A DNA stretch of 64,000 nt, taken from Deltaproteobacteria bacterium. Lineage in GTDB: Bacteria; Desulfobacterota; Binatia; UBA1149; JAJCZL01. The notes under the pieces are model-generated. The model had not been told where the DNA came from. It worked only from the letters and a program-made list of their open reading frames with translations, and did not search any database. The stretch is taken from assembly GCA_029262415.1 (NCBI GenBank), contig JAJCZL010000067.1:124001-188000 (forward strand), in the 5' to 3' direction. Of this stretch, positions 1-64,000 are shown one piece after another. The stretch's first letter is position 1. Every line of letters starts with the position of its first letter. A program made the translations under genes and the position numbers.

Positions 1-1
1 G

Positions 2-1360
2 AATCTACCCAGCACATCCATACTCGCCACCTTCGCCGCCATATGCATAGCTACAATGCTCTACTGTGGACCGCCGGCTCACGCGGAAACCGACGCTGCG
101 CGAACACCAGCCGTAGGCTCGGCGGCCGAAGAGATCCGCAGGATTCGCGAGCGTATGGACGCGCTCGAACACCGTCACGCTGACGAGATGGGGGAGTTGC
201 GGCGCCAACTCGAACGCGTCGAAACCGCGACCGCCGCGAACCTAGCTTCTCCTGCCGTAGCCACCGGAGAAGACACGCAGGCAGGCTCAAAGACGACCGC
301 GGCACCTGCAGTCAACCCCGCGACCGCATTCAACCCGTCGATAACGGTCTTCGCCAACCTCGTCGCCCGCGTTGACGATCGCCCTGTCGTCAACGCGGAA
401 GGCAACGCCATCGACGACCGTATCAATCTGCGCGAGGTCGAGATTGACCTGCGTGCACCGATCGCGCCGTTTGCCGACGGTGTCGTGATCGCAGCCTTCG
501 AGTCGGAAACCGCGGGCGAGTTCGAAGCCGGAATCGAGGAAGGCTACTTCGACCTGTACGGGCTACCCGGGCTTGAGCGTATGCCGGCAAGCCTGAGGCT
601 GCGCACGGGGAGATTCCGCCCGCGCTTCGGCCGTTTGAACCAGGCACACACCCACGATCTTCCCCAGACCACCCGACCACGCTCGCTAAAGACGTTTCTC
701 GGCGAAGAAGGCCTGATCAGCAACGGTGCCGCGGCCGAATTTTTCGTGCCGACTCCCGGTGACGCCAACGCTCTAACCGCAACGCTCACGATCACGAACG
801 GAGGCGAGATCCCCGCAACCGAAGCAAACGACGGCGAAGACCCGGCGTTTCTCGCGCACCTGGGCTGGTTCTTTCAACTCGGCGATAGTTCGGAATTAGA
901 GATTGGCGTGTCGGGCCAACACGGAAAATCCGACCAAGCCGGCCTGCTCGATGCCGAACTCTACGGCGGCGACATCACCTACAAATGGAAACCCAACGGC
1001 GGCAGCAGAAGTCGCTCGGTTCTGGCCGGCGCAGAAGTATTCTCCGCACGAATCGATCTACCCGGCGGCGGCTCTATTTCGCCACTCGGCTACTACATTT
1101 GGACGCAGGCCCAAGTCGGACCCGAAACCTATCTCGGTATTCGCTTCGACGATAGCGAAGAAATCGATGACGAAACTGTTTCGACCGACTCGATCGGCGC
1201 GTACATCACCCGCTACATGAGCGAGTTTCTTCGCCTGCGCCTCGGTTGGGAGCACACCTCCAGCGATATCTCCGAACTGGACGGCCTCGACACTGCACTT
1301 CTTGAACTCAACTTCGTGTTCGGAACGCACCCCGTACACCCCTATTGGGTGAACCGATGA
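2..1360 (+). CDS. porin-like outer-membrane protein (5' end outside window)
   Basis: The reading frame is open to the left edge. An ATG lies at 56, but the codons before it read as a hydrophobic signal peptide (LATFAAICIATMLYCGPPAHA, then ETDAAR), so the true start lies left of the window. The mature protein begins with a short coiled coil (residues about 25-60 after the ATG at 56; heptads of Glu/Arg/Leu), then a low-complexity Ala/Thr linker. About 330 residues of alternating polar/hydrophobic strands rich in Gly and aromatics follow, as in phosphate-selective (O/P-type) or metal-associated porins. It overlaps the next gene, a zinc-type binding protein, by ATGA, so it probably carries the same ion across the outer membrane. 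The substrate is inferred from context only. Confidence 0.7.
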   Translation, partial: NLPSTSILATFAAICIATMLYCGPPAHAETDAARTPAVGSAAEEIRRIRERMDALEHRHADEMGELRRQLERVETATAANLASPAVATGEDTQAGSKTTAAPAVNPATAFNPSITVFANLVARVDDRPVVNAEGNAIDDRINLREVEIDLRAPIAPFADGVVIAAFESETAGEFEAGIEEGYFDLYGLPGLERMPASLRLRTGRFRPRFGRLNQAHTHDLPQTTRPRSLKTFLGEEGLISNGAAAEFFVPTPGDANALTATLTITNGGEIPATEANDGEDPAFLAHLGWFFQLGDSSELEIGVSGQHGKSDQAGLLDAELYGGDITYKWKPNGGSRSRSVLAGAEVFSARIDLPGGGSISPLGYYIWTQAQVGPETYLGIRFDDSEEIDDETVSTDSIGAYITRYMSEFLRLRLGWEHTSSDISELDGLDTALLELNFVFGTHPVHPYWVNR

Positions 1361-2322
1361 GTGCGCGTGACGACGGACTACGACTTGCGCTGAGTGCTTG
1401 GCTCGTTTTCTGGATAGTGACGGCAGCCGCGCCCGCGCAGGCCGAAGCAAACGGCGCAAGCGACGGCCTCCCCTCGTTGCACGTAGCGGCAACGATGCCG
1501 GTACTTGGCGCGCTCACGCGCGCGATCGGCGGCGAGCGAATCGAGGTGACGGTCCTAACGCTTGCGCAACAGGACCCGCACTTCGTCACTCCGCGTCCTA
1601 CCCTGATGCGAACTGTCGCGAAGACCGACGCCTTGGTCGAGACCGGTCTTGGCATGGAGATCTGGCTGGAGAGAGTAGTTACCGGCTCGGGCAACGCGCG
1701 GGTTCGCCCTGGTGGCCCCGCGCGAATTGTTGCCGGCGTCGGCATCGCTGCGCTCGAAGTTCCGCGCGGCAACGAACTCTCGCGCAGCCACGGCGACGTC
1801 CACCCGCAGGGAAACCCGCACGCCTGGTTCGACCCGCTAGTCTGCGTCCGCTTCGCGGCGAACATCGCCGAGGGCTTGACCCGCGTCGATCCAGCCGGAG
1901 CCCAGACCTACGCTCGCAACAGCGCTTCATTCGTGGAAGCGCTGAATGAGAAAATGGAGGAATGGGCCGCTCTTGCAGCTCCGCTACGCGGACGGAAGTT
2001 CGTCAGCTACCACACGACATGGAGCTACCTCGCAGCCCGTTTCGGCTTCGAGATCCCGTTTCAGGTCGAGGTTCGCCCCGGTATTCCTCCTTCAGCCCGC
2101 CATCGCGATAGCGTCTTGGAAGCGGTCCGCGCAAACGCCATTCCAGCACTGCTGACGGCGCCGTACTACGACCGGCGCGCGCTTGAGTATATCGCCGAGG
2201 CCACGGGAGCACGCGTCCTTGTGCTTCCGGTGCAACCCAACGCCGATTCGTCGGGGCAGGGGTATTTCGCGTTGATCGACGAAGTTCTCGCCGCGTTGGT
2301 CGCAGCGGTGGAGGAGCGATGA
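1357..2322 (+). CDS. ZnuA-like metal ABC transporter substrate-binding protein
   Basis: Periplasmic binding protein of the cluster A-I (ZnuA/TroA) family, which captures Zn2+ or Mn2+ for an ABC importer. It has a signal peptide at residues 8-28 ending PAQA. The three expected metal-binding histidines are visible: H75 (DPHF), H155 (NPHAW) and H219 (SYHTTW). A Ser/His/Asp-containing stretch (RSHGDVHPQG) before H155 resembles the flexible metal loop but is short. I chose the ATG at 1357, which makes an ATGA overlap with the porin-like gene; a TTG at 1345 would add four residues. The permease follows with another ATGA overlap. Which metal is carried cannot be told from sequence. Confidence 0.9.
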   Translation: MSARDDGLRLALSAWLVFWIVTAAAPAQAEANGASDGLPSLHVAATMPVLGALTRAIGGERIEVTVLTLAQQDPHFVTPRPTLMRTVAKTDALVETGLGMEIWLERVVTGSGNARVRPGGPARIVAGVGIAALEVPRGNELSRSHGDVHPQGNPHAWFDPLVCVRFAANIAEGLTRVDPAGAQTYARNSASFVEALNEKMEEWAALAAPLRGRKFVSYHTTWSYLAARFGFEIPFQVEVRPGIPPSARHRDSVLEAVRANAIPALLTAPYYDRRALEYIAEATGARVLVLPVQPNADSSGQGYFALIDEVLAALVAAVEER

Positions 2323-3242
2323 TCTGGTTTCTAGAGACCATGACGCTGCCTTTTATCGCTTGCCTGTTACTGACGGGTATCCATGTCTACTTGGGCCTGC
2401 ACGTCGTCGAACGACGGGTGATCTTCGTCGATCTTGCACTCGCACAATTCGCAGCTCTCGGCGCTCTGTGCGGTACCGCCCTCGGCATCGGTCACGACGG
2501 CGGCATCGAAAGAAAATTGTTCTCGCTGGGGTTCGCGGTTGCGGGAGCGGCGGTCTTCGCCATCTCGCGCGACCGCAAGGATCGCGTACCACAGGAAGCC
2601 GTTATCGGAATCACCTATGCATTCGCGCTCGCGGCAAGCATCCTGGCCAGTATTAACCTTGCACACGGTGCCGACGAGCTACGCGAGCTGCTTACCGGGA
2701 GTATCCTTTGGGTACGCAGCGGCGAGTTGTGGGTTGCCGGACTGATATACGCGTCCGTCGCCGCCATTCACTACGCCTTTCGCGACCGTTTCCTGCAAAT
2801 ATCCTTGGATCCGGCCGCTGCCGAACGTGACGGCATCAACGTACCTGCCTGGGACTTCCTGTTCTATGTTCTCTTCGGGGTCGTCGTCACCAGCTCGGTT
2901 GCGATCGCCGGTGTGCTTCTCGTGTTTGCGTATCTGACAGTACCGGCGGTGCTGGCGATGCTGCTCGCGGAATCGATTCGCGCAAGATTGCTGATCGGTT
3001 GGACGAGCGCAACGGTAGTCAGCATGTTCGGACTCGGTGCTTCCTACGCTGCCGACCTGCCCTCAGGTCCGGTGATCGTCGTCGCGTTGTGCACCGTACT
3101 GGCGGCCACCGCTGTTGTCCGCGCGTGGCTGGATCGCTCGCGTGGGGCTACAGGGACATCGTTTCAGGACACTAGCGGATGCCGCTCGAAACACCTATCC
3201 TCGCTCGAAACCGCCGCGTTCAACCAAAGGAAAGACCAATGA
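2319..3242 (+). CDS. ZnuB-like metal ABC transporter permease
   Basis: Inner-membrane permease of the ABC-3 family, with about eight hydrophobic segments. The family hallmark region (residues about 200-225, VVTSSVAIAGVLLVFAYLTV) is present. It starts with ATGA on the stop of the binding-protein gene and ends with ATGA into the GST gene. The C-terminal 35 residues, after WLDRSRG, are polar and atypical. No ATPase gene of this transporter is in the window; it may lie to the left of the porin-like gene. Confidence 0.9.
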   Translation: MIWFLETMTLPFIACLLLTGIHVYLGLHVVERRVIFVDLALAQFAALGALCGTALGIGHDGGIERKLFSLGFAVAGAAVFAISRDRKDRVPQEAVIGITYAFALAASILASINLAHGADELRELLTGSILWVRSGELWVAGLIYASVAAIHYAFRDRFLQISLDPAAAERDGINVPAWDFLFYVLFGVVVTSSVAIAGVLLVFAYLTVPAVLAMLLAESIRARLLIGWTSATVVSMFGLGASYAADLPSGPVIVVALCTVLAATAVVRAWLDRSRGATGTSFQDTSGCRSKHLSSLETAAFNQRKDQ

Positions 3243-3847
3243 AACTATACGAATCTCCCTCTCCCAACGCCCGCCGCGTGCACATCTTCATGGCCGAGAA
3301 AGGCGTCGACTGTGAACGCGTGCCGGTCGATATTCGCGCCGGCGAGAATCTCACACCCGAGTACTTAGCGAAGAACCCGGGCGGCCGGGTTCCCGTTCTC
3401 GAGCTTGACGACGGCACGTTCCTGAGTGAGTCGGTGGCTATCTGCCGCTACCTCGAAGGCATACATCCTGAGCCGAACCTGTTCGGTAACGATCCGCTGA
3501 GCTGCGCGCAAGTCGAGATGTGGCAGCGGCGCGTCGAGCTCAATCTTTTCTTCGAAATCGCCATGGCGTTTCGCAACATCACCGGTTTCTTCAAAGACCG
3601 TGAAACCTGCGTGCCGGAATGGGGCCGAGTTTGCGCCGACAAAGCCGCAAAAAACCTCACATGGTTCGACCAACGGCTTTGCGAGAGCCAGTACTTGGCC
3701 GGCACCAGTTTCAGCATCGCCGACATCACGTTGGCCGTCGCACTCGACTTCGCCGAGATGTTCAAAGTTGTCGAGTTGCCCGCGCTCGAGAATGTTGGAC
3801 GTTGGAAAGCCGAGGTCGATCAGCGGCCGAGCATGAGCGCCGGCTGA
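3239..3847 (+). CDS. glutathione S-transferase family protein
   Basis: Cytosolic GST of about 202 residues. The N-terminal thioredoxin-fold domain starts MKLYESPSPNARRVHIF and carries the gamma-glutamyl-binding motif LSESVAICRYLE near residue 63, followed by an all-helical C-terminal domain with the N-capping segment FSIADITLAVALDF. I chose the ATG at 3239 because it has an AAAGGA ribosome site and overlaps the permease stop as ATGA; the upstream in-frame start at 3179 would lie inside the permease. It is probably co-transcribed with the transporter but need not be related in function. The substrate is unknown. Confidence 0.88.
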   Translation: MKLYESPSPNARRVHIFMAEKGVDCERVPVDIRAGENLTPEYLAKNPGGRVPVLELDDGTFLSESVAICRYLEGIHPEPNLFGNDPLSCAQVEMWQRRVELNLFFEIAMAFRNITGFFKDRETCVPEWGRVCADKAAKNLTWFDQRLCESQYLAGTSFSIADITLAVALDFAEMFKVVELPALENVGRWKAEVDQRPSMSAG

Positions 3848-3931
3848 CAGCCCGCGGGTAGCAGCTGGCCAGAGCCGCTTAAAAGTCCTATTCTCTCCCC
3901 CGAATATTGTTGTGCCCAAGGAGGACGGACG

Positions 3932-5443
3932 ATGGGCAACTACACCAGCCTCAGCGCCTTGGACCGATCGTTTCTCGACATCGAGGACCGTACCGTGCAC
4001 ATGCACGTCGGCGCGGTGTGCATCCTCGAGCCCGGCCCATTGCATACCACGGAGGGCGGCATCGACATCGAGCGGATCCGCGACCATGTGCGTTCGCGCC
4101 TGCACCGCATACCCCGTTACCGGCAGCGCTTGGAGTGGACACCGATCGAACGACACCCAATCTGGGTTGACGACGAGAGTTTCAGCCTCAACTACCACGT
4201 CCGCCATACGGCGCTGCCGCGCCCGGGCGATCTTCGCCAGCTGCGCCGCATGTCCGGCCGGATCTTTTCGCAGCAACTCGACCGCGGAAAGCCGTTGTGG
4301 GAGCTGTGGATCGTCGAGGGTCTGGACTCCGACCGCTTCGCGATCATCACCAAGACACACCATTGCATGGTCGACGGAATTGCCGGTGTCGATCTTTTCT
4401 CGGTACTGCTCGATCCGAATCCCGATACTGCGATCGGCGTTCCACATCGCTGGCATCCACGGCGGCCGCCAAGCACCGCGACGTTGATCCGCGACAGTGT
4501 GGTTCGCCGTGTCGTCGGCCCGTCGCGCAACGCGTGCGCGGCCGCGGTTGACGCGATCCGAAGACCCCGCGAGACGCTACGCGAAGTTGCCGACGGCCTG
4601 TCCGCACTGCGCGACGCGGCGGTTACCCTGGCGAGCCCGACTTCTCGCACGCAGTTGAACGAGGAAATCGGCGCCAACCGTCGGTTCGACTGGCTGACGA
4701 TGCCGCTCGACGACATCCGTGCGATCAAGAACCGCAGCGGCGGCACGGTAAACGACGTGGTGCTCAGTATCGTCGCAGGCGCGGTGGCGCGCTTCTTCGA
4801 GTACCGCGGCATGAATCTGAACGATGAAGGCAGCGGGTTCACCTTCCGCCTGTTCTGCCCGATCGGACTTGCAGGTGCGGCCGGCGGTCGCCGCATGGGT
4901 AACCGTGTGTCGGCGATGATGATCGATGCGCCGATCGCGGTGGACAGCCCTTTGGCGCGCCTTGACGCTGTCCGCGACCTGACCGAGAGCGCGAAGAAAT
5001 CGCACCAGAGCGAAGGCGTCGAAATCATCGAGCACTTCGCCGACTGGGCCGCACCCTCGCTGATTGGAGTCCTCGATCAACTGTCGGCGGTGACCCTAGC
5101 CTTCAACATGGTTTGTACCAACGTTCCAGGACCGCAGTTCCCGCTCTATCTCTGCGGCGCACGCCTGGCCGAAGGCTACCCGTTGGTTCCGCTGTTTCGC
5201 CGCCAGGGAATCGGCATCGCCTTGCTCAGCTACACGGGCCACTTGGGTTGGGGCGTAGTGGCCGACCGCGAACTGGTACCCGACCTCCACGATTTCGTGC
5301 GATGTCTGCAGGAGAGCTTCGGTGAGCTCAAGGACGCGGTCGGCTTGGGGAGGACTTCGAGCGTCGATCAGTCGGCCTCGCGGACTGAACCGCCTTCTCC
5401 CGTAAACGAAGAGGCACCCGCCCCGGGGACGCGAGTACACTGA
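3932..5443 (+). CDS. wax ester synthase / diacylglycerol acyltransferase (WS/DGAT)
   Basis: Bifunctional WS/DGAT enzymes move an acyl group from acyl-CoA to fatty alcohol or diacylglycerol to make storage lipids. The catalytic motif HHCMVDG (residues 143-149, HHxxxDG) is intact. The C-terminal DUF1298 half contains the usual NDVVLSIVAGAV and FNMVCTNVPGPQ blocks. At 503 residues it has the family's normal length, with a polar 45-residue tail. The start has an excellent AAGGAGG ribosome site 12 nt upstream. It stands alone: the next gene is convergent. Such enzymes are common in actinobacteria and lipid-storing proteobacteria. Confidence 0.93.
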   Translation: MGNYTSLSALDRSFLDIEDRTVHMHVGAVCILEPGPLHTTEGGIDIERIRDHVRSRLHRIPRYRQRLEWTPIERHPIWVDDESFSLNYHVRHTALPRPGDLRQLRRMSGRIFSQQLDRGKPLWELWIVEGLDSDRFAIITKTHHCMVDGIAGVDLFSVLLDPNPDTAIGVPHRWHPRRPPSTATLIRDSVVRRVVGPSRNACAAAVDAIRRPRETLREVADGLSALRDAAVTLASPTSRTQLNEEIGANRRFDWLTMPLDDIRAIKNRSGGTVNDVVLSIVAGAVARFFEYRGMNLNDEGSGFTFRLFCPIGLAGAAGGRRMGNRVSAMMIDAPIAVDSPLARLDAVRDLTESAKKSHQSEGVEIIEHFADWAAPSLIGVLDQLSAVTLAFNMVCTNVPGPQFPLYLCGARLAEGYPLVPLFRRQGIGIALLSYTGHLGWGVVADRELVPDLHDFVRCLQESFGELKDAVGLGRTSSVDQSASRTEPPSPVNEEAPAPGTRVH

Positions 5444-5464
5444 CACGCCGCCCGTGGTTCTCTC

Positions 5465-6262
5465 CTAGCGCGCTTCACTTTCAGTCGACGCCTCGAAAAT
5501 ACCGCGTGCCTCATCCAGCACTTTCGAGTCAATATTGAAGCACGCTTCCTCGGCTGCCGATGCAGCTTCGCGGGCGTACTCGGGCGAGTTGAAGTACGCG
5601 ATCAGGCCGCTTGCGAGCGGCAGCATCTGGAAGCCCGGCGACCATTTCAGCGTGCGGCCGTCGCGATCACGGACAGCGCCACCGGTCACGGCCAGCGTTG
5701 CTTCGAGAAGGTCGAGGCCGGCGAGATCACGCCTGAGGGCTTCGAAGCGGCCCTCCTCGCGCGCTACGAGGAAGGAGAACAGGCGGCTGCGGTGGTAGAT
5801 AACCGCGTCGTGGTAGTACTTGGGAAAACACGCGACGCCGTCCTTGCCGAGTTCGCGCGCGATCAACAGCACTACGCGAAAGGCCGATCGTAGCACACCA
5901 AGCCCTGGGTGTTCCTGCAGCGGCAAGCGAGGGCGATCGGTCGGGAACGGTCGCGTGGGATCCTGCTCGCGGAACCAGTACACGACCAGCACATCGGCCG
6001 GCCCGCACTGCGACAGGCCGTGACACCATCGCGGCGGTTCACTGACGCGCGCTTCGGTTAGGCACGCATCGAACAGCAGATGACGTGCCTCGTTCTTGTT
6101 GCCGTACAGCTCGATGTGCCCGAGCGGCGTTATGGCACCGTCGCGCACGCACACTTCGAATGCATCGAAGCCGCGCTCGCGCAGCGTATCAAGCACGCCT
6201 TCGGCCTCGAGCATCTCGCGAATATCGGCGGGGCTGTAGCGGCCGAGCGTGAGGCCGCTCAC
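5465..6262 (-). CDS. conserved hypothetical protein coupled to the deacetylase gene
   Basis: Protein of about 265 residues that I do not recognise. It starts at GTG 6262, where GTGA overlaps the stop of the histone-deacetylase-like gene, so the two are translationally coupled; the frame extends to 6403 only through the coding sequence of its neighbour. No signal peptide or membrane helix is apparent. Visible features are an N-terminal helical segment (YSPADIREMLEAEGVLDTL), a mixed alpha/beta core with AFEVCVRDGAITPLGHIELY, and a central aromatic stretch (CFPKYYHDAVIYHRSRLF). The tight coupling suggests that it acts with or regulates the deacetylase. Confidence 0.7.
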   Translation of the reverse strand: MSGLTLGRYSPADIREMLEAEGVLDTLRERGFDAFEVCVRDGAITPLGHIELYGNKNEARHLLFDACLTEARVSEPPRWCHGLSQCGPADVLVVYWFREQDPTRPFPTDRPRLPLQEHPGLGVLRSAFRVVLLIARELGKDGVACFPKYYHDAVIYHRSRLFSFLVAREEGRFEALRRDLAGLDLLEATLAVTGGAVRDRDGRTLKWSPGFQMLPLASGLIAYFNSPEYAREAASAAEEACFNIDSKVLDEARGIFEASTESEAR

Positions 6263-7230
6263 GATTGTGTTGCCGCGGAAAACGCCGGTCCCGACGGCGT
6301 CTTGCCGGTGGCGAGCCAGCCGAAGTAGTTGAAGTAGATGCGCCAACTTGAGAGTCCGTAGCCGCCTGCCGTCACCACTACCAACGGGATGCCGCAGTCC
6401 CACACCTGCTCGGTTACGAAACGGTCGCGCGCGAACAGACCCTTTTCGGTCAGGTCGGCCTCGCCGAGGGTATCCTCTATGAACGGATCGCTGCCGGCAA
6501 CGTAAATCACCAGGTCGGGGCGAAAGCTCTTGAGAAGTATCGGCAGCGATTCATGTAACAGTTGTAAGTATTCGTCGTCGCCGACATGCGCGGGTAGCGT
6601 CACGTCCAGATTGTTGCGCTTATCAAGCAAACACCAGGGCGCACCGTGCATAGAAAAGGTAAACACCGATTCGTCCTCGGCGAAGATCAGAGCATTGCCG
6701 TTCCCGTGGTGGTAGTCGAGATCGATGATCGCCACGCGCTTAACGGCACGCTCGCTCTGGAGTTGGCGCACCGCGATCGCCACGTCGGCGATCGCGCAGA
6801 ACCCTTCTGCTTTGTCGGCCTGCGCGTGGTGGTAGCCGCCGGAGAGATTCACACAAGTCGTACGCTCGACCGCCGCCATGCGCGCCGCCGTCACCGTACC
6901 GCCGGTTGCGAACAGAAACGGCGCCAGCAAATCGGAGCCCCAGGCACGCGCAGGATCCAGTAACAAGAAGCGGGCAAGAGTAGACGGGTCCGTGATCTGA
7001 GCGACGTAGTCCGGCGTATGAACGAGTAGCAGTTGCTGGTCGGAGACGGCGGGTGCCGCGTGGAACGCGTTCGGCGCGACCAGCCCCGCTCCAACCATCG
7101 CATCACGGATGTGGGTTGGGCGCTCGATATCGAAGGTGTGACGGAAGCCCTCGGCTACCGCGTTGGAGACGTATTCAGGTCGGTAGAAAAAGTGGGGCGT
7201 GCGCAGCTGGGTTGGGATCAACGAAGGCAC
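6259..7230 (-). CDS. histone deacetylase / acetoin utilization family hydrolase
   Basis: Zinc hydrolase of the HDAC/AcuC/acetylpolyamine amidohydrolase superfamily, about 323 residues. The general-base region GGYHHAQADKAEGFC, the zinc-binding DLDYHHGNGN and the later VAGSDPFIED (second zinc Asp) are all present in the usual order, as is the C-terminal glycine-rich GGYGLSSW that binds the substrate. The start is GTG 7230: the longer frame to 7488 runs into the gene at 7272 and encodes nonsense-like sequence. TTG at 7221 is a close alternative. The substrate may be an acetylated amine or protein lysine; it cannot be told from sequence. Confidence 0.88.
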   Translation of the reverse strand: MPSLIPTQLRTPHFFYRPEYVSNAVAEGFRHTFDIERPTHIRDAMVGAGLVAPNAFHAAPAVSDQQLLLVHTPDYVAQITDPSTLARFLLLDPARAWGSDLLAPFLFATGGTVTAARMAAVERTTCVNLSGGYHHAQADKAEGFCAIADVAIAVRQLQSERAVKRVAIIDLDYHHGNGNALIFAEDESVFTFSMHGAPWCLLDKRNNLDVTLPAHVGDDEYLQLLHESLPILLKSFRPDLVIYVAGSDPFIEDTLGEADLTEKGLFARDRFVTEQVWDCGIPLVVVTAGGYGLSSWRIYFNYFGWLATGKTPSGPAFSAATQS

Positions 7231-7271
7231 GCGGTCGATACTAGTCGCGATCCGACACCGCGTCGAGAACC

Positions 7272-8486
7272 CTACACGACCTGCCCCGCCGCATGCCCGG
7301 ACGCCCAGGCCCACTGGAAGTTGAATCCGCCAAGGTGTCCCGTCACATCGACTACTTCGCCGATGAAGTAGAGACCCGGCAGGTTTCGGCACTCCATAGT
7401 CTTTGACGACAAGACCCGCGTGGAAACGCCCCCACGCGTGACCTCCGCCGTTCGCCATCCTTCGGTTCCCGCCGGCACGAACGTCCAACGATGGACTCGT
7501 CCTGCCAGCACCGTCACCGCATTGGACGACAGTTGGCTCAACGGGCCGTGAACGCCTAACTCGCCAAGCAACGCAGCCACCAATCGTTTCGGAAGATAGT
7601 CGCCGAGTAAGGCGGCTGCTGCGCGCTTCGGGGTTTCACGCCGCATCGTTGTGATCAGGCCTTCGAGATCGGAGCCGGGCAGCAGGTTGATGGTTACCTC
7701 GTCACCGGGTGACCAGTAAGAGGAGAGTTGCAGCACTGCCGGGCCGGAAAGTCCGCGATGGGTAAACAGCATGGCCTCTTCGAATCGCGCCTTGCCGCAA
7801 GCAGCGATCACCGGTAGCGAGACCCCGGACAAGCCAGCGGCCTGTTCCAGTAACGCGCCCGACAACGTGAAGGGTACCAGGGCGGGAACCGGTTCAACCA
7901 CCGGCAACCCGAACTGCGCCGCAATCTGATAGCCGAAACCAGTGGCACCCATTTTCGGAATCGACGGCCCACCCGTTGCGACCACGAGAGAGGAACAGGG
8001 ATGCACTGCCCCGTCGGTCACAACTACAAAGCCGGCCTCATTAGAACCGGGCTCGCCGGATGCGCTTTCGGCGGGTCGCACGTCGCTGACCGCGGCCTTG
8101 CACGCGATTGTTACATGGTCAGTCGCGTCACAGGCGTCGCGAAGCAGTTGGACGATCAGTCGGGCGCCGCCCGCTTGCGTGCAGAAAAGCTGCCCCAGTG
8201 CCTTCTCGTGCCACTCGATCCCGACCGCCTCGACCAGATCAATGAAGTCGCCGGGGGTAAACCGAGCCAGTGCCGAGCGGCAGAAATCAGGGTTCTCGGA
8301 CAGGAAATCGCTCGGAGTCGTGTGCAGGTTTGTGAAGTTGCAACGCCCGCCACCGGAGATGCGAATCTTCTCGCCCGGCGCATTCGCCTTCTCCAAAACC
8401 AGAACACTGCGGCCGCGCTTGCCCGCCTCGATTGCGCACATCAACCCGGCGGCGCCGGCACCCAGAATAATGACATCGGCGCGCAT
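7272..8486 (-). CDS. NAD(P)/FAD-dependent oxidoreductase, HI0933/BaiN-like
   Basis: Flavoprotein of about 404 residues. The N-terminal Rossmann dinucleotide-binding motif GAGAAGLMCAIEAGKRG is followed by the family signature GEKIRISGGGRCNFTN. The mid-protein VVATGGPSIPKMGATGFGY and the C-terminal LPGLYFIGEVVDVTGHLGGFNFQ complete the FAD site. Members of this family are often labelled aminoacetone oxidase or BaiN-like, but their true reactions are mostly unknown. It ends 41 bp before the deacetylase gene and is divergent, with 22 bp between starts, from the methyltransferase at 8509. Confidence 0.9.
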   Translation of the reverse strand: MRADVIILGAGAAGLMCAIEAGKRGRSVLVLEKANAPGEKIRISGGGRCNFTNLHTTPSDFLSENPDFCRSALARFTPGDFIDLVEAVGIEWHEKALGQLFCTQAGGARLIVQLLRDACDATDHVTIACKAAVSDVRPAESASGEPGSNEAGFVVVTDGAVHPCSSLVVATGGPSIPKMGATGFGYQIAAQFGLPVVEPVPALVPFTLSGALLEQAAGLSGVSLPVIAACGKARFEEAMLFTHRGLSGPAVLQLSSYWSPGDEVTINLLPGSDLEGLITTMRRETPKRAAAALLGDYLPKRLVAALLGELGVHGPLSQLSSNAVTVLAGRVHRWTFVPAGTEGWRTAEVTRGGVSTRVLSSKTMECRNLPGLYFIGEVVDVTGHLGGFNFQWAWASGHAAGQVV

Positions 8487-8508
8487 TGTGTTACCGGTAG
8501 TTGCACCA

Positions 8509-9795
8509 ATGGCCGGTTACAAACCCACCCCACGCAAGCGGGCCGGAAACGCTCCGCGCGCCGACAAGGCTCAGAGCGGGCCTTCGGTCCTAGCAGACTT
8601 CCCACGCCTCGTCCTTGAACACTTACCCGCGGGCGGACCGAGATCCTCTACGATGACCGGCGAAGACCTGGCACCTCTCGGTTACGCAACTGAGATCGCA
8701 GTCAAAAATGCGGCGCTCGCGTCGTTTTGGCGGAAGAAGCGGTTGCCCGCGCGCCCTGATGCGGTGCTCGCGTCACCGCGTCCGCGTGGCTATCGCACCA
8801 CCACCAAACGGCGGGTTGAGCTCGTCGGCACGGCGGCGCACCTGTTTCTCGGGGAACGCAGCGCCCACCGTAACACGCCTGTTTTCATAGACTCGACCCT
8901 CGAGCCGGCCGAGCACAGCGAACTCTATCGCTTTTTACAGACCAAGCTTTCCGACCCGGTGTTCCGCGGCGTGGCCGAGCACCTGAGCTGGCTGGTCATT
9001 CGCGGCTCTTACGCCGAACGCGCCGTCATCTTCAACGTCGATACGCTGAACGGACCCTTGGTGCGCAAGCTCAAAATCCTTGGGCGACATCTAACGGAAT
9101 ATGTACCGCCGGTGGTCGCGGCCTTCGTCTACCTTGACGAGAGCGGTTCCGATTACTACCTGGAAGCGCGTCGCCCCGCTCAAGCCGTCGATTTCAAGAA
9201 ACTGTTTGGACCCGAATCCTTGCGCGTCACCTACGGCGACCTTCGACTCCGATTCCACCCGACTTCGTTTTGCCAGGTTAACGAATCGATCGTCGCACAG
9301 ATGCTGCAACTCGCCGGTGAGATGTTGGAACCCCGCGGCAACGATCGCCTGATCGATCTCTACTGCGGTTACGGAATGTTCTCACACGCTTTCGCCGCTC
9401 GCGTCCGCGAAGTTGTCGGCCTTGACGCTGCAGGGCCTTCGATAGAGGCCGCGCGGGCGAACGCCCGCCGCTTGCGGCACGGGGCCTCACGCTTCATCGC
9501 AAGTCGCATCAACACCGACGCCATCGAGCGGCTAGCGGCCCCGACCCGCGACGAGATCGTCTTGCTCGATCCGCCGCGCGACGGCACTGAACTCGGAGTA
9601 ATCGCGGCGATCGCGGCACGGCGGCCGCGCCGGGTGCTGCACGCCTTCTGTAGTGTTGATGAGATCACAGCGGCCCTTGGCCAATGGGCGGCGGGCGGCT
9701 ATGTTGCCCAACGGGTAGTGCCGCTCGACATGTTTCCCGGCACACCGCATCTAGAGGTGTTCATTCAACTCGCGCCCGCGACGAGTGAACTGTGA
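8509..9795 (+). CDS. 23S rRNA/tRNA m5U methyltransferase-like protein (TrmA/RlmD superfamily)
   Basis: Class I SAM-dependent RNA methyltransferase, about 428 residues. Landmarks in order are FCQVNESI (pre-SAM loop), the SAM motif IDLYCGYGMFSHAFA, the catalytic DPPRDG, the nucleophile region HAFCSVDEI (usual SCNP) and a C-terminal DMFPGTPHLEV. The cysteines of the usual [4Fe-4S] motif and the TRAM domain are absent, so it is a short-type member; whether it acts on rRNA or tRNA is unclear. The start is ATG 8509; ATG 8653 is an alternative. The frame runs back to 7942 only by crossing the gene on the other strand. GTGA couples it to the sulfatase. Confidence 0.85.
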   Translation: MAGYKPTPRKRAGNAPRADKAQSGPSVLADFPRLVLEHLPAGGPRSSTMTGEDLAPLGYATEIAVKNAALASFWRKKRLPARPDAVLASPRPRGYRTTTKRRVELVGTAAHLFLGERSAHRNTPVFIDSTLEPAEHSELYRFLQTKLSDPVFRGVAEHLSWLVIRGSYAERAVIFNVDTLNGPLVRKLKILGRHLTEYVPPVVAAFVYLDESGSDYYLEARRPAQAVDFKKLFGPESLRVTYGDLRLRFHPTSFCQVNESIVAQMLQLAGEMLEPRGNDRLIDLYCGYGMFSHAFAARVREVVGLDAAGPSIEAARANARRLRHGASRFIASRINTDAIERLAAPTRDEIVLLDPPRDGTELGVIAAIAARRPRRVLHAFCSVDEITAALGQWAAGGYVAQRVVPLDMFPGTPHLEVFIQLAPATSEL

Positions 9796-11594
9796 CCGTA
9801 ATGTTTAAGCGTCCGGTATTGATGACGCCGATTCCGGTGTTGGTGTTCATGCTCGCCGTTCCTGCGTCGTTGCCGGCGGCAGAAACAGTTCCAACTCCCG
9901 TCGCGCGCCCCAACATCGTCTTCATAGTCGGCGATGATGTCGGCTTCAGCGATCTCGGTTCCTATGGCGGCGAAATCGCGACGCCGAATATCGATGCACT
10001 AGCACAACAGGGCGTCCGCTTTGCCAACTACCACACCACGGCGTCGTGCTCGCCAACAAGGTCGATGCTGATGACCGGCGTCGACAACCACCGCAACGGT
10101 CTCGGTAACATGACCGAGACGATGCCGTTCGAGCATATGGGCAAGCCGGGTTACCACGGAGTGCTGAACGACCGTGTGGTGACGGTTGCACAGATGCTGC
10201 GCGATAACGGCTATCACACCTACCACATCGGCAAGTGGCATCTCGGCAGCGCTCCCGAAAAGCGCCCCTACAACCGCGGCTTCGAACGCACGATCGCGCT
10301 CGGCGACACCGGCGCCGACAACTGGGAACAGCGCACTTATCTACCCGTGTATGACAAGGCCCATTGGTACGCCGACGGCGAAGAACACCGACTGCCCGAC
10401 GACTTTTACTCGTCGCGCTACTTCGTCGACAAGGCAATCGAGTTTATCGACGCGAACCGCAGCGACCGCCGGCCCTTCTTCAGTTACATCGCCTTCCAGG
10501 CGGTGCATATCCCGGTGCAGGCGCCGAAAGAGTTCGTCGAGAAGTACTACAGCCGATACGACGCAGGCTGGGACCCGATCCGCCGCGGCCGACGTGAGCG
10601 CGCCGCCGAACTCGGTTTGATTGCACCAGACACACGACTGGTGACGATGGACACCACTCGCGACTGGCAGCGCCTGACCGCCGAAGAGCGTCTCTACCAG
10701 GCGCGACTGATGGCGGTCTACGCCGGCATGCTCGAGGCTATGGACTTCCACGTCGGCCGCCTCATCAAACACCTCAAAGACATCGGCGAATACGATAACA
10801 CCGTGTTCGTGTTTCTATCCGACAACGGTCCCGAACCCTCCGACCCGTTGTCAGTAGTGCCGATGCGCGCGTGGATCAATTTGAACTTCTCCACGGCGCT
10901 TGAGGATCTCGGCGGCCCCGGTTCCTATGCGGCGATCGGTCCGAGCTGGGCGAGCGCCGCGGCTTCGCCCGGTGCGTTTTACAAGTTCTTCGCAGGCGAA
11001 GGCGGTGTCCGCGTACCATTGGTTGTATCGTGGCCGGCCGCGCTACGGCGCGGGGAGATCGAACACAGCCTCGCCCACGTCAAGGACATCATGCCGACTC
11101 TGCTCGAGTTGAGCGCAACACCGGATCACCGCGGCATCTACGCCGGCAAAACCGTTGAACCGATTACCGGCAGCAGTTTACTGCCGGTACTTTCCGGCCG
11201 CGCGGCCTACACCCACCCGCCCGAGAAACCGATTGGGTACGAGCTTGCGGGGAACGCCGCGCTGTACAAAGGCGACTACAAGTTGGTTCGCAACCTGCCA
11301 CCTCGCGGCGACGGCCGCTGGCACCTATACAACATCTCCACTGACCCCGGTGAGGCTGAAGATCTGCGCGAGGCCATGCTGGCGCGCTACGAGGATTTAC
11401 TGGCTGACTACGAGGCCTATCGAAGCGAAAACGGCGTGCTCGAAATGCCCGACCACTACGACTACGTCGAGCAGGTTAGCCGCTACAGCACCCGCGTCAT
11501 CGCTAAGCGGCTGCTACCTTGGATAGCCGCTACGCTGGCTCTGATGACGCTGCTGGTTTGGGCGGTTCGCCGGACGCGCGCCACTCGCCGCTAG
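9792..11594 (+). CDS. type I sulfatase (arylsulfatase family), membrane-anchored
   Basis: About 600 residues. An N-terminal signal segment (residues 8-30) puts the enzyme in the periplasm, and a C-terminal hydrophobic helix followed by RRTRATRR would anchor it. The sulfatase signature CSPTRSMLMTG places the formylglycine Cys at residue 86, with metal Asp pairs at 48-49 (GDDVGFSD) and in SDNGPE, and HIGKWHLG conserved. Cys-type sulfatases need a formylglycine-generating enzyme, which is not in this window. The GTG start overlaps the methyltransferase stop (GTGA). The substrate (aryl, sugar or steroid sulfate) cannot be inferred. Confidence 0.93.
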   Translation: MTVMFKRPVLMTPIPVLVFMLAVPASLPAAETVPTPVARPNIVFIVGDDVGFSDLGSYGGEIATPNIDALAQQGVRFANYHTTASCSPTRSMLMTGVDNHRNGLGNMTETMPFEHMGKPGYHGVLNDRVVTVAQMLRDNGYHTYHIGKWHLGSAPEKRPYNRGFERTIALGDTGADNWEQRTYLPVYDKAHWYADGEEHRLPDDFYSSRYFVDKAIEFIDANRSDRRPFFSYIAFQAVHIPVQAPKEFVEKYYSRYDAGWDPIRRGRRERAAELGLIAPDTRLVTMDTTRDWQRLTAEERLYQARLMAVYAGMLEAMDFHVGRLIKHLKDIGEYDNTVFVFLSDNGPEPSDPLSVVPMRAWINLNFSTALEDLGGPGSYAAIGPSWASAAASPGAFYKFFAGEGGVRVPLVVSWPAALRRGEIEHSLAHVKDIMPTLLELSATPDHRGIYAGKTVEPITGSSLLPVLSGRAAYTHPPEKPIGYELAGNAALYKGDYKLVRNLPPRGDGRWHLYNISTDPGEAEDLREAMLARYEDLLADYEAYRSENGVLEMPDHYDYVEQVSRYSTRVIAKRLLPWIAATLALMTLLVWAVRRTRATRR

Positions 11595-11636
11595 CAGACC
11601 TGGGTCCAATGATCTCCATTCTCTTGTCCAGATTCG

Positions 11637-12890
11637 TCAAAGCAGCCCGAAAACAAGAAAGCCGAGTGCAAGCACTGCGCCCGTGACCGGAACCCATACC
11701 GGCAACTCACGTATGCTGTCGTCGGGTGCAGGTTCGCCGCGCAGTTTGATCGCGACCAACGCGAGGTCGACCAAAACAAAGACACTCAGCGCGAGCATCG
11801 AGGTTACGCGCGCTAGGGCGGCCAGAGGAAACCAGAGCGCGAGCGCAACGATGACAACCAGCGACACTGCGGTTGCGACGACCGGAGTCCGGGTTCGCTC
11901 GGGAACATAAGCGAGCGCGGCCGGTAAGCTGCCACGCTCGGCAAGCCCGAAAATCACCCGGGCACTCATGATGAGTTGCACGAGAACGCCGTTCATCATC
12001 GCCGCCAAGCTGACCGCCGAGATCGCCCTGGTGCCGCTACCCACGGTGTATTCCAAGACCGTCGCAAGCGGTGCGGGTGAGGCGGCCAGCGCCTGAATCG
12101 GCACCGCGGAAACAGCCAGCCACACGAACGAAAGATACAGAACGGTCGCTATGGTGACTGCCCAGGCGATCGCGCGCGGCATGGTCTGCTGTGGCTCTTT
12201 GACCTCTTCGGCCAGGTTGACCATGTCTTCGAAACCGAGAAAGGCGTAGACCGCAAGCAGCGATCCGGTCGCGACGCCCACTGCATCGATCGTCGGAGCA
12301 CCGGCAGTTGTGGCCCCGCCCGCGCCGCGCGCAGCGGCCTCGAACGCGACCTTCGCAGCGGTGCCCGCATCGAGGACTCCGGCAAGCGAAGCCGCGCAAG
12401 CGAGACCGACCCCGAGGAGTCCGGCGACCTCGAGTGCGGTCAGGGCAACCGCGATACCGACGGCGTGGGCCACTCCGCTGATCGCCACGAACCCCAGAGC
12501 GGTGCACAGCGCCAGCACGACCGCTGCATCGGGTAGCTCGACGAACGCACGCGCGTACCCGACAAACGCATCGCATAGCGTCGCCGCCGAGACGCAGCCC
12601 GCGGTAGCGACCAAGAGTCCGACCGTGGTCGCGAGCATTGGGCTAGCGAAACCGCGACTTACAAACTCTGCCTCGCCGGCGGCAACCGGATAGCGCGCCG
12701 ACAGCTCACCGAAACTGAGCGCGGAAAACGCCACCGCCGTGGCCGCACCGAGGAAACTGAGCGGTGAGAACGCACCGGCGACGGCTGCAACCTCGCCAAG
12801 CAGCGCGTACACACCGGCCCCCACGATGGTTCCGACGCCGTACCAGACCAGCCTGCCCTGCGAAATTCCACGGTGCAGCTTGGTTTCCAC
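11637..12890 (-). CDS. APC-superfamily amino acid permease
   Basis: Inner-membrane transporter of about 417 residues with 12 predicted hydrophobic segments. The first unwound helix motif (VGTIVGAGVYALLGE) and the consensus loop FEDMVNLAEEVKEPQQTMPRAI are typical of APC-family amino acid transporters. The start is a GTG. It is divergent from the MerR gene, and the 170 bp between them hold the promoter described separately. The substrate is unknown. It ends convergently 42 bp from the sulfatase gene. Confidence 0.9.
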   Translation of the reverse strand: METKLHRGISQGRLVWYGVGTIVGAGVYALLGEVAAVAGAFSPLSFLGAATAVAFSALSFGELSARYPVAAGEAEFVSRGFASPMLATTVGLLVATAGCVSAATLCDAFVGYARAFVELPDAAVVLALCTALGFVAISGVAHAVGIAVALTALEVAGLLGVGLACAASLAGVLDAGTAAKVAFEAAARGAGGATTAGAPTIDAVGVATGSLLAVYAFLGFEDMVNLAEEVKEPQQTMPRAIAWAVTIATVLYLSFVWLAVSAVPIQALAASPAPLATVLEYTVGSGTRAISAVSLAAMMNGVLVQLIMSARVIFGLAERGSLPAALAYVPERTRTPVVATAVSLVVIVALALWFPLAALARVTSMLALSVFVLVDLALVAIKLRGEPAPDDSIRELPVWVPVTGAVLALGFLVFGLL

Positions 12891-12954
12891 GTCAGTGTCC
12901 TAACTCGAGCCCATGCCTCTGATACCCCCTTATAGGGGGGGCATGAGAAAGTCC

Positions 12955-12984
12955 TTGACAGTCGGCACAGCAGTTTTGTATAAA
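12955..12984 (+). promoter_or_regulatory. sigma70-type promoter of the MerR/diiron cluster
   Basis: A perfect -35 TTGACA (12955-12960), an 18-bp spacer and TATAAA (12979-12984) lie about 75 bp upstream of the MerR gene. The spacer is slightly long, as in promoters remodelled by MerR proteins (usually 19-20 bp). Just upstream is a G/C-run dyad, CCCCC-TTATA-GGGGG (12925-12939); downstream is an inverted repeat AAGTAGA-N11-TCTACTT (12999-13023). Either could be an operator. Confidence 0.65.
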
Positions 12985-12998
12985 CAATGCGTAGCGAC

Positions 12999-13023
12999 AA
13001 GTAGATAGTCGAACTTTCTACTT
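12999..13023. promoter_or_regulatory. inverted repeat, possible MerR operator
   Basis: AAGTAGA and TCTACTT form a perfect 7-bp inverted repeat with an 11-bp centre, just downstream of the expected transcription start of the promoter at 12955. Its position in the leader fits an autoregulatory operator for the following MerR gene, but no binding data can be read from sequence. Confidence 0.4.
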
Positions 13024-13059
13024 ACTAGTGCTGTGTAACGGCGGTTCCCCCGAATCCTC

Positions 13060-13818
13060 ATGAGCGAATCCATCGACAAACGGAATCTTTTGAAGATCTC
13101 CGACCTGGCCCGAGACACTGGAGTATCGACCGCCACCATCAAGTTCTACATACGCGAGGGCTTGCTGCCCAAGCCGACACTCAAGACCGGGCGCAACATG
13201 GCCTACTACGGCCGCGGCTTTGTCGAGCGCATCCGCGTCATAAAAGAGCTGCAGCAAAAGCGCTTCCTACCGCTCGACGTAATCCGTGCCATCCTCGACC
13301 GTGACTCTTCGGTAATCAGCGAGCGCGAGATCGACACCCTGCTGAGCGTGGAAGGGACGTTTTACGAGGCCATCCACTTCGCCCCCGGCCGCGAACCAAT
13401 GACGCGCAAAGAAGCGATCGAGAAGTACAACCTCGATCTCAAAGAACTTCAGTTCTCGATCGACCAGGGCATGCTGACGCCGGTAGTCCGCAGCGGGGTT
13501 GAAACCTTCGAAGGCGACGACCTGGCGATGCTCGAGGTGTTCTGCAAGCTGAAAGAGGCCGGCTTCAGCTCTGAGCTCATCCCGATTGAAACCACTATGC
13601 CGATCTACCTCGAGGCGATGGATAAGCTCGCCCAGGCCGAACTCAAGATCTTTACACGCGCTGTAACGGGAAAAGTGGACGACGGCGAGGTCGCGCAGAT
13701 GGCCCTTGAGGGCGTCAAATTGATCGAGGACTTTATCGTGCTGCTACGGCGCAAACGGATGCTCAAGGCCATTCAAGAGCTACGGCGCAACAATGAATCG
13801 ACAGGAACTGGCGAATAA
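13060..13818 (+). CDS. MerR-family transcriptional regulator
   Basis: About 252 residues. The N-terminal winged HTH has the MerR signature LKISDLARDTGVSTATIKFYIREGLL (residues about 11-36), a Tyr-rich wing (RNMAYYG) and a helical connection (VIKELQQKRFLPLDVIRAIL). The longer C-terminal half (about 150 residues) repeats HTH-like features (TRKEAIEKYNLDLKELQFSIDQGML) and ends in a basic coiled helix. There is no cysteine cluster, so it is not a typical metal sensor. It lies 18 bp upstream of the diiron gene and is almost certainly its regulator. Similar MerR proteins are common next to acyl-CoA and lipid genes in this type of genome. Confidence 0.88.
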   Translation: MSESIDKRNLLKISDLARDTGVSTATIKFYIREGLLPKPTLKTGRNMAYYGRGFVERIRVIKELQQKRFLPLDVIRAILDRDSSVISEREIDTLLSVEGTFYEAIHFAPGREPMTRKEAIEKYNLDLKELQFSIDQGMLTPVVRSGVETFEGDDLAMLEVFCKLKEAGFSSELIPIETTMPIYLEAMDKLAQAELKIFTRAVTGKVDDGEVAQMALEGVKLIEDFIVLLRRKRMLKAIQELRRNNESTGTGE

Positions 13819-13836
13819 CACTCTGGAGAAGAAACT

Positions 13837-14898
13837 ATGGCATCCGATCTTGTTGCAAAATCATTCGAGAGCATTGAAACGACCTACAACGCGGCGTTTC
13901 TTGCCGACTACGAACACCTGCGCGGCGATCTCGCGCGCCTCTATCAGCTTGCGAAGAACAACCAGTGGGACGGCAACAACTACCCCACAATCGATTGGTC
14001 GACCAAAGTCGATCCTGAAAAGCGCTTCTTCCCCGAAGAGCGCGCAGCGATCTACGGAACCAAGCACTGGAATAAGATGACGCAAAAAGAGCGCGACCGC
14101 TTCGGGCACGAGTACATGGCCTGGACGCTGTCGCAGTTCCTGCACGGCGAGCAGGGCGCGTTGCTTGCGACCTGTCAGATCGTCGATGCGGTCCCGAACA
14201 TCGACGCCAAGCTCTACGGCGCGACCCAGGTCGTTGACGAGGCGCGTCATGTCGAGGTGTATGACCGCTACCTACACCAAAACCTTGAGATCGTTTACCC
14301 GGTCAATCCTGAGTTGAAGAGCCTGCTCGACCAAATCCTCACCGATTCGCGTTGGGACATGAAGTACCTCGGGATGCAGAGTCTCGTCGAAGGTCTTGCG
14401 CTCGCCGCATTCCAGATGATACGCGATACGTGCGAGGAGCCGCTCATCCGCGAGATCACCAGAATGGTGATGAAGGACGAAACGCGGCACGTGGCCTTCG
14501 GGGTACTGAGCTTGCAGGACTACTATACCCAGTTAAGCGAGTCCGAGGTCAAAGAACGGGTCGAGTTCATCTACGAGGCTTCGCGTTTAATGCGCGACCG
14601 TCTGCTCGGCCGCGACGTTTACGAGAAGCTCGGCATGGACGTTGATGCCTGTGTCGAGTTGGAGTTACACAACGAGCTGCAACTTCAGTTCCGCCAAATC
14701 TTGTTCGCCAAGATTGTCCCTAATGTAAAGAAGCTCGGGCTATTGACGCCCGACCTACGCAAAGGTTTCGAAGACCTGGGAGTGCTCGAATACGAACACC
14801 TCCCGTCCTCTGAAGAGGAGCTCTACGCACCTGGCGGCGGTCTGGAAGATTTTGCACCGGGCGGAAATGGCGAAGAGGCCGTCCAGCTCGCTAGCTGA
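13837..14898 (+). CDS. ferritin-like diiron oxygenase/oxidase family protein
   Basis: About 353 residues, largely helical. A full set of carboxylate-bridged diiron ligands is visible: E105 (HGEQ), E135xxH138 (DEARH), E185 (VEGLA) and E215xxH218 (DETRH). This is the ExxH pattern of ferritin-like oxygenases (ribonucleotide reductase R2, AurF, acyl-ACP desaturase and others). The last 30 residues are acidic and Gly-rich, probably disordered. It has a GGAGAAG ribosome site and lies between a MerR regulator and a small HTH-like protein. No electron-transfer partner is adjacent. The substrate is unknown; the exact subfamily should be set by structure search. Confidence 0.82.
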   Translation: MASDLVAKSFESIETTYNAAFLADYEHLRGDLARLYQLAKNNQWDGNNYPTIDWSTKVDPEKRFFPEERAAIYGTKHWNKMTQKERDRFGHEYMAWTLSQFLHGEQGALLATCQIVDAVPNIDAKLYGATQVVDEARHVEVYDRYLHQNLEIVYPVNPELKSLLDQILTDSRWDMKYLGMQSLVEGLALAAFQMIRDTCEEPLIREITRMVMKDETRHVAFGVLSLQDYYTQLSESEVKERVEFIYEASRLMRDRLLGRDVYEKLGMDVDACVELELHNELQLQFRQILFAKIVPNVKKLGLLTPDLRKGFEDLGVLEYEHLPSSEEELYAPGGGLEDFAPGGNGEEAVQLAS

Positions 14899-14963
14899 CA
14901 GCAGCTTAGCGGAGAGGCCAAGTTCCGATGTTTGTATTTGATTTAAGGAAGGGAGTGCAACCA

Positions 14964-15449
14964 ATGAGCGAATCTCAAACCCCATCGCAAGAGAAGAGGA
15001 AGTCTAAGACCGTTTGTGTCGAAGACCCCGCGTTGACAATGGTCGAGCCCGACACTGTCACACCTTCGCAGTTCTTCGATAAAGGCTTGGCTGATTGCAG
15101 TCTCGTTCCTGAGAAGCGACTCATGCTCGCGGTGCTCGAAGACGCGATCGCGTCTTTCCAGCGCAACACGATCCAGACGAAAAAGAAGCTGACCGAGAGT
15201 GGTGAAGAGTTCGATGTCGAGTTGTGGCTCGAGTCCGACGACATGAGCTGGCCGTTCTCCTTCGCGTCGATCTGCCAGGCTTTAAACATGGAGCCCGAAT
15301 ACCTGCGCAAAGGCCTATCCTCGTGGAAAGACCGGGCGGCGACACAGACGAGCGCCGGCCAGATCTACCGCTTCCCCTTCCGTCGCGTAAACGGAAGGCG
15401 CCATTCGATAAACGCCAAGCGCGAACGGCGACGCGTTCGCGCTTCATAA
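14964..15449 (+). CDS. small HTH-like protein of unknown function (paralogue of 60492-60920)
   Basis: About 161 residues. I chose ATG 14964, which has an AAGGAAGGGAG ribosome site; an ATG at 14928 would add 12 residues. The central 110 residues match the product of 60492-60920: EPDTVTPSQFF / EPDTLLPAQFF, KRLMLAVLEDAI / RKLMLAVLQDAV, and the helix-turn-helix-like WPFSFASICQALNMEPEYLR / WPFSYENICDVLGLNHEYIR. This copy has an extra acidic loop and a strongly basic tail (RRVNGRR...KRERRRVRAS) suited to nucleic-acid contact. It is likely in the operon of the MerR and diiron genes. The function is not known to me. Confidence 0.75.
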   Translation: MSESQTPSQEKRKSKTVCVEDPALTMVEPDTVTPSQFFDKGLADCSLVPEKRLMLAVLEDAIASFQRNTIQTKKKLTESGEEFDVELWLESDDMSWPFSFASICQALNMEPEYLRKGLSSWKDRAATQTSAGQIYRFPFRRVNGRRHSINAKRERRRVRAS

Positions 15450-15482
15450 GTAAGGTACGTAGTACTTTTTACGACTCCGACG

Positions 15483-15530
15483 GGGTCAGGTGCTTTTTCA
15501 GGATGAAAATGCACCTGACCCTATTTTTTT
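15483..15530 (+). terminator. strong Rho-independent terminator / REP-like hairpin
   Basis: A perfect 11-bp stem GGGTCAGGTGC (15483-15493) / GCACCTGACCC (15511-15521) with a 17-nt loop is followed by TATTTTTTT. It ends the MerR-diiron-HTH operon. The stem resembles the hairpin at 25380-25421 (GGCCAGGCA / TGCCTGGCC), so both may belong to a dispersed repeat family. Confidence 0.8.
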
Positions 15531-15825
15531 ACCGCTCCCTCTAGGTCGCCCGCTTTGGTTAATTGCTGAGGTTTCGCGCGGCCACGGTCACCGCGCTGGC
15601 TGCACATTGTTCCGCCGCGGCCATATAGCGCCTGTGCCCCGCCACCTCCCGGTGCCCCTTTTGGGGGGCACCGAGCCCTTCGTCCCGCTATTAGACAGTG
15701 CGGAAAATTGCACCTAGATTTATCCTGTAACAATTTTGTACAGACAAGGCTTGGCAGCGCCACTTCCAAAACTACGGTGGACATCGGGCCGTGCTGCCGG
15801 TTGTACAGAACCGAACACCAACTAT
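15531..15825. other. intergenic region with a second hairpin
   Basis: About 295 bp without a gene. It contains a 9-bp perfect stem CGGTGCCCC (15650-15658) / GGGGCACCG (15665-15673) with loop TTTTGG but no T run, and a weak promoter-like TTGCAC at 15708 before the dockerin-like gene. I see no RNA gene. Confidence 0.4.
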
Positions 15826-16977
15826 ATGGCTAGGATTCAACAGCCCCACACACCGAAGCGCACGGCGAGAATCGCCGCCGTTGTCCTCACTGTTCTTATC
15901 TCGGCCTCTTCACCAATAACCGCGGACGCGCAGGCGCCTATCGACCTGACCCAGCTCGGTACCACCGTTGCGAGAATCGCTGCCCCGGGAGGAGGCGGAA
16001 ACAAAAACATCGAGATCATCCGCGACGGCGACAAACCACCGGTGGGATCGATATCATCGGCGCGCAGCTACGATACCTACCTCGGCAGTGCGGTAAACCG
16101 CGTCGATGATTGGATCGGATACGTATTCATCCAGGACTACACGTTCACCGGTGTGGTATTCCAAGAGGGCCGTGAATTCGCCGATGGCGGCTGGTTTTCG
16201 AGTTTGACTGTCCAGGTTCGGGTTAACGGGGTGTGGACAACAGTCTCCGGGTTCGCCTCCTCGCCGCCTTACCCGAACGCTGCAGACGGCCAGAGTTTCG
16301 AGAGCTACAACCTGACGTTTACCGCGCTGACCGGTGACGGGATCCGCATCTACGGCGACCCGGGTGGGACGAGCAACTTCATCTCGGTCGGCGAACTCGA
16401 GGTTTTCGGCACCCCGCCGGGTCCCGCCGTCCCTGTGGAATGCGGCGACGCCAATGGCGACGGCACGATCACTGCACCGGACGGCCTCCGCATCTTGAAG
16501 AATGCGGTAGACCCGGCCGCGTTTTGCCCCCCAAACCGCTGCGACATCGACGGAATCGGCGGCGTGACGGCGACCGACGCTTTCTTGGCTCTTGAGGCGT
16601 CGGTAGGCCTACCGGTTTCGATGCAGTGCCCTAACGTAACCGGCGTTGTCTTCGCCGTCGACAGCGGCGAGAGCCTCGGTGCGCTCCAACTGGAAGTCGA
16701 CTTCAGTTCGATGCCGGGCGACTTGGTCGGCAACGGCGCCAATGTCAGCTGTCAGTCGCTCGTGAACACCGCGACGGTGGTATTTAACCGGTCGGGTAAG
16801 ACATTGCGGATGAGTTTCGCATCGACGTCGGGCTTCACCGGCCCACTCCAGATCGCCTACTGCGATCTGACGCAACCGACGTTGGTAACAGCCCCCGCTT
16901 TCTCGATCACTGTTGTCGACGCAGTCAGCATCACCGGGTTTGCGGCTGCACCTTTCGTAAGCGCAAATCTATTCTAA
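15826..16977 (+). CDS. secreted protein with dockerin-like repeats and a cohesin-like C-terminus
   Basis: About 383 residues. A signal peptide (residues about 12-36, ending ITADAQA) exports it. Residues 60-195 are a beta-rich domain with aromatic strands and a Gly/Asp-rich end (GDGIRIYGDPGG...ISVGELEVFG), resembling F5/8-type or discoidin-like modules. Residues 206-262 hold two Ca2+-binding dockerin-type loops (CGDANGDGTITAPDGLRIL and CDIDGIGGVTATDAFLALE) with paired cysteines. Residues 268-383 resemble a cohesin-like beta sandwich (VVFAVDSGESLGALQLEVDF). The start is ATG 15826; a longer frame from 15736 would bury the signal peptide. Its role is probably cell-surface, but no partner is known. 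Confidence 0.75.
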   Translation: MARIQQPHTPKRTARIAAVVLTVLISASSPITADAQAPIDLTQLGTTVARIAAPGGGGNKNIEIIRDGDKPPVGSISSARSYDTYLGSAVNRVDDWIGYVFIQDYTFTGVVFQEGREFADGGWFSSLTVQVRVNGVWTTVSGFASSPPYPNAADGQSFESYNLTFTALTGDGIRIYGDPGGTSNFISVGELEVFGTPPGPAVPVECGDANGDGTITAPDGLRILKNAVDPAAFCPPNRCDIDGIGGVTATDAFLALEASVGLPVSMQCPNVTGVVFAVDSGESLGALQLEVDFSSMPGDLVGNGANVSCQSLVNTATVVFNRSGKTLRMSFASTSGFTGPLQIAYCDLTQPTLVTAPAFSITVVDAVSITGFAAAPFVSANLF

Positions 16978-16998
16978 GGCAGAGCCCCGCATCAGGCC

Positions 16999-18000
16999 TC
17001 AAGACGCTTTCCGACGCGGCAGGGTGCGCGAGGTGTCCGCTGCCGCTTCGCACGGGAAGTACTGGTTCAAGAGATAGAGCGGACGGTTCTTGGTCTCGTT
17101 GAACATCCGTCCAAGGTACTCACCGATAATGCCGATCGCCAAGAGCTGTGCGCCGCCGACGAACAGCAGAACCACCATTAACGATGCGTACCCGGGTACA
17201 TCGATCCCAAACAAGAGCGTCTTCAGAATAATGATCGATCCGTAGACGAAAGCGCCGGTCGCGGTAGCGAACCCAAGATATGTCGCGGCCTTGAGCGGCG
17301 CGACGGTATAGGAGGTGATGCCCTCGATCGCTAGGTTCCACAGCCCCTTATAGTTCCACTTGGTGGTTCCGGCGAAGCGCGCGTCGCGCTTGTAGAACAC
17401 CGCCGTTTGCGGGTGACCGATCCACGCAAAAAGCCCTTTCATGAACCTGTGGTGCTCACGCAGCCGGCTCAGCGACTCGACGGCGCGGCGGCTGAGCAAA
17501 CGGAAATCCCCCGTGTCGCGGGGAATCTTCACAGGACCGATGGTTTGCATGAGCCGATAGAAAAGCGACGCCATCAGCTTCTTTAGTGCTTTCTCGCCGT
17601 CACGCTGTTCTCGGCGCGCGTAGACGACGTCGAACCCTTCGCCCCACTTCGCAACCAACTCGGGTATCAGCTCGGGCGGATCCTGTAGATCGGCGTCGAT
17701 AACCACCACCGCGTCGCCGGCCGCGTGGTCGAGGCCGGCGGTGAGTGCGGCTTCCTTTCCGAAGTTACGACTGAGATCGAGGAGCGTCACCGCGGGGTCA
17801 GCCGATTGCATCTGGCCAAGTAGCGCGCTCGAACCGTCGCTACTGCCGTCGTTTACGTAGAGTATCTCGAAGTCGAAGCGTTCGGCCATCTCGGCGGCCA
17901 CCGCCGAGATGCGCCTGTGGAACTCAGGCAGAACCTCTTTTTCATTGAATACCGGGACGACGACCGACAGTATCTCCTTGCGAGTGATGCTCTGTTGCAT
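16999..18000 (-). CDS. GT2 polyprenyl-phosphate glycosyltransferase (DPM1/GtrB-like)
   Basis: About 333 residues. The GT-A domain starts LSVVVPVFNEKEVL and has the nucleotide-binding DxD-type DADLQDPPELI, SRNFGKEAAL and TGDFRLLSRRA. Two C-terminal membrane helices (residues about 230-300) and GEYLGRMFNETKNRPLYLL are typical of GtrB/ArnC-like enzymes, which transfer a sugar from a nucleotide to undecaprenyl phosphate. No flippase or acceptor glycosyltransferase lies nearby. It is divergent from the Kazal gene. Confidence 0.92.
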   Translation of the reverse strand: MQQSITRKEILSVVVPVFNEKEVLPEFHRRISAVAAEMAERFDFEILYVNDGSSDGSSALLGQMQSADPAVTLLDLSRNFGKEAALTAGLDHAAGDAVVVIDADLQDPPELIPELVAKWGEGFDVVYARREQRDGEKALKKLMASLFYRLMQTIGPVKIPRDTGDFRLLSRRAVESLSRLREHHRFMKGLFAWIGHPQTAVFYKRDARFAGTTKWNYKGLWNLAIEGITSYTVAPLKAATYLGFATATGAFVYGSIIILKTLLFGIDVPGYASLMVVLLFVGGAQLLAIGIIGEYLGRMFNETKNRPLYLLNQYFPCEAAADTSRTLPRRKAS

Positions 18001-18189
18001 TATCGAGAAACCTGCCTCTCCGGCGCACCGCTGAGCAGGGCAGCGAAGGATAGACCCGGGTCCCCGGTTTTGTCTAGCCGCGGCGCGGGCGCTGGCTCCG
18101 AGGTTGCTACGGGGCTAGGATCCAACTTGTCGGACCGCGTGCGTGGCCCGCGGCGGGGACCGGCCGAAACATAGGATTGGGGGTAGGTC

Positions 18190-20067
18190 ATGTACCACAC
18201 ACGATTCTCGAAGCCTGTATCTACCTTGCTCGCCTTCGCATTCACGTTCGCAGGGATGTCCGCCATCACAAGCCCGGCTCGGGCCGACGCCCCTGAGTGC
18301 CGCAAGAAAGCCGCAAGGATCGTCGGTAAGTTCGCGCAACTTCGCGCCAAGCAGATCATCAACTGCCGTATCAATGACGCGTGTGGACCCGACGATCTCG
18401 CGGCCAAACGCGAAAAACTCCGCAATGACCTGCGCACCCGGCTTAACAAGAAATGTGCTGACGTCGGTGCCGGCGAACTCGGTATGGGCGGCACCTGCCC
18501 CGACCCCACCGGAGTATGCACGCACGACCTCGCCGATGCCGCCGGTGTGATCGAGTGCATCCTGTGCATGTCGGGCGAAACCCTCGAACATTTACTCGAT
18601 GTCGTGCACGGCGATGCGGTGCCGGTCGCCGAGCATTGCGGTGGCTGCATCGGCTCGAGGTGTGCACCGGATGCATTCTGCGAACCGCCGACTGGAATCT
18701 GTGACGACGTATTCGACGTCGGAATGTGTAGCGAAGTTCCCGAGGCCTGCCCGCAGGTGTTCGATCCGGTCTGCGGCTGCGACGGACGGACCTACGGTAA
18801 CGACTGCGAGCGCCGCATGGCGCGCGTCGGTCTGCGTCACGACGGAGCGTGTAAACTACGCTGTGACGACGCCGACATCTGCCCCGACGGTACCTTTTGC
18901 GACGGCCTGCCCGGACTGTGCCGAATCGTCAACGACGGCGTCTGTGAACCAATTCCCGCGAACTGCACCGAGCAGTACGAGCCGGTCTGTGGATGCGACG
19001 GCACCACCTACGGTAACGACTGCCGTCGCCGTGCCGCCGGCGTGCGACTGCACCACCACGGCGCGTGCGTAACCTATTGCGGGGAGCTGTTCCCATTCGA
19101 TCCAACCCAGCCCGGCCCTGACGGACAGCCTATTCTCCCGCCTATCGAACAGTGCGCCGAGGGTAGCTACTGCGAACATCCGCCAGGCCGATGCACAGAG
19201 TTGGGCGGCCCCGGCGAGTGCATCCGTATCCCACAGGGATGCCCCGACGTCTGGGCTCCCGTGTGCGGATGCAACGGTATTACCTATGCAAACGATTGCG
19301 ACCGCATGGCCGCGGGCGTCTCCAAACAGCACGACGGCGAGTGTGAGCGGCGGTGTGGCGGCTTTGTGGGTTTGCCATGTGCGGGCGGAGAGGTCTGCGA
19401 GCTTCCGGCCGGTACCTGTAACTTCGCCGACTTGCTGGGCAAGTGCGTCCAGCGACCGGAAGTTTGCGCCGAGAACCTCGACCCGGTTTGCGGTTGTGAC
19501 GGTGAGACCTACTCGAACAACTGCGAGCGCTTGCGTGTCAGGGTTGCGCTCGACCACCACGGTGCGTGCCGGAGCAACTGTAAGACCGCCGGGCTAGGCT
19601 GCGGCGCACACGAGGTCTGCATTACCCAGCACGGCGATTGCGGCGGCACCGGCAAGTGTGTGCCGGCCCCCGAGATTTGTCCCCTCGGGATCGAAGTCGA
19701 TGCGCCTTTCCCGTTCTTTGCGGTCTGCGGTTGCGACGGCGTGACGTATCCGAACGCCTGCGAAGCAGCGCGGGCAGGCGTAGGCGTGGAGCACGAGGGA
19801 CCCTGCCACGGTGAGTTCGGATGCCTTTCGGATTCGGACTGCCCGGTTGGAAACGTCTGTTTACCGCCGCCGGGAATCTGCTTGTTGGTCGCCAGCCCGG
19901 TAATCCCGTTGGTCTGCCAGCCGATCCCCGACGATTGTACCGACGCACAGGAGCCGGTCTGCGGGTGCAACGGCACGACCTACAACTCGCACTGTGAGGC
20001 GCTCAGAAGTGGTGCCGGGTTCGGATATCCGGGGCCCTGCTTCGATTTTGTTCCGCCGTTGTTTTAG
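18190..20067 (+). CDS. secreted six-repeat Kazal-domain protein (putative protease inhibitor)
   Basis: About 625 residues, starting at an ATG after GGGGGTAGG. A signal peptide (residues 9-32, ending ARA) is followed by a 110-residue helical, Cys-containing domain (KKAARIVGKFAQLRAKQI...). Six Kazal modules then occur near residues 180-221, 252-293, 344-385, 419-460, 490-539 and 576-617, each with the core PVCGCDGxTYxNxC and a spaced terminal Cys. Between them are short Cys-rich linkers of the form CPDGTFCDGLPGLC, resembling EGF/TIL-like loops. Kazal domains are known serine-protease inhibitors, mostly animal, with scattered bacterial cases. The P1 residues vary among repeats, so several protease specificities are possible. 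Confidence 0.88.
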   Translation: MYHTRFSKPVSTLLAFAFTFAGMSAITSPARADAPECRKKAARIVGKFAQLRAKQIINCRINDACGPDDLAAKREKLRNDLRTRLNKKCADVGAGELGMGGTCPDPTGVCTHDLADAAGVIECILCMSGETLEHLLDVVHGDAVPVAEHCGGCIGSRCAPDAFCEPPTGICDDVFDVGMCSEVPEACPQVFDPVCGCDGRTYGNDCERRMARVGLRHDGACKLRCDDADICPDGTFCDGLPGLCRIVNDGVCEPIPANCTEQYEPVCGCDGTTYGNDCRRRAAGVRLHHHGACVTYCGELFPFDPTQPGPDGQPILPPIEQCAEGSYCEHPPGRCTELGGPGECIRIPQGCPDVWAPVCGCNGITYANDCDRMAAGVSKQHDGECERRCGGFVGLPCAGGEVCELPAGTCNFADLLGKCVQRPEVCAENLDPVCGCDGETYSNNCERLRVRVALDHHGACRSNCKTAGLGCGAHEVCITQHGDCGGTGKCVPAPEICPLGIEVDAPFPFFAVCGCDGVTYPNACEAARAGVGVEHEGPCHGEFGCLSDSDCPVGNVCLPPPGICLLVASPVIPLVCQPIPDDCTDAQEPVCGCNGTTYNSHCEALRSGAGFGYPGPCFDFVPPLF

Positions 20068-20088
20068 CAGGCCGTGCGACAGACCGGA

Positions 20089-21282
20089 CTAGCGCGCTCG
20101 GGGTAGTCCCAATACACGCTCGGCGATGATCGAGCGTTGAATCTCGCTCGATCCGGCGGCAATCGTACGCCCGCGAGAGTACAGGTAAAGGTGCGGCCAG
20201 CGACCGTCCATCGGAGCGAGGGGATCGCCCGGCGCCAGCATCGAAAACGAGCCGTTCATCTCAACGGCGGTCTCCATCATGCGCTGGAACATCTCGCTCC
20301 AGAACAGCTTCTCCATCGAACCCTCCGGCCCCGGTGGATCACCGCGTAGCTGTTTAGTGAGGTGGCGCAACGAGGTCAGGCGAAGTGCCTCGCTCTCAAT
20401 GTGTAGCTGCGCGATCTTCTGACGAACCATCGGATCGTCTGCCGGTCGCCTGCCGTCCGGACCGGGCTCGCGTGCCTGGGCGATCATGTCGTTCAACGCT
20501 ACACGAGACTGCAGTTGGCGAAGAAACGTCAGCGTCGCGCGCTCGTACATGAGCATCGCAACCGCCATCTTCCAGCCCTCCCCTTCCTCGCCTACGATGT
20601 TCTCCTTGGGGACACGGACGTCGTCAAAAAACACCTCGTTGAACTCTGCGTCACCGTTCATCTGCGTCAGCGGGCGCGTGCTGATACCCGGGCTGTGCAT
20701 ATCTACGATCATCAAAGTCAGCCCTTTGTGCTTGGCCGCCTCCTGATCGCTACGAGCGAGAAGAATGCAGAGGTCGGCGTACTGAGCGAAGCTCGTCCAG
20801 ACCTTCTGGCCGTTGACCACGAACGCATCACCGTCGAGAATCGCGGTTGTTTTGACCGCAGCCAGATCCGAGCCTGCCCCCGGCTCTGAATAGCCCTGGC
20901 ACCAAATCTCTTGCGCGTTAAGAATCTTGTGTAGGTAGCGCGCCTTCTGCGTTTCGGTACCGTGGTCGATCAGAAGGGGGCCCACCATCGAAACCGCGAG
21001 CAGATTGATGAGTTGGGGCGAACCCGCTTGCGCAAGCTCTTGTTGAAAGATGATCTGCTCGATCAATCCCGCGCCCTGCCCCCCGAACTGTTTCGGCCAG
21101 TGCAGACCGCACCAACCAGCTTCGTACAGGCGGTTCTGCCAAACCTTGCCGTGTTCAACTACCTCGTCGAGCGAGGCCGGCTCACCACCCGAGCCGATAT
21201 GTCCGGCCGCACGCTGCTCGTCGAGCCACCCAACCAACTGCGCGCGAAACTGTTCTTGCTCCGGCGTGTACGCGAAATCCAT
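20089..21282 (-). CDS. acyl-CoA dehydrogenase
   Basis: FAD-dependent acyl-CoA dehydrogenase of about 397 residues that oxidises acyl-CoA to the 2-enoyl-CoA. Signatures are WCGLHWPKQFGGQGAG at the N-terminal domain, GYSEPGAGSDLA for FAD/substrate contact, VNGQKVWTSFAQYAD, and a C-terminal RTIAAGSSEIQRSIIAERVLGL. The start is ATG 21282 (MDFAYTPEQEQFR); a GTG eight codons upstream is less likely. The catalytic base is not obvious from the sequence. The neighbouring dehydrogenase is on the same strand but 86 bp away, and no ETF or CoA ligase is close. Acyl chain specificity is unknown. Confidence 0.93.
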   Translation of the reverse strand: MDFAYTPEQEQFRAQLVGWLDEQRAAGHIGSGGEPASLDEVVEHGKVWQNRLYEAGWCGLHWPKQFGGQGAGLIEQIIFQQELAQAGSPQLINLLAVSMVGPLLIDHGTETQKARYLHKILNAQEIWCQGYSEPGAGSDLAAVKTTAILDGDAFVVNGQKVWTSFAQYADLCILLARSDQEAAKHKGLTLMIVDMHSPGISTRPLTQMNGDAEFNEVFFDDVRVPKENIVGEEGEGWKMAVAMLMYERATLTFLRQLQSRVALNDMIAQAREPGPDGRRPADDPMVRQKIAQLHIESEALRLTSLRHLTKQLRGDPPGPEGSMEKLFWSEMFQRMMETAVEMNGSFSMLAPGDPLAPMDGRWPHLYLYSRGRTIAAGSSEIQRSIIAERVLGLPRAR

Positions 21283-21367
21283 AGCCGGACTATGCCACGG
21301 CTGCACACTTGTTTGGAACCGCCACTAATAAGCAGCGGTGCCGGCGTTCGCCCCGGCAATCGGGATC

Positions 21368-22327
21368 TCAGGGGTTTACCAGTAGGACCTTGCGGGCACC
21401 TTTCTCCTGTGCCCGCGCAAATGCACTCTCAGCCTCGGATAGTTCGCGGCGCGAGTCTATGAGGGGTTCGGTCATAATCGAGGTCCGCTCCAACAACTCA
21501 ACCGCAGATTTCATTCGCCCGCAACGCGACCCGAGCACGGTGATCTCATTGATCACGATCGGCGCGAGGTCGATCTCGTGCAAACCTGCAACCGTGCTCT
21601 TGAGCACCAACGTGCCGCGTGGCTCGGTTGCACGAAGCGCCTCTGCCAGACCCGACGCCGACCCGGTCGCTTCGACTACCAAATCGTAAGCCGCAGTCGC
21701 TTTCTCGGGGAGCGTGCGTGCAAGACGGTTCACGCGTGCGTCCTCGATCCACTCGAGTTCGTCGAGGTGGTGTCCGACCAAATCAACCTCAGCACCGTGC
21801 ACGGCCAAGACCTGCGCGATGAGAAGTCCCAGCTTTCCGTCGCCCAGAACCAGTGTGCGACGATGCCGCGTGGTGCCGCCGAGTTGTTCTATTATCTCGC
21901 AAGCGGCTGCAAGCGGTTCGGCGAAAACCGCTTGCACGTCAGTCACCGTATCCGGCACCTCGACGAGGTTTCGCTCCGGGATAAGGAACTCCTCGGCGAT
22001 GACACCATCGGCGCCAAGGATCCCGAGTACCTTACGCGTAGCGCAGTGACGAGAATCGCCGGCATCGCACCGCTCGCAGTTGTCGCAGCCAAAATTGATG
22101 CCGCCAACGACCCGTCTACCCGCCAGCGCTCCGTCGAGCGCTTCGCCGACGAATTCATGACCCAATACTCCGCTAAATCCCATGTATCCACGGATAAGTT
22201 CGAGGTCGGTATTGCAGATACCCGCGATCCGCGTACGGACACGGACAAAACCGGCCGGATCCATCACGGGGCGCGGCCGATGGGCGCTTAACGCAGCGTG
22301 GCGCCCTTCTAAAACGTAAGCCAGCAC
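21368..22327 (-). CDS. zinc-dependent alcohol dehydrogenase (MDR superfamily)
   Basis: About 319 residues. The catalytic zinc ligands are Cys in GICNTDLEL and the GHEFVGE motif. The structural zinc loop CDNCERCDAGDSRHC has four cysteines, and LVLGDGKLGLLIAQVLAVHGA is the NAD(P) Rossmann motif. It is slightly shorter than typical members (about 340-350). The substrate is unknown. The gene shows no overlap with its neighbours. Confidence 0.9.
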   Translation of the reverse strand: MLAYVLEGRHAALSAHRPRPVMDPAGFVRVRTRIAGICNTDLELIRGYMGFSGVLGHEFVGEALDGALAGRRVVGGINFGCDNCERCDAGDSRHCATRKVLGILGADGVIAEEFLIPERNLVEVPDTVTDVQAVFAEPLAAACEIIEQLGGTTRHRRTLVLGDGKLGLLIAQVLAVHGAEVDLVGHHLDELEWIEDARVNRLARTLPEKATAAYDLVVEATGSASGLAEALRATEPRGTLVLKSTVAGLHEIDLAPIVINEITVLGSRCGRMKSAVELLERTSIMTEPLIDSRRELSEAESAFARAQEKGARKVLLVNP

Positions 22328-22373
22328 AGTATTACAGTCTCGCTACTAGCACCGGCCGCCGGCTGTTTCCATG

Positions 22374-22399
22374 GTTGCAACGGCAGGTTGCAACGGCAG
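22374..22399 (+). repeat. 13-bp tandem duplication
   Basis: GTTGCAACGGCAG occurs twice in direct tandem (22374-22386 and 22387-22399) in the 172-bp gap between divergent genes. It is probably a replication-slippage duplication. Its role, if any, is unknown. Confidence 0.8.
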
Positions 22400-22428
22400 G
22401 CCCCGCTCCGTTAGAGTATGGACAGTCG

Positions 22429-22503
22429 ATGAACGACCCCGACCAACCTCCGTCTAGAAACGGCGCAAGCCGGATCCCCTCCCTCAAGGGCCACGCTGCG
22501 TGA
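22429..22503 (+). CDS. possible 24-residue leader ORF overlapping the CNNM gene start
   Basis: ATG 22429 reads 24 codons and stops at TGA 22501-22503, which overlaps the GTG start of the next gene as GTGA. The peptide is Asp/Pro/Arg-rich (MNDPDQPPSRNG...) with no known motif, and there is no clear ribosome site. It could couple translation of the following gene or be chance. Confidence 0.2.
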   Translation: MNDPDQPPSRNGASRIPSLKGHAA

Positions 22504-23831
22504 CAGCAGGCTTGGCATTAGCCGCAACCGCGGCACTTGTAGTGGTGAACGCTTGTTTCGTCGCCGCTGAGTTCTCGATAGTCTCGGTGCGTCGAACACC
22601 GGTCGAGGCACTGGCCAAGGTCGGCAGTCGGCGCGCGCGAACGCTTCTGCGTGTGCTCGACGAACTCGACGCCCATATCTCGGCTGGTCAGATCATGATC
22701 ACAGCAGCCGGGATCGGTATCGGCTGGCTCGGCGCGCCGGCTGCGGCACAACTTCTGGGTCCTTTCGTCGATAAGTTTGCGATCGGTGACGGCACCCTCT
22801 TACGTGGACTCTCGCTGACGATGTCGTTCGCTGCAGTCACGCTAGCGACGTTGATCGCGGGCGAGATCACGCCGAAGCTGTTGGGGCTCAGACGAGCGCA
22901 AACCGTCGCACTGTGGATGGCGCTGCCTCTTCGGACCTTAGCGCTTCTCAGTAAGCCGCTCCTACGCTTGTTTACAGCCGCATCTTCGGCGCTGCTTTCA
23001 CTGTTTGGTGTGCGATCCGAAGATCACCGCCCGGAGCTCGACACGCTCGGCCCCGACGAGCTGCGCTCTTTCGTCAAGCAGAGTTCGACCTTTGGCAGGC
23101 TTTCGTTCACTCGGCGTAAGATGATCGAGAAAGCCATCGAGTTCGCAGATCACACCGCCAAACAGATCATGGTCCCGCGCGATCAGATCGACTTCGTCAA
23201 TCTCGAGGATTCCCTGGAAGAAAACCTTGCCGTACTCCACGAAGCCGGGCACACCCGCTACCCCCTGACCCAGGGCACCCTGGATACCGTCGTCGGAATG
23301 ATTCACATCAAAGACCTGTTCCGGAGGAATGGCAGCCTACAAAGCTCGGATGAGCTGCGAGCCTTGCAGCGTGAAATGCTGATCGTGCCCGAAAGTCAGC
23401 CAATCGACGTCTTACAACGGACCTTTCAGCGCAAGCGCGCACACATGGCGATTGTTGTTGATGAGTACGGAGTTCCGACCGGACTGGTCACGTTGGAAGA
23501 CGTGCTCGAAGAACTCGTTGGTGAAATCCGCGACGAGTTTGACCAGGATGAGAAAGCCAAGATCGTTCACTCAAAGGAAGGCGTCTTTATCGACGGCATG
23601 CTTCTGGTTGAAGACCTCTGCCGCGAACTCAACATCGATCTCGAAGAAAGCGCCGATGACACCGTCGGCGGCTACATCACCACACAGCTTGGCAAGATCG
23701 CACGGGTCGGCGATTCGTTTAAGTTCGCAGACTACGAGGGAAGCGTTGTCGAAATGGAGGGACGACGTATCGCACGGGTCGTACTTTCCGGCGGTGCTCT
23801 CGACAGGAATCTCAAGCAACAGGCGTTCTGA
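22500..23831 (+). CDS. CNNM/CBS/CorC-HlyC family transporter-associated protein
   Basis: About 443 residues. Residues about 1-190 form the DUF21/CNNM membrane domain (helices such as LALAATAALVVVNACFVAAE; LIAGEITPKLLGLRRAQTVA), residues about 205-335 are a CBS pair (MVPRDQIDFV..., RKRAHMAIVVDEYGVPTGLVT), and the last 95 residues are the CorC/HlyC transporter-associated domain. Such proteins are linked to Mg2+/Co2+ efflux; many are misnamed hemolysin. The GTG start at 22500 overlaps the stop of a 24-codon ORF. Confidence 0.9.
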   Translation: MTAGLALAATAALVVVNACFVAAEFSIVSVRRTPVEALAKVGSRRARTLLRVLDELDAHISAGQIMITAAGIGIGWLGAPAAAQLLGPFVDKFAIGDGTLLRGLSLTMSFAAVTLATLIAGEITPKLLGLRRAQTVALWMALPLRTLALLSKPLLRLFTAASSALLSLFGVRSEDHRPELDTLGPDELRSFVKQSSTFGRLSFTRRKMIEKAIEFADHTAKQIMVPRDQIDFVNLEDSLEENLAVLHEAGHTRYPLTQGTLDTVVGMIHIKDLFRRNGSLQSSDELRALQREMLIVPESQPIDVLQRTFQRKRAHMAIVVDEYGVPTGLVTLEDVLEELVGEIRDEFDQDEKAKIVHSKEGVFIDGMLLVEDLCRELNIDLEESADDTVGGYITTQLGKIARVGDSFKFADYEGSVVEMEGRRIARVVLSGGALDRNLKQQAF

Positions 23832-23919
23832 CCCGCAAGCGTAAGCTTCGGCCAAGCGGGCGTTGTAACCTGCGCTCGTCGCGTAGTACGCTTCACGCGC
23901 GCTCTGGAGCAAACACCGC

Positions 23920-24801
23920 ATGGCCCCGCTGGCAATCAAGCGCTATCCCACATCGCAAAATTTCTTCTCGCAACGGCTGCGTCTGCATTACGTAGATTAC
24001 GGCTCGCCTGAAAAACCGTTGATGGTTCTGGTGCATGGAAGTCGTGACCATTGCCGGGCGTGGGATCTCGTCGCCGGCGAGTTGGCCGAGCACTACCACG
24101 TCATCGCTCCCGATCTGCGCGGCCACGGCGACAGTGCCTGGGCAATCGGTTCTCAGTACTCGATGGCCGAGTACGTCCTGGATCTCGCGCAGCTTTTGCG
24201 CCACGTCGGCGAGGAGCGAATGACGCTGCTCGGACACTCCCTCGGAGGCGCAGTGGTGCTGCGCTACGCCGGGTTGTTCCCCGACACCGTGGTGAGCGTT
24301 GCCGCGATCGAGGGTCTCGGGCCGCCGCCGGGTGTCGACTCGGCAGAGCCCGCCGAGCAGCGGCTGCGCAACTGGATCGCGGCGATGCAAGGTCTCGCGT
24401 CGCGCACACCACATCGCTACCGATCGATCAGCAAAGCGCTCGAGCGAATGCAGGACGCCAACCCGAACCTTTCGCCTGAACTCGCCGAACATCTTACGGT
24501 TCACGGCGTGATGCGCATGGAGGACGGGACATACACCTGGAAGTTCGACAATTACGTGCGTACATTCGCCCCACACGCGTACGACCGCGAAGGCACACAG
24601 GAACTATGGGCGCGGATCGAGTGCCCGGTGTTTCTCGCGCGGGGCAAAGACAGTTGGGCGGAAAACCCCGTAGACGACGGTCGAACATCCCATTTCAAAG
24701 ACTACACTTACCGCGAGTTCGACAATGCGGGCCACTGGCTGCACCACGACCAGTTCGAGCCCTTCGTCACCGAGCTCAAGGCTTTCCTGGAGATTGATTG
24801 A
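23920..24801 (+). CDS. alpha/beta hydrolase
   Basis: About 293 residues. The oxyanion motif VLVHGSRDHCRAWD, the nucleophile elbow LGHSLGGAVVL (Ser near residue 107), an acid region GKDSWAENP and a C-terminal His in FDNAGHWLHHDQFE form the usual catalytic triad order. RGHGDSAWA places it in the esterase/epoxide-hydrolase-like group. The substrate is unknown. The stop overlaps pyrE as TTGA. Confidence 0.9.
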   Translation: MAPLAIKRYPTSQNFFSQRLRLHYVDYGSPEKPLMVLVHGSRDHCRAWDLVAGELAEHYHVIAPDLRGHGDSAWAIGSQYSMAEYVLDLAQLLRHVGEERMTLLGHSLGGAVVLRYAGLFPDTVVSVAAIEGLGPPPGVDSAEPAEQRLRNWIAAMQGLASRTPHRYRSISKALERMQDANPNLSPELAEHLTVHGVMRMEDGTYTWKFDNYVRTFAPHAYDREGTQELWARIECPVFLARGKDSWAENPVDDGRTSHFKDYTYREFDNAGHWLHHDQFEPFVTELKAFLEID

Positions 24802-25370
24802 GCGTGCCTGAAACTCCTCAACCCTCCCTTGCACTCTCGCGCTTGCTCGCCCAACTCTCCTATAAAGAGGGCACGTTCACGCTCGCCTCCGGCAAGAAGA
24901 GCGACTTCTACGTCGATGTAAAGCAAACATTGTTCCGTGCCGAAGGCGCTGCGTTGATCGGCCATCTACTACTCGACCGCCTGCGCGCCCACGGCATAAC
25001 CGCAGTCGGTGGCATGGCCGTCGGCGCGGTACCCTTGGTAGCCGCCGCACTCGTAGAGGCCTCGCGTGCCGGCTACCCGCTTTCCGGTTTCTTCGTTCGC
25101 AAGGACGTCAAAGGTCACGGCACCGCCAAAAAGATCGACGGGCCGTTCGACAAGACCGCAAAAATCGCGATGGTCGAGGATGTCGTAACGACGGGCGGCT
25201 CGACCATCGATGCAATCGAAGAAGTCGAAGGCGCGGGCGGAAAAGTGAGCCTGGTACTCGCGGTCGTTGACCGTGAGGAAAACGGTGGACTCGGAAAACT
25301 CGCTAAGCGCGTCGGCATAGCCGAAGCGCTAACCACAAAGACCAGCATACTCGAGGTCGTCGGCTCCTAA
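24798..25370 (+). CDS. pyrE: orotate phosphoribosyltransferase
   Basis: About 190 residues. The enzyme joins orotate and PRPP to give OMP in pyrimidine synthesis. It shows FTLASGKKSDFYVDVKQTLF, the flexible catalytic loop region VRKDVKGHGTAKKIDG, and the PRPP-binding motif AMVEDVVTTGGSTIDAI. The start is TTG 24798 in a TTGA overlap with the hydrolase; GTG 24804 is an alternative. No other pyr genes are near. Confidence 0.95.
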   Translation: MSVPETPQPSLALSRLLAQLSYKEGTFTLASGKKSDFYVDVKQTLFRAEGAALIGHLLLDRLRAHGITAVGGMAVGAVPLVAAALVEASRAGYPLSGFFVRKDVKGHGTAKKIDGPFDKTAKIAMVEDVVTTGGSTIDAIEEVEGAGGKVSLVLAVVDREENGGLGKLAKRVGIAEALTTKTSILEVVGS

Positions 25371-25379
25371 TAGGAAAAA

Positions 25380-25421
25380 GGCCAGGCACCTTTGCCGGCG
25401 AACCGGAAAAGATGCCTGGCC
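25380..25421 (-). terminator. long hairpin terminator at the end of atpE / pyrE
   Basis: GGCCAGGCA (25380-25388) pairs with TGCCTGGCC (25413-25421). Inside, CTTT pairs with AAAG and CCGG pairs with CCGG around a CGAA loop, so almost the whole 42 nt folds. An AAAAA run just left of the stem gives a T tract on the minus strand, fitting termination of the hemL-atpZIBE operon. On the plus strand it lies right after pyrE but lacks a T run. Confidence 0.75.
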
Positions 25422-25493
25422 CCCAGTGGGCACCTTCTGCGACCCATCGCCCCTTGCGACACGCACCGCAGAACTGCAAGCGCCTACAAGCCT

Positions 25494-25832
25494 TTACGGG
25501 GTCGGGATCTTGCCCTGCAAGAAGAAGGCAATGACCAATGCGTAAATCGCCAACGCTTCGATGAAAGCGATGCCGATGATCATCGGTGTCTGAATGCGAT
25601 CGGCCGCGTTCGGATTGCGGCCGATCGACTCCATAGCAGCACCAACCGCGCGGCCCTGACCTAGCGCTGCACCGAACGCGGCACCCGCGATCGCAATACC
25701 AGCCGCCATAGCGATCATGCCGCTACCGCCGTAGCCGCCGCCGACATCAGCGGCGAACGCGAGCGGAGCCGAACCCAAACCCGCAAGCAACGCGCCCACG
25801 GTAGCAAAAGCAATAGTCCTAATACGAGTCAT
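25494..25832 (-). CDS. atpE: ATP synthase F0 subunit c
   Basis: About 112 residues. It has a signal-like N-terminal hydrophobic segment (residues 4-26, ending FAADVG) before the two ring helices. Helix 1 has the Gly-rich run [18 protein letters not shown], the loop is RNPNA, and helix 2 ([20 protein letters not shown]) carries the ion-carrying Glu. EALAIY is more like H+ than Na+ rings, which usually have Glu-Ser-Thr. ATG 25832 follows AGGAGAGAAGAA; the longer frame to 25901 is unlikely. It is last in the hemL-atpZIBE operon. Confidence 0.95.
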
Positions 25833-25940
25833 TTCTCTTCTCTCCTGTGTGTTGCGGGCCCGCGCACTACCTTCAGCCACTCCTCTTTCCTCTTCCACCA
25901 CCGGCGTGTCCGAGACCCGTGTTCGTATCCAACCCGCCTC

Positions 25941-26654
25941 TCAGTGATGAGCGTCGTCGTGGCCGAGGGCCAGCGAGACATAGATCACCGTCAGTAGCGT
26001 GAACACGAAGGCCTGAATGAGCGATACGAACGCTCCCAAAAAGTAAAAAGCGACCGGAATCACTACCCGCGTAAGGTCGGTGAAAATCTCGAGTACGAGA
26101 TGGTCGCCCGTCATGTTTCCGAAAAGCCGAAGTGCGAGCGATACCGGCCGCACCAAGTTGTCGATGAGCTCGAGCGGAACCATCAGGACCGCGAGCCACC
26201 AAATCGGGCCAACAAAATGCTTGGCGTAATTGACGATGCCCTGATCCGCGATGCCGATCGCGTTGTAGCCGAGAAACGCAGCCGCACCGAGCGCGAAGGT
26301 GACATTAAAGTCACTCGTCGGCGGACTGAAGCCGGGGACAAGCCCGATCAGGTTCGCCAGCAGAATAAATATGAAAAAGCTACCGAACAGCGGTACGTAC
26401 TGCGCGGCCCTTTTGCCGAGAACGCCTTCCCCGATCGACAACACGCCGCCGACAAACAGCTCGGCGATGTTGCGAATCGTCATTCTCTCATCAGGGATCA
26501 GCGCGTCGCCGTCGGCACGCGCGGATGCGAGCGAGCGGTTTGCGAGAAGTGCGAAGCCGATGAGCAGCAACATCACCAAACTCGCGGTGAGCGTGTGTCC
26601 GGGAAAGCCGCTAAGCCCCGGAATGACTTCGGTCCAAAAGATTGGGTGCGTCAC
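25941..26654 (-). CDS. atpB: ATP synthase F0 subunit a
   Basis: About 237 residues, polytopic. The essential Arg sits in SLALRLFGNMTGDHLVLEI, and LIGLVPGFSPPTSDFNVTFALG and FVFTLLTVIYVSLALGH are family blocks. It starts at GTG 26654, 21 bp after atpI. It forms the proton half-channels against the c ring. The F1 and b subunits are 23 kb away. Confidence 0.96.
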   Translation of the reverse strand: MTHPIFWTEVIPGLSGFPGHTLTASLVMLLLIGFALLANRSLASARADGDALIPDERMTIRNIAELFVGGVLSIGEGVLGKRAAQYVPLFGSFFIFILLANLIGLVPGFSPPTSDFNVTFALGAAAFLGYNAIGIADQGIVNYAKHFVGPIWWLAVLMVPLELIDNLVRPVSLALRLFGNMTGDHLVLEIFTDLTRVVIPVAFYFLGAFVSLIQAFVFTLLTVIYVSLALGHDDAHH

Positions 26655-26675
26655 GTCTGTTCTCTATCCAGCCTG

Positions 26676-27086
26676 TCAGTTTTCTCGTGTGGCGCTCGCG
26701 TGGTCGTCGTCGCGCGGTGGTATGGCTGTTCCTGTCACCGTTGCCTCTACAACCGTCGCTACCAGCAAGAGTGTGGCTCCGAACGCGAACGACATCGGCT
26801 CGACATCCCACTGCATCCCAACGCCGGCCAGCACCAACAAGAACAACGAGAGCTTGCCGAGCATCAGCACAAGCGTCATGGCCTTGCTCGCGCCGGGCAG
26901 TATTAGTCTGGAAACAAGCATACGAATCAAGAGAAAGTTGCCGGTCATGAATACCCCCCCAAGTGCGATATCGCGCGCAGAGCCAATACTGAGGGCTGTC
27001 GAGCCGGCGGCGGCCACGGCGGTCAAGTAGCCCGTCATACGTGCAACCCGGCTGAGGTCGACGACCCGCTGAACCAAACGACTCAA
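26676..27086 (-). CDS. atpI: ATP synthase subunit I-like membrane protein
   Basis: About 136 residues with four hydrophobic segments (TGYLTAVAAAGSTALSIGS; GVFMTGNFLLIRMLVSRLIL; LVLMLGKLSLFLLVLAGVG; FAFGATLLLVATVVEA). This matches the AtpI / ATP-synt_I family, which assists c-ring assembly. It starts at TTG 27086, overlapping the atpZ stop as TTGA; the frame further upstream is read-through of atpZ in another frame. Confidence 0.82.
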   Translation of the reverse strand: MSRLVQRVVDLSRVARMTGYLTAVAAAGSTALSIGSARDIALGGVFMTGNFLLIRMLVSRLILPGASKAMTLVLMLGKLSLFLLVLAGVGMQWDVEPMSFAFGATLLLVATVVEATVTGTAIPPRDDDHASATREN

Positions 27087-27322
27087 GCCTTGCCCGCCGG
27101 CGGACGAACACGACCCGACTTGATCATCGCGCGCACACCACTGACCAAGGCCGCCATCGAAAAAAACAGCGTCAGAATCCCCTGCCAACCCAGGTACACG
27201 TCGGCCTGGTACCCCAAGAATGCGCCCGCAGCGATGCGCCAACCAAGGCTCCACGCCAGTCCGAGTGCCCCAACCGGAAGCTTGCGGCTTGTGGGCGGCT
27301 GAGTCTCGGTCTGGGGCGTCAT
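27083..27322 (-). CDS. atpZ: AtpZ/AtpI family protein
   Basis: About 79 residues with two membrane helices (GALGLAWSLGWRIAAGAFLG and GILTLFFSMAALVSGVRAMI) and the tight turn YQADVYLGWQG. This is the AtpZ family, found ahead of atpI in deltaproteobacteria and firmicutes. ATG 27322 overlaps the hemL stop as ATGA and its stop overlaps atpI as TTGA, so the three are coupled. Confidence 0.8.
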   Translation of the reverse strand: MTPQTETQPPTSRKLPVGALGLAWSLGWRIAAGAFLGYQADVYLGWQGILTLFFSMAALVSGVRAMIKSGRVRPPAGKA

Positions 27323-28650
27323 GAGGGGCCCGGTAACTGCCGCAACGCACGCTGGGCCGCGTCGATAGTGCGGTCGATATCTTCCTCGGTGTGCGCCGCC
27401 GAGACGAACCATGCTTCGAACTGCGACGGCGGAGCCCAGATTCCTTCGGATAGGAGGCTGCGGAAAAACCCGGCATAGGCCTCGGTGTCGGTCAAGAGCG
27501 CGTCGTCGTAGTTACGCACCTGGGCCGGACCAAAGAACAGCGTGACCAGGCTACCCGCGCGTTGCACACACCCAGAGCGCGGTGCGAGCACGCGTGCGAA
27601 GCCGTCGGCCAGTCGCGCGCCGAGGCCGTCCAAACGCTGGTAAAAACCCGGCGCGTCGGCTGCCTCAAGCGTCGCCAGCCCGGCAGCCACAGCCAGCGGA
27701 TTCCCCGCCAATGTACCCGCTTGGTAAACACCACCGGCGGGTGCCACCTGATCCATCAGCGCAGCACGCCCGCCGTAGGCGCCTACCGGCAATCCTCCGC
27801 CGATAATCTTGCCGAGACACGTCAGGTCGGGGCGCAGGCCCGCCACCCCCTGGTACCCGGCCGGACCGAGGCGAAAACCGCTGATCACTTCGTCGAAGAT
27901 CACCAACGCACCGCACTCATGCGCGATCTCGATGACGCCCTTCAGGAAACCCGGCTCAGGAGGCACCACGCCCATGTTACCGGCAACCGGTTCCACAATG
28001 ACGGCTGCGGTCTGCGACCCGCACGCAGCGCGTAGGGATGTCAGATCGTTGAAGTCGGCGATCCGCGTCAGCGAACCGATTGCGACGGGGACACCGGGAC
28101 TGTCGGGCACCCCGAGGGTAGTCGCGCCCGAACCCGCACGCACCAGCAGCCCGTCAGAGTGTCCGTGGTAGCAGCCGGCAAACTTAACGATCTCGTCACG
28201 ACCTGTGGCAGCCCGTGCCAGCCGAATGGCGCTCATCGTCGCCTCGGTTCCGGAAGTGACCAGGCGCAGTTTGTCGATCGACTCGAAACGGCCGCAGACC
28301 TGTTCGGCCAGTTCGATTTCGAGTTCGGTGCTCGCGCCAAAACTGACGCCGGCGGCGCTCACCCTTCGTATCGCTTCGATGACAACCGGGTGTGCGTGTC
28401 CGAGAAGCATCGGACCCCAGGATCCGATGTAGTCTACGTACTCGTTGTCGTCGACATCGGTAATGCGCGCGCCGCGCGCCGAAGCTACGAGGCGTGGGCT
28501 GCCACCGACGCCGCGCCAAGAACGCACGGGCGAGTTGACGCCACCGGGCATACAGGCCGAGGCGCGCTTGAATAGGCGTTCGGAGTTGGATGTGTCGATC
28601 GTTCTTTTTGCTGCCTTTTCAGTTTTCAATTTCTTCCTCGCTTCGCCCAC
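27319..28650 (-). CDS. hemL: glutamate-1-semialdehyde 2,1-aminomutase
   Basis: PLP enzyme of about 443 residues that makes 5-aminolevulinate for haem. The substrate-side block MPGGVNSPVRSWRGVGG, TSGTEATMSAIRLARAATGR, the aspartate-containing LVIFDEVISGFRLGPAGYQG and the PLP-Lys motif LGKIIGGGLPVGAYGG are all present. The start is uncertain: GTG 28650 gives a basic 25-residue extension before the family core (NSERLFKRA), without a clear ribosome site. hemL heading an atpZ-atpI-atpB-atpE operon is a known deltaproteobacterial arrangement. Confidence 0.95.
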   Translation of the reverse strand: MGEARKKLKTEKAAKRTIDTSNSERLFKRASACMPGGVNSPVRSWRGVGGSPRLVASARGARITDVDDNEYVDYIGSWGPMLLGHAHPVVIEAIRRVSAAGVSFGASTELEIELAEQVCGRFESIDKLRLVTSGTEATMSAIRLARAATGRDEIVKFAGCYHGHSDGLLVRAGSGATTLGVPDSPGVPVAIGSLTRIADFNDLTSLRAACGSQTAAVIVEPVAGNMGVVPPEPGFLKGVIEIAHECGALVIFDEVISGFRLGPAGYQGVAGLRPDLTCLGKIIGGGLPVGAYGGRAALMDQVAPAGGVYQAGTLAGNPLAVAAGLATLEAADAPGFYQRLDGLGARLADGFARVLAPRSGCVQRAGSLVTLFFGPAQVRNYDDALLTDTEAYAGFFRSLLSEGIWAPPSQFEAWFVSAAHTEEDIDRTIDAAQRALRQLPGPS

Positions 28651-28691
28651 TACTCAGAAGGGCGAGGGAAAACAAGGATATAGAAAGGACC

Positions 28692-28799
28692 ATGCGCAAA
28701 CCCAACAGCACGACCACGGGCGGCAAACAAGTTTTGCCTACCGCCCGCCGTGGCGCCGGCACGCAAGCCTTGGAATCCGCACTGTTTTCGCGCCGATGA
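28692..28799 (+). CDS. possible 35-residue small ORF in the origin region
   Basis: ATG 28692 follows AGAAAGGACC, a good ribosome site, and reads 35 basic residues (MRKPNSTTTGGKQVLPTARR...) to TGA 28799. It has no motif I recognise and lies between hemL and the first DnaA box. It may be chance. Confidence 0.2.
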   Translation: MRKPNSTTTGGKQVLPTARRGAGTQALESALFSRR

Positions 28800-28827
28800 A
28801 GGCCTTGCCGACAGTGCGTCGGCGGGG

Positions 28828-28836
28828 TTATCCACA
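28828..28836 (+). promoter_or_regulatory. DnaA box
   Basis: Perfect TTATCCACA, 175 bp upstream of dnaA. Confidence 0.8.
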
Positions 28837-28964
28837 GGCTCGTTTGCGTTCATAACCGGGAGGACTAGGTTCGCTCACTCCGCCGACGCTGGCCATCTCT
28901 TGGTTTAGCGGTTTCCTTTTGGAGACGCTGTATTCGCGCTCGGTATGACGGTCCGCGCCATGAG

Positions 28965-28984
28965 TTATCCACAACTGTGGATAT
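28965..28984. promoter_or_regulatory. inverted pair of DnaA boxes
   Basis: TTATCCACA (28965-28973) and the opposite-strand TGTGGATAT (28976-28984, 8 of 9) are separated by 2 bp, 27 bp before the dnaA start codon. This placement is typical of oriC or dnaA autoregulatory sites. Confidence 0.8.
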
Positions 28985-29010
28985 ACCTGTGCACAGAATG
29001 AGGGGACGGT

Positions 29011-30372
29011 GTGGAGACAGGCCCGGCAGAAAATCTAGAAACCCTGTGGAACCAAGCGCTTAACCTGCTTCAGGCACAGCTCAGCAAACAGGACTTCGAT
29101 ACCTGGATCCAGCCTCTTGAACCACTGGCAACGAGCGGGAAGACACTGGAGTTTCGTGTCCCTAATCATATGTTTGCAACCTGGGTTGCCGATCACTTTC
29201 TCGACAAGCTCACCCACACGATCGGAGATGTCGCCGGGTTTAGTCCTGAGCTACGCTTTATTTGCGATCCGGCAGACCCGCAGGGGAAACTCTTCATAGA
29301 GACCGCTGAACCCGCAGCAACCAAGCGGAAAGTATCCTCGTCGCGGTCGCCCGGACGCTTGATCGACGGCTATGAGTTCGAGAACTTTGTCGTAGGACCG
29401 AACAACCAATTCGCACGGGCAGCCGCCATGGCCATCGCCAAGCAGCCCGGTACGCTTTACAACCCGTTGTTCATGTATGGCGGTGTCGGGCTCGGCAAAA
29501 CCCACCTCGCCAACGCCGTCGGACACGCGATCGTCGAACATGATCCGGCGGCCAGGGTGATGTTCGCGTCGTCGGATGGTTTTACCAATCAGCTGGTCGA
29601 GGCCATCTCCAAGAACAAGGCCCAAGAGTTCAAGAACCGGGTGCGTCGTCTGGATGTGCTGATTGTCGACGACGTGCAGTTCTTATCCGGCCGCGAGCGC
29701 ACGCAAGAAGAGTTCTTCCACATCTTCAACGTGCTGTACGAACAAGGTCGCCAGATCATCCTGACCTCGGATAAGGCTCCGGTTGAGCTCGACGGTATCG
29801 AGCAACGCCTGTGTAACCGGTTCGGGTGGGGTTTAGTCGCAGATATCCAGGCACCCGACACGGAGACCCGGCGGGCCATCCTCGAGCGCAAAGCCGCTGA
29901 TGAAGGTATCGCGCTGCCGGCCCGTGTCGCTGAACTGATCGCTACGCGTATCGACTCCAACATCCGCGACCTCGAAGGAGCGCTCACACGGATAAGCGCC
30001 TTCGCATCGATCAACCACACAGAAATAAATGTCGAGATGGCCGAGAAGCTGCTCCTCGCCGTCGCACCCGATGCCAAATCAGAGCTCGGCTTCGACGATA
30101 TCGAGCAAGGCGTAACCCAGCACTTCGGGCTCAAACCAGAAGAACTCAAAGCCAGGCGCCGCACCAAAAAGGTCGCTGAGGCGCGCCAGGTAGCTATGTT
30201 CCTGATGAGACGACACATGGGCGCGTCATTCCCAGCGATAGGACAGTTCATGGGCGGGCGTGACCACTCGACCGTAGTTCACGCGTATCAAGCCGTAGAG
30301 AAACGCTGCCGCGCAGACCAACGTTACAAGCACATGGTCGACACGGTGGCCAAAGCCATCGGCTGTGGATAA
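29011..30372 (+). CDS. dnaA: chromosomal replication initiator protein DnaA
   Basis: About 453 residues with all four domains: N-terminal helicase-interacting domain (TLWNQALNLLQAQLSKQDFDTW), a short linker, the AAA+ domain with Walker A GGVGLGKTH (residues about 157-165) and Walker B LIVDDVQFL, and the DNA-binding domain with the signature GRDHSTV. The start is GTG 29011 after GAGGGGACG. The last codons and stop themselves form a DnaA box (TGTGGATAA, 30364-30372). The protein opens the origin and loads the helicase. Confidence 0.98.
   Translation: METGPAENLETLWNQALNLLQAQLSKQDFDTWIQPLEPLATSGKTLEFRVPNHMFATWVADHFLDKLTHTIGDVAGFSPELRFICDPADPQGKLFIETAEPAATKRKVSSSRSPGRLIDGYEFENFVVGPNNQFARAAAMAIAKQPGTLYNPLFMYGGVGLGKTHLANAVGHAIVEHDPAARVMFASSDGFTNQLVEAISKNKAQEFKNRVRRLDVLIVDDVQFLSGRERTQEEFFHIFNVLYEQGRQIILTSDKAPVELDGIEQRLCNRFGWGLVADIQAPDTETRRAILERKAADEGIALPARVAELIATRIDSNIRDLEGALTRISAFASINHTEINVEMAEKLLLAVAPDAKSELGFDDIEQGVTQHFGLKPEELKARRRTKKVAEARQVAMFLMRRHMGASFPAIGQFMGGRDHSTVVHAYQAVEKRCRADQRYKHMVDTVAKAIGCG
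30364..30372 (-). promoter_or_regulatory. DnaA box overlapping the dnaA stop codon
   Basis: Perfect TGTGGATAA that also encodes the last Cys-Gly and stop of dnaA. It lies 160 bp before the AT-rich triplet run. Confidence 0.75.
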
Positions 30373-30580
30373 GTCATGCGCAGATTGATACGAAAAGGTG
30401 CTAAGGGGATGTCGGTCTACCGATCGCGGCGGTCTACGCGTAGCCTCGCAGCCCTAGCGCACAGACGATGTGTCAAGAAATCCTTCGCCCTATCAGGCTT
30501 TTGCGATGGATATCCCCGGTTTTGCGCATCTTAATAATAGTAGTAAATTTGAACTAACCTACTAAAGAGGAAAGAGAGCT
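30373..30580. other. dnaA-dnaN intergenic region, candidate unwinding element (oriC part 2)
   Basis: A 208-bp gap. At 30531-30551 it is markedly AT-rich and contains five consecutive TA(A/G) triplets, TAATAATAGTAGTAA (30532-30546). This resembles the DnaA-trio element that lies beside DnaA boxes in unwinding regions. With the box at the dnaA stop and the boxes upstream of dnaA, it suggests a bipartite origin flanking dnaA as in Bacillus. dnaN has an AAAGAGGAAAGAG ribosome site at the end. Confidence 0.6.
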
Positions 30581-31696
30581 ATGAACATCCAGCTCGATCG
30601 CGAGATCCTCCTGACCGTCCTCGGACGTTCGCAAGGCGTTGTCGACAAGCGTCAGCCGATGGCGATTCTTACTAACGTTCTGCTTACGGCAGTTACCGGT
30701 GAGTTAAAGATCATCGCTACCGACCTTGAGGTCAGTCTTGAACAGGCGTGTCCGGCCAAGGTCAAAGACGCCGGCCAAGTCGCGGTCTCGGCACGAAAGC
30801 TCTTTGAGATCGTTCGTGAGTCATCTTCGGACAAGATCACGCTCAAAGCCTTGGACAACAAAGGGCTTGAGGTTTCCTATGGTCGTAGCGACTTCAAACT
30901 TCTCGGAATCGATCCGGCCGATCATCCAGGCATGCCCGACAGCACCGCCGGGGCGAAAAATACCGAGATAATCTCGCTCCCGGTGGCCGAGTTGTCCGAG
31001 ATGATACGCAAAACCGTGTTCGCGGTTTCGACCGATGACACCCGCTCGAACCTAGCCGGCGTCTACTTGGACAAGACAGACAAAGGCAACGGAGTGCGGA
31101 TGGTGGCCACCGACGGCCACCGTCTCGCCGTGATAGAACGCAAGCTTTCGAGTGGGGCAATCGGCGGCGGTGTGATTCTACCGCGCAAGGGCGTCAGTGA
31201 GCTCGCAAAACTGCTGGTTGATCAAGACGGAGACGTCACGATTACGCTGACCGGAAGCGAGGCTATCGCAACTGTCGGCGACTGCACGATCAGCATGCGC
31301 TTGGTCGAAGGGACTTTCCCTGACTACAAACAGGTCGTACCCAAGGATTCCCCCAAAGTAGTCACGGCCGAACGCGACGAGCTTTTGCAGTCTCTGCGCC
31401 GGGTTTCGATTCTCTCGAGTGAGCGCGCGCGCGGCGTGAAATTTACGATCAAGTCGGGATTGGTGACCGTATCGGCCAATAATCCCGACATCGGCGAGGC
31501 TTCTGAAGAACTCGTTGCCGACTATAGCGGCGACGATTTGGAGATCGGTTTCAACGCGCGCTACGTCATCGATGTTCTCGGAGTACTACCCGAGCACGCC
31601 AGAGTTGAGCTTTGCCTCAACGACCAAATGAGTCCTGGGGTCGTGCGCGGAGACGACCGTGATTACAGGTATGTCGTAATGCCGATGCGGATCTGA
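30581..31696 (+). CDS. dnaN: DNA polymerase III subunit beta (sliding clamp)
   Basis: About 371 residues with three clamp folds, ending in the conserved YRYVVMPMRI. The usual domain blocks are DGHRLAVIERKL (end of domain 2 start), FPDYKQVVPKDSP and YVIDVLGVLP. ATG 30581 follows a strong purine-rich ribosome site. It is second in the dnaA-dnaN-gyrB-gyrA set. The clamp gives the polymerase processivity. Confidence 0.97.
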   Translation: MNIQLDREILLTVLGRSQGVVDKRQPMAILTNVLLTAVTGELKIIATDLEVSLEQACPAKVKDAGQVAVSARKLFEIVRESSSDKITLKALDNKGLEVSYGRSDFKLLGIDPADHPGMPDSTAGAKNTEIISLPVAELSEMIRKTVFAVSTDDTRSNLAGVYLDKTDKGNGVRMVATDGHRLAVIERKLSSGAIGGGVILPRKGVSELAKLLVDQDGDVTITLTGSEAIATVGDCTISMRLVEGTFPDYKQVVPKDSPKVVTAERDELLQSLRRVSILSSERARGVKFTIKSGLVTVSANNPDIGEASEELVADYSGDDLEIGFNARYVIDVLGVLPEHARVELCLNDQMSPGVVRGDDRDYRYVVMPMRI

Positions 31697-31773
31697 CCAG
31701 GCCATCTAACCCATTGAAAAACCAGGCAGTTGGCAGGGGTCCGTAATTGGACATTTGCACTCGGTTTTGATAG

Positions 31774-34401
<2,628 letters not shown>

Positions 34402-34405
34402 GCGA

Positions 34406-36874
34406 ATGGATTCGTCTCTCCGTCAAGCCAAGATCCCCGTTAATATCGAAGACGAGATGCGTACGTCCTACATGGACTACGCGATGTCGGTCATCGTCGG
34501 TCGCGCACTTCCCGACGTGCGCGACGGACTAAAACCGGTGCACCGTCGCGTGCTCTTCGCGATGCACGACCTCGGCAACGAGTGGAACAAAGCCTACAAG
34601 AAATCAGCGCGTGTCGTCGGCGACGTAATCGGCAAGTATCATCCCCACGGCGATTCGGCCGTGTACGATTCAATAGTGCGGATGGCCCAGGACTTCAGCC
34701 TTCGCTACCCGCTCGTTGACGGTCAGGGAAACTTTGGGTCGGTCGACGGTGATCCGCCTGCTGCCATGCGTTATACGGAGGTGCGCATGGGGCGCATCTC
34801 GAGTGACATGCTCGGCGACATCGAGAAAGAGACCGTCGATTTCGTTCCAAACTACGACGAGACGCTCAAAGAGCCGACGATTCTCCCCGCGCGCTTTCCA
34901 AATCTGCTTGTCAACGGCGCCTCCGGCATCGCGGTCGGCATGGCGACCAACGTGCCGCCGCACAACATGACCGAGGTCTGCACCGCTGTACGCGCCCTGA
35001 TCAAGGATCCTACAACTGCACTTACACGGTTGATGAAGATCGTCACGGGTCCTGACTTTCCGACCGGCGCGGTGATCCACGGGCGTCAGGGAATCCTCGA
35101 GGCTTACACGACCGGTCGTGGAATCATCACCATCCGCGCGGTCGCGAACACCGAGACTGACAGCCGCACCGGTAAGGCACGCATTGTCGTCACCGAGCTT
35201 CCTTACCAGGTGAACAAGGCCAAGCTGATCGAGAAGATCGCCTTCCTCGTGCACCAGAAGAAGGTTGACGGCATCTCCGATCTTCGTGACGAGTCTGATC
35301 GCCGCGGTATGCGCATGGTGATCGAGCTCAAGCGCGATGCGGTTCCGATGGTTGTGCTCAACAGCCTGTACAAACACACGCAGCTACAAGACAGTTTCGG
35401 CATCATCAACCTCGCACTGGTTGACGGCCGACCACGTACGCTGAACCTAAAGGAGCTGCTCGAACAGTTCCTGATCCACCGCAAAGAGATCGTTACGCGT
35501 TCGACGATCTTCGACCTCAAGAAGGCTGAAGCGCGTCTGCACATTTTGGACGGCCTCAAGATCGCACTCGACAACCTCGATGCGGTCATCAAGCTGATTC
35601 GTGCGGCCAAAGACGCACCGACCGCGAAAGTGGGCTTGGTCGAGAAGTTCAAGCTCTCTGAGATCCAGGCCCAAGCCATTCTCGACATGCGTCTGCAGCG
35701 CCTGACAGGTCTCGAGCGCGACAAGATCATTGCCGAGCATAAGGAAGTATCGGCGCTCATCAAGCGTTTGCACGAGATCCTCGACGACGAGGGCGAAGTA
35801 TTAAAGATTATCGACGGTGAGATGGAAGCCGTGATTAAGCAGTACGGCGACGAACGCCGCACCGAGATCGCCGCCGACAGTTCGGATATTTCGATAGAGG
35901 ACATGATCGTCGATGAGGATATGGTCGTGACCGTGTCCCACGAAGGCTACATCAAACGCAATGCTGCATCGCTCTACCGTCAGCAGCGCCGCGGTGGCCG
36001 TGGTAAGATCGGCGCCGGAACTAAGGGCGAAGATTTTGTCGCTCATATGTTCGTGGCCTCCACGCACTCCTATATTTTATTCTTCACGAATCGCGGGCGC
36101 GTGTACTGGAAGAAGGTGCACGAGCTTCCCCAGGCCGGACGCTCAGCACGCGGCAAAGCGATTGTTAATCTGCTTCCACTCGAGCCCGGCGAAGAACTTT
36201 CGGCGTTTCTGCCGGTGCGTGAGTTCTCCGAGGGTCGTTTCATTCTCTTCGCTACCGCCCAGGGCATTGTGAAGAAGACCTCGTTGATGGATTACTCGCG
36301 CCCGCGTACGGCCGGCATCATCGCCATAAACCTAGACGACGAAGATGAGCTGATTTCGGTGCGTCTGACCGACGGCCGCCAACAGGTAGCGATCTCGACG
36401 CGCAACGGCTACCTCGTGCGTTTTGAAGAAACGGAAGCACGTCCGATGGGGCGCGGAGCCGCCGGCGTACGCGGTGCCAAGCTGGAGGAAGGCGATCTGG
36501 TCGTGTCGATGGAAGTCGTCTCGCCTGGAGCTTCGCTGCTGACGGTTTCAACCAAGGGCTACGGCAAACGCAGCCCGATCGACGATTACCGCCTCGTGCA
36601 CCGCGGCGGCAAAGGCGTGCGTACCATGAAGATCACCGACAAGACCGGTCCGGTCGTCGGCGTGCTACAGATTCTGGAAGAAGACCAGGACGTCGTTCTG
36701 GTGACAGACGGTGGCAAGCTGATCCGGATTCCCGCGGCAGGGATCCGCGTGATCGGACGTAACACCCAGGGTGTTCGCTTGGTGAAGGTCGAATCAGATG
36801 GCTCCGAGACAGTGGTTTCAGTGGCACCGATAGCCGAGAAAGATCTGCCCGATTCTGAGGGCGAAGAAGACTAG
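34406..36874 (+). CDS. gyrA: DNA gyrase subunit A
   Basis: About 822 residues. The quinolone-resistance region [19 protein letters not shown] has Ser at the position equivalent to E. coli Ser83. The active-site Tyr lies in [10 protein letters not shown]. The GyrA box QRRGGRG in the C-terminal beta-pinwheel identifies gyrase rather than topoisomerase IV. The C-terminal tail is acidic ([10 protein letters not shown]). It is 4 bp downstream of gyrB. Confidence 0.98.
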
Positions 36875-36884
36875 CGGGCGTATC

Positions 36885-37880
36885 GTGAAGGCGGCCGTAG
36901 TTGGAGCAGGAAGTTGGGGTACCGCACTTGCGGCGGTGCTTGCCAAGAACGGTCACGAAACCACAATCTGGTCACGTGGCGCTGAAGTCGCTGACACGAT
37001 CAACGAAAAGCACGAAAACAAAGTCTACTTGCCGGGCATCAAGCTACCGGAGGGGTTGCGTTCGACCTCCGATCTGCGGGATGCGCTTTCCGGCGCCGAA
37101 TTGGTACTGGCCGTCGTACCTTCGCATGCGATGCGCGAAACTATGCAGCGCGCGGCAGAGTTTATCTCGCGTGACGCGCTTGTCGTATCGGCGAGTAAGG
37201 GTATCGAAGATGGAACCTTCGAGACGATGTTCGAGGTCTTGGCGGAGAGCGTAGGAGGAGAAGACCGTATCGGCGTTATCTCCGGACCCAGCTTTGCGGC
37301 CGAAGTCGCCACCGAGGTTCCCACTGTGGTGGTTGCAGCGGCGCGTACCGAACCGGTCGCAGAGAAGATCCAAACCGCTTTTGCCAACGATCGTCTGCGT
37401 GTCTACCGCAGCACCGACATCGTCGGTGTTGAGATCGGCGGGGTGGTAAAGAACGTGATGGCGATCGCGACTGGTGCGTCCGACGGCCTGAAGTTCGGAC
37501 ACAACGCGCGCGCGGCAACGATCACCCGCGGGCTTGCAGAGATTACCCGTCTCGCGGTCGCTCTTGGTGCGGAAAAAGAAACGCTTTATGGGTTGTCAGG
37601 TCTCGGCGATTTGGTACTCACCTGTACCGGCGACCTGAGTCGTAACCGGCAACTCGGTCTGCGGCTAGGCCGCGGCGAGAATATCGAGGGAATCCTCGAG
37701 GGCATGCGTATGGTCGCAGAGGGCGTGCGCAACACCCGTGCGGTCAAAGAGCTCGCCGACCGCCACGGTGTCGAAATGCCGATTGTGAACGCCACTTACA
37801 AGGTTCTGTACGAAGGCATGGCGCCCGAGGAATGTTTAGCAGAGCTATTCGGTCGCCCACTCAAACCCGAGTTCGACTGA
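36885..37880 (+). CDS. gpsA: NAD(P)-dependent glycerol-3-phosphate dehydrogenase
   Basis: About 331 residues. It has the N-terminal Rossmann motif VVGAGSWGTALAAVLAKNGH, the phosphate/substrate block ISGPSFAAEVA, the catalytic Lys region VVKNVMAIATGASDGLKFGHNA and YGLSGLGDLVLTCTG. It reduces DHAP to sn-glycerol-3-phosphate for phospholipids. The start is GTG, 10 bp after gyrA; the pair may be co-transcribed. Confidence 0.97.
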   Translation: MKAAVVGAGSWGTALAAVLAKNGHETTIWSRGAEVADTINEKHENKVYLPGIKLPEGLRSTSDLRDALSGAELVLAVVPSHAMRETMQRAAEFISRDALVVSASKGIEDGTFETMFEVLAESVGGEDRIGVISGPSFAAEVATEVPTVVVAAARTEPVAEKIQTAFANDRLRVYRSTDIVGVEIGGVVKNVMAIATGASDGLKFGHNARAATITRGLAEITRLAVALGAEKETLYGLSGLGDLVLTCTGDLSRNRQLGLRLGRGENIEGILEGMRMVAEGVRNTRAVKELADRHGVEMPIVNATYKVLYEGMAPEECLAELFGRPLKPEFD

Positions 37881-37901
37881 GCCAACCCGAACACACCCCA
37901 T

Positions 37902-38192
37902 GTGGGCCGCGCCGACGACATTTACTCCTTGCCGAAGGATCTGCCGGTCCCCGAAGACGACGGCGCGGCCGCGCATCTGAGCGGTTCTCACCTGCCCTAC
38001 CCGCTCCTTAGCGACAGCGAATTCAAGCTTTGCGATGCATTGCGTCTACCGTGGTTCGAAACTTCCGGGATGCGGCTACTTAAGCGCCTTACATGGGTGG
38101 TGCGCGACGGTTGTATCGAGCGGGTTTTCTATTCGGTCTTCCCGCCCGACCGCAACGCGGCCGCGGTCCTGACGTGGATCCGTACGTGTTGA
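37902..38192 (+). pseudogene. peroxiredoxin-like gene with internal deletion of the active site
   Basis: A 96-residue frame. The N-terminal 25 residues (DIYSLPKDLPVPEDDGAAAHL) and the C-terminal 65 residues (LPYPLLSDSEFKLCDALRLPWFE...ERVFYSVFPPD) correspond to the two ends of a peroxiredoxin family of about 170-190 residues that I recognise from its N- and C-terminal motifs. The middle, which carries the thioredoxin-fold strands and the peroxidatic Cys motif (CTPQxC), is missing. The join is at a repeated HL (HLSGSHLPYP). With the active site absent it is probably a decayed gene, or a small protein with a new role. The GTG start lacks a clear ribosome site. Confidence 0.6.
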
Positions 38193-38286
38193 CGCGGCAC
38201 CACCAGGCCCCGACTGGAGGCCGCCGCCTTGGGATTCGCTAGGAAACCCGCGGATTTGCGAGATCCCGTCGGCCGGGTTGGGGCTG

Positions 38287-38315
38287 TTGACAACCCCCCT
38301 ACCTCGGCGTAGCCT
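38287..38315 (+). promoter_or_regulatory. promoter-like sequence before rpmH
   Basis: Perfect TTGACA (38287-38292), a 17-bp spacer and TAGCCT (38310-38315), about 60 bp upstream of rpmH. The -10 match is weak (3 of 6). Confidence 0.4.
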
Positions 38316-38376
38316 GCCGCGTTTGGGAAGCTTGCGTTATTTAGCGCAGGCCCATCTGTGTCGAGGTCAATCCGTC

Positions 38377-38538
38377 ATGAAGCGAACTTATCAGCCCAGT
38401 AACGTAAAGCGACGACGTCGCCACGGGTTCCGTGCCCGCATGGCAAGCCCGGGTGGACGTAGTGTGATTAACGCGAGACGGGCAAAAGGCCGCAAGCGAC
38501 TGACTGTATCGACGCCGGCGAAGCGAGCGAAACGGTAA
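38377..38538 (+). CDS. rpmH: 50S ribosomal protein L34
   Basis: 53 residues, [22 protein letters not shown] and onward to [13 protein letters not shown]: very basic and full-length for L34 (usually 44-54). The ATG at 38377 follows GAGGTCAATCCGTC. Its stop overlaps the proposed ATC start of rnpA by one base (TAATC). It sits in the classic rpmH-rnpA-yidD-yidC origin cluster. Confidence 0.97.
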
Positions 38539-38885
38539 TCGACCGAGAACGCGCCTTCCCACCTCGGGTAAGAATCCGAAAACGCAGGGAATTCCTGCAG
38601 ATTCAAGGCAAGCACCGGGGAGAGAGAACGCGGCACTTCATTGTTATTAATGTTCCGGGGAGCACCGAAGAGACCAGACTTGGGATTACCGTATCCCGTA
38701 AAGTCGGGTGTGCCGTACGAAGGAACCGTGTGAAGCGTCGTATAAGAGAAATTTTTAGGAAGCACCGAACTAAATTGCAGCCGGCCCACGACCTTCTGAT
38801 TATCGCAAGGGCGGGCGCGGACAGATTGAGCACCAGGGAAATCGAAGCGGAGCTGATAAGCGAGTTGATTCCGGATCATGAATAG
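38538..38885 (+). CDS. rnpA: ribonuclease P protein component, non-canonical start
   Basis: The frame following rpmH reads [19 protein letters not shown], then the RnpA signature SRKVGCAVRRNRVKRRIREIFRKH, and ends at TAG 38883-38885, about 115 residues and full length. There is no ATG, GTG or TTG between the previous in-frame stop and the conserved core. The best start is ATC at 38538, sharing its A with the rpmH stop (TAATC), like a TAATG coupling site; a second in-frame ATC lies at 38574. A sequencing error that destroyed a normal start cannot be excluded. The protein binds RNase P RNA for tRNA 5' maturation. It overlaps yidD by 8 bp. Confidence 0.85.
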   Translation: MDRERAFPPRVRIRKRREFLQIQGKHRGERTRHFIVINVPGSTEETRLGITVSRKVGCAVRRNRVKRRIREIFRKHRTKLQPAHDLLIIARAGADRLSTREIEAELISELIPDHE

Positions 38886-39147
38886 ATCGATACCAGCCGG
38901 TAACGTGTTAGCGCCGAAACAGCCTATCGGGCATATTGCGGCGCGAATGCTCCTCTTCGCCATTGAAGGATACCGTCGATTGATCTCACCTTTGCTGGGA
39001 CCACATTGCCGGTTCCACCCTACTTGCTCTGGTTACGCCAAGCAGGCCATTCAACGTTACGGCCCGCTCGGCGGATCCGCTCGTGCGCTTGCGCGACTTG
39101 TCCGTTGCCACCCTTTCAGCCGCGGAGGCTATGACCCGCTAGGGTAA
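38878..39147 (+). CDS. yidD: membrane protein insertion efficiency factor YidD
   Basis: About 89 residues. The family core LFAIEGYRRLISPLLGPHCRFHPTCSGYAKQAIQRYG and RCHPFSRGGYDPLG is intact, with three cysteines and the HP motif. The N-terminal 20 residues are polar; a later ATG (MLLFAIEGY) would give a shorter, more typical form. It overlaps rnpA by 8 bp and helps YidC insert membrane proteins. Confidence 0.93.
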   Translation: MNRSIPAGNVLAPKQPIGHIAARMLLFAIEGYRRLISPLLGPHCRFHPTCSGYAKQAIQRYGPLGGSARALARLVRCHPFSRGGYDPLG

Positions 39148-39196
39148 GCGATCTCAGAGAGTCCACAGCGGTTGCGGCTTCGGTGGAGGCCGCCTT

Positions 39197-40855
39197 GTGG
39201 AGCGAAACGCACTTCTCGCATTCGTAATATCGATAGCCATTTTGATTGGCTATCAGATGCTGTTCGAAACTCCGGCACCGGGTCCGCAGCCCGGTGAGGC
39301 GGTTCCGTCCACGGCCGGCGACGGCTATGCCGCGGCGCCGGCGGAAACCGCACCGTTGCCGGCCATCGAGGGAGTAAAGCCCAACTTGCGGTTCGCGACT
39401 GGTGCCGCCGCCGAACCGGCACCGGGTCGGCCCTCGCTCGAGGTTCCCGAGCGCACTGTTCTCGTCGACACCGATCTTTACACCGCGAAGCTGACCAGTT
39501 GGGGCGGCCGCTTGGCCGGGTTCACTCTCAAGCGCTATCGGCTTACCACCGAGCGCAACAGTCCTCTGCTGGACATGGTCGAGAGCGACGGTGCTCTGCC
39601 TCTGGGGCTTCACTGGCCCTCCTCTGACGGGACCAAGGTCTTGAGCGATGCGAGCGTTGCTTACCAGATCGAGGGTGGTCCCGCGAAAGTCCGCGCTGAC
39701 GGTAAGAGTAAGATCGTCCTGCGCGGCACCGGACCGGGCGGCGAAACCCTCACCAAGACGCTTACCTTTCGCGGCGACTCCTACGTGGTTGGTCTCGAGG
39801 TTTCCGTCGATGGGCGCAGCGACGACCGCTTAGCGGTTTCATGGACGCGCAACGCCGGCTCGGATGCTTCACGTTGGGGCGGAATTGATGGACCGACGAT
39901 TCTCGTCGATGGCGATCTCGAGTCCGTGGCCGGTTCCGGTATCGATCCCGCACAACCCACGCGCTACCTCGGCAAAGTCGATTGGGCGGGGTACGCCACC
40001 CACTATTTCCTGGCTGCTTTCGCCCCGCTTGGCGATCTGAGCCACGAGTTTGTCGCCTCGCGTCGCGGCGATATCGGAGTCGGCACGTTGTGGACAGCCG
40101 GTGCAGGCAACCAACTCGAGTTCGACTTGTTCATCGGCCCAAAGGGAATCGAGACCCTCAAGGCGGCCGGCCACCGGCTCGACGAGTCCGTTGATCTTGG
40201 CTGGTTTACGATCGTGGCGCGTCCGCTGCTCTCGTTGCTGCTCTTCATCGGCCAGTTCGTGGGCAACTACGGCTTGGCCATCATCATCGTGACCGTCTTG
40301 ATCAAACTGGTCATGTACCCCATCAACCAAAAACAGAGCACCGCGATGAAGAAGATGCAGGTCATCCAGCCGGAGCTCAAAAAGATCCAGGAGAAATATA
40401 AAGACGATCGCGAGACTTTGAACAAAGAGATGATGGAACTGTATCGCCGCCACAAGGTGAACCCTCTTTCGGGGTGCCTACCGATGGTACTGCAGATCCC
40501 GGTGTTCATCGGACTCTACAATGCTTTGATGCAGTCAATTGAACTGCGACACGCGCCGTTCATTGGTTGGATCACCGACTTATCCAAACCGGATCGACTC
40601 GGAACCCTTACGATTCCTTTCGTCGATCCCCCTGGGATCCCAGTGCTGACGCTGTTGATGGGTGCGAGCATGCTCGTGCAGCAACGAATGATGCCGGCGG
40701 CCGGAGATCCCACCCAGCAACGAATGATGATGCTTATGCCCGTTGTATTCACGGTCATGTTCGTCAATTTCCCCGCCGGTCTGGTCATTTACTGGTTCGC
40801 CAACAACGTGCTGACGATCGCACAACAGTATTGGACCAACAGGTCGGGGGCCTAG
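39197..40855 (+). CDS. yidC: membrane protein insertase YidC
   Basis: About 552 residues. It has an N-terminal membrane helix (residues 4-22), a large periplasmic beta domain (about 60-330) and a conserved core of membrane helices (IIIVTVLIKLVMYPINQKQSTAMKKM; GCLPMVLQIPVFIGLYNALM; WFANNVLTIAQQYW), typical of Gram-negative YidC. The start is GTG 39197 (VERNALLAFVISI). A cytosolic stretch rich in Lys/Glu lies between the core helices. It inserts proteins such as subunit c. Confidence 0.97.
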   Translation: MERNALLAFVISIAILIGYQMLFETPAPGPQPGEAVPSTAGDGYAAAPAETAPLPAIEGVKPNLRFATGAAAEPAPGRPSLEVPERTVLVDTDLYTAKLTSWGGRLAGFTLKRYRLTTERNSPLLDMVESDGALPLGLHWPSSDGTKVLSDASVAYQIEGGPAKVRADGKSKIVLRGTGPGGETLTKTLTFRGDSYVVGLEVSVDGRSDDRLAVSWTRNAGSDASRWGGIDGPTILVDGDLESVAGSGIDPAQPTRYLGKVDWAGYATHYFLAAFAPLGDLSHEFVASRRGDIGVGTLWTAGAGNQLEFDLFIGPKGIETLKAAGHRLDESVDLGWFTIVARPLLSLLLFIGQFVGNYGLAIIIVTVLIKLVMYPINQKQSTAMKKMQVIQPELKKIQEKYKDDRETLNKEMMELYRRHKVNPLSGCLPMVLQIPVFIGLYNALMQSIELRHAPFIGWITDLSKPDRLGTLTIPFVDPPGIPVLTLLMGASMLVQQRMMPAAGDPTQQRMMMLMPVVFTVMFVNFPAGLVIYWFANNVLTIAQQYWTNRSGA

Positions 40856-40864
40856 GAGCAACTC

Positions 40865-42346
40865 ATGCCCAATTCCGTAGAAACTCAAGGGCTTACAGTC
40901 GAAGAAGCGATTCAAACCGCCCTTAACCAACTCGGTACCTCGCGCGAGCGCGTCGAAATCAAGATCCTTAACCACCCGCGTGGCGGGTTTCTCGGAATCG
41001 GCGCGCGACGCGCCAAGGTCCGCGCGACGTTGCGCAAAGACGCCTTCCAGGACGGTGAAGAGTTCGACATGTCACCGAACCCGAGGCCTCAGCGCCGTCG
41101 GCGTGGCCGCGGGAGTCGTGGCCGTCCCGATTCTAAGCCGGAAGGTGGTGGCGACGAACGCAGCGTGGACGCCGGCCAGGGCCGTGACGGCACCGGCCAC
41201 AGCGATCGCACCGACCGCGGCGAACAAGGCAAGCGCGGGCGCGATGAACGCGGCCGCGATGACAGACGCGGCCGTGGAGGCCGAAACCTCGGCCGCGGCG
41301 GCCAGGATCGAGTGGTGGGCGACGGTAGTGAACCTCAACGACGCGTAGACCTGGGTAGTTCTGGAGCAGACAGTGCGCGGGCACGTGAACCCCGTAGAGA
41401 GGCCCGTCGCGACGCCGCACCTCAGGAAGCGCGTGTTGAGGGTCAGGGTCCGCAAACGACGGAGAGAAACGCCGAGGCGGCGACTCGTGCCGACGGCGAA
41501 CCGCGACAAGGACGAACCCGTCGCCGCCGTGGCGGTCGCGGCCGTGGACGACGCGCAAACGGTGAGGGTGGTGCCGAAGGACCGGACGGCGAGTTTTCCG
41601 ACGCGCCCGAGGGTCAGGGTTCGGTGCGGGAGAGAAGCGTCGAACCCGCAGAGAGTCAGGCCGATTTCGGCCTAACCACTAGCGCGACTATCGAAGCCGC
41701 GGCCGCGGTAGGAGCGGCGGCTAGGCAGGCCTCAGCGGCGCGACAGGTATCTACCGACGACGAGCGCGCCGCAGCTGCGGCGACCGAAGTCAGCCGTACC
41801 GCGCCGGAAGAGAAGTTCGATCTGGAGAAGATCCGCGAGCAGTCCTGGGAGCTGGTCAGTGAGTTGGTCGCGAAGATGGGCTTTGAGGCAACCGTTGAGG
41901 TAGCGCGCGAGGGAGATGAACAGGAGCAAATCATCGTCAAGGTCAGCTCGCCGTCCGAAGGTCTTTTGATCGGACGCCGTGGCCAGACACTCGATGCGAT
42001 GGAGCACGTTCTCAACCGCATGATCTACGCGGGAGAGGCTGCAGGCGACAGCGCCGTAGTGCTCGACATTGGTGGCTACCGTGAGCGCCGACGTCAGTCT
42101 TTGTACGACATGGCCACGCGATTGCGTGACCGTTCCTTGATCGAGCAGCGTTCGGTTCAGATCAGCCCGATGGGTCCGCGCGACCGGCGTGTGATCCAAG
42201 ACGTGCTTGGCAGCGAGCCCACCGTGAAGCTGAGGATCATCGGCACCGGGCTATACCGACGCGTACAGATTACACCGGCCGGGATGGCCGAAACCCCCGT
42301 GTCCAGAGAGGATGAGGTGACGCCCGATGACAACGGGGAGGATTGA
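40865..42346 (+). CDS. Jag/KhpB-type RNA-binding protein with a long Arg-rich insert
   Basis: About 493 residues. The Jag-N domain (residues 1-55, AIQTALNQLGTSRERVEIKIL...GFLGIGARRAKV) is followed by a disordered Arg/Gly/Asp-rich region of about 250 residues with many RG and DR pairs, then a KH domain (about 335-410, PSEGLLIGRRGQTLDAMEHVLNRM) and an R3H domain (about 415-475, YRERRRQSLYDMATRLRDRSL). Usual family members are about 200-300 residues, so the insert is unusual. ATG 40865 has an AGGAG ribosome site just after yidC. It likely binds RNA in membrane or cell-wall regulation. Confidence 0.92.
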   Translation: MPNSVETQGLTVEEAIQTALNQLGTSRERVEIKILNHPRGGFLGIGARRAKVRATLRKDAFQDGEEFDMSPNPRPQRRRRGRGSRGRPDSKPEGGGDERSVDAGQGRDGTGHSDRTDRGEQGKRGRDERGRDDRRGRGGRNLGRGGQDRVVGDGSEPQRRVDLGSSGADSARAREPRREARRDAAPQEARVEGQGPQTTERNAEAATRADGEPRQGRTRRRRGGRGRGRRANGEGGAEGPDGEFSDAPEGQGSVRERSVEPAESQADFGLTTSATIEAAAAVGAAARQASAARQVSTDDERAAAAATEVSRTAPEEKFDLEKIREQSWELVSELVAKMGFEATVEVAREGDEQEQIIVKVSSPSEGLLIGRRGQTLDAMEHVLNRMIYAGEAAGDSAVVLDIGGYRERRRQSLYDMATRLRDRSLIEQRSVQISPMGPRDRRVIQDVLGSEPTVKLRIIGTGLYRRVQITPAGMAETPVSREDEVTPDDNGED

Positions 42347-42388
42347 GGTAGGACACGTAGGACGGCTCTTCGAGGGGCTGTTTGACCC

Positions 42389-43783
42389 GTGTACCGCAGC
42401 GACACGATCGTAGCCTGCGCGACGCCGCCCGGGCGCGGTGCGATCGCCGTCGTTCGGCTCAGCGGTCCGCAGGCAACGGCGATCCTCCAGGCTCTGTTCC
42501 GGCCGACCCACGCGCGACGAATTACACCTTGGACACTCATGCACGGTACCGCCGTGGATCCGCAAGACGGTAGCGCCATCGACGAGGTGTTGGCAGTGCG
42601 GATGCCCGGGCCGAAGAGCTACACCGGCGAAGACGTTTGCGAGATACAGGCCCACGGATCACCGGTTGTCGTCGAGGCTATTCTCGACGCGGCGCTGCGC
42701 GCGGGTGCGCGCGCGGCTGAGCGCGGTGAGTTCACCCGGCGTGCGGTCATCAACGGTCGCATCGATCTCCTCCAGGCCGAAGCTATCGCGGATTTGATCG
42801 ACGCGCGTGTCCACGCCGGCGCACAGCTCGCGTGGTCACAGTTGCAGGGCGCGCTTTCTGATCAACTCGCTGCCTTACGCCACCTGGTAAAACGCGTTCT
42901 CGTCGAGATCGAAGCGAACATCGATTTCAGCGACGACGAGTTGCCCTGCGAGAACCTCCCCGCCCGCATCGAGACTCTCGACACGGCAGCAGCCGGTGTT
43001 GCGGTGTTGCTCGAAGGTTTCGTGACGGCGCGACGCTACCGCGAAGGTTTCCGCACCGTGCTGGTCGGTAGGCCGAATGTGGGCAAGTCGAGTTTGGTCA
43101 ACGCCCTACTCGGACGCGGACGCATGATCGTCTCGGATGAGCCGGGCACCACGCGCGACTCGGTAGAGGAAACCGTTGATCTTGGGGGCACCGCGTTTGT
43201 GTTGACCGACACCGCGGGTGTTCGTGCGACCGAGAGCACAGCTGAGCGAGAAGCGGTTGCGCGCACGCGTGAGATTGCAGCCAACGCCGATATTCTGCTT
43301 GTCATCCTCGACGGGTCGCAACCGTTGACTGACGAGGACCGTGAGCTTTGTTTGTGCCGACCCGACGCGGCGGACGCGACGCGGCTGTTTGTCGTCAACA
43401 AATCGGATCTACCCTCGCGCCTGACTGAGCATGACGAACAGTGCGTAGCCGGACTCTCGGCTGAGGGCGAGGCGGCGGTCCGGCTGTCGGCGAAAAGCGG
43501 CGAGGGCTGCGCTGAGTTGGTCGTAGCGATGAAGCAGGCCGCGCGCGCGGCTGTCGACGGACGTGCCCCGGCTGGACTCAGCCGGGCGCGGCACCGCAGC
43601 GCGCTCACGCGCGTGGCCGCCGGGCTGGTGCGGGCGCGCCGGACGGCAGCAGCCGACGGCGAACCCGAGCTGTGTGCGCTCGAACTGCGCGATGTCCTAA
43701 GGGAGCTTGCGGCCATATCGACGCCGATGGATAACGACGAAATCCTCGAGGCGATTTTCGGAGAGTTTTGTATCGGCAAATGA
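42389..43783 (+). CDS. mnmE: tRNA modification GTPase MnmE
   Basis: About 464 residues. The N-terminal tetrahydrofolate-binding domain ([21 protein letters not shown], ...[25 protein letters not shown]) is followed by the G domain with Walker [17 protein letters not shown] (residues about 227-242) and [12 protein letters not shown], and the C-terminal tail ends FCIGK with the conserved CxGK. It acts with MnmG to modify U34 of tRNAs. It starts at GTG 42389 and its stop overlaps mnmG as ATGA. Confidence 0.97.
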
Positions 43784-45660
43784 AGCGCTTAGACCACAGC
43801 CCGGACTACCAGGTCATCGTTGTCGGCGCCGGCCATGCAGGTATCGAGGCCGCGCTGGCCGCGGCTCGGTCCGGATGCCGCACGCTGATGCTCACCATCA
43901 ACGCTGACAGTGTCGGCCAGATGTCGTGCAACCCAGCGATCGGCGGCATCGGCAAGGGTCATCTTGTGCGTGAGGTTGACGCGCTGGGTGGCGAGATGGG
44001 CCGCGCGATCGACGCCTGTGGTATCCAGTTCCGGCGCTTGAATACCCGCAAGGGGCCCGCCGTTCAGGCGTCGCGCGCGCAGGCCGACAAGGCCCGGTAC
44101 CGCACTCGGATGAAGGGGGTGGTCGAGGCAACACCCGGTTTGACACTACGCCAGGTCGAAGCCGTCGGCTTGTTGGAGCTAGGCGGTGTGTGTCATGGCA
44201 TCGTCAGCGATGATGGCGAGGAGATCACCGCCGACGCAGTCGTGTTGACAACGGGGACCTTCATGGAAGGTCTTATGCATACCGGTGCGCGAAACCGCAG
44301 CGGTGGGCGCGCCGGTGATCGAGCCTCGCGCGGCCTGAGCGGAGCGCTCGGCGGCCTTGGTCTCGAACTCGGTCGTTTGAAGACCGGCACTTGCCCGCGC
44401 CTCGATGCGCGTACGATCGACTACGAGGTACTCACCGAGCAGCCCGGCGATGCCGAGCCGTCGATGTTCAGTTTCGACGGTGGATGCCCGGTGCTGCCGC
44501 AGGTCTCCTGTCATATCACCTACACCAACTCAATGACGCACAGCGTTATTCGCGATAATATCGACGCGTCGCCAATGTACAGCGGCAAGATCGCATCGCG
44601 CGGGCCACGCTACTGTCCTTCAATTGAAGACAAGGTGATGAAGTTTCCCGACCGTGACGAGCACCGAATCTTCATTGAGCCCGAAGGTCTGGATACTTGC
44701 GAGGTCTATCCCAACGGTCTTTCAACCGCCCTGCCCCTGTCGGTACAGAAAGAATTTGTCGCGACGATTAGGGGGCTTGAGAAGGCCGTCATCGTGCGGC
44801 CAGGGTACGCGATCGAATATGACTACGTGGTACCCACACAGCTCAAGGTAACGTTGGAGGCGAAGGCGGTCAGCGGCCTCTTCCTGGCCGGCCAGATCAA
44901 CGGTACTACCGGCTACGAGGAAGCGGCAGCGCAAGGACTGCTCGCTGGGATCAACGCCGCGTGTCGGGTTCGTGGTAAAGAGCCGATGGTGCTCGGTCGC
45001 GACGAAGCCTACATCGGGGTGATGGTCGATGACCTCGTTACCCGCGGGGTGGATGGCGAGCCGTACAGGATGTTTACTTCGCGTGCCGAGTTCCGCTTAC
45101 TGCTGCGCGAGGACAATGCCGATTTGCGCTTGGCCGACCGCGCTCTAGCGGCAGGTGTTCTGTCACCAGAACGGGCTAGGGCCGTGGTTCTAAAGCGCGA
45201 GGAATTCGCCTCGGCAGTGTCGGCGCTGACCAGTGCCCGTATCAACCCAAGTGTGCAGACCAACGAAATCTTGGCTGAACTTGGAGCCCCCGCGCTTGCT
45301 TGTCCGGTAAGCGGCCATGAGTTGATGCGACGTCCAGGCGTTGGCTACGCCACGACTGCCCTGCTTGCCGGACTGCCGCGGCTTGCCGCCGATATCGAAG
45401 CGCAGCTGACCACCGAGGCTCGCTACGAGGGGTACATCCGCCGGCAGAAGGAAGAGATCGAGCGCATAAAAGGCCTCGAGGAAACCCGCCTACCCGAGCG
45501 GCTCGACTACGCGGACATAGAGGGGCTATCCAGCGAAGCGGGCGAAAAGCTAACCAGGATCAGACCACACTCACTTGGGCAAGCCGCGCGGATTAGCGGC
45601 ATCACGCCTGCTGCAGTCTCCGCCTTGGCCATACATCTAAAGAAGCACCGTTCGGCTTGA
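43780..45660 (+). CDS. mnmG: tRNA uridine-5-carboxymethylaminomethyl modification enzyme MnmG
   Basis: About 626 residues. The FAD motif [19 protein letters not shown] and the family block [23 protein letters not shown] are present. The C-terminal tRNA-binding helical domain ends at [24 protein letters not shown]. The ATG at 43780 overlaps mnmE as ATGA; a TTG at 43768 is an alternative. It partners MnmE. The rsmG stop/start overlap follows as TTGA. Confidence 0.97.
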
Positions 45661-46346
45661 GTTCACCGTCTGTGGGTACTCAAGGAAAAACCGAGGACGA
45701 GGCGCGCGCTGGTGATGCTGCCGCCATACTGGCCGGTGCCGGCGAGCTCGGAGTTGAGCTGGAGGCATCGACAGCGGACCTGCTCGTAGACCACTTGGAT
45801 CGGGTTTACACCTGGAATAGCCGTATGCGTCTGACCGCTGTCGATCGCCGTGATGCCGTTCGTTTGCACATTCTAGACAGCCTGTCTTTGATCCCGCTCC
45901 TGCCTACTGCGGGTAGATTGGCGGATCTTGGTACCGGAGCCGGGTTTCCCGGCCTGGTCCTTGCGGCGGCCCTCCCAGGGCTGGAAATCACCCTCGTGGA
46001 GAGCAAGCGCAAACGTTGCGCGTACCTAACCGAAACCATTGGCGCGCTTGGTCTGGGCAACGTCCGCGTCGTCGAGGGTGACGCTACGCGTCTAAGGCCT
46101 GAGCACGCGGCCTACTTCGATGTCGTAACGTCCAGGGCTTTCATCACCCCACCCCGGTTTTTCCAGGTCGCTGCTCGGCTTCTACGCGCCGACGGCGTAG
46201 CGGTAGTCATGGCTGGCGGCCGTCCGGGCGATTTGGGGCTCGGTGACTCGGTGGAGATAGTGCGTGAACTGGCTTTGGTTCTTCCGGGTGGTGACGAAGC
46301 ACGACGCATCCTTGCGCTTCGAGCAAAGCCGACTGGCCCTGAGTGA
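45657..46346 (+). CDS. rsmG: 16S rRNA (guanine527-N7) methyltransferase
   Basis: About 229 residues. The SAM motif [33 protein letters not shown], and the substrate region [20 protein letters not shown] identify GidB/RsmG. It starts at TTG 45657, overlapping the mnmG stop. The N-terminal 25 residues are low in motif content. It lies just upstream of the parS sites and parAB, as in many bacteria. Confidence 0.96.
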
Positions 46347-46396
46347 GGCCGGCCGCTTCCGAGTTCTCGACGTATCTATCCTCTGCCGGGGCGGAA

Positions 46397-46412
46397 CGTT
46401 TCACGTGAAGCA
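46397..46412. promoter_or_regulatory. parS: parS-like centromere site 1
   Basis: CGTTTCACGTGAAGCA matches the consensus TGTTTCACGTGAAACA at 14 of 16 positions; its inner palindrome is imperfect at one arm. Confidence 0.8.
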
Positions 46413-46448
46413 TTCCGTCCACACTCCGTGGCTGGCATTGGTAAGAAA

Positions 46449-46464
46449 CGTTTCACGTGAAACG
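46449..46464. promoter_or_regulatory. parS: parS-like centromere site 2
   Basis: CGTTTCACGTGAAACG, a perfect palindrome with 14 of 16 matches to consensus, 52 bp from site 1. Confidence 0.92.
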
Positions 46465-46500
46465 CTCCGTCAACAGTTAGAGTACTTGTCGGGCCCAATA

Positions 46501-46516
46501 CGTTTCACGTGAAACG
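46501..46516. promoter_or_regulatory. parS: parS-like centromere site 3
   Basis: CGTTTCACGTGAAACG, identical to site 2 and again 52 bp away. Three sites evenly spaced between rsmG and parA form a likely ParB-loading centromere. Confidence 0.92.
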
Positions 46517-46663
46517 TTTTGGGCTTGCGAACCTATCAACCAGTCGGTTCGGACCGTCTGCAAACGCATTTGGCGCGGGGCGTGTGCGCAGCGCAAGTCG
46601 CAATCCAGCACCCTCCGTGTTAACAAGGTAGCCGCTGTCGACGTGTAGCGGAGAGGGTCCGAG

Positions 46664-47497
46664 ATGGGTGTTGTCACAGCCATAGCTAACCAAAAAGGCG
46701 GGGTGGGTAAGACGACAACGGCGGTCAACCTGGCTGCCGCACTGGCGTTGCAAGCCAAGCGCACCCTACTAATCGACCTAGATTCACAGGGGAGCGCCTC
46801 CAGCGGTGTCGGCGTGACCGCCGACAGTTCGCGGGGACCGACGATCTACGAGGTCTTGGTCAACGGCGTTGCTGCCGCGGAGGGCCTCCGTCACACCGAT
46901 CTTTCTGAACTCGACATCCTTCCGGCGAACCGAGACCTGGCGGGTGCCGAGGTCGAGTTGGTGAATATCGAGGACCGCGAGATCCAGCTCAAGCGACAGC
47001 TCGAGGCCTTGCGGGCAAGCTACCAGTTCATCATTATCGACTGCCCACCGTCGCTCGGGATGCTCACGCTAAACGCGCTGTGTGCGGCCGATTCCGTCCT
47101 TGTTCCACTGCAGACCGAATTCTACGCCCTTGAGGGTTTGACCGGTCTGCTTGACACAGTGGAGCGAATTCGCGCGGCGTATAACGAGGATCTGCTACTC
47201 GAAGGCATCCTACTGACGATGTTCGATGGCCGGCTGTCTCTGTCGCAACAGGTCGCCCGTGAGGTGAAGACGCATTTTGGCGACAAGGTGTTCCGAACTG
47301 TCGTCCCCAGAAACGTACGCATCAGCGAGAGCCCGTCCCACGGGGTTCCGGTGCTTCTCTACGACCCGGCCTCGCGCGGCGCTCAGGCATACAGGGATGT
47401 TGCCAACGAGTTGATCGAGCGGGTGGGCAAGAGGTACTCCAGCGGTGGGCGGAATAAGGAGAGAGGAGAGGTCCGTGAAGAGACAACCACTCGGTAG
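46664..47497 (+). CDS. parA: chromosome partitioning ATPase ParA/Soj
   Basis: About 277 residues. The deviant Walker A KGGVGKTT (residues about 11-18), IIIDCPPSLGMLTLNAL (Walker B region) and EFYALEGLTGLLDTVERIR are typical of Soj/ParA. The C-terminal tail is basic. It starts at ATG 46664 with a purine-rich GCGGAGAGGGTCCGAG. It overlaps parB by 23 bp. It works with ParB and parS to segregate origins. Confidence 0.97.
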   Translation: MGVVTAIANQKGGVGKTTTAVNLAAALALQAKRTLLIDLDSQGSASSGVGVTADSSRGPTIYEVLVNGVAAAEGLRHTDLSELDILPANRDLAGAEVELVNIEDREIQLKRQLEALRASYQFIIIDCPPSLGMLTLNALCAADSVLVPLQTEFYALEGLTGLLDTVERIRAAYNEDLLLEGILLTMFDGRLSLSQQVAREVKTHFGDKVFRTVVPRNVRISESPSHGVPVLLYDPASRGAQAYRDVANELIERVGKRYSSGGRNKERGEVREETTTR

Positions 47498-48512
47498 GGG
47501 TCTTGAGGCGATACTGGGCTCGGGCAGCAAAACAGCCCGAGACGGCCGGCGCGACGAAGATCGCAACGAAGCTGTTCGCGGAGCCGCGGCCGCTGACCCG
47601 TCGGCCGATACGTCAGCGGGGCGAGGGTCGCGACCGCCGTTTTTGCGGACCGACGATTCACTCGGGAGCAGCACCGACCGGACCGGTGAGCCGACCGCAA
47701 CGCAGAGAGCAGCCGCCACCGCCAATGACGCGCCGCGTCTAGTAGCCGTCGAGCGTATCGTAGCCGGACGTGGCCAGCCGCGTCGCAAGTTCGCCGAGCA
47801 GCCACTGGAAGAACTGGCCCAGTCGATCCGCGAGAAAGGCATTATCCAGCCGCTGATCGTTACTGAAGGACCGGGCGGATACGAACTCATCGCCGGTGAA
47901 CGTCGGCTGCGCGCAGCTACGCGAGCCGGCCTCGAGCGCGTCCCTGTTATCATCAAGCGTGATGTCGCCTACGACGAGCTTCTCGAACTCGCGCTGATCG
48001 AAAACATACAGCGCGAGGACCTCACGCCGATGGAAGAGTCGCGCGCCTATCAGAGACTGATCGACGACCACGGATACACACAAGACGAACTAGGTACCAA
48101 GATCGGTAAGTCACGCGCGGCGGTTTCGAACACGTTGCGTTTGCTGGGCTTGCCAGACCCAGTGCAGCAGCTCGTCGATGGCGGGCAAATCAGCGAAGGG
48201 CATGCCCGTGCACTGTTGAGGTTCGGCTCCAGTGCCGAGCAGATCCGCTATGCGAGGAAGTGTGCGCAGGATGGGTTGTCGGTGCGCGAGATCGAAGAGA
48301 TTGCCAAACGGGCAAGCGTCGAAGGCGGCGGCCCTGGACGCACAAGGCGGGGCGCCAAGCAGGCGGGGCCAAGGGGTGACCTCGAAGAAGCACTGACGCG
48401 AAAGCTGGCGACTAAGGTCAAGGTCAAGCAGAAGGGGGACGGCGGAACCATCGAGATCTCCTACCACTCGACTGAGGAACTGACTCGTTTGGTCGACCGA
48501 ATGGGCTGTTGA
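47475..48512 (+). CDS. parB: chromosome partitioning protein ParB
   Basis: About 345 residues from GTG 47475 (VKRQPLGRGLEAILG), which has a GAGAGGAGAGG ribosome site. A poorly conserved linker (residues about 15-90) precedes the CTP-binding domain with GERRLRAA and ENIQREDLTP motifs, then the HTH region (YTQDELGTKIGKSRAAVSNTLRLL) and a short C-terminal dimer domain. The upstream parS sites supply its target. Confidence 0.96.
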   Translation: MKRQPLGRGLEAILGSGSKTARDGRRDEDRNEAVRGAAAADPSADTSAGRGSRPPFLRTDDSLGSSTDRTGEPTATQRAAATANDAPRLVAVERIVAGRGQPRRKFAEQPLEELAQSIREKGIIQPLIVTEGPGGYELIAGERRLRAATRAGLERVPVIIKRDVAYDELLELALIENIQREDLTPMEESRAYQRLIDDHGYTQDELGTKIGKSRAAVSNTLRLLGLPDPVQQLVDGGQISEGHARALLRFGSSAEQIRYARKCAQDGLSVREIEEIAKRASVEGGGPGRTRRGAKQAGPRGDLEEALTRKLATKVKVKQKGDGGTIEISYHSTEELTRLVDRMGC

Positions 48513-48514
48513 AA

Positions 48515-48535
48515 CGGTGCGTTGAAAGCGCACCG
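48515..48535 (+). terminator. hairpin after parB, weak terminator
   Basis: CGGTGCG (48515-48521) pairs with CGCACCG (48529-48535) around TTGAAAG. There is no clear T run, so termination is doubtful. The rest of the 269-bp gap to atpF' has only a TTGACA at 48594 without a good -10. Confidence 0.35.
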
Positions 48536-48781
48536 CCGCTTGCGCAATACCCCTTTATTTCTCGTATAGAACCTCGTGCCGCAGAGTGTCGTTTTGACAA
48601 GCTGCACTACCAATGTTACCCGACCTGGGTTTACTGAAACTTTGCGCCTGCTCAAGCTCAACGCCGCGCGCCAGTGGGGCCGGGCTGTGTAGACGACTCA
48701 AGCCCCCGACGGCGGGGGAACGAACCAACGCTCGGGCCTTGGAACCCGACCCAGAGACGAAGCAAAGACGATTTTCCCCTT

Positions 48782-49219
48782 ATGTTGGCCTTTCCGCCGG
48801 ATTACACATTCGTCATCCAGCTGGCGAGTTTTTTCGTCATGCTGGCGGTATTGAACCGCCTGCTGTTCCGTCCCTATCTCCAACTTCTTGCCGAACGTGA
48901 AAGCCGGACGACCGGGGATGCCGAAGCCGCAGGCGCGGAGACCGCCGAAGCTGAAGAGCTTAAGCTGCGCATCGAGGCGCAGCTTGCAGACGCCCGCAGC
49001 GCTGCGTTCAGACAGGTGGAAGTACTGCGCGCGGAAACCAAGGCCGAAGAAGCCCGTCTATTCGAGGCCGCACGCAACGAGTCTGCGGCCAAGCTTGGCG
49101 AACTCCGCGCGGGGATCGAGAGAGAGCGTATCGGCGCGCAGTCGACTTTGGCTTCCGACGCCAGACAGATGGTTGCTGAGATGGTCAAGGCTGTACTGGG
49201 TCAGGGGGCTGGAGCATGA
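48782..49219 (+). CDS. ATP synthase F0 subunit b' (AtpF'/AtpX type)
   Basis: About 145 residues. An N-terminal membrane helix (DYTFVIQLASFFVMLAVLNRLLF) is followed by a long charged coiled coil (ERESRTTGDAEAAGAETAEAEELKLRIE...). It is the b' form, paired with atpF. The start is ATG 48782; the longer frame from 48674 has no ribosome site and looks non-coding. The stop overlaps atpF as ATGA. Confidence 0.88.
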   Translation: MLAFPPDYTFVIQLASFFVMLAVLNRLLFRPYLQLLAERESRTTGDAEAAGAETAEAEELKLRIEAQLADARSAAFRQVEVLRAETKAEEARLFEAARNESAAKLGELRAGIERERIGAQSTLASDARQMVAEMVKAVLGQGAGA

Positions 49220-49824
49220 CTCGTCGCGCGGTGGGCTTCCTGGTAGCCGCTCTACCGGTGCTTTTTACCGCTGCGGTAGCCTTCGCGGCCGGTGATGGCG
49301 GTGGCCACGATGTCCATGGCGGACATGGCGGCGCCCCGAGCCAAGAGCAGTGGATCCTACTTGCCTGTACGGTGTTCAACTTCTCATTGTTCGTTTTTCT
49401 GATGAAGCGTTTCACTGGTCGGCCGCTCAGCGACTTTCTCCAGGGCCGACGGCGCGGGGTCAAAGACGCCATCGAGGCCGCAGCTAAGGCCAAGGCAGAG
49501 GCCGACGCTCTCAAGGCTGAATACGAAGCCAAGGCAGCGGCTCTCGAGAATACCCGCGAAGCAATGATCGAAGAAATGCGCGGAATAGCCGAGGCGGACC
49601 GCGTGAAAGCGCTGGCCGCTGCGCGCGAGTCTGTGGAGCGGCTCATGCGCGATGCCGAGCGCACCGCACAGAGTGATCTCGAGCGCGCCATGCGCCAGTT
49701 ACGCACCGAAGCAGTGAGTATCGCTGCCGAGGCCGCCCGAACTGAGATCGTCAAGCGGCTCGGTGCTGGAGACCACCAGCGGCTCCTGAACGAGTTTTTA
49801 CAAGGGGTGGACCGGCAGCGATGA
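49216..49824 (+). CDS. atpF: ATP synthase F0 subunit b
   Basis: About 202 residues. A signal-like N-terminus (residues 5-25, VGFLVAALPVLFTAAVAFAA) and a His/Gly-rich segment (GGGHDVHGGHGGAP) precede the membrane helix (QWILLACTVFNFSLFVFLM) and the coiled-coil stalk. The extra N-terminal segment is found in some deltaproteobacterial AtpF. ATGA overlaps join it to atpF' and atpH. Confidence 0.92.
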   Translation: MTRRAVGFLVAALPVLFTAAVAFAAGDGGGHDVHGGHGGAPSQEQWILLACTVFNFSLFVFLMKRFTGRPLSDFLQGRRRGVKDAIEAAAKAKAEADALKAEYEAKAAALENTREAMIEEMRGIAEADRVKALAAARESVERLMRDAERTAQSDLERAMRQLRTEAVSIAAEAARTEIVKRLGAGDHQRLLNEFLQGVDRQR

Positions 49825-50357
49825 TTTCCGGATCGATTGCGAAACGGTACACCAGGGCGCTCTTTGAGTTGGCCGAATCCAGTGGTGACACCACTGAGAT
49901 CGGTGCGGCGCTGACAGAGATCGGCCGTGCGGTGGCTGGTATAGCAGGCGACGCACTGACGCCTGGGACTCTCACTCAGTCGGAACGAGAACAGCTGGGT
50001 GCCGCGGTTGCCGGTGCCGTAGGTGCACAAAGCACACTTGGCAAGTTCGTTCGCCTGCTCGCCGAGAAGGACCGTCTCGGTATCCTGCCTCAGGTTGCAG
50101 AGTGGTTCATTAGAATGCAGGACGAAGCTGCCGGGCGCTCGCGACTCAAGGTTGAGTCGGCCACGCCGCTGGGCGAAAGCGAACTTCGCGAAGTGGCAGA
50201 CGCTTTCAAGCGCTTGGCGGGCCGCGATGTAGTGCCCGAAGCGAGTGTAAACAGCGACCTTATCGGCGGTATTGTCGTCGAACTCGAAGGCCGTGTTTAT
50301 GACGGCAGCGTAAAGACCCATCTGGCCCGCTTGGCCGAGAACATGGCCGGCAAGTAA
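49821..50357 (+). CDS. atpH: ATP synthase F1 subunit delta
   Basis: About 178 residues. It has AKRYTRALFELA at the N-terminus, the mid helix KFVRLLAEKDRLGILPQVAEWF and the C-terminal SVNSDLIGGIVVELEGRVYDGSVKTHLARL. Length is normal for OSCP/delta. It connects the b stalk to F1. The start is ATG 49821 (ATGA overlap). Confidence 0.96.
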   Translation: MISGSIAKRYTRALFELAESSGDTTEIGAALTEIGRAVAGIAGDALTPGTLTQSEREQLGAAVAGAVGAQSTLGKFVRLLAEKDRLGILPQVAEWFIRMQDEAAGRSRLKVESATPLGESELREVADAFKRLAGRDVVPEASVNSDLIGGIVVELEGRVYDGSVKTHLARLAENMAGK

Positions 50358-50384
50358 GCGCCGGGGACTGGAGTAAGAAGAAGG

Positions 50385-51893
50385 ATGCAGATCAGAGCCT
50401 CCGAGATCAGCGAGATCATTAAAGAGCAGATCCGCAACTTCGACCGTGACGTCGAAGTTCGCGAGACTGGTCGTGTACTTTCGACCGGTGACGGCATCGC
50501 CCGCATCTACGGACTCGATCGCGCCGCAGCCGGCGAGCTGCTCGAGTTCGAGGGCGGTGTGTACGGCATGGTCCTTAACCTTGAAGATGACAACGTCGGT
50601 GCTGCCGTCTTCGGTGATCCCGAAAAGATCACCGAGGGCTCGGAAGTAAAACGTACCGGGCGGATCGCCGAGGTGCCGGTCGGGGACGCGCTGCTTGGCC
50701 GCGTTGTTAACGCGCTCGGACAGCCGATCGATGGGCTCGGTGAGATCAAGACCGATCAGAGCCGACGTATCGAGGTGAAAGCTCCCGGGATCGTTGATCG
50801 TCAACCGGTCGAAGAGCCTTTGCAGACCGGCATCAAGGCAATCGATGCGATGATTCCGATCGGCCGCGGCCAACGTGAGTTGATCATTGGAGATCGTCAG
50901 ACCGGCAAGACTGCGGTCGCGATTGACACCATCATCAATCAGCGGGGCGGCGATGTTCTTTGCATCTACGTCGCCATTGGCCAGAAGCGTTCATCGGTCG
51001 CCCAAGTTGTTGACCGGCTGAAGAAGTACGGCGCGATGGATTATACGATTGTCGTCGCCGCGACAGCTTCGGAGGCGGCACCGCTGCAGTTCATCGCACC
51101 ATACGCCGGCGTCGCGATGGGCGAGTACTTCCGTGACAACGGTCGCCATGCATTGGTCGTCTATGACGATTTGTCCAAACAGGCCGTTGCGTATCGGCAG
51201 CTGTCGTTGTTGCTCAGGCGTCCGCCGGGCCGCGAAGCTTATCCGGGCGACGTTTTCTACGTCCACTCCCGCTTGCTCGAACGTGCCGCAAAGATGAGCG
51301 ACGAGCGCGGCGGTGGATCGCTGACTGCGCTGCCGATCATCGAGACGCAGGCAGGCGACGTGTCGGCTTATATTCCGACCAACGTGATCTCGATTACCGA
51401 CGGCCAGATCTATCTTGAGACCGACCTGTTCAACTCCGGCGTACGACCGGCGGTGAACGTGGGTCTCTCGGTTTCTCGTGTTGGTGGCGCGGCGCAGATC
51501 AAGGCGATGAAGCAGGTCGCGGGAACACTGCGTCTCGACCTCGCACAGTACCGAGAGATGGCAGCGTTCGCGCAGTTCGGCTCCGACCTGGACGCTTCGA
51601 CCCAACAGATGTTGGCGCGCGGGGCGCGACTGGTCGACGTGCTCAAGCAGGGCCAGTACGTGCCGCAGGACATTTCCGAGCAGATCGTGATCCTGTACGC
51701 CGCCACTAAAGGCTTCATCGACTCGCTGCCGGTCAACAAGATCGGCGAGTTCGAAAGCGAGCTGAAGAGCTTCGTGGAGAACAGCCACCCCGAGCTCTAC
51801 GCCAAGATCTCCGAGGTCCGCGCCCTGACCGACGAGGTGAAGGCGCTGCTCGACAGTGTTCTGACCGAGTTCAAGGGTATTTTTGCAGCCTGA
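50385..51893 (+). CDS. atpA: ATP synthase F1 subunit alpha
   Basis: About 502 residues. The non-catalytic nucleotide-binding P-loop [15 protein letters not shown], the conserved [15 protein letters not shown] and [31 protein letters not shown] identify alpha. The N-terminal [27 protein letters not shown] is intact. It follows atpH after 27 bp with a GGAGTAAGAAGAAGG ribosome site. Confidence 0.98.
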
Positions 51894-51910
51894 TGGGCCA
51901 TTGATCAAAC

Positions 51911-54186
<2,276 letters not shown>

Positions 54187-54190
54187 TCAG

Positions 54191-54586
54191 ATGGCATTGC
54201 GTCTAAAGATCGTCACGCCCGAGCGCGTTGTTGTTGACGCCGAGGCGACCGAGTTAATGGCGCCCGGCGTGGTAGGTGAGTTCGGCGTGTTGCCCGAGCA
54301 TGTCACCTTCCTCGGCGGGTTGGACGTCGGTGTGTTGCGATACATAGAGGGCGGGGCGTCGAAGAGCGTCGTTGTCTCTGGAGGCTACGCCGAAATCGCC
54401 GGCGATCTCGTCACGATACTTGCCGACGATGCGACCCCGGCGGCAGAGATTGACGCTGCATCTGCGCGCACGGCGCTTACGGTCGCAGATCAAGCGGTGC
54501 AGACCGGCGCTGATACGCCCGAAGAAGTCGATGCGTTGTTGGCCGAGCTCAAAAAGGCTCATGTCCGCGTGCAGACGGTGTCCTGA
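54191..54586 (+). CDS. atpC: ATP synthase F1 subunit epsilon
   Basis: About 131 residues. The N-terminal beta-sandwich starts MALRLKIVTPERVVVDAEATEL, with GEFGVLPEHVTFL, and the C-terminal helix pair follows. The start is ATG 54191, 4 bp after atpD; the frame runs back to 53948 only inside atpD. Its stop sits in a CTGA overlap with the next gene. Confidence 0.96.
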   Translation: MALRLKIVTPERVVVDAEATELMAPGVVGEFGVLPEHVTFLGGLDVGVLRYIEGGASKSVVVSGGYAEIAGDLVTILADDATPAAEIDAASARTALTVADQAVQTGADTPEEVDALLAELKKAHVRVQTVS

Positions 54587-56661
54587 GTTCACAGGGTGGC
54601 GGCCTGAAGACTGACGGCCACCGCAACCGGCTCGCCGATGAACCGAGTCTGTACCTGCGCCAACACGGCGCCAACCCCGTAGACTGGTATCCATGGGGTG
54701 AAGCCGCACTCGAAGCCGCCCGACGGCAAGACAAACCTATTCTCCTCAGCGTCGGCTACTCAGCGTGCCATTGGTGTCACGTAATGGAGCGCGAGTGCTT
54801 CGAGAACGAAGGCATCGCGCGACTCATGAACGATCGGTTCGTGTGCATAAAAGTCGATCGTGAAGAACGGCCTGACCTCGACAGCATTTACATGAAGGCC
54901 GTACAGGCGATGACCGGCCGCGGCGGTTGGCCGATGACTGTGTTTCTTACCCCTGGGTGTCGACCGTTTTACTCGGGTACTTACTTTCCTCCCGAGGACC
55001 GTGGCGGGATGCCCGGCTTCCCACGTGTACTGAACTCGGTCGCCGACGCGTATCGCGACAAGCGCGAAGCAGTCGGCAAGAGCGCTGCACGCGTCGTCGA
55101 ATTCCTACACAACCAAGCCGCGTCGAGCGCGTACGCACCAGCGATAGGTTGCGAGCAACTCGCGGAGGCTGCACGTAATTTGGTCGGCTCCATGGACGGT
55201 AAGCACGGCGGTTTCGGTCAGGCACCGAAGTTTCCCGGCAGCATGGCACTGGCGTTCTTGCTGGCGATGGAGACCGACGCGCCCGATCCCGGTCGTGAGC
55301 AACTCCTGCGCACGGCGCTCGACCGTATGGCGGCAGGCGGGATCTACGATCATCTCGGTGGCGGGTTTCACCGTTACTCGGTCGACCGTTTCTGGCTTGT
55401 CCCACACTTCGAGAAGATGCTCTACGACCAGGCGCTTCTGGCTCCCTTGTTTGGACAGGCTTGGCAGGCCTTTGGCGAGCCCCATTACCGGAGCACCGCG
55501 CTCGGTGTGCTTGAGTTTGTGGCGCGCGAATTGACCTCGCCTGAAGGTGGCTTCTACGCGACGCAAGACGCCGATAGTGAAGGGGTTGAAGGCAAGTTCT
55601 TCGTCTGGTCGCCCGCTGAGATTCGCGAGGTTGTCGGTGAGGCCGATGCCGACCTGGTGTGCCGGTACTTTGACGTTAGCGAAGTTGGCAACTTTGAAGG
55701 CGAGAACATCCTTCACCCGGTTCTTACTCCACAAACCGCCGCTTCGATGTTCGGGCGCACCACGGAACAAGTAACCGTCGCTATCGAACGCGCACGCGGA
55801 CTTCTGTTTGAGCGGCGCGCGGGCCGCGTCGCGCCGGGGCGCGACGAGAAGATCGTCAGCGATTGGAACGGCTTGATGATCGCCGCAATGGCCAAGACCG
55901 GCCGCTTGCTCGAGCGTCCGGATCTCGTCGCGGTAGCCGCACGTGCCGCCGATTTTGTTCGTGAACGGATGCACGTGAACGGTGTACTTCACCATTTCTA
56001 TGCTGACGGCGAGCTGCGTGTCCACGGGTTTCTCGACGATCACGCGTTCTTCGCGCTCGGCTGCCTCGAGCTCTATTACGCCTTGGGGCGGCGTGAAGAC
56101 TACCTGTCGGCTGTGTTTGCGGCCGACCGATTGATCGCCGAGTTCGAGGACCGCGAAGCCGGAGGGTTTCGTTTCGCATCCTCGGATGGAGAGCGGTTGG
56201 TTGCCCCGACGCGTGATATGAATGACGGGGCACTCCCGTCCGGTAACTCGGTTGCCGCCGACGTAATGTTGAGTCTTCATCATTTGACCGGAAACGACGA
56301 GTACAGACGCGCAGGCGAGGGTGTCCTCGAAGCATTCGGAGGCCAAACGATCTCAAACCCCTACGGCGGTGGGTACTTGCTTTCGGTTCTGCGGCGGAAT
56401 CTGCAAGGTTTGGTAACAATCGTAGTAACCGGCGACGATGACCGCGCGCGGGAACTGGAACGCGTAGCAGTCGAGTTGCACTGTCCGCAAGCTGCGGTTA
56501 TCGCGGTGCGTGAAGATGAAACGGCGGAGTGGCTACCCGCGGTCTTGCAAGGGAAAACTGCTGGGCCGTCCTGTGCGTACGTTTGCCGGGGTAATGCCTG
56601 CGGCCCGCCGGTTACGAGCGCGGAAGCGTTGACCGACGTAGTCGCGACATTCACAGGTTGA
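54583..56661 (+). CDS. thioredoxin-domain protein of the DUF255/YyaL family, probable CTG start
   Basis: The longest frame with a usual start begins at ATG 54784, but coding homology to this family runs on upstream: NRLADEPSLYLRQHGANPVDWYPWGEAALE and the CHWC redox motif lie before that ATG. Going back to CTG 54583 adds 67 residues, gives the expected full length (about 692) and makes a CTGA overlap with the atpC stop, parallel to the ATGA/GTGA/TTGA overlaps elsewhere. CxxC is at residues 62-65. A glycosidase-like (alpha/alpha)6 domain (MTGRGGWPMTVFLTP..., LYDQALLAPLF) follows. Function is unknown; a redox or sugar-related role is possible. Confidence 0.85.
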   Translation: MSSQGGGLKTDGHRNRLADEPSLYLRQHGANPVDWYPWGEAALEAARRQDKPILLSVGYSACHWCHVMERECFENEGIARLMNDRFVCIKVDREERPDLDSIYMKAVQAMTGRGGWPMTVFLTPGCRPFYSGTYFPPEDRGGMPGFPRVLNSVADAYRDKREAVGKSAARVVEFLHNQAASSAYAPAIGCEQLAEAARNLVGSMDGKHGGFGQAPKFPGSMALAFLLAMETDAPDPGREQLLRTALDRMAAGGIYDHLGGGFHRYSVDRFWLVPHFEKMLYDQALLAPLFGQAWQAFGEPHYRSTALGVLEFVARELTSPEGGFYATQDADSEGVEGKFFVWSPAEIREVVGEADADLVCRYFDVSEVGNFEGENILHPVLTPQTAASMFGRTTEQVTVAIERARGLLFERRAGRVAPGRDEKIVSDWNGLMIAAMAKTGRLLERPDLVAVAARAADFVRERMHVNGVLHHFYADGELRVHGFLDDHAFFALGCLELYYALGRREDYLSAVFAADRLIAEFEDREAGGFRFASSDGERLVAPTRDMNDGALPSGNSVAADVMLSLHHLTGNDEYRRAGEGVLEAFGGQTISNPYGGGYLLSVLRRNLQGLVTIVVTGDDDRARELERVAVELHCPQAAVIAVREDETAEWLPAVLQGKTAGPSCAYVCRGNACGPPVTSAEALTDVVATFTG

Positions 56662-56686
56662 ACCGAGTCTAGCGTCCCGCGTATGC

Positions 56687-58564
56687 GTGGGAGAAGGGGA
56701 TGGTGGAGAACTAGAAGTGGAGGGTACGAGCAAGCAACCGGGCGCCAGACAGCTGACGTGGTTACTCGCCTGGGCCGTTGTCTTTTGCGACATCGGAACC
56801 TCGGTCTATTATGTTCCCGGCATTCTCTATAACTTTGTCGGCGACCTTGCGCCGCTGTTTGTCGCCGCAGTCGCCGGCGGATTCGTGCTACTCGCACTCA
56901 AGTACGTAGAAATCTGCGAGCGTACGCCCGGTGGCGGCGGTGTCGTCGCGATCGCAAGCATGGCTTTCAACGAGCGTATCGGTGCGCTCGGCGGGATGCT
57001 GATCTCGGTCGACTTCTTTCTTACCTGCGCGATATCGTCGGTATCGGGCTTCTATTACCTCTCCAGCGTCTTCCCGAGTCTCGAGGATTCGATCCCTCTT
57101 TATGCGAGCCTCGGGCTCATCTTCCTCGCTATCGTCAACATCGTCGGTGTGCGTGAGAGTGCGCGGCTCTCTCTGGTCATGGCTGTTGCGTCGCTGGTCA
57201 CCAACCTGGTGGTTGTCGCGACGCTAGTGTTGCAACTCAGCTGGGAGCAGTGGAAACACCTGTTCAGTTTCATCGGCGAAGCCGGTGCGCTTTCGCGACG
57301 CGAAGCCTTGGCCGGTTTCGGAGCGGCGTGGTTAGCGTTCTCCGGGTTGGAAAGCATGTCCCAGCTATCGCCATCGATGAAGGGTCCGATCAAGCGTACA
57401 GCGAAGTTCGCGATGGTCGGAGTTATCATCACGGTGCTTCTGACCTCGCCGACGCTGACGATCCTCTCGATCGGCTTGTTGCCCGACGCGGTGAAGGCCG
57501 AGCGCAGTGAGCGCTTCATTTCGGAGCTCGCGTTGATCGCAGGCGGCGGCATCCTAGAAGTAGCGGTGGTGCTGACGGCGGCGTCACTGCTGCTGTTCGC
57601 TGCCAATACCGCGATCATCGGTGCCTACCACGTCTTCCTCGCTTTGGCCGAGCGCAAGTACTTTCCGCGTCGTCTGTTGTTCCGCAACCAGCAGTTCGGC
57701 ACCCCACACAACGCCGTGTTATTGGCGACAATCGTGCCGCTCGGTGTTATCGCCGCAACCGACGGGAAGATGGAGGTGCTTGGCGACATGTACGCCTTCG
57801 GGCTGCTTGGCGCTTTCGTGCTGGAGTCGGGTGGACTGGATACGTTGCGCTGGCGCGAGGGGCAGCGCGGCGTGAACTTTTGGCTCGGTCTGGTTGTGAC
57901 CGGGTTCGTGGTCGTTGCCTGGCTGGTTAACTTGGTAGAGAAACCGGTCGCGACCACGTTTGGAGTCAGTCTTACCGTGATCGGCATGCTCTACGGGCTC
58001 GCTCTGCGCGAGGGCTGGATCAAAGAGGCTCTCCATTTAGTGCCTTCGGTGTCACGCCGTGATCTGCGCAAGGCACTTGCGGGTGAGGCGCACGCGAGCG
58101 AGGTTGTACACGAGATCGTCAGCCTGGCGATGGCCCAGGAGATTCAACCGCTTTACAACAGCTCTACACTCGTCGCGGTCGCCGGCCGCAACCCACACGT
58201 GATCGCCGAAGCCATCCGCCGCGTGAAGGGTATGGGCGAGAAGGCTCTCTACTGTATCTACGTGGAGGAATGGCCGGGGTTGTTCTATGGCAAAGAAGAA
58301 CTGCTGCCGAGTGAGGTCGGCATCGATGCGCTAGGCATGGCTGCCAAGCAGGCCGCTGCCGCGGGAATTGAGCTGATCCCAATCTGGACTACGTCTTACA
58401 GTCTCGTCGAAGGCATCAGCCGCGCCGCCCACGTACTTGGCGTCAACGGAATCGTGATCGGACTGTCGCGCAGAACCGCGCTGTACCGCCTGTTCCGTGG
58501 GCAGGCGGTGCGAAAGCTTTCCAACGTTTTGCCCGAAGATTGCCGGCTGATCATCTGCGACTAG
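56687..58564 (+). CDS. APC-superfamily permease with C-terminal universal-stress-like domain
   Basis: About 625 residues: 12 membrane helices (residues about 30-455; WAVVFCDIGTSVYYVPGILY, LAFSGLESMSQLSPSMKGPIKR), then a soluble domain of about 150 residues. That domain has alternating strands and helices (STLVAVAGRNPHVIAEAIRRV; GVNGIVIGLSRRTALYRLFRGQAV), resembling a USP fold. The layout resembles KimA/KUP-like K+ or amino acid transporters with a nucleotide-sensing tail. The start at GTG 56687 lacks a ribosome site; GTG 56717, after GGTGGAG, may be the real start. The substrate is unknown. Confidence 0.85.
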   Translation: MGEGDGGELEVEGTSKQPGARQLTWLLAWAVVFCDIGTSVYYVPGILYNFVGDLAPLFVAAVAGGFVLLALKYVEICERTPGGGGVVAIASMAFNERIGALGGMLISVDFFLTCAISSVSGFYYLSSVFPSLEDSIPLYASLGLIFLAIVNIVGVRESARLSLVMAVASLVTNLVVVATLVLQLSWEQWKHLFSFIGEAGALSRREALAGFGAAWLAFSGLESMSQLSPSMKGPIKRTAKFAMVGVIITVLLTSPTLTILSIGLLPDAVKAERSERFISELALIAGGGILEVAVVLTAASLLLFAANTAIIGAYHVFLALAERKYFPRRLLFRNQQFGTPHNAVLLATIVPLGVIAATDGKMEVLGDMYAFGLLGAFVLESGGLDTLRWREGQRGVNFWLGLVVTGFVVVAWLVNLVEKPVATTFGVSLTVIGMLYGLALREGWIKEALHLVPSVSRRDLRKALAGEAHASEVVHEIVSLAMAQEIQPLYNSSTLVAVAGRNPHVIAEAIRRVKGMGEKALYCIYVEEWPGLFYGKEELLPSEVGIDALGMAAKQAAAAGIELIPIWTTSYSLVEGISRAAHVLGVNGIVIGLSRRTALYRLFRGQAVRKLSNVLPEDCRLIICD

Positions 58565-58642
58565 AACGGCACCGCGCGAGCAGGGGTCTGGCTTGCTAGC
58601 GGCTGCTTTGCCACCGACAGCAGGCGCCGTTATCCTGACGCA

Positions 58643-59842
58643 GTGATGGTGCGGTGGTTAACGGCTTGGATCTTGGGTGCGGCGCTCTGTCTTTCGCCAC
58701 ACTCGGCGGCAGCGCAGTACGACGAGCCGGGAGAGGTGATCGCAGGGGATATTCCTCCCCGCGAGGTCATCTCCCACTTCTTCGTATCTGCCGACGACAA
58801 AGGGTCCGCCGACGTGCAGACCGTTATCGGCAATAGCCAGTCCTATACGATCAAGCCGGGCGATACGTTTCTAGAGATCTCGCGGCGTTTTGATGTCGGA
58901 TACAACGAGTTGGTTTCGGCCCACCCAGAAACCGATCCTTGGGTCCCGACGGTTGGCACCAACATTGTAATCCCGACCGAGTGGGTGCTGCCGCGTGGTG
59001 AGTACGACGGACTGGTACTCAACATCCCTGAGATGCGGATGTATTACTACGTGCCTTCACCGCGTAGTCAGGGAAAGTCTTCGACCGTGATTTCCTACCC
59101 GGTTGGTCTCGGACGTCAGGAATGGCGTACGCCGCAGGGTCTGTTCCGCATCCGTGGAAAGACTAAGAACCCGACCTGGGTGATTCCAGAATCGATCCGC
59201 GCAGAGCGCTACCGCGAAACCGGCGACACCGAGTCGATGATCAAGGGCGGCGATCCAGAGAACCCGTTGGGACGACACCGCCTCGAACTGACATTGCCTG
59301 GTTATGCGATACACGGCACCAACAAGAATTGGGGGATCGGCATGCAGGTCTCACACGGGTGCGTGCGGATGTTCCCGGAAGACATTGCAGCGTTTTTCCC
59401 GATCGCGACCGTCGGTAGCGCTGGGCGTTTTGTCTATCAGCCGGTCAAGGTAGGCCTACGCCGAGGCCGCGTTATGGTAGAGGTGCACGAGGACATCTAC
59501 GGAGTCTCGCCGTGGCTTTGGATGGAGACCCAAGAAATTGTCCGCGAGATGGGGCTCACCCGTTACGTCGATGTGGAACTTCTCGAGGCAGCTGTGGAGG
59601 CACACAGCGGAGTGCCGACTGATGTCAGCCACGTGGAATGGCCTGTTGAACCTCTGGACGAAGGAGTATTTCCGCTGGAGTTCGACGAACGCGGCGATCT
59701 GATCGAGCGCAAGGGTAGCGGTTCGGAAGAAGCGTTGACGTTGCGCGACCAGAGCCCCTCGCCGTCGTCGTTACCAGTTGGCGCTGATGCCCAGGCCAAG
59801 GTAGCGCGTATTGATCTTCGACCGCAGCCTGAACTTCGGTAG
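58643..59842 (+). CDS. L,D-transpeptidase with LysM domain
   Basis: About 399 residues. A signal peptide (residues 5-24, ending SAAA) exports it. A LysM motif (QSYTIKPGDTFLEISRRFDVGYNELV...NIVIPTEW) sits at about 66-116, and the YkuD catalytic domain follows with the signature HGTNKNWGIGMQVSHGCVRM (His and Cys nucleophile). It cross-links peptidoglycan or attaches proteins to it. The tail beyond the YkuD domain is 130 residues, acidic and poorly conserved; its last 72 nt overlap a gene on the other strand. GTG 58643 or ATG 58646 may be the start. Confidence 0.93.
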   Translation: MMVRWLTAWILGAALCLSPHSAAAQYDEPGEVIAGDIPPREVISHFFVSADDKGSADVQTVIGNSQSYTIKPGDTFLEISRRFDVGYNELVSAHPETDPWVPTVGTNIVIPTEWVLPRGEYDGLVLNIPEMRMYYYVPSPRSQGKSSTVISYPVGLGRQEWRTPQGLFRIRGKTKNPTWVIPESIRAERYRETGDTESMIKGGDPENPLGRHRLELTLPGYAIHGTNKNWGIGMQVSHGCVRMFPEDIAAFFPIATVGSAGRFVYQPVKVGLRRGRVMVEVHEDIYGVSPWLWMETQEIVREMGLTRYVDVELLEAAVEAHSGVPTDVSHVEWPVEPLDEGVFPLEFDERGDLIERKGSGSEEALTLRDQSPSPSSLPVGADAQAKVARIDLRPQPELR

Positions 59843-60364
59843 CTTCTCGTTGTGGAACACCGCTTGAGCACCGATAACCAACTTGTCGGCTGCTGCGTTG
59901 ATGCCGCTCAGCGCTCTGTCGGACCGGCTTTCAGCTTTCTCCGTTAGTTCTGCAACCGTTGTTGCGCTCTTTGACAGCAGCGAATGGCGACCGTAGACGT
60001 CGGTCAGTATCCGCGCGATCTCATTCGGATCGCTAACCCGCTTCGGTTGATGTCGGCGGACCTCGTTGCGTTCGTAGTCGAAATGACCGCCGTTGGGATC
60101 GGTATCGGTTAACGACGCGCCAAAGCGTAAATCCGGGTCAGCGGCCGAGAGGTCGAGTTCGCACTTCACCGGGATTGCGTGTGGGGCGCCACGGAGGCCG
60201 AGATGCAGAGTGCACGGGCGCGGGGAACGGCCGGGCAACGGCGGCTCTGCTAGTACCGGAGCTGGGCCCAGACCTATGTGAAGCGCCGCTGATGCGATAG
60301 CCGCAAGAACCAGGGCGCGGGCCGGCAGGCGCTCGACGCGACTATGTTGGATACCCTTGATCAC
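59771..60364 (-). CDS. secreted small protein, unknown function
   Basis: About 197 residues with a signal peptide (ALVLAAIASAALHIGLGPAPVLA) and a mature part of 170 residues without a recognised domain. It ends in strands with a terminal aromatic (INTRYLGLGISANW), as in outer-membrane beta proteins, but it is too short to be sure. The start is uncertain: GTG 60364 or TTG 60403, neither with a good ribosome site. Its 3' end overlaps the L,D-transpeptidase gene by 72 bp in opposite orientation. Confidence 0.55.
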   Translation of the reverse strand: MIKGIQHSRVERLPARALVLAAIASAALHIGLGPAPVLAEPPLPGRSPRPCTLHLGLRGAPHAIPVKCELDLSAADPDLRFGASLTDTDPNGGHFDYERNEVRRHQPKRVSDPNEIARILTDVYGRHSLLSKSATTVAELTEKAESRSDRALSGINAAADKLVIGAQAVFHNEKLPKFRLRSKINTRYLGLGISANW

Positions 60365-60407
60365 GTAGTGGGATACGTGACCACGCGGGACGGCAGCCGT
60401 CAAGACG

Positions 60408-60441
60408 AAAAAACGACCGCTCCCGCTAGGAGGGCCGTTTT
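60408..60441 (-). terminator. terminator for the gene at 60492
   Basis: AAAACG (60410-60415) pairs with CGTTTT (60436-60441), and CTCC with GGAG inside. On the minus strand the stem is followed by a T run (complement of the A6 at 60408), fitting the end of the leftward gene 60492-60920. Confidence 0.6.
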
Positions 60442-60491
60442 AAACTGTAAGTCATTGAACTTACGCGAGAAAACTTGCTATTTGCGGTCTG

Positions 60492-60920
60492 CTATGAGGC
60501 CTGCTGAAGAGGCGGCTCACCCACCGACGCTGCCGCCGGGGTCGTGTGCAAGACTGGCCGGTCAAGAACCGAAACAATCTTGGCGACCGTGTGGCGGATA
60601 GGTCCTTTCTGCTGCCGCCATTTTGACAGGCCGCGTCGTATGTACTCGTGGTTGAGACCAAGCACGTCGCAGATGTTCTCATAAGAGAAGGGCCACTCAC
60701 GCTCTCCCGAGCTGATCCATTCGTTGGCGTCCTCAAACAGGAGCCGACCACGGGGGTCACGCGCAAGTGCATATTTTTGATAGCACTCCACCGCGTCTTG
60801 GAGGACCGCGAGCATAAGTTTGCGCTCGCGTACAACCGTGCTTTCTCGCGAGAAAGCTGCGAAAAACTGGGCCGGCAACAGTGTGTCGGGCTCGAAAAGG
60901 TTCACAAACCGATCTGCCAT
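60492..60920 (-). CDS. small HTH-like protein, paralogue of 14964-15449
   Basis: About 142 residues. It shares EPDTxxPxQFF, RKLMLAVLQDAVECYQ and the helix-turn-helix-like EWPFSYENICDVLGLNHEYIRRGLSKW with the product of 14964-15449, and lacks that protein's basic tail. The core looks DNA- or protein-binding. The ATG at 60920 follows GGGAGGG 11 bp upstream. It stands alone behind a terminator. Function unknown. Confidence 0.75.
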   Translation of the reverse strand: MADRFVNLFEPDTLLPAQFFAAFSRESTVVRERKLMLAVLQDAVECYQKYALARDPRGRLLFEDANEWISSGEREWPFSYENICDVLGLNHEYIRRGLSKWRQQKGPIRHTVAKIVSVLDRPVLHTTPAAASVGEPPLQQAS

Positions 60921-61250
60921 GGTGTTTTTACCCTCCCGTGGGTCATCAGCGATCTCAGCCAGACCCGGTCGTCCTCACCGCGGTTGCCGTAATGCGCAGC
61001 GTCATAACTACACAATTCCGACAGCTTTGGAAAGATCATACGTGATGAAATAAATAGCGCCTAGACATTAGTCGTGCTACTGGTCATCTGTCGGGAAACT
61101 TCAAACTTAGGCAAGCGGGCCGGAAGTCCTCTTCCCGCAGCGGAATCAGGTTATCCGGGCGGGACCCGCACGCCGTCGCGCAAGCAGGCCCGGGCAGAAG
61201 CTGTCCTCTCGTCCTCTCGGGCGTGTTAAACCATCCCGCTTGGGATTGTG
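60921..61250. other. intergenic region
   Basis: 330 bp without a gene. Near the left it holds AT-rich sequence (61030-61060) that could carry a promoter for the gene at 60492, and near the right a short hairpin ATCCC-GCTT-GGGAT (61233-61246) that may weakly terminate the gene at 61251. I see no RNA gene. Confidence 0.4.
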
Positions 61251-62078
61251 TCAAACGTTCTGAGCACAAGCGGCCTGTACGGGGGGGCGCCACCGGCGGG
61301 TGGTTGCCGCCGCAGGGGTCCCGGTGATTGTCCGGGTTACACCGCGGCGTACTCGCTCCATCTCGGACTGCACCGATTGGACCTCGTTAAGAAGAGCCCT
61401 GAATAGCCGCTCTCCACTGGTCTGGCGCATGCACTCGAGTAGCGTGGCCATGCGCTCGCCAAGCCCTTTACAAAATTCCGGCATGGCGTCAGACATTCTG
61501 CCAAGCGTCCGGTCATTGCGCTGGACCCACCCGCCCCAATTGCCGAGTTGTTTCTCAAGGCTTTCGACCCGATCGATTCTGTCGAGTTCGGCTTGTGCCC
61601 GTTTGGATCGGAGTGTACCGCGCACCGGGCGGTTGTCGGTCGTGCCGGCAGGCAGTGGAACAGTCCGTAGACGTCCGGCTGCGTCTCGACGAAGAATACC
61701 GACCACAGTACCGACCACGCCTGAACGCACCGTGGCCATCGGGAAAAGAGATGGTTGGCGCGCCACGCGCGGCTGGTGCGGAGTGGCCAAGGAGAAGGCG
61801 GAGTCGTAGCGTCGCACGGTGACATCGTCACCATCGCGGACGACCAAAAGATTTGTCGGCCTTACTCGTGCTCCGGGCTCGACAATCATTGAATCGCCCT
61901 GCAAAATGCCGATGTCTTTGAAAGCCGAGCTGCGGGCTTTAAGTGCGTAAAGGCGTCGGCGCCGCCAAGCTCCGCTTGGCAGGCCGAGCGCCTTTTCAAC
62001 CTCTTCGGTGGACAGCCGGCCGGGGGCTCGCTGAAGCAGGTTAAGTGACGGGGTGGTGGCCTCGTGAACCTTTCGCAT
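61251..62078 (-). CDS. LexA/S24-fold protein lacking the catalytic dyad
   Basis: About 275 residues from ATG 62078. Residues 43-135 align with the LexA/UmuD protease fold (FKDIGILQGD...LLVVRDGDDVTVRRY...VVGTVVGILR). The LexA nucleophile Ser in MSMKDIGI corresponds to Ala52 (SSAFKDIGI) and the catalytic Lys in VTVKR to Arg89 (VTVRRY); the 37-residue spacing equals that of LexA (Ser119-Lys156). It should therefore not self-cleave. The N-terminal 40 residues are a short helical, basic region without a clear LexA-type HTH; the C-terminal 110 residues form a coiled coil. Function unknown. Confidence 0.6.
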   Translation of the reverse strand: MRKVHEATTPSLNLLQRAPGRLSTEEVEKALGLPSGAWRRRRLYALKARSSAFKDIGILQGDSMIVEPGARVRPTNLLVVRDGDDVTVRRYDSAFSLATPHQPRVARQPSLFPMATVRSGVVGTVVGILRRDAAGRLRTVPLPAGTTDNRPVRGTLRSKRAQAELDRIDRVESLEKQLGNWGGWVQRNDRTLGRMSDAMPEFCKGLGERMATLLECMRQTSGERLFRALLNEVQSVQSEMERVRRGVTRTITGTPAAATTRRWRPPVQAACAQNV

Positions 62079-62114
62079 GGTCGTCAAGATAGACGAACAA
62101 AAAGCGAAAGTCAA
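62079..62114 (-). promoter_or_regulatory. promoter giving a possibly leaderless mRNA
   Basis: On the minus strand TTGACT (62114-62109), a 17-bp spacer and TATCTT (62091-62086) are followed after 7 bp by the ATG at 62078. Transcription would start at or very near the first codon. The spacer contains TTTC-N7-GTTC, one mismatch from the alphaproteobacterial LexA box GTTC-N7-GTTC. Confidence 0.45.
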
Positions 62115-62123
62115 CAGGAAACT

Positions 62124-63506
62124 TCACTTCGTGTCGGAAAGCGTGTACGCGCACTCAGAGATCATACGGTCGACGTTCGCTGACCACTCACCATTCCACA
62201 TCCGAATGAGGCGATCGGCAGGTGAAACCCGTTCGGCGACATCGGCGGCCAGCGGTCCCAGGTACTCGGACTCATCGGGCTTGCCATTAGCTCCGGCGCC
62301 CTGACGTACCAGTCCGGTTCGGGCGATCTTGAGGAGTTCAGCGGCGTAGTCCGCCAGGTCGTGTCGGCCTACGCGGGTCTGTAGTCCGTCGCGGGCAGCG
62401 GCGTCGTTCAATCCCATCCGCGTGTCCAAGTCCCAGTCTTTGACGACGTCCCAGGCGGCGAGCAGGCAATCGTTGTCGTAGAGTAATCCCTTGGCCAACG
62501 CCGGCGTGCTGAGCATGTGCGAGACCGGTTGGCTATCGGCCGAGCGCAGCTCGATGTAGGTCTTGAGCCGCACCTCGGGGAACAACGTTGTCAGGTGCAT
62601 CCCCCAGTCGTCTAATGTCGCCCGCGCGTCTCCGTCACCACGTAGCATGAACTGCCGGAAGGTTTTGCCGCCGACCGAGCGTAGTTTGCCGGCGCGCTTG
62701 ATGAAGTACATCGGGACATCCAGTGCGTACTGCGTGTAAGCGTTGAACAGCCCCTCGGTGTCGAACGCGAAGGGCAGTGTGCCGCAGCGGTCGTTGTCGG
62801 TGTCGGTCCAGACGTGAGCGCGAAAACTTTTGTAACCGCTCGGCTTTCCGTCGACGACTGGCGAGTTCGCCGATACTGCGACGAATACCGGCGCGAGTGC
62901 CATCGCGACACGGAACTTGAGTGCGGCATCGGCCTCATCGGCGTAGTCAAAGTTGGCCTGCACCGTCGTGGTTTGCTGCATCATGCGGTGGCCGAGCGTG
63001 CCGGTTCGCTGCATGATCTCGCGCATGAACTGGTAGCGGTGCTTCGGCATCCACGGGCAGGCCTCAATCGGGGTTTTCGGTACAATGCCCAGCCCCAAGA
63101 ACCGTATGCCCAGCTCGTCGCCCACAGTAACCATCTCGGTGACGTGGCGGGTGAGTTCGTCGTGTGCGCAATGAAGCGAACCGCACAGTTCCCCCGAGAG
63201 CTCCAACTGCCCGCCGGGCTCCAGCGTGATCGACGCGCGCCCGTCATGTAGCGCGATGATGTTGTCGCCTTCGTAGACGGGCTCCCACGGGTAGCGCTCG
63301 GCAACGGCGGTCAAAAAGTCACGGGTCCCGCCCTTCTGCTCGTAGGTGATCGACTCGCCGGTTTTGGCTGAGACCGCCGGTTTTTCGTACTCGACACCAA
63401 CCTTCCAGTCGGCGCGCGGCTTGGCTCCCTCGTGGAACCCGGCCTCGAGTTCATCGACCTTGCGAACCTCGGTGTCGCCGTCTGTTGGTGAGTTGTCGCT
63501 CGTCAT
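62124..63506 (-). CDS. gshA: glutamate-cysteine ligase (GCS2/plant-type)
   Basis: About 460 residues. The family blocks KVGVEYEKPAV, LEPGGQLELSGELCGSLH and TVQANFDYADEADAALKFRVAMALAPVFVAVSANSP are present, as is TYIELRSADSQPVSHM. This type is found in plants, proteobacteria and actinobacteria; it could instead make gamma-glutamylcysteine for another thiol, or be EgtA-like. The start is ATG 63506, overlapping the stop of the next gene as TGATG. Confidence 0.92.
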   Translation of the reverse strand: MTSDNSPTDGDTEVRKVDELEAGFHEGAKPRADWKVGVEYEKPAVSAKTGESITYEQKGGTRDFLTAVAERYPWEPVYEGDNIIALHDGRASITLEPGGQLELSGELCGSLHCAHDELTRHVTEMVTVGDELGIRFLGLGIVPKTPIEACPWMPKHRYQFMREIMQRTGTLGHRMMQQTTTVQANFDYADEADAALKFRVAMALAPVFVAVSANSPVVDGKPSGYKSFRAHVWTDTDNDRCGTLPFAFDTEGLFNAYTQYALDVPMYFIKRAGKLRSVGGKTFRQFMLRGDGDARATLDDWGMHLTTLFPEVRLKTYIELRSADSQPVSHMLSTPALAKGLLYDNDCLLAAWDVVKDWDLDTRMGLNDAAARDGLQTRVGRHDLADYAAELLKIARTGLVRQGAGANGKPDESEYLGPLAADVAERVSPADRLIRMWNGEWSANVDRMISECAYTLSDTK

Positions 63507-63973
63507 CAAGCCGAAGACATGGAGCCCCGATCACGCGCCGTTCCGCAACCCGTGCAAAATCTGTCGGCTTCGCGAAAGCGAAAGCCACACGCGTGGCAGT
63601 ACCGCGCCAACGTGACAGCCGCCCCCGCCGACTCCGGCGTTCCGCTCTGCGTTCCGGCCGCAGTTCCCGGGTTGCCGGGCGCCGTAGCGGTGCCGACAGT
63701 TCCGGCGCGCGCGTCGATTTGCTTCATCGCGCTGAGCGCGCGCTCTTCGTATTGACTGCGCAGCAAGGCGTAGTCGGGCTCGGACAGCTTGCCGGTAGCG
63801 TGGTCGAACTCGGCCTCGCGGATGGCGAGCAGTGCGACCGACTTCTCGCGCTCCGGGGTATCGTCGCCGCGCGGTGCTTCGGGCTGTGCACCGGGGTCGG
63901 TGCCGCGTAGTAGCGGGCTGGAGACGCTCGCCGCGACGACTGCGACTAGCAGGATTCCGAAAAGCGTTGCCAT
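63506..63973 (-). CDS. CcmI-like/zinc-ribbon membrane protein
   Basis: About 155 residues. An N-terminal membrane helix (MATLFGILLVAVVAASVSS) precedes a segment like the CcmI cytochrome c maturation factor (LLAIREAEFDHATGKLSEPDYALLRSQYEERAL), then an Ala/Gly/Thr-rich linker, then a C-terminal zinc ribbon (CHACGFRFREADRFCTGCG). ATG 63973 follows GAGGTATAGA. Such proteins often close a ccm operon, so cytochrome c biogenesis genes may continue to the right of the window. Confidence 0.7.
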   Translation of the reverse strand: MATLFGILLVAVVAASVSSPLLRGTDPGAQPEAPRGDDTPEREKSVALLAIREAEFDHATGKLSEPDYALLRSQYEERALSAMKQIDARAGTVGTATAPGNPGTAAGTQSGTPESAGAAVTLARYCHACGFRFREADRFCTGCGTARDRGSMSSA

Positions 63974-63974
63974 T

Positions 63975-64000
63975 CTATACCTCGCCGAGTTCGCGCTTGA
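63975..64000 (-). CDS. 3' end of an upstream gene, product unknown
   Basis: On the minus strand the frame ...KRELGEV ends at TAG 63977-63975, just before the ribosome site of the next gene. Seven codons are too few to identify it; the CcmI-like neighbour suggests a cytochrome c biogenesis gene. Confidence 0.3.

Follow-up and report, generated by a model that had tools for sequence, protein, structure and literature searches.

A MerR-type regulator and an R2-like diiron protein as a putative regulatory pair with a predicted operator

In the 64,000-nucleotide stretch of DNA that was analysed (the window), a gene encoding a MerR-type regulator is followed directly by one encoding a diiron protein. 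Judged from sequence, the two appear to belong together as a real and conserved functional pair, for which an operator can be predicted, and the pair looks like a regulatory unit that has gone undescribed. We consider it likely that the MerR protein binds the predicted operator and controls both itself and diiron oxygenases that act on a hydrophobic, probably lipid-like substrate.

Every element that the initial annotation had described at this locus (promoter, dyad, inverted repeat, three genes and a strong terminator) was located where it had been placed. The genes lie on the forward strand: merR (13060–13818; 252 aa), the diiron gene (13837–14898; 353 aa), which begins 18 bp after merR, and, following a 65-bp gap, a gene for a small conserved protein of about 161 aa (14964–15449), whose start is probably 14964 and not 14928, the longer start being absent from the orthologues with which it was compared. 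Gaps of 18 and 65 bp would fit a single transcript. A promoter-like TTGACA (12955–12960), an 18-bp spacer and TATAAA (12979–12984) can be read directly on the forward strand (12955–12984), and were missed by a simple promoter scan because the TATAAA lacks a final T. All 13 genomes of the order have TTGACAG ahead of merR; the TATAAA box is not conserved in the orthologous upstream regions of these genomes. The predicted operator is a 25-bp inverted repeat with 11-bp arms, AAGTAGATAGT-CGA-ACTTTCTACTT (12999–13023), that we propose as the MerR site; it is unique in the window and had no match in 100 shuffles of the window. A perfect dyad, CCCCC-TTATA-GGGGG (12925–12939, assigned to no strand), also directly readable, was absent from the orthologous merR upstream regions; it is thus probably unrelated to the unit, and we rejected it as a regulatory element. 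An intrinsic terminator on the forward strand (15483–15530), consisting of a hairpin (15483–15521; 18-bp arms, 3-nt loop) followed by TATTTTTTT, with a run of 7 T, closes the unit.

The merR product matched Pfam MerR_1 (PF13411) at 84.3 bits (cut-off 21.6) in two stretches, the second weaker, and comprises an N-terminal MerR winged HTH and a second, degenerate MerR-like region. These features, together with a palindromic operator (predicted here), are shared with MerR-family regulators including FtsR, but the score against the FtsR model was 45.6 bits, relative to a cut-off of 150. Close orthologues (58–69% identical) were confined, among 148 genomes of the class, to the window's order, where they occurred in all 12 of the other genomes searched. 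In contrast to the classical MerR metal sensors, the regulator has no conserved metal-binding cysteines: 25 relatives carry only 0–2, at unconserved positions. This sets it outside that group of sensors, and metal sensing was rejected. The earlier observation that metal-sensor cysteines are lacking therefore extends to the relatives, and the inducer may, as also suggested there, be the substrate of the oxygenase.

The second protein had been described as having a full ferritin-like set of diiron ligands, and this was confirmed: the six residues E105, E135, H138, E185, E215 and H218 (E105, E135xxH138, E185, E215xxH218) do not vary across aligned sets of 25 and of 39 homologues. Its AlphaFold model (pLDDT 81) has an AurF/R2-like ferritin fold, and structure comparison yielded Z scores of 22–23 for R2lox (7qbp, Z 23.2); the top-ranking matches included AurF and R2 as well. 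R2lox has, in addition to this fold, the same ligand set (E, ExxH, E, ExxH), at positions that coincide in a profile alignment, but it is only about 17% identical, and the window's protein falls far below the NCBIfam cut-offs (39.7 bits, relative to 194 for the R2lox equivalog). Further, the residues of the Tyr-Val ether cross-link of R2lox are replaced, with M180 opposite the tyrosine in the profile alignment and A108 opposite the valine by spacing. Aldehyde-deformylating oxygenase provided the best PDB sequence match (5uxg) and shows the same ligand pattern, but is much shorter, and the window's protein did not reach the cut-off of that family's model or that of ribonucleotide reductase R2.

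Conservation of gene order separates the pair from the trio. The complete arrangement of merR, diiron gene and small gene is kept in five of the 13 genomes of the order (the window's, G279 and G281–G283, of families f1 and f80), with diiron proteins 66–84% identical. The diiron gene is absent from between merR and the small gene in families f2 and f79, and is an optional middle member, while MerR and the small protein are neighbours in 13 of 13 genomes, apart from the diiron gene where it stands between them. Pairings of MerR and diiron genes recur elsewhere. In eight Binatota-type genomes (G092, G018, G334, G294, G282, G284, G295 and G297), a paralogous MerR (34–40%) lies directly after a paralogous diiron gene (41–44% in the aligned set), and G275 and G276 encode, in this order, MerR, an FAD/NAD/2Fe-2S (ferredoxin-type) reductase that is a plausible electron donor, and the diiron protein. 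Two cases come from other phyla: on one contig of Myxococcota (L192) and one of Chloroflexota (L212), a diiron gene has a MerR gene of the same family immediately before it. Diiron homologues from Streptomyces (48–52% identical) mostly have no adjacent MerR. In a tree of 50 diiron proteins, the MerR-linked genes are spread over at least two or three distinct positions. The original proposal that all three genes work together therefore stands for MerR and the diiron protein, on the strength of cross-phylum co-occurrence and the shared predicted operator, but not for the small protein, which follows MerR with or without the diiron gene and whose inspected relatives elsewhere are unlinked.

The 13 genomes of the order were searched for the predicted operator, defined as a pattern from merR promoters alone, allowing up to three mismatches. 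Fourteen distinct sites were found, and a reversed control pattern gave none. Eight sites are merR promoters, the site being intact in 8 of the 13 genomes, and each of the other six precedes diiron and/or SCP2(-like) genes: an unlinked diiron gene in G018, G275 and G276; an SCP2-like gene and then two diiron-family proteins, one without ligands (at G275:C28), in G275; a diiron and SCP2-like pair in G283; and an SCP2 gene in G276. Here “SCP2-like” is our own label for a partner of 150–173 aa without a Pfam match; true SCP2 (PF02036) was present only in G276. Because the pattern came from merR promoters alone, finding it again at diiron genes is an independent result, and we roughly estimate the chance of five of the six non-merR sites falling before diiron-family genes (some 10 among about 4500) at about 1e-12. 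A site with four mismatches occupies the same place before the same diiron gene in G274. The diiron genes bearing the operator in trans form a clade separate from the operon's own, and in five f2 genomes the operator at merR has decayed and MerR itself is kept. At one operator-bearing locus, which encodes an SCP2-like protein, a diiron protein and a ligand-less paralogue (L181, 2605–5338), the arrangement suggests that the paralogue is a dead partner in a heterodimer.

The window's own genome contains the predicted operator once, with no copy near its second diiron gene, glpD or its diiron and SCP2-like locus; with this single occurrence there is no sign of a regulon extending past the operon, and a wider one in this genome was rejected. 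Diiron-MerR pairs elsewhere in the class have a related palindrome of the type TGCGTAGT-N3-ACTACGCA, behind TTGAC in most cases. A search of 148 genomes gave three near-exact copies (at most one mismatch), each ahead of a diiron gene belonging to such a pair, which shows rarity and not independence, since these copies helped to define the pattern. The Myxococcota promoter (L192) has, behind its TTGACA, the sequence GAGTAGATAGT-TCT-ACTATCCGC, which closely resembles the Binatota operator.

From the layout, ligand set, fold, conserved linkage, conserved operator and the presence of that operator before unlinked diiron genes, we infer the binding of MerR to its site, repression, ligand, substrate and reaction as follows. 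A cysteine-poor, two-region MerR-type regulator would bind AAGTRGATAGT-N3-ACTWTCTACTT in its own promoter, making the operon autoregulated, and while bound would keep the transcription of all three genes low. MerR would be released or switched by a small hydrophobic molecule, for which the substrate itself, or a related acyl- or sterol-type lipid, is the most likely candidate. The diiron protein would activate O2 at an R2-like two-iron (or Mn/Fe) site and oxidise the substrate with electrons from a separate reductase. A hydrophobic ligand is suggested by the SCP2-type partners and by the R2lox-like fold; R2lox itself holds a fatty acid in its channel (PMC6399176).

Repression relieved by ligand is the mode of control that we favour, and the position of the operator bears on it. 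In seven merR promoters of relatives, the predicted operator begins 19 bp downstream of TTGACA, overlapping the −10 region and start. In the window the distance from the −35 element is 38 bp, which puts the operator downstream of TATAAA. Since it covers or follows the −10 region in these promoters, repression is more likely at merR than classical activation. Classical MerR activators bind an operator within the 19–20 bp spacer between the −35 and −10 elements and bend the promoter DNA. Such a position is seen at the trans diiron gene of four f2 genomes, where the midpoint of the predicted operator falls between TTGAC(A/T) and a weak −10, and MerR might accordingly act as a DNA-bending activator, the diiron enzyme detoxifying or degrading the inducer. 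The spacer there is about 17 bp, however, and spacers in general look like 17–18 rather than 19–20 bp, which, with the repressor-like position at merR, makes activation a possible but rather doubtful reading. A different target for the regulator is offered by a conserved cluster of glpD-like (glycerol-3-phosphate dehydrogenase), FAD-linked oxidase, glycerol-kinase-like and HAD phosphatase genes (L137, 6386–11589, and equivalents), which is divergent beside merR in most relatives, indeed in nearly all. MerR and the small protein could be the real unit, regulating this cluster, with the diiron gene a passenger inserted in two families, as their adjacency in every genome of the order, compared with 5 of 13 for the diiron gene, would allow. 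Yet the MerR-diiron pairing recurs in other families and phyla without either the small protein or glpD, the operator precedes unlinked diiron genes, and in the window's genome glpD (contig position 121716–123296) is 13.8 kb from merR, a distance indicating that a rearrangement separated them, with no operator found by that region; we regard this explanation as unlikely.

The diiron protein could also be read as an AurF-type N-oxygenase of a natural-product pathway. It matched the AurF family of p-aminobenzoate N-oxygenases (PF11583) at 61.3 bits (cut-off 29.6), the folds are similar, and AurF gave the highest query-normalised TM-score among the listed matches to the model (0.59). The third active-site histidine of AurF, which we take to be the one four residues before the last ExxH, nevertheless corresponds to V211 here, a position that is never His in 25 aligned homologues; no biosynthetic genes or cluster were found around the gene, and the R2lox fold is equally or more similar. 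This makes an N-oxygenase role very improbable. Because it lacks both this histidine and the cross-link tyrosine of R2lox, we place the protein within the superfamily but in neither named family.

The small third protein has a basic tail carrying the motif YRFPFRRVNGRRHSI. The “HTH-like” label given to it in the initial annotation found no support here: searches of Pfam, NCBIfam and PDB profiles returned no match and its structure model was of low confidence (pLDDT 51), so that we set aside its assignment to a recognised HTH family and regard the HTH as putative. Its orthologues (67–77% identical) adjoin merR, or a diiron gene beside merR, in all 12 other genomes of the order. More distant relatives, mostly standing alone, are present in 148 of 148 genomes of the class at 1–11 per genome, and those inspected elsewhere in the class have no MerR or diiron neighbour. 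The window's genome holds seven paralogues, on contigs C44, C60, C75, C24, C42 and C22 and in the window itself (60492–60920, reverse strand; 142 aa), the last standing alone. The family is thus uncharacterised, expanded across the lineage and without a Pfam match, and the protein is the older positional partner of MerR, loosely tied to the MerR-diiron pair.

The remark that no named system has this composition is matched by the literature, in which we found none. No paper was found on Binatota with diiron proteins or on the MerR family with a diiron oxygenase, searches on combinations with AurF gave no such MerR-diiron system, and the main text of a Binatota paper (PMC8262859) mentions neither MerR, N-oxygenase, ferritin nor di-iron. 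A single-component regulator encoded with its oxygenase is a known kind of arrangement; a name for this set of regulator, operator and enzyme was not found. We put forward, as a tentative extension, that there may be an unnamed cross-phylum module in which a lipid-sensing MerR-type protein and a dedicated operator control several distinct classes of R2-like diiron oxygenase and SCP2-type lipid carriers, as a regulon oxidising one class of hydrophobic compound; the small class-wide protein would then be a further DNA-binding regulator. For most R2-like diiron proteins, a widespread group, no substrate is known; a conserved regulator whose operator can be predicted provides a handle on the inducer, and hence the substrate, in both uncultured and cultivable bacteria, and the operator is a sequence rule by which more regulon members may be found.

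Several further loci were noted. In the window's own genome, genes for a diiron protein, an SCP2-like protein and a ferredoxin stand one after another behind a divergently oriented TetR gene (L006, 846–2829), with a DUF1329-like gene next; a DUF1329-like gene also adjoins the second diiron gene of this genome (L002). One diiron homologue that groups with an Acidimicrobiia gene is on a contig filed under a Bifidobacterium breve MAG (L215), probably a mis-binned contig. Within the window, positions 18190–20067 encode a secreted-looking 625-aa protein with many Kazal-like repeats (VCGCDGxTYxNxC), an unusual number for a bacterial protein.
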